Assembly: GCA_937911965.1 (NCBI GenBank)
Contig: CALDPL010000107.1
Coordinates: 1 to 10,526, forward strand
DNA: 10,526 nucleotides
Source of the DNA: an uncultured Allomuricauda sp.
GTDB taxonomy: Bacteria; Bacteroidota; Bacteroidia; Flavobacteriales; Flavobacteriaceae
Reading direction: 5' to 3'
Part shown: in pieces, positions 1-10,526 of the stretch
Layout: the number at the start of each line of letters is the position of its first letter
Numbering within the stretch: the stretch's first letter is position 1
Position numbers and translations under genes: made by a program
The notes under the pieces: generated by a model
Database searches by the model: none
Told to the model about the DNA's origin: nothing
Seen by the model: the letters and a program-made list of their open reading frames with translations, nothing else

Positions 1-1072
1 ACAGATTGGCGCGATTCAAGGCCCAATTTTGCAAGCGATCTGCCAGCTGGTCGTTATTCAAGTCTTCGCGAATCCAAAGGCCGTTCAGCCAATTGAGCTT
101 GTCCACATCAAATATGGGCCCTCCCAGGCTGACACGCTCAATGTTGAACTGGGACTGCATATCGGCCAAAGAAAATTTTTCTCGCTCGTCCGGCATGGAC
201 CAGCCCATGCGCCCCAGGTAGTTCAGCAACGCTTCCGGCAGGTAGCCCATGCGCTTGTAATAGAGAATGCTGGTGGGGTTCTTGCGCTTGCTGAGCTTGG
301 TTTTATCCGGGTTGCGCAACAAGGGCAAATGGCAAAACACCGGTGGCTGCCAACCAAAATATTCATAGAGCAGCACGTGTTTGGGTGCGGAATTTATCCA
401 CTCTTCCCCGCGGATGACATGGGTAATGCCCATCAGGTGGTCATCCACCACATTGGCCAGGTGATAGGTCGGCATCCCATCGCTTTTAAAAAGGATCTTA
501 TCGTCCAGGATGTTCGTGTCGATACGGATTTCCCCACGGATGACATCGTTCAACACCAAATGCTCCCCTTCTGGGGATTTGAAACGGATCACATAGTCCT
601 CCCCGGCAACCAACCTCCTTTGGACCTCTTCCTGGTCAAGGTTAAGGGAATTTTGCAGTTTCAGGCGGTTGTGCCAATTGTAGATGAAGGTCTTTCCTTG
701 GGCCTCATGGGAATTTCGGTGTCCCTCCAAGGCCTCGGCGGTGTCAAAGGCATAATAGGCCTTGCCCCTTTTGATGAGTTCCTGGGCATATTTTAAATAG
801 AGATCTTGGCGTTCACTTTGGCGGTAGGGCCCAAAGCCCCTTTCCTTTCCGGGGCCTTCATCAAAGGGGATCCCACACCACTCAAGGGCCTCCACAATAT
901 AGGCCTCCGCCCCTTCCACAAATCGGTTTTGGTCGGTATCCTCGATGCGCAACAGAAAATCCCCCTGATGCTTTTTGGCAAAAAGGTAATTGAACAGGGC
1001 AGTTCGCAGTCCTCCAATGTGCAAAGGCCCCGTGGGACTTGGGGCAAATCGCACCCTTACTTTATCATTCAT
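1..1072 (-). CDS. gltX: Glutamyl-tRNA synthetase, N-terminal 357 residues (partial at window edge)
   Basis: GltX joins glutamate to tRNA-Glu using ATP in the cytoplasm. Reading the minus strand from the ATG at 1072-1070 gives [20 protein letters not shown], with the class I HIGH signature (here HIGG) at residues 18-21. The second signature, KLSKR (the KMSKS loop), is at residues 259-263. Between them are typical GluRS blocks such as [12 protein letters not shown] and [16 protein letters not shown]. The frame stays open to position 2, so the anticodon-binding C-terminal part (the family is about 500 residues) lies outside the window. No cysteine cluster is seen in the region that binds zinc in some GluRS enzymes ([10 protein letters not shown]). 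The start is fixed by the family N-terminus and by a promoter just upstream. The gene is divergent from the DUF4175 gene. Long plus-strand frames over this stretch are shadows. Confidence 0.97.
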
Positions 1073-1089
1073 TTTTTCAACTTAGGCAA

Positions 1090-1120
1090 CAAAGATACAG
1101 TGCCCCGGAGATTCTGAAAA
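1090..1120 (-). promoter_or_regulatory. Probable gltX promoter (Bacteroidota type)
   Basis: On the minus strand a perfect TAnnTTTG -7 box, TATCTTTG, covers 1097-1090. A weak -33 element (TTTT, 1120-1117) lies 19 bp further upstream. The predicted transcript start is about 10-15 bases before the gltX ATG. The boxes are seen in the sequence; promoter activity is inferred. Confidence 0.55.
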
Positions 1121-1185
1121 GCACCCAAGCCTCAGTTTCTGGGTTTCTTTGGGGTTTGAAGCGGTACAGTTTAACAAATATTTCG

Positions 1186-1214
1186 TTTGCCTTTGCCCAA
1201 GATGGGCTAATTTG
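1186..1214 (+). promoter_or_regulatory. Possible promoter of the DUF4175-ybeY operon
   Basis: TTTG at 1186-1189 is followed after 18 bp by TAATTTG at 1208-1214. This is one base short of the TAnnTTTG consensus. It would start transcription shortly before the proposed TTG start at 1234. The match is imperfect, so this is a weak call, made mainly because the divergent spacer needs a rightward promoter. Confidence 0.28.
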
Positions 1215-1233
1215 GTACCCAAGAGCCAGTATA

Positions 1234-4200
1234 TTGAGCAGTTACCAGAACATACTCACGCGTTTGGAGGCCTTTGTAAGGCGCTACCACAGCAGGCAAT
1301 TCGTCAAGGGAATCCTAATGTTCCTCGGCCTGGGATTGCTATTTTGGATCGGGGTTCTTTCCTTGGAGTACCTGCTTTGGATGGGCCCCAGATGGAGGTT
1401 GGTTCTGTTTTGGACCTTTGTCGGCATCGAACTCTATCTGCTCTATCGCTTTATCATCCTGCCGCTCTTGTACCTGTTTCGCCTTAGGAAAGGGATGGAC
1501 CACAAGGAGGCCTCCCTGCTGATCGGAAAACATTTCCCTGAGGTCGATGACAAATTGTACAACCTTTTGGAACTCTCCCAACATCCCCATAAATCCGATT
1601 TGTTGTTGGCCAGCATCCGGCAACGTTCCGATCGATTGGGCCATGTTCCCTTTTCCAAGGCCATCGATTTCAAGGAAAACTATAAGTACCTCAAGTATGT
1701 ATTGGTGCCCTTTTTGATCTTGGGGTTTCTATGGGCCAGTGGGAACCTGCTCGCCTTTTTCAATTCCCACAGTCGCTTGGTTCACTATGATATGGCTTTC
1801 GAACGTCCGGCCCCCTTCAGTTTTAAACTGCTCAATGAGGACCTTCGGGTCATGGATCGTGAGGATTTTACCCTTATGGTGGCCTTGGAGGGATCGGTGC
1901 GTCCCGAGTTCGTTCATTTGGTGATCGATGGGCAACAGCTGTTGATGGAACAACGCGACGGGTTTTATCAGTACACCTTTGAGGCCCCTTTTCCCAGCAC
2001 CGATTTTTATTTGACGGCCAACGGTTGGAATTCCGGCAGCTATTCCCTCGAGGTCCTGCCCACCCCCAACATGATGGACTTTTGGATGGAACTCGATTTT
2101 CCCAAATACCTGAACCGTAAATCCGAAGTGGTCAAGGGAACCGGAAATGCAACCGTCCCCGAGGGCACCCATGTCCGTTGGATGGTCAAGGGACAGAACG
2201 TCGATCGGGTGTCCATGAAGGCAGCGGATTCGATACAGGATTTGAAGAGGGATGGAAACCTCTTTTCCCACAAGCTTCAAATCTTCAATCCCCTTGACTA
2301 TGGGTTGAGCAGCTCCAATGCCCATGTGGAACACTTTGAACCTTTGCAGTATTCCATTGGGGTCATAAAGGATGAATCTGCCCGGGTCCTGGTGGAACAG
2401 TTCCTGGATTCTGTCAATCCAAATCTGGCCTATTACAGCGGACAGGCCATGGACGATCACGGGTTGGCCAGTATCAGTTTGGTCTATTACCCCTTGGACG
2501 ATATCCGCGATGTCAAACGGCTTCTCTTGGAACGCCCCAACAGCAGTATGCATCAGTTTTATTACAGCTTTCCCTCGGGACTTGATTTGGAGGAGGGCCG
2601 CAATTACGGGCTGTATTTTGAAGTCGTGGACAACGATGCCTTACACGGGGGCAAACGTTCTAGAAGCCAGACCTTTAGCACTGTTATTTTAACCGACAAA
2701 CAATTGAAGGACAGGGAGTTGGACTTCCAGAACTCCTCCCTCCAACAAATGGACCGCTCCCTCGGGGAGTATAAGGATCAACAAAGAAGCCTCTTGGAAA
2801 TCAACCAGGGACAAAAGGAAAACCGGAGTCTTAGTTTTGAGGACAAGAACCGGATCCAGGATTTTCTGCAGCGGCAGCAGCAACAAGAGGCCCTGATGAA
2901 AAAGTTTAGCAATGAGCTCAGTGAGTCCCTGGCAAAACATCCCACCGATCCCAGGATGAACGAATTGCTTCAAGAACGGCTCCAACGCCAGGAAGAGGAG
3001 GCCCAAAAGAATGCGGCCCTTTTGGAAGAGCTTCAAAAGCTCGCCGAGAAAATGAACAAAGACGAGCTTCAACAACGCTTGGAGGAACTTGGAAAGAACC
3101 AAGGTCGAAATATTCGGAATCTCGAACAGATTCTGGAGCTGACCAAAAGATATTATGTCACTGAAAAAGCTTCTCAATTGTCCAGAAAGTTGAACGATCT
3201 TTCAAAACGGCAGGAAAAACTCTCAGAAGAGCAAGAACAGACCCAAGGGGATCAGCAAGGACTCAACGAGGAATTTGGAGAGCTTGACCGGGAAGTGGAG
3301 GAATTGGAGCGGGACAATAAGGATCTTAAAAAGCCCTTGGACATCAAGGACTCCAAAAAGGAACGCGAATCCATAAAAAGAGACCAGGAGGATGCCTTGG
3401 AGGATCTTCAGAAACAGGAAGAACCCCAAGATTCCCAAGACGGTAACGAAGGAAATGATAATCAAAATGCCTCCAAGAAACAAAAGTCTGCGGCCCAAAA
3501 GATGAAGGAAATGGCCCAATCCCTCCAAATGGGTGGTGCCGCGGGCGGTGCCTCGGATACCGAAGACGCTGCAATGCTGAGACAGATTCTTGATAATCTG
3601 CTCCATTTTTCATTCAAACAGGAAGATTTGTTCGATCACATCCGGGGTACCCAAGTTGATATTGGCGAGTTCGCCGGAACGGTCAAGGAACAACAGGAAC
3701 TCAAAAGGCTTTTTCAACATGTGGACGACAGTCTTTTTGCCCTTTCCCTACGAAGGGCCGAATTGTCCGAGTTCGTAAACGAGCAGGTCAGTGAGGTCTA
3801 TTACAATATAGACAGGTCTTTGGAAAGTCTTGCGGAGAATCAGTTCTATCAGGGGGCTTCCCATCAACAGTACACGATCAACGCCACCAATGCATTGGCC
3901 GACTTCCTAGCCGACATCCTGGAGAACATGCAGCAGAACCTTTCCATGGGTTCTGGGGGTGCCTCCAATTCAGACTTTCAATTGCCGGACATCATTCAGG
4001 GCCAACAGAGCTTGCAAGAAAAAATGGGCAATGCCGACAAAGAAGGGAAACCCCGGGAAGGAGAGCAAGGGGAGCAGGGCGAAGGCAAACAAAAGGGTGA
4101 TGGAAATTCCCCTGGGGAGAAGCAACAGGGCCAAGAGGGAGAAGCAGCTGAAGGAGAAGAACTCGGTCTGAACGAAATCTATGAGATTTATAAGGAGCAG

Positions 4201-4590
4201 CAATTCTTGAGGGAACAATTGGAGAAGCAATTAAGGGACATGATCAATAAGGAGGATCGTGAATTGACTGAAAAACTGCTTCGTCAAATGGAAGATTTCC
4301 AGAACGATCTTCTGGAAAACGGCATTACCCAAAGGAGTATGGCCAAGGTAAACAACATCCAACATCAGCTCTTGAAACTGGAGGATGCGGTATTGGAACA
4401 GGGCCTGAAAGAGGAGCGCGAGAGCCGGACCAACCTTCAGGATTATAACAATCCCATCATTAGCAAACCCGAACAGTTTAAAGAATCGAGGCAGGGGATT
4501 GAAATTTTAAATCGACAAGCCTTACCTTTGCGGCGAAAATACGAGCAAAAGGTCAAGGAATATTTTAGGAATGATCGAGTTTCATTTTAA
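1234..4590 (+). CDS. DUF4175 family membrane/coiled-coil protein
   Basis: Large envelope protein of unknown molecular function, recognised as the DUF4175 family found in Bacteroidota. I place the start at the in-frame TTG 1234 (1118 residues), because the family begins a few residues before the helix read here as YQNILTRLEAF. The only upstream ATG (1039) lies inside gltX and would add 65 unrelated residues. Three membrane segments are at about 26-48, 56-83 and 153-175. A presumably periplasmic beta-rich region follows to about 480, then a long Q/E/K-rich coiled coil at about 490-755. A glycine patch leads to a helical region, then a low-complexity E/G/K/Q stretch (about 935-978) and a conserved-looking helical C-terminus. 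The last 20 bp overlap ybeY, suggesting translational coupling. The role is unknown; a scaffold in the envelope is only a guess from the shape. Confidence 0.88.
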   Translation: MSSYQNILTRLEAFVRRYHSRQFVKGILMFLGLGLLFWIGVLSLEYLLWMGPRWRLVLFWTFVGIELYLLYRFIILPLLYLFRLRKGMDHKEASLLIGKHFPEVDDKLYNLLELSQHPHKSDLLLASIRQRSDRLGHVPFSKAIDFKENYKYLKYVLVPFLILGFLWASGNLLAFFNSHSRLVHYDMAFERPAPFSFKLLNEDLRVMDREDFTLMVALEGSVRPEFVHLVIDGQQLLMEQRDGFYQYTFEAPFPSTDFYLTANGWNSGSYSLEVLPTPNMMDFWMELDFPKYLNRKSEVVKGTGNATVPEGTHVRWMVKGQNVDRVSMKAADSIQDLKRDGNLFSHKLQIFNPLDYGLSSSNAHVEHFEPLQYSIGVIKDESARVLVEQFLDSVNPNLAYYSGQAMDDHGLASISLVYYPLDDIRDVKRLLLERPNSSMHQFYYSFPSGLDLEEGRNYGLYFEVVDNDALHGGKRSRSQTFSTVILTDKQLKDRELDFQNSSLQQMDRSLGEYKDQQRSLLEINQGQKENRSLSFEDKNRIQDFLQRQQQQEALMKKFSNELSESLAKHPTDPRMNELLQERLQRQEEEAQKNAALLEELQKLAEKMNKDELQQRLEELGKNQGRNIRNLEQILELTKRYYVTEKASQLSRKLNDLSKRQEKLSEEQEQTQGDQQGLNEEFGELDREVEELERDNKDLKKPLDIKDSKKERESIKRDQEDALEDLQKQEEPQDSQDGNEGNDNQNASKKQKSAAQKMKEMAQSLQMGGAAGGASDTEDAAMLRQILDNLLHFSFKQEDLFDHIRGTQVDIGEFAGTVKEQQELKRLFQHVDDSLFALSLRRAELSEFVNEQVSEVYYNIDRSLESLAENQFYQGASHQQYTINATNALADFLADILENMQQNLSMGSGGASNSDFQLPDIIQGQQSLQEKMGNADKEGKPREGEQGEQGEGKQKGDGNSPGEKQQGQEGEAAEGEELGLNEIYEIYKEQQFLREQLEKQLRDMINKEDRELTEKLLRQMEDFQNDLLENGITQRSMAKVNNIQHQLLKLEDAVLEQGLKEERESRTNLQDYNNPIISKPEQFKESRQGIEILNRQALPLRRKYEQKVKEYFRNDRVSF

Positions 4591-4990
4591 ATCGGATTTT
4601 TTGATATACAATAAATCCGACTATTCCGATTGGATAAGTAGAATATTGGATTCCGAAGGCTTCACTTTGGGGCAATTGGATTATATCTTCTGCACGGACC
4701 AAGCTCTTTTGGAAATCAATTTGGAGTACCTGGCACATGATACCCTTACGGACATCATAAGTTTTGATTACTCCCAGGGCAAGGTCCTCTCCGGGGATAT
4801 ATTCATCTCCACGGAACGGGTGGCCGAGAATGCAAAGACCTTTGGGGTCAGTTTCGACAATGAGTTGCTTCGGGTCATGAGCCATGGACTGCTTCACCTA
4901 ATGGGATATGGGGACAAAGAAGAGGAACAGATCGTTCAAATGCGGGCCAAAGAAGAGGAGAAAATAAGAATGTTCCACGTGGAACATTGA
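4571..4990 (+). CDS. ybeY: Endoribonuclease YbeY, rRNA maturation factor
   Basis: YbeY is a single-domain metal-dependent RNase acting in 16S rRNA 3'-end maturation and ribosome quality control. The 139-residue product has the family blocks TLTDIISFDY (58-67, TDVLSF-like), SGDIFISTERV (74-84), and the metal-site motif HGLLHLMGYGD. The two histidines are H105 and H109. The third ligand position, usually histidine in GYDH, is D115, a form I recall from other Bacteroidota. The ATG at 4571 starts within the DUF4175 gene, 20 bp before its stop, so the two genes probably share an mRNA. The last six residues, MFHVEH, are encoded by a complete parS-like palindrome, so the C-terminal tail looks shaped by a DNA site rather than by protein function. 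Confidence 0.95.
   Translation: MIEFHFKSDFLIYNKSDYSDWISRILDSEGFTLGQLDYIFCTDQALLEINLEYLAHDTLTDIISFDYSQGKVLSGDIFISTERVAENAKTFGVSFDNELLRVMSHGLLHLMGYGDKEEEQIVQMRAKEEEKIRMFHVEH
4971..4986. promoter_or_regulatory. parS: parS-like ParB/Spo0J binding site 1
   Basis: A perfect 16-bp palindrome, TGTTCCACGTGGAACA, extending to 20 bp with AA/TT flanks (4969-4988). The known Spo0J parS consensus is TGTTNCACGTGAAACA; this copy differs only by G for A in the right arm, which makes it fully symmetric. It lies inside the end of ybeY. Two identical copies occur at 5133 and 7034. ParB binding is inferred from the motif. Confidence 0.85.
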
Positions 4991-5132
4991 TTTCCTTATC
5001 AAAATTCTGTTCTTTTTTAAAACTTTTGCTCAAATTCTTTCAATTACAAATAACAGAATCAATTTTTTTATCCGACCCCTTCAAACTCATAATTTGATTA
5101 GAAATCAACCGAATTTGGTATTTAATAATAAA
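4991..5132. other. AT-rich non-coding spacer between two parS-like sites
   Basis: About 142 bp with roughly one quarter G+C by hand count, far below the neighbouring genes. It holds A/T runs, a short dyad TTGATT-AGA-AATCAA at 5094-5108, and an 8-bp inverted repeat ATTCTGTT/AACAGAAT (5004-5011 and 5052-5059). No ORF, RNA gene, good DnaA box (TTATCCACA) or convincing TAnnTTTG promoter was found, although mnmG probably has its promoter here. Confidence 0.6.
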
Positions 5133-5148
5133 TGTTCCACGTGGAACA
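5133..5148. promoter_or_regulatory. parS: parS-like ParB/Spo0J binding site 2
   Basis: Second exact copy of TGTTCCACGTGGAACA. It ends six bases before the mnmG ATG at 5155, where a ribosome-binding site would normally lie. Its outer flanks are not symmetric (A on both sides). A bound ParB here could affect mnmG transcription, which is inference. Confidence 0.85.
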
Positions 5149-5154
5149 ATTGAT

Positions 5155-7023
5155 ATGTTTGATCAAGAATACGATGTAATAGTAGTAGGAGCTGGGCATG
5201 CCGGGGCTGAGGCTACGGCGGCCGCGGCCAATATGGGCTCCAAGACCCTGTTGGTCACCATGAACCTACAAACCATTGGACAAATGTCCTGCAATCCTGC
5301 CATGGGTGGAATTGCAAAAGGACAGATCGTTCGGGAGATCGATGCACTCGGAGGCTATAGTGGCATCATTACGGATCGTTCTGCCATACAGTTTAAAATG
5401 CTCAACAAATCCAAGGGACCGGCCATGTGGAGTCCCAGGGCACAAAGCGATCGAATGCGCTTTGCAGAGGAATGGCGATTGGCCCTGGAAGCTACACCCA
5501 ATGCCGATTTTTACCAGGAGATGGTCTCGGGGATTTTGATCAAGGACGATAGGGTTGTGGGAGTACGTACCTCCCTAGGGATTGAGATTCGTTCCAAGGC
5601 TGTGATCCTTACCAATGGCACCTTTTTGAATGGCTTGATCCATATAGGCGAAAAACAATTCGGCGGGGGCAGGGCCGGGGAAAAGGCGGCCACCGGAATT
5701 ACGGAACAATTGGTTGCCTTGGGATTTGACAGCGGAAGAATGAAAACGGGAACCCCACCCAGAGTGGATGGAAGGTCCTTGGATTATGGGAAGATGATTC
5801 CCCAACCGGGGGATCCCGAACCCGGTAAATTCTCATATTTGGACACCCCTATTTTGAAGGAGCAAAGGGATTGTCATATGACGCATACCTCGGCCTTGGT
5901 CCACGATCTTTTGCGGGAAGGCTTCGACCGTTCTCCCATGTTCAATGGCAGGATCCAAAGCATAGGTCCCCGGTACTGTCCTTCCATAGAGGACAAGATC
6001 AACCGTTTTGCCGATAAGGATTCCCATCAAATATTTGTGGAGCCCGAAGGTTGGAACACCGTTGAGGTCTATGTAAACGGCTTCTCAACTTCCCTTCCCG
6101 AGGACGTCCAATACAAGGCCTTGAAATCGGTCAAAGGCTTTGAACATGTCAAGTTTTTCAGGCCGGGATATGCCATAGAATACGATTATTTTCCACCAAC
6201 CCAACTCAGGCATACCCTCGAAACAAAGTTGGTCGAGAACCTCTATTTCGCGGGTCAGATCAACGGCACCACAGGCTATGAGGAGGCGGCCTCCCAAGGG
6301 CTTATGGCCGGGATAAATGCCCATCTAAAGATCAATGAAAAGGAGCCTTTGATCCTGAAAAGGGACGAGGCCTATATCGGGGTTTTGGTCGATGATCTGA
6401 TCACCAAGGGCACCGAAGAGCCCTATCGAATGTTCACCTCCAGGGCGGAATATCGGACCCTTTTGAGGCAGGACAATGCCGACCTCAGGTTGACCCCCAA
6501 GGGGTATGAAATCGGCTTGGCCAAGGAAGAGCGGATGCGAAGAATGGAAGAGAAACGGTCCAAGTCAAAAGCCTTTGTCGAGTTCTTCAGGAGCAACAGT
6601 TTCGATCCAAAGGAGATCAATCCCATATTGGAATCCTTGGATCTGGCCCAAGTCAAACAGGCCGATAAGCTCTTTAAAGTTTTTTCCAGGCCCAAGGTGG
6701 GGATGGAGCATATGCTGCAATTGGACTTGGTAGGAGCCTATGCGATGAATCAAAATTTGGACGCAGAAGTATTGGAGCAGGCCGAAATCGAGGTCAAGTA
6801 TGCTGGCTATATCGAAAAGGAAAAGGCCAATGCGGATAAATTGCACCGTTTGGAGGAAGTCAGGATTCCGGAGACTTTTGATTATTCAAAACTAAAATCC
6901 CTCTCCTTTGAAGCCCGGGAAAAATTGCAGGCCATCAAGCCGGTCACCATTTCACAGGCATCCCGAATTTCCGGGGTGAACCCTTCGGACATCAGTGTAC
7001 TTTTGGTCCATTTGGGCAGGTAA
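5155..7023 (+). CDS. mnmG: tRNA uridine-5-carboxymethylaminomethyl modification enzyme MnmG (GidA)
   Basis: MnmG is the FAD-dependent partner of the GTPase MnmE. Together they place the carboxymethylaminomethyl group on C5 of the wobble uridine in certain tRNAs. The 622-residue product has the usual length (about 620-630). The FAD-binding GAGHAG is at residues 12-17, the CNPAMGG signature has its cysteine at 46, and the second conserved cysteine is at 275 in [21 protein letters not shown] lies at about 198-207. The C-terminus ends in the helical [18 protein letters not shown] block, which in the family contacts MnmE and tRNA. The ATG at 5155 fits the family N-terminus (DVIVVGAG). The gene is framed by parS-like sites on both sides, in keeping with the frequent location of gidA near replication origins. 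mnmE is not in the window. Confidence 0.98.
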
Positions 7024-7033
7024 AAAACGCCAA

Positions 7034-7049
7034 TGTTCCACGTGGAACA
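7034..7049. promoter_or_regulatory. parS: parS-like ParB/Spo0J binding site 3
   Basis: Third exact copy of TGTTCCACGTGGAACA, ten bases after the mnmG stop. As at site 1, AA/TT flanks extend the palindrome to 20 bp (7032-7051). It lies about 1.9 kb from site 2, so the three sites form a cluster of about 2.1 kb. Confidence 0.85.
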
Positions 7050-7055
7050 TTTTTA

Positions 7056-7075
7056 AATCCCTTGAATCGGGGATT
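7056..7075 (+). terminator. Weak stem-loop after mnmG, possible terminator
   Basis: AATCCC (7056-7061) pairs with GGGATT (7070-7075) around an 8-base loop and is followed by AAATTTT. The stem is only six pairs and the T run is short, so termination is uncertain. Confidence 0.25.
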
Positions 7076-7118
7076 AAATTTTGGAAGGGAGACTGCAAAT
7101 CCCAATTCGATTAAAAGT

Positions 7119-7126
7119 TATTTTTG
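7119..7126 (+). promoter_or_regulatory. -7 box of a probable methyltransferase-gene promoter
   Basis: TATTTTTG matches TAnnTTTG exactly. There is no good TTG at -33 (the best is CTG at 7093-7095, 23 bp away). Transcription from here would begin near 7131, which excludes the in-frame TTG at 7124 and supports the ATG at 7163 as the start. Confidence 0.45.
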
Positions 7127-7162
7127 AAGGACCTGGATCATAAAAAAACTGCCACCCAAATA

Positions 7163-7993
7163 ATGAAGCCCTATCTAAAAACCTTAGATCATTCCGTCTC
7201 CAAGGAAGCCTTTGATTTGTATTGGGACGCGGATCTGGACATGCTCTGTACCCGGCCCCAACCCCAAGATCTGGCCCCGTATTATGACAGTGGGGATTAT
7301 ATTTCCCATACGGATGCCAAGAATTCCCTGTTTGAGCGTATCTATCAAACTGTCAAGCAAATAAACCTCAATTCCAAGCTTCAATATATTGATAATCAGA
7401 ATGATAAGATAAAAACCCTCCTGGATATCGGGACCGGGACCGGGGATTTCCTTCTAAAGGCAAAATCAAAGGGTTTTCAGGTGCAGGGGATGGAGCCCAA
7501 TGCCAAGGCGAGGGAATTGGCCCTTCAAAAAGGAGTGGCCTTGGCAGCGGATTGGAATCAAATTCCAGCGGACAGCTACCGGTACATTACCCTCTGGCAC
7601 GTATTGGAACACCTTCCCGATCTGGAAACAGAGATCCAAAGAATCGTTTCCCATTTGGAACCTGATGGGACCCTGATCGTGGCCGTTCCCAATTTTAAAT
7701 CCTTCGACGCCCAATATTACGGAAGCCATTGGGCGGGGTATGATGTGCCCAGACACCTTTGGCATTTTTCACGGACCTCCATCGCCAAACTCTTTGGGGC
7801 CCATGGAATGGAAATCCACTCCATCAAGCCCATGTGGTTCGATGCCTTTTATGTCTCCCTGCTCTCCGAAAAATATCGGGGAAGCTCTTGGTCCTGGATC
7901 CGGGGTTTTTGGGTCGGACTCCGTTCCAATCTCAAGGCGATGCACAGCGGGGAGCACTCTTCCCTGATCTATGTCCTGAAAAGGAAGAAATAA
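7163..7993 (+). CDS. Class I SAM-dependent methyltransferase, substrate unknown
   Basis: A 276-residue methyltransferase of the type 11/12 fold. The SAM-binding motif I is LLDIGTGTGDFL at residues 86-97, the acidic end of strand 2 is the GMEP block (109-112), and a WHVLEHLPD block (145-153) matches the post-motif seen in small-molecule methyltransferases. The GYDVPRHLWHFS block (192-203) also recurs in this family. The N-terminal DHSVSKEAF...DYISHTDAK section is, from memory, typical of flavobacterial members. I chose ATG 7163 because a -7 box overlaps the earlier TTG 7124 (which would give 289 residues) and because homologues start just before DHSVS. No signal peptide or membrane segment is visible, so it is cytoplasmic. 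Nothing in the sequence tells the substrate; its place beside mnmG does not prove a tRNA role. Confidence 0.9.
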   Translation: MKPYLKTLDHSVSKEAFDLYWDADLDMLCTRPQPQDLAPYYDSGDYISHTDAKNSLFERIYQTVKQINLNSKLQYIDNQNDKIKTLLDIGTGTGDFLLKAKSKGFQVQGMEPNAKARELALQKGVALAADWNQIPADSYRYITLWHVLEHLPDLETEIQRIVSHLEPDGTLIVAVPNFKSFDAQYYGSHWAGYDVPRHLWHFSRTSIAKLFGAHGMEIHSIKPMWFDAFYVSLLSEKYRGSSWSWIRGFWVGLRSNLKAMHSGEHSSLIYVLKRKK

Positions 7994-8230
7994 GGCGATT
8001 AAGGCCACGCATGCTTTGTTCTGCCAGCAATATGAGCAATCCCCCTCGATAAAGAAGAACGTCTCATAGCGCCTCTTATACGCCTCCATTTTCAATAGCT
8101 TCCGACTATTCGATCATAAAACTTCCATAAAGAATGTTTATAGGCCTTTTTTTAGCCTTCCGTCCCACAAAAAAGAATCTCCGAGCATTGAAAAAGCTTT
8201 CCTATTTTTGCCCCCAATAAACTTAGCACG
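7994..8230. other. Intergenic region without a recognisable gene
   Basis: A 237-bp spacer. I see no RNA gene or supportable ORF. A small dyad AATAG/CTATT lies around 8095-8112, and a 4-bp stem AGGC/GCCT encloses a T run near 8140-8160, too weak to call a terminator. The right end carries the -7 box of the next gene. Confidence 0.5.
8203..8210 (+). promoter_or_regulatory. -7 box of a probable promoter for the OmpH-like gene
   Basis: TATTTTTG matches TAnnTTTG exactly and lies 20 bases before the ATG at 8231. The nearest upstream TTG (8188-8190) is only 12 bp away, so the -33 element is missing or degenerate. Confidence 0.45.
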
Positions 8231-8737
8231 ATGAAAAAAATAATGATGTTGGTCGTGGCCCTTTCCGCCATGGCATGTCAACAGAACAAGATCGGGTTTG
8301 TGAACAGCCTCGAACTTATGGACGGGTATAAGGAACGGGTCGATCTTGAGGCCAGGTTCAAGACCAAGGCCGATGCCATGACCAAGAAGAGGGACAGTAT
8401 CGCCCAATCCTTCCAGTTGGAACTGCAGGCCTTCCAGACCAAGGCGGAACGCATGTCCCAAAAGAATGCCCAAGAGGAATACGGGCAGTTGCAACAACGG
8501 GGACAGTTTGCCGGCCAGCAATTGCAGATGGAGGAACAACAACTTCAACAAAGCAGCCAGACCGAAATGGATTCCCTGGTCAAAAAGGTCAAAAGGGAAA
8601 TTGAAGCTTACGGCAAGGCCAACGGCTACACCTACATCCTGGGTGGGGGCGATGGCGGTGCGGTCCTCTACGGAGAGGAGGCCCATGACCTCACGGATGC
8701 CATCCTTAAGATCCTGAACGACAAATACGGGAATTGA
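8231..8737 (+). CDS. Skp/OmpH family periplasmic protein, putative lipoprotein
   Basis: A 168-residue exported protein of the Skp/OmpH family, whose known members are periplasmic chaperones for outer-membrane proteins. It starts MKKIMMLVVALSAMACQQ: a short basic end, a hydrophobic core, and C16 in a lipobox-like AMAC, so it may be lipid-anchored. The alanine at -3 is not the usual leucine. KIGFVNSLELMDGYKER (from residue 20) is the first strand and helix of the fold. A Q/E/K-rich amphipathic coiled coil at about 34-125 is the tentacle region. The C-terminal YTYILGGGDGGAVLYGEE...DLTDAILKILN closes the body domain as in other Bacteroidota members. The gene stands alone between its own -7 box and a strong terminator. 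Family assignment is good; true chaperone activity is inferred. Confidence 0.85.
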   Translation: MKKIMMLVVALSAMACQQNKIGFVNSLELMDGYKERVDLEARFKTKADAMTKKRDSIAQSFQLELQAFQTKAERMSQKNAQEEYGQLQQRGQFAGQQLQMEEQQLQQSSQTEMDSLVKKVKREIEAYGKANGYTYILGGGDGGAVLYGEEAHDLTDAILKILNDKYGN

Positions 8738-8768
8738 ACCCCAAATGGTACAAAGAGAATAAAACAGG

Positions 8769-8799
8769 GACCCATTCGAAAGGATGGGTCTTTTGTTTG
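8769..8799 (+). terminator. Intrinsic terminator after the OmpH-like gene
   Basis: GACCCATTC (8769-8777) pairs with GGATGGGTC (8782-8790) in a nine-pair stem with one T-G wobble, capped by the stable tetraloop GAAA, and followed by TTTTGTTTG. This is the clearest Rho-independent terminator in the window. It also argues against starting the next gene at the in-frame ATG 8784 inside the hairpin. Confidence 0.85.
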
Positions 8800-8902
8800 T
8801 GGGCTCCCTAGATCGGGGTCAAGGGACAAATCAACCCCTGGGGGGGATCCCTTGTACAAAATCACCGCTTCTTGATGCTTTATTATCCCTTTTGGGCCGC
8901 CA

Positions 8903-8935
8903 TTGCCCCCATATCGGGGCCATTGGGTATGTTTG
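8903..8935 (+). promoter_or_regulatory. Promoter for the cyclodeaminase-family gene, with nearly no leader
   Basis: TTG at 8903-8905 and a perfect -7 box TATGTTTG at 8928-8935 are 22 bp apart, within the 17-23 bp reported for Flavobacterium promoters. The -7 box ends only four bases before the ATG at 8940, so the transcript would begin at or very near the start codon. Confidence 0.45.
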
Positions 8936-8939
8936 TCCC

Positions 8940-9914
8940 ATGGAAAATACAGTTCGGATAGATGCCGCCTTTATTGAGGAAAACACCCATTTCCCGGATT
9001 TGATCGACGCCCTGGATCGAAGCTTTGCCGAAAAGGCCGCCCTGGTCCCCATGCGACACCACCACGATTTCCCAAACCCCGAAGTGGGGGGAGAGTCCAC
9101 CCTGCTGTTGATGCCCGCCTGGAACCCCGGTAGGGAGGCCGGGGTAAAAATAGCCACGGTGAGCCCGGAGAACGGAAGGTTCAATCTTCCCGCAATACAG
9201 GGGATCTACATTTATCTCGATGCCCTCAAGGGCAGCATCAGGGCGATTTTGGAGGCAAAGAGCCTTACGGTGAAACGCACGGCCGCAGCTTCGGCCCTGG
9301 CCTCCAAATACCTGAGCAGGGAGGATACCAAATCCATGCTCATGATCGGTACGGGGGCCCTTTCCCCTAATTTGATTAGGGCACACGCCAGCATCAGGCC
9401 CATAGAGGAAGTATTTGTATGGGGGCGGGACTTCAAGAAGGCAGAACGCATTTGCGATCTTTTGAAAGGGGGGGACTTTCGGATCACCCCCATCAAGGAA
9501 CTTGAGGAGCACTTGGGCCAGGTGGACCTGATTTCCTCGGCCACCCTTTCCCCAACCCCCTTGGTATTGGGCAAACATTTGAGGTCTGGACAGCATTTGG
9601 ATCTGGTCGGGGCCTACCGTCCGCATATGCGGGAGGCCGATGATTTGGCCGTCCAAAAATCGGAAGTCTTTGTGGACACCTATGAAGGGGGACTCAAGGA
9701 AAGTGGGGACATCGTCCTTCCCCTGCAGCGTGGCGTACTGCTACAAGAAAATATTAAGGCCGATCTCTTCGCCTTGGCCGCCAAGAAAAACAGGGGTAGG
9801 GAAGACAGGGAGCAGATCACGTTTTTCAAATCCGTGGGACATGCCCTGGAGGACCTGACGGCCGCGACCTATTATTTCGATCGGTTCCAAAAGCGGGGCC
9901 AAGGATCGAAGTAA
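8940..9914 (+). CDS. Ornithine cyclodeaminase/mu-crystallin family protein, probable ketimine (delta1-pyrroline-2-carboxylate) reductase
   Basis: A 324-residue NAD(P)-dependent enzyme of the OCD/mu-crystallin family. The N-terminal block FPDLIDALDRSFAEK and MPAWNP..GVK (58-70, with the conserved substrate-binding K70) are followed by KRTAAAS (112-118, carboxylate-binding arginine R113). The Rossmann loop is GTGALSPN (137-144), followed by EEVFVWGRDFKKAE. The C-terminal block FFKSVGHALEDLTAA (295-309) is typical. At the place where true cyclodeaminases have the catalytic aspartate in a GGDCPGKTE-type motif, this protein has GAYRPHMRE (224-232). That fits the reductase branch (delta1-pyrroline-2-carboxylate or related cyclic imines) better than ornithine deamination. 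The start at ATG 8940 follows the family N-terminus; the longer frame from 8784 would begin inside the terminator hairpin. Substrate is inferred. Confidence 0.88.
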   Translation: MENTVRIDAAFIEENTHFPDLIDALDRSFAEKAALVPMRHHHDFPNPEVGGESTLLLMPAWNPGREAGVKIATVSPENGRFNLPAIQGIYIYLDALKGSIRAILEAKSLTVKRTAAASALASKYLSREDTKSMLMIGTGALSPNLIRAHASIRPIEEVFVWGRDFKKAERICDLLKGGDFRITPIKELEEHLGQVDLISSATLSPTPLVLGKHLRSGQHLDLVGAYRPHMREADDLAVQKSEVFVDTYEGGLKESGDIVLPLQRGVLLQENIKADLFALAAKKNRGREDREQITFFKSVGHALEDLTAATYYFDRFQKRGQGSK

Positions 9915-9994
9915 CAAGAAAAAGGAGCAAGGGGGGAACTTTTTGCAACCGAACAGATTGAACTGCGGATGCCCGTCGAAGAACCGGACCGGAA

Positions 9995-10065
9995 GACCGA
10001 AGGCCCCGTCACTTTGAGGATGACATCTATGGAATTTCCCTTTCCCTCTATTGTATCCCGATATA
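9995..10065 (-). pseudogene. Decayed third copy of the Rpn-tail repeat
   Basis: The minus strand at about 10031-9998 reads IDVILKVTGPSV, aligning with IDDIPKVTGLSV of the intact ORF at 10119-10322. Most of about 35 aligned bases agree, for example the ACGGGGC core. A GGGATAC at about 10061-10055 may match the preceding GYP codons, with an insertion of about 20 bp between. No start codon or complete frame remains. Confidence 0.5.
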
Positions 10066-10082
10066 ACCCATTACTCCAAGGT

Positions 10083-10117
10083 CAATGGAAATGTATCAAA
10101 GTGCCTCGATTTCGGAG
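10083..10117 (-). repeat. Duplicated end fragment of the Rpn-tail unit
   Basis: The 35 bp from 10083 match 10323-10357 (the end of the upstream ORF and its spacer) at most positions, sharing TCAAT, GAAAT, ATCAAAG and CTCGATTT. On the minus strand it encodes a spare EIEAL-stop directly after the EIEGL-stop of the ORF at 10119, so the last codons of the unit are present twice. Confidence 0.6.
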
Positions 10118-10118
10118 A

Positions 10119-10322
10119 TCAGAGCCCTTCGATTTCCGCAACGGAAAGCCCCGTTACCTTGGGGATGTCATCGATCGGGTATCCCAAATTCTTCAATTCC
10201 TTGGCAATGGCGAGGGCTTTTAGATGTTGGCTCTCTTGAATTATTTCTTGAAATCCTTCTTGAAACCCTTTTTGAAATCCTTCTTCCCAAGCTTGTCTCT
10301 TGATAATTTCCAAAATGTCCAT
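10119..10322 (-). CDS. Small orphan protein resembling the C-terminal tail of Rpn/PD-(D/E)XK family proteins (copy B)
   Basis: A 67-residue ORF starting at ATG 10322. It begins MDILEIIKRQAWEEG, continues with GFQK-GFQE-GFQE, then HLKALAIAKELKNLG and ends PKVTGLSVAEIEGL. This order (charged glycine-containing repeat, helix KALAIAKELKNLG, then a helix-turn-helix-like VTGLS..EI) is that of the C-terminus of Rpn family recombination-promoting nucleases/putative transposases, but the whole PD-(D/E)XK nuclease part is missing. In E. coli-type rpn genes an internal start produces a similar small C-terminal protein, RpnS, reported to counter the full-length nuclease; a related role here is inference. 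It follows copy A after 15 bp and converges on the cyclodeaminase-family gene. Translation is plausible but unproven. Confidence 0.6.
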   Translation of the reverse strand: MDILEIIKRQAWEEGFQKGFQEGFQEIIQESQHLKALAIAKELKNLGYPIDDIPKVTGLSVAEIEGL

Positions 10323-10450
10323 ATCAATCGAAATAAATCAAAGAGACTCGATTTGCGCAACGGAAAGCCCCGTTACCTTGGCGATGAAATCAAAAGGGTT
10401 TCCCAAATTCTTCAATTCCCTGGCAATGGCGAGGGCCTTAAGTAGTTCGC
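10120..10450. repeat. Imperfect direct repeat of the Rpn-tail coding unit
   Basis: The segments at about 10130-10220 and 10354-10443 are direct copies. They share long blocks such as CGCAACGGAAAGCCCCGTTA and CCCAAATTCTTCAATTCC, with scattered differences, many at third codon positions. This indicates tandem duplication of the whole small ORF followed by divergence under some coding constraint. Confidence 0.8.
10245..10280 (-). repeat. Three tandem 12-bp repeats in copy B
   Basis: On the minus strand GGATTTCAAAAA, GGGTTTCAAGAA and GGATTTCAAGAA follow one another, encoding GFQK, GFQE and GFQE. Copy A lacks this array, which accounts for most of the length difference (67 against 55 residues). 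Confidence 0.8.
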
Positions 10451-10505
10451 CCTTTTCGATTCCTTTTTCCATTTCCTGTCTCTTGATCAATTCTATAATT
10501 CCCAT
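10338..10505 (-). CDS. Small orphan protein resembling the Rpn-family C-terminal tail (copy A)
   Basis: A 55-residue ORF from ATG 10505 to TGA 10338. It reads MGIIELIKRQEMEKGIEKGE, then LLKALAIARELKNLG, and ends AKVTGLSVAQIESL. Apart from the shorter glycine/charged repeat it aligns over its full length with the ORF at 10119-10322. At DNA level the last part is nearly identical, including a shared CGCAACGGAAAGCCCCGTTA and TGGCAATGGCGAGGGC. The KGIEKGE pattern is typical of Rpn-family C-termini. No nuclease domain precedes it within the 21 bp left before the window edge, and a TAA stop on the minus strand at 10526-10524 is in the same frame, so this is not the end of a longer protein in that frame. 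Promoter not visible. Confidence 0.58.
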   Translation of the reverse strand: MGIIELIKRQEMEKGIEKGELLKALAIARELKNLGNPFDFIAKVTGLSVAQIESL

Positions 10506-10526
10506 ATCTATAGTATTATCCGTTAA

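Follow-up and report, generated by a model that had tools for sequence, protein, structure and literature searches.

The three identical 16-bp palindromes found around mnmG in the window (the whole 10,526-nt stretch of DNA analysed, from an uncultured Allomuricauda sp.) almost certainly act as parS, where the chromosome-partition protein ParB docks. It is very probable that they are chromosomal parS forming a ParB nucleation point near oriC, with sister origins separated by ParA. The basis provided by this analysis comprises the sites themselves, their conservation, the small number and clustering of their copies, the parAB genes of relatives, with most parS-contacting residues, and proximity to the GC-skew origin in those relatives. 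As a kind of site, they are ordinary, known and well supported; ParB binding and segregation at these copies we infer by analogy with characterised systems, the literature searched having yielded no ParB binding data for any flavobacterium. The mnmG-centred layout is, to judge from sequence comparison, widespread in relatives.

Palindromes and genes in the window

A pattern search of the window gave exact matches to TGTTCCACGTGGAACA at three positions (Table 1), and no further copies even at up to 3 mismatches. When the window was shuffled, the 16-mer occurred 0.06 times on average and at most once; three copies were reached in 0 of 200 shuffles. Copies 1 and 3 extend to the 20-bp palindrome AATGTTCCACGTGGAACATT, and in copy 2 the palindrome is limited to 16 bp. 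Compared with the parS consensus TGTTNCACGTGAAACA, the 16-bp near-palindrome has a single difference, G for A at position 12. Copy 1 falls within the last ybeY codons (...MFHVEH-stop), and is hence not intergenic. The sequence-only reading had described three identical 16-bp palindromes, two reaching 20 bp, which were repeated beyond chance, matched the parS consensus in all but one position, and lay in a window with no parA or parB; the searches agree on every count, no ParA or ParB domain being present in the seven window ORFs scanned with Pfam.

Table 1. Predicted parS sites (exact TGTTCCACGTGGAACA matches) and genes in the window
Feature	Position	Strand	Remarks
Predicted parS copy 1	4971..4986 (20-bp palindrome 4969-4988)	.	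within ybeY 3' end, encodes C-terminal FHVEH
Predicted parS copy 2	5133..5148	.	ends 6 bp before mnmG start codon
Predicted parS copy 3	7034..7049 (20-bp palindrome 7032-7051)	.	starts 10 bp after mnmG stop
gltX-like ORF	2-1072	-	named by eye
large protein	1039-4590	+	Pfam match sub-threshold only
ybeY, rRNA maturation RNase	4571..4990	+	PF02130 3e-27; TIGR00043 3.2e-28
mnmG (gidA), gene between the sites	5155..7023	+	TIGR00136 835 bits; PF01134
SAM methyltransferase	7124..7993	+	PF13489 5.7e-27
OmpH-like protein	8231-8737	+	profile/ORF annotation
ornithine cyclodeaminase-like protein	8784-9914	+	profile/ORF annotation

Among the matches listed, the top relative of the window's MnmG is that of Flagellimonas amoyensis (89% identity; Flavobacteriaceae, Bacteroidota). 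Near its right end the window also has a 132-nt direct repeat of 80% identity (10118-10249 and 10337-10468), and a small ORF on the minus strand (10119-10322) without a Pfam match, which we take to resemble the C-terminal tail of Rpn-type nucleases.

Conservation around mnmG and distribution in related genomes

The mnmG loci compared are the best 80 of 592 matching stretches, and so mostly close relatives; 79 loci, the window included, have sequence on both sides of mnmG and were counted (L057 and L075, with short flanks, were left out). Sites with at most 2 mismatches to TGTTYCACGTGRAACA are found upstream of mnmG in 74/79 loci, downstream in 72/79, and on both sides in 71/79; four loci (L060, L072, L077, L078) have none. 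The zones near mnmG hold 196 sites in 133 kb, vs. 24 sites in 1,440 kb elsewhere in the loci, and after mononucleotide shuffling the near zones give 0.1 sites per pass. In the 176 sites that differ from the pattern once or not at all, the differing positions are 1 and 16 (51), 9 (8), 7 (2), and 10 (1); positions 2-4, 6, 8, 11, and 13-15 are free of mismatches.

As in the window, a site overlaps the 3' end of ybeY in 32 of the 66 loci where this gene was found by motif (window included), the other 34 being without overlap. The resulting protein tails (e.g., MFHVEQ, LFHVER, MFHVKH) mostly follow the pattern [ML]FHVE[QHR]; in L074 the overlapping site is used in another frame, giving the tail VSRET. 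We read the YbeY C-terminal tail as a by-product of site retention.

Some loci depart from the common pattern. A Flavobacterium locus (L026) has ten upstream sites, including four copies of TGTTCCACATGGAACA spaced about 117 bp apart, 312-663 bp before mnmG; this array is tandemly expanded. CACATG-centred sites occur in Kordia NORP58 and an uncultured relative, and drifted sites in Tenacibaculum and Polaribacter (L025, L041, L049, L050, L051, L056). A flavobacterial mnmG locus with its parS array is also found on a contig labelled as a Limnohabitans MAG (L024), which is probably mis-binned.

Many copies scattered evenly over the chromosome, which the sequence-only reading had named as telling against it, are not what the genomes of relatives show. 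All 23 relatives searched at up to 1 mismatch have between 1 and 8 sites per genome, most of them at mnmG, and the reversed pattern, used as a control on the same genomes at the same stringency, gave one match in 1/23. Lone one-mismatch matches away from mnmG are seen in G004, G017, G018, and G019; in the two Tenacibaculum genomes (G017 and G018) the only match at this stringency falls outside the mnmG locus, where the sites have 2-3 mismatches. The exact 16-mer is present in 55 of 60 genomes of the family, at 0-3 copies each (reversed pattern, 0/60), copies here too being few.

At the level of the phylum, 44 of 60 genomes (G001 plus 59) have the exact 16-mer. In 40 genomes among the matches listed, an exact site lies within 10 kb of mnmG in 39, and within 1 kb in 37; G001 likewise has a site linked to mnmG. 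Twenty genomes (the 16 without an exact match, G106, and the three beyond those listed) were re-examined at 1 mismatch: the site is mnmG-linked in 14, elsewhere only in G084, G118, G095, and G115, and missing in G116 and G136. Altogether, mnmG has a site (at most 1 mismatch) no more than 10 kb away in 54/60 phylum genomes (39 + 1 + 14, with G106 in both sets), and in 6/60 there is none near it. In the phylum re-examination the reversed control has a one-mismatch match in 5/28 genomes, and a lone one-mismatch match far from mnmG can therefore be due to chance.

In a Capnocytophaga MAG (G142), the 19.7-kb mnmG locus (L060) has no site, and three sites are found within 316 bp on another contig, where they adjoin a methyltransferase gene whose product has 51% identity to the window protein encoded just after mnmG; this is one fragmented MAG, in which contig mis-binning is possible. 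In G095 and G115 the sites are located between murQ-like and mfd-like genes (named by eye), extending in G095 into the mfd-like ORF.

The bracketing of mnmG in 71/79 loci, and the position of copy 2 a few nucleotides ahead of its start codon, might suggest operators for a local transcription factor controlling ybeY-mnmG. This is very unlikely: sites are also placed downstream of mnmG and within ybeY, they occur without mnmG in G142 and between the murQ-like and mfd-like genes in G095 and G115, and the Pfam scan of seven window ORFs gave no DNA-binding regulator family that passed the cut-off. An mnmG operator was rejected on the placement of the sites downstream, in ybeY, and apart from mnmG in G142.

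The replication origin and ParB in relatives

The origin was located by GC skew in seven single-contig chromosomes of relatives, with 20 stretches of 19-20 kb each (10-15%) fitted to a two-replichore step with replichores of 30-70%. The sites are 118 (G019), 229 (G041), 44 (G034), 34 (G067), 255 (G049), 146 (G070), and 284 kb (G040) from the skew origin; on the same chromosomes parB is 582-1448 kb and dnaA 886-1546 kb from it, and the site cluster is closer than either in 7/7. Shuffling reached the fit no more than once in 200 in four chromosomes (G041, G034, G067, G070), and 22, 26, and 45 times in 200 in G019, G049, and G040. The sequence-only reading had suggested nearness to the origin, and a position away from, or at least not within, parA and parB, and had proposed comparing the 16-mer with GC skew, dnaA, and parAB as a check; run in relatives, this check bears out both predictions (four of the seven fits being significant), and the window's own distance to the origin is extrapolated from them. 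Averaged over the loci, GC skew has no clear flip within 10 kb of mnmG.

A fit to coding-strand bias gave a less consistent picture. The origin it gives is 769-1027 kb away from the sites in G041 (12/200 shuffles), G067, G049, and G040, only G041 being near significance; in G070 (3/200) it agrees with the sites, as it does non-significantly in G019 and G034. Being mostly non-significant and partly contrary, coding-strand bias was dropped as an origin marker.

Clusters of DnaA boxes give a second indication in two lineages. In 7/7 Chryseobacterium and Kaistella loci (L048, L057, L058, L059, L061, L067, L071), the densest stretch of boxes is 2.5-4.3 kb past mnmG and is followed directly by a gene that resembles rpiB by eye, with 5-11 boxes (up to 1 mismatch) per 400 bp; in an Algoriphagus locus (L079), a stretch 2.6 kb past the mnmG gene holds 11 boxes. 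These counts use a looser box, with no shuffled control, and since 5-8 boxes are also reached by unrelated AT-rich stretches of other loci, L057 (5) and L067 (7) carry little weight by themselves. When TTATCCACA was searched with 1 mismatch allowed, at least 4 boxes per 300 bp were found in 5/81 loci (L048, L058, L059, L067, L079), vs. 0/405 shuffles. The window has no DnaA-box cluster. The box-rich stretches past mnmG are candidates for oriC. Passages of two flavobacterial genome papers (PMC11278836, PMC12843772) report that oriC is predicted to lie at mnmG, as GC skew also indicates; in the passages of the former, oriC and ter are exchanged in the legend of Figure 3 relative to the text.

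Binding of ParB mainly to regulate genes at mnmG, and not for segregation, would have a parallel in P. aeruginosa, whose ParB represses genes beside some parS sites (passages of PMC7022226). A part in chromosome positioning is indicated instead by proximity to the origin and by the G142 sites, which stand apart from mnmG, making this extremely unlikely.

A ParB homologue, whose absence would have spoken against the sequence-only reading, is present (TIGR00180) in all genomes searched (23/23, 8/8, and 59/59). The residues Q162, G170, K171, R173, N178, G201, and R204 (Caulobacter numbering) are kept in 31/31 ParBs read (loci L081-L103 and L151-L158; 29 from extracted sequences, 2 by eye). The passages of PMC7383237 that name the parS-contacting residues include S172 among the conserved ones; in its place all 31 ParBs have K, N, or D. 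According to the same passages, R173 contacts a G, which corresponds to position 2 of these 16-mers. Four ParBs were compared for co-variation with the variant sites (those of Tenacibaculum, Polaribacter, and Kordia NORP58), and their contact residues are unchanged. A ParA-like ORF (named by eye) is directly upstream of parB in L089. In the 12 phylum genomes compared that have parB and sites on one contig, the two are at least 404 kb apart in 11, and 72 kb apart in G115 (distances circular, with genome size rounded; other genomes have them on different contigs). In four genomes (G001, G005, G007, G014), the chromosomal ParB of about 300 aa is accompanied by larger proteins with a ParB domain (about 600-670 aa), which possibly belong to mobile elements.

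RNA hairpins or terminators of the ybeY-mnmG transcript have next to no likelihood: every site does fold (z -2.3 to -3.2), but this is expected of any palindrome, and although sites make up 4 of 6 terminator-like matches, this total is near the shuffled mean of 4.4; the idea was rejected since the pair at positions 5/12 (mnmG sense), counted over the 176 sites that have 1 mismatch or none, is stem-breaking C-A 40 times vs. wobble-keeping T-G 18 times (in related sequences, which are not independent), and the window has no Rfam match.

Sites for the nucleoid occlusion protein Noc, not parS, are hardly conceivable. The L089 ParB scores 234 bits on the NCBIfam Noc model vs. 170 bits on parB_part, and K/R at position 184 of the ParBs is Noc-like; yet the former score is under the Noc cut-off of 315 while the parB_part score is above its own, and K/R is also found at this position in about 28% of ParBs. 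Two positions of the 14-bp core, 1 and 6, distinguish the Noc-binding site (NBS), which has A and C there, from parS (passages of PMC7383237); the window has G and A, and sites with at most 1 mismatch keep these parS letters (G in 176/176, A in 174/176). A Noc site was rejected on these letters together with the ParBs, which retain R173 and G201 in place of Q173/R201.

Known systems and the proposed role of the mnmG locus

The sequence-only reading's identification of the sites as parS-like is supported by conservation, clustering, and the ParBs of relatives, with its ParB loading centre remaining a prediction. In other bacteria, ParB loads as a CTP clamp and spreads, and ParA drives movement. 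Here, a ParB dimer made from the distant parAB operon would bind each site through its half-sites GTTCCAC / GTGGAAC. The sites would nucleate a ParB complex near oriC, from which ParB would spread (by analogy with characterised ParABS systems; passages of PMC7022226), and movement of this complex by ParA would separate the sister origins.

One of the closest known systems is that of P. aeruginosa. The exact TGTTCCACGTGGAACA is its parS2/parS3, preferentially bound by ParB (passages of PMC4368675), and is also contained in a Bdellovibrio parS oligonucleotide (passages of PMC10547168). P. aeruginosa ParABS resembles the present case in having the identical 16-mer in a small cluster near oriC, and its one-mismatch neighbours parS1 and parS4 are bound too; parAB, however, is about 7 kb from oriC, in contrast to the remote parB of the relatives examined here.

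The Spo0J/parS system of Bacillus subtilis (TGTTNCACGTGAAACA) has the same consensus but for position 12, and is ori-proximal, as here. It has 10 sites, 8 of them in the ori domain (passages of PMC7022226), vs. a few around one gene. B. subtilis ParB also loads Smc-ScpAB (passages of PMC10197239), whereas neither Smc nor ScpA was found above curated cut-offs in 17/17 Flavobacteriales genomes, all with ParB (G001-G006, G008, G011, G014, G016, G019, G034, G040, G041, G049, G067, G070). Their matches to the Smc model are weak (best, 39 bits) and to ScpA there are none. Of 18 genomes searched for Smc and ScpA, Algoriphagus G023 alone is above the cut-offs, with Smc (1046 bits) and ScpA. Loading of Smc-ScpAB by ParB-parS in Flavobacteriales is therefore doubtful; there may be a divergent condensin.

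Bacteroides caecimuris and Muribaculum intestinale, also Bacteroidota, have most of their detected parS clustered at the origin by Hi-C; the origin is not always at dnaA, and no known condensin was found in either (passages of PMC10197239). The same passages name no gene beside the sites, in contrast to mnmG here. Linkage of parS to mnmG appears in no title, abstract, or passage found; it is not claimed to be unpublished, and the survey of Livny (2007) may list such sites.

A broader proposal, which we hold to be evenly balanced between right and wrong, is that mnmG is the address of the centromere and origin in Bacteroidota, in keeping with the old association of gidA with the origin: parS, joined in some lineages by a DnaA-box cluster a few kb off, would have kept its place around mnmG, parAB and dnaA having moved up to 1.5 Mb away, and in Flavobacteriales the cluster, without Smc-ScpA, would act with ParA as its only partner or with a condensin that has escaped recognition. 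In Bacteroidota, where dnaA can mislead, mnmG with flanking parS serves as a simple sequence landmark for the region of the origin. The layout also raises the question of the role of ParB-parS in a lineage where Smc-ScpA goes undetected, and provides a case in which a predicted parS overlaps, and writes, the C-terminus of an enzyme, YbeY.
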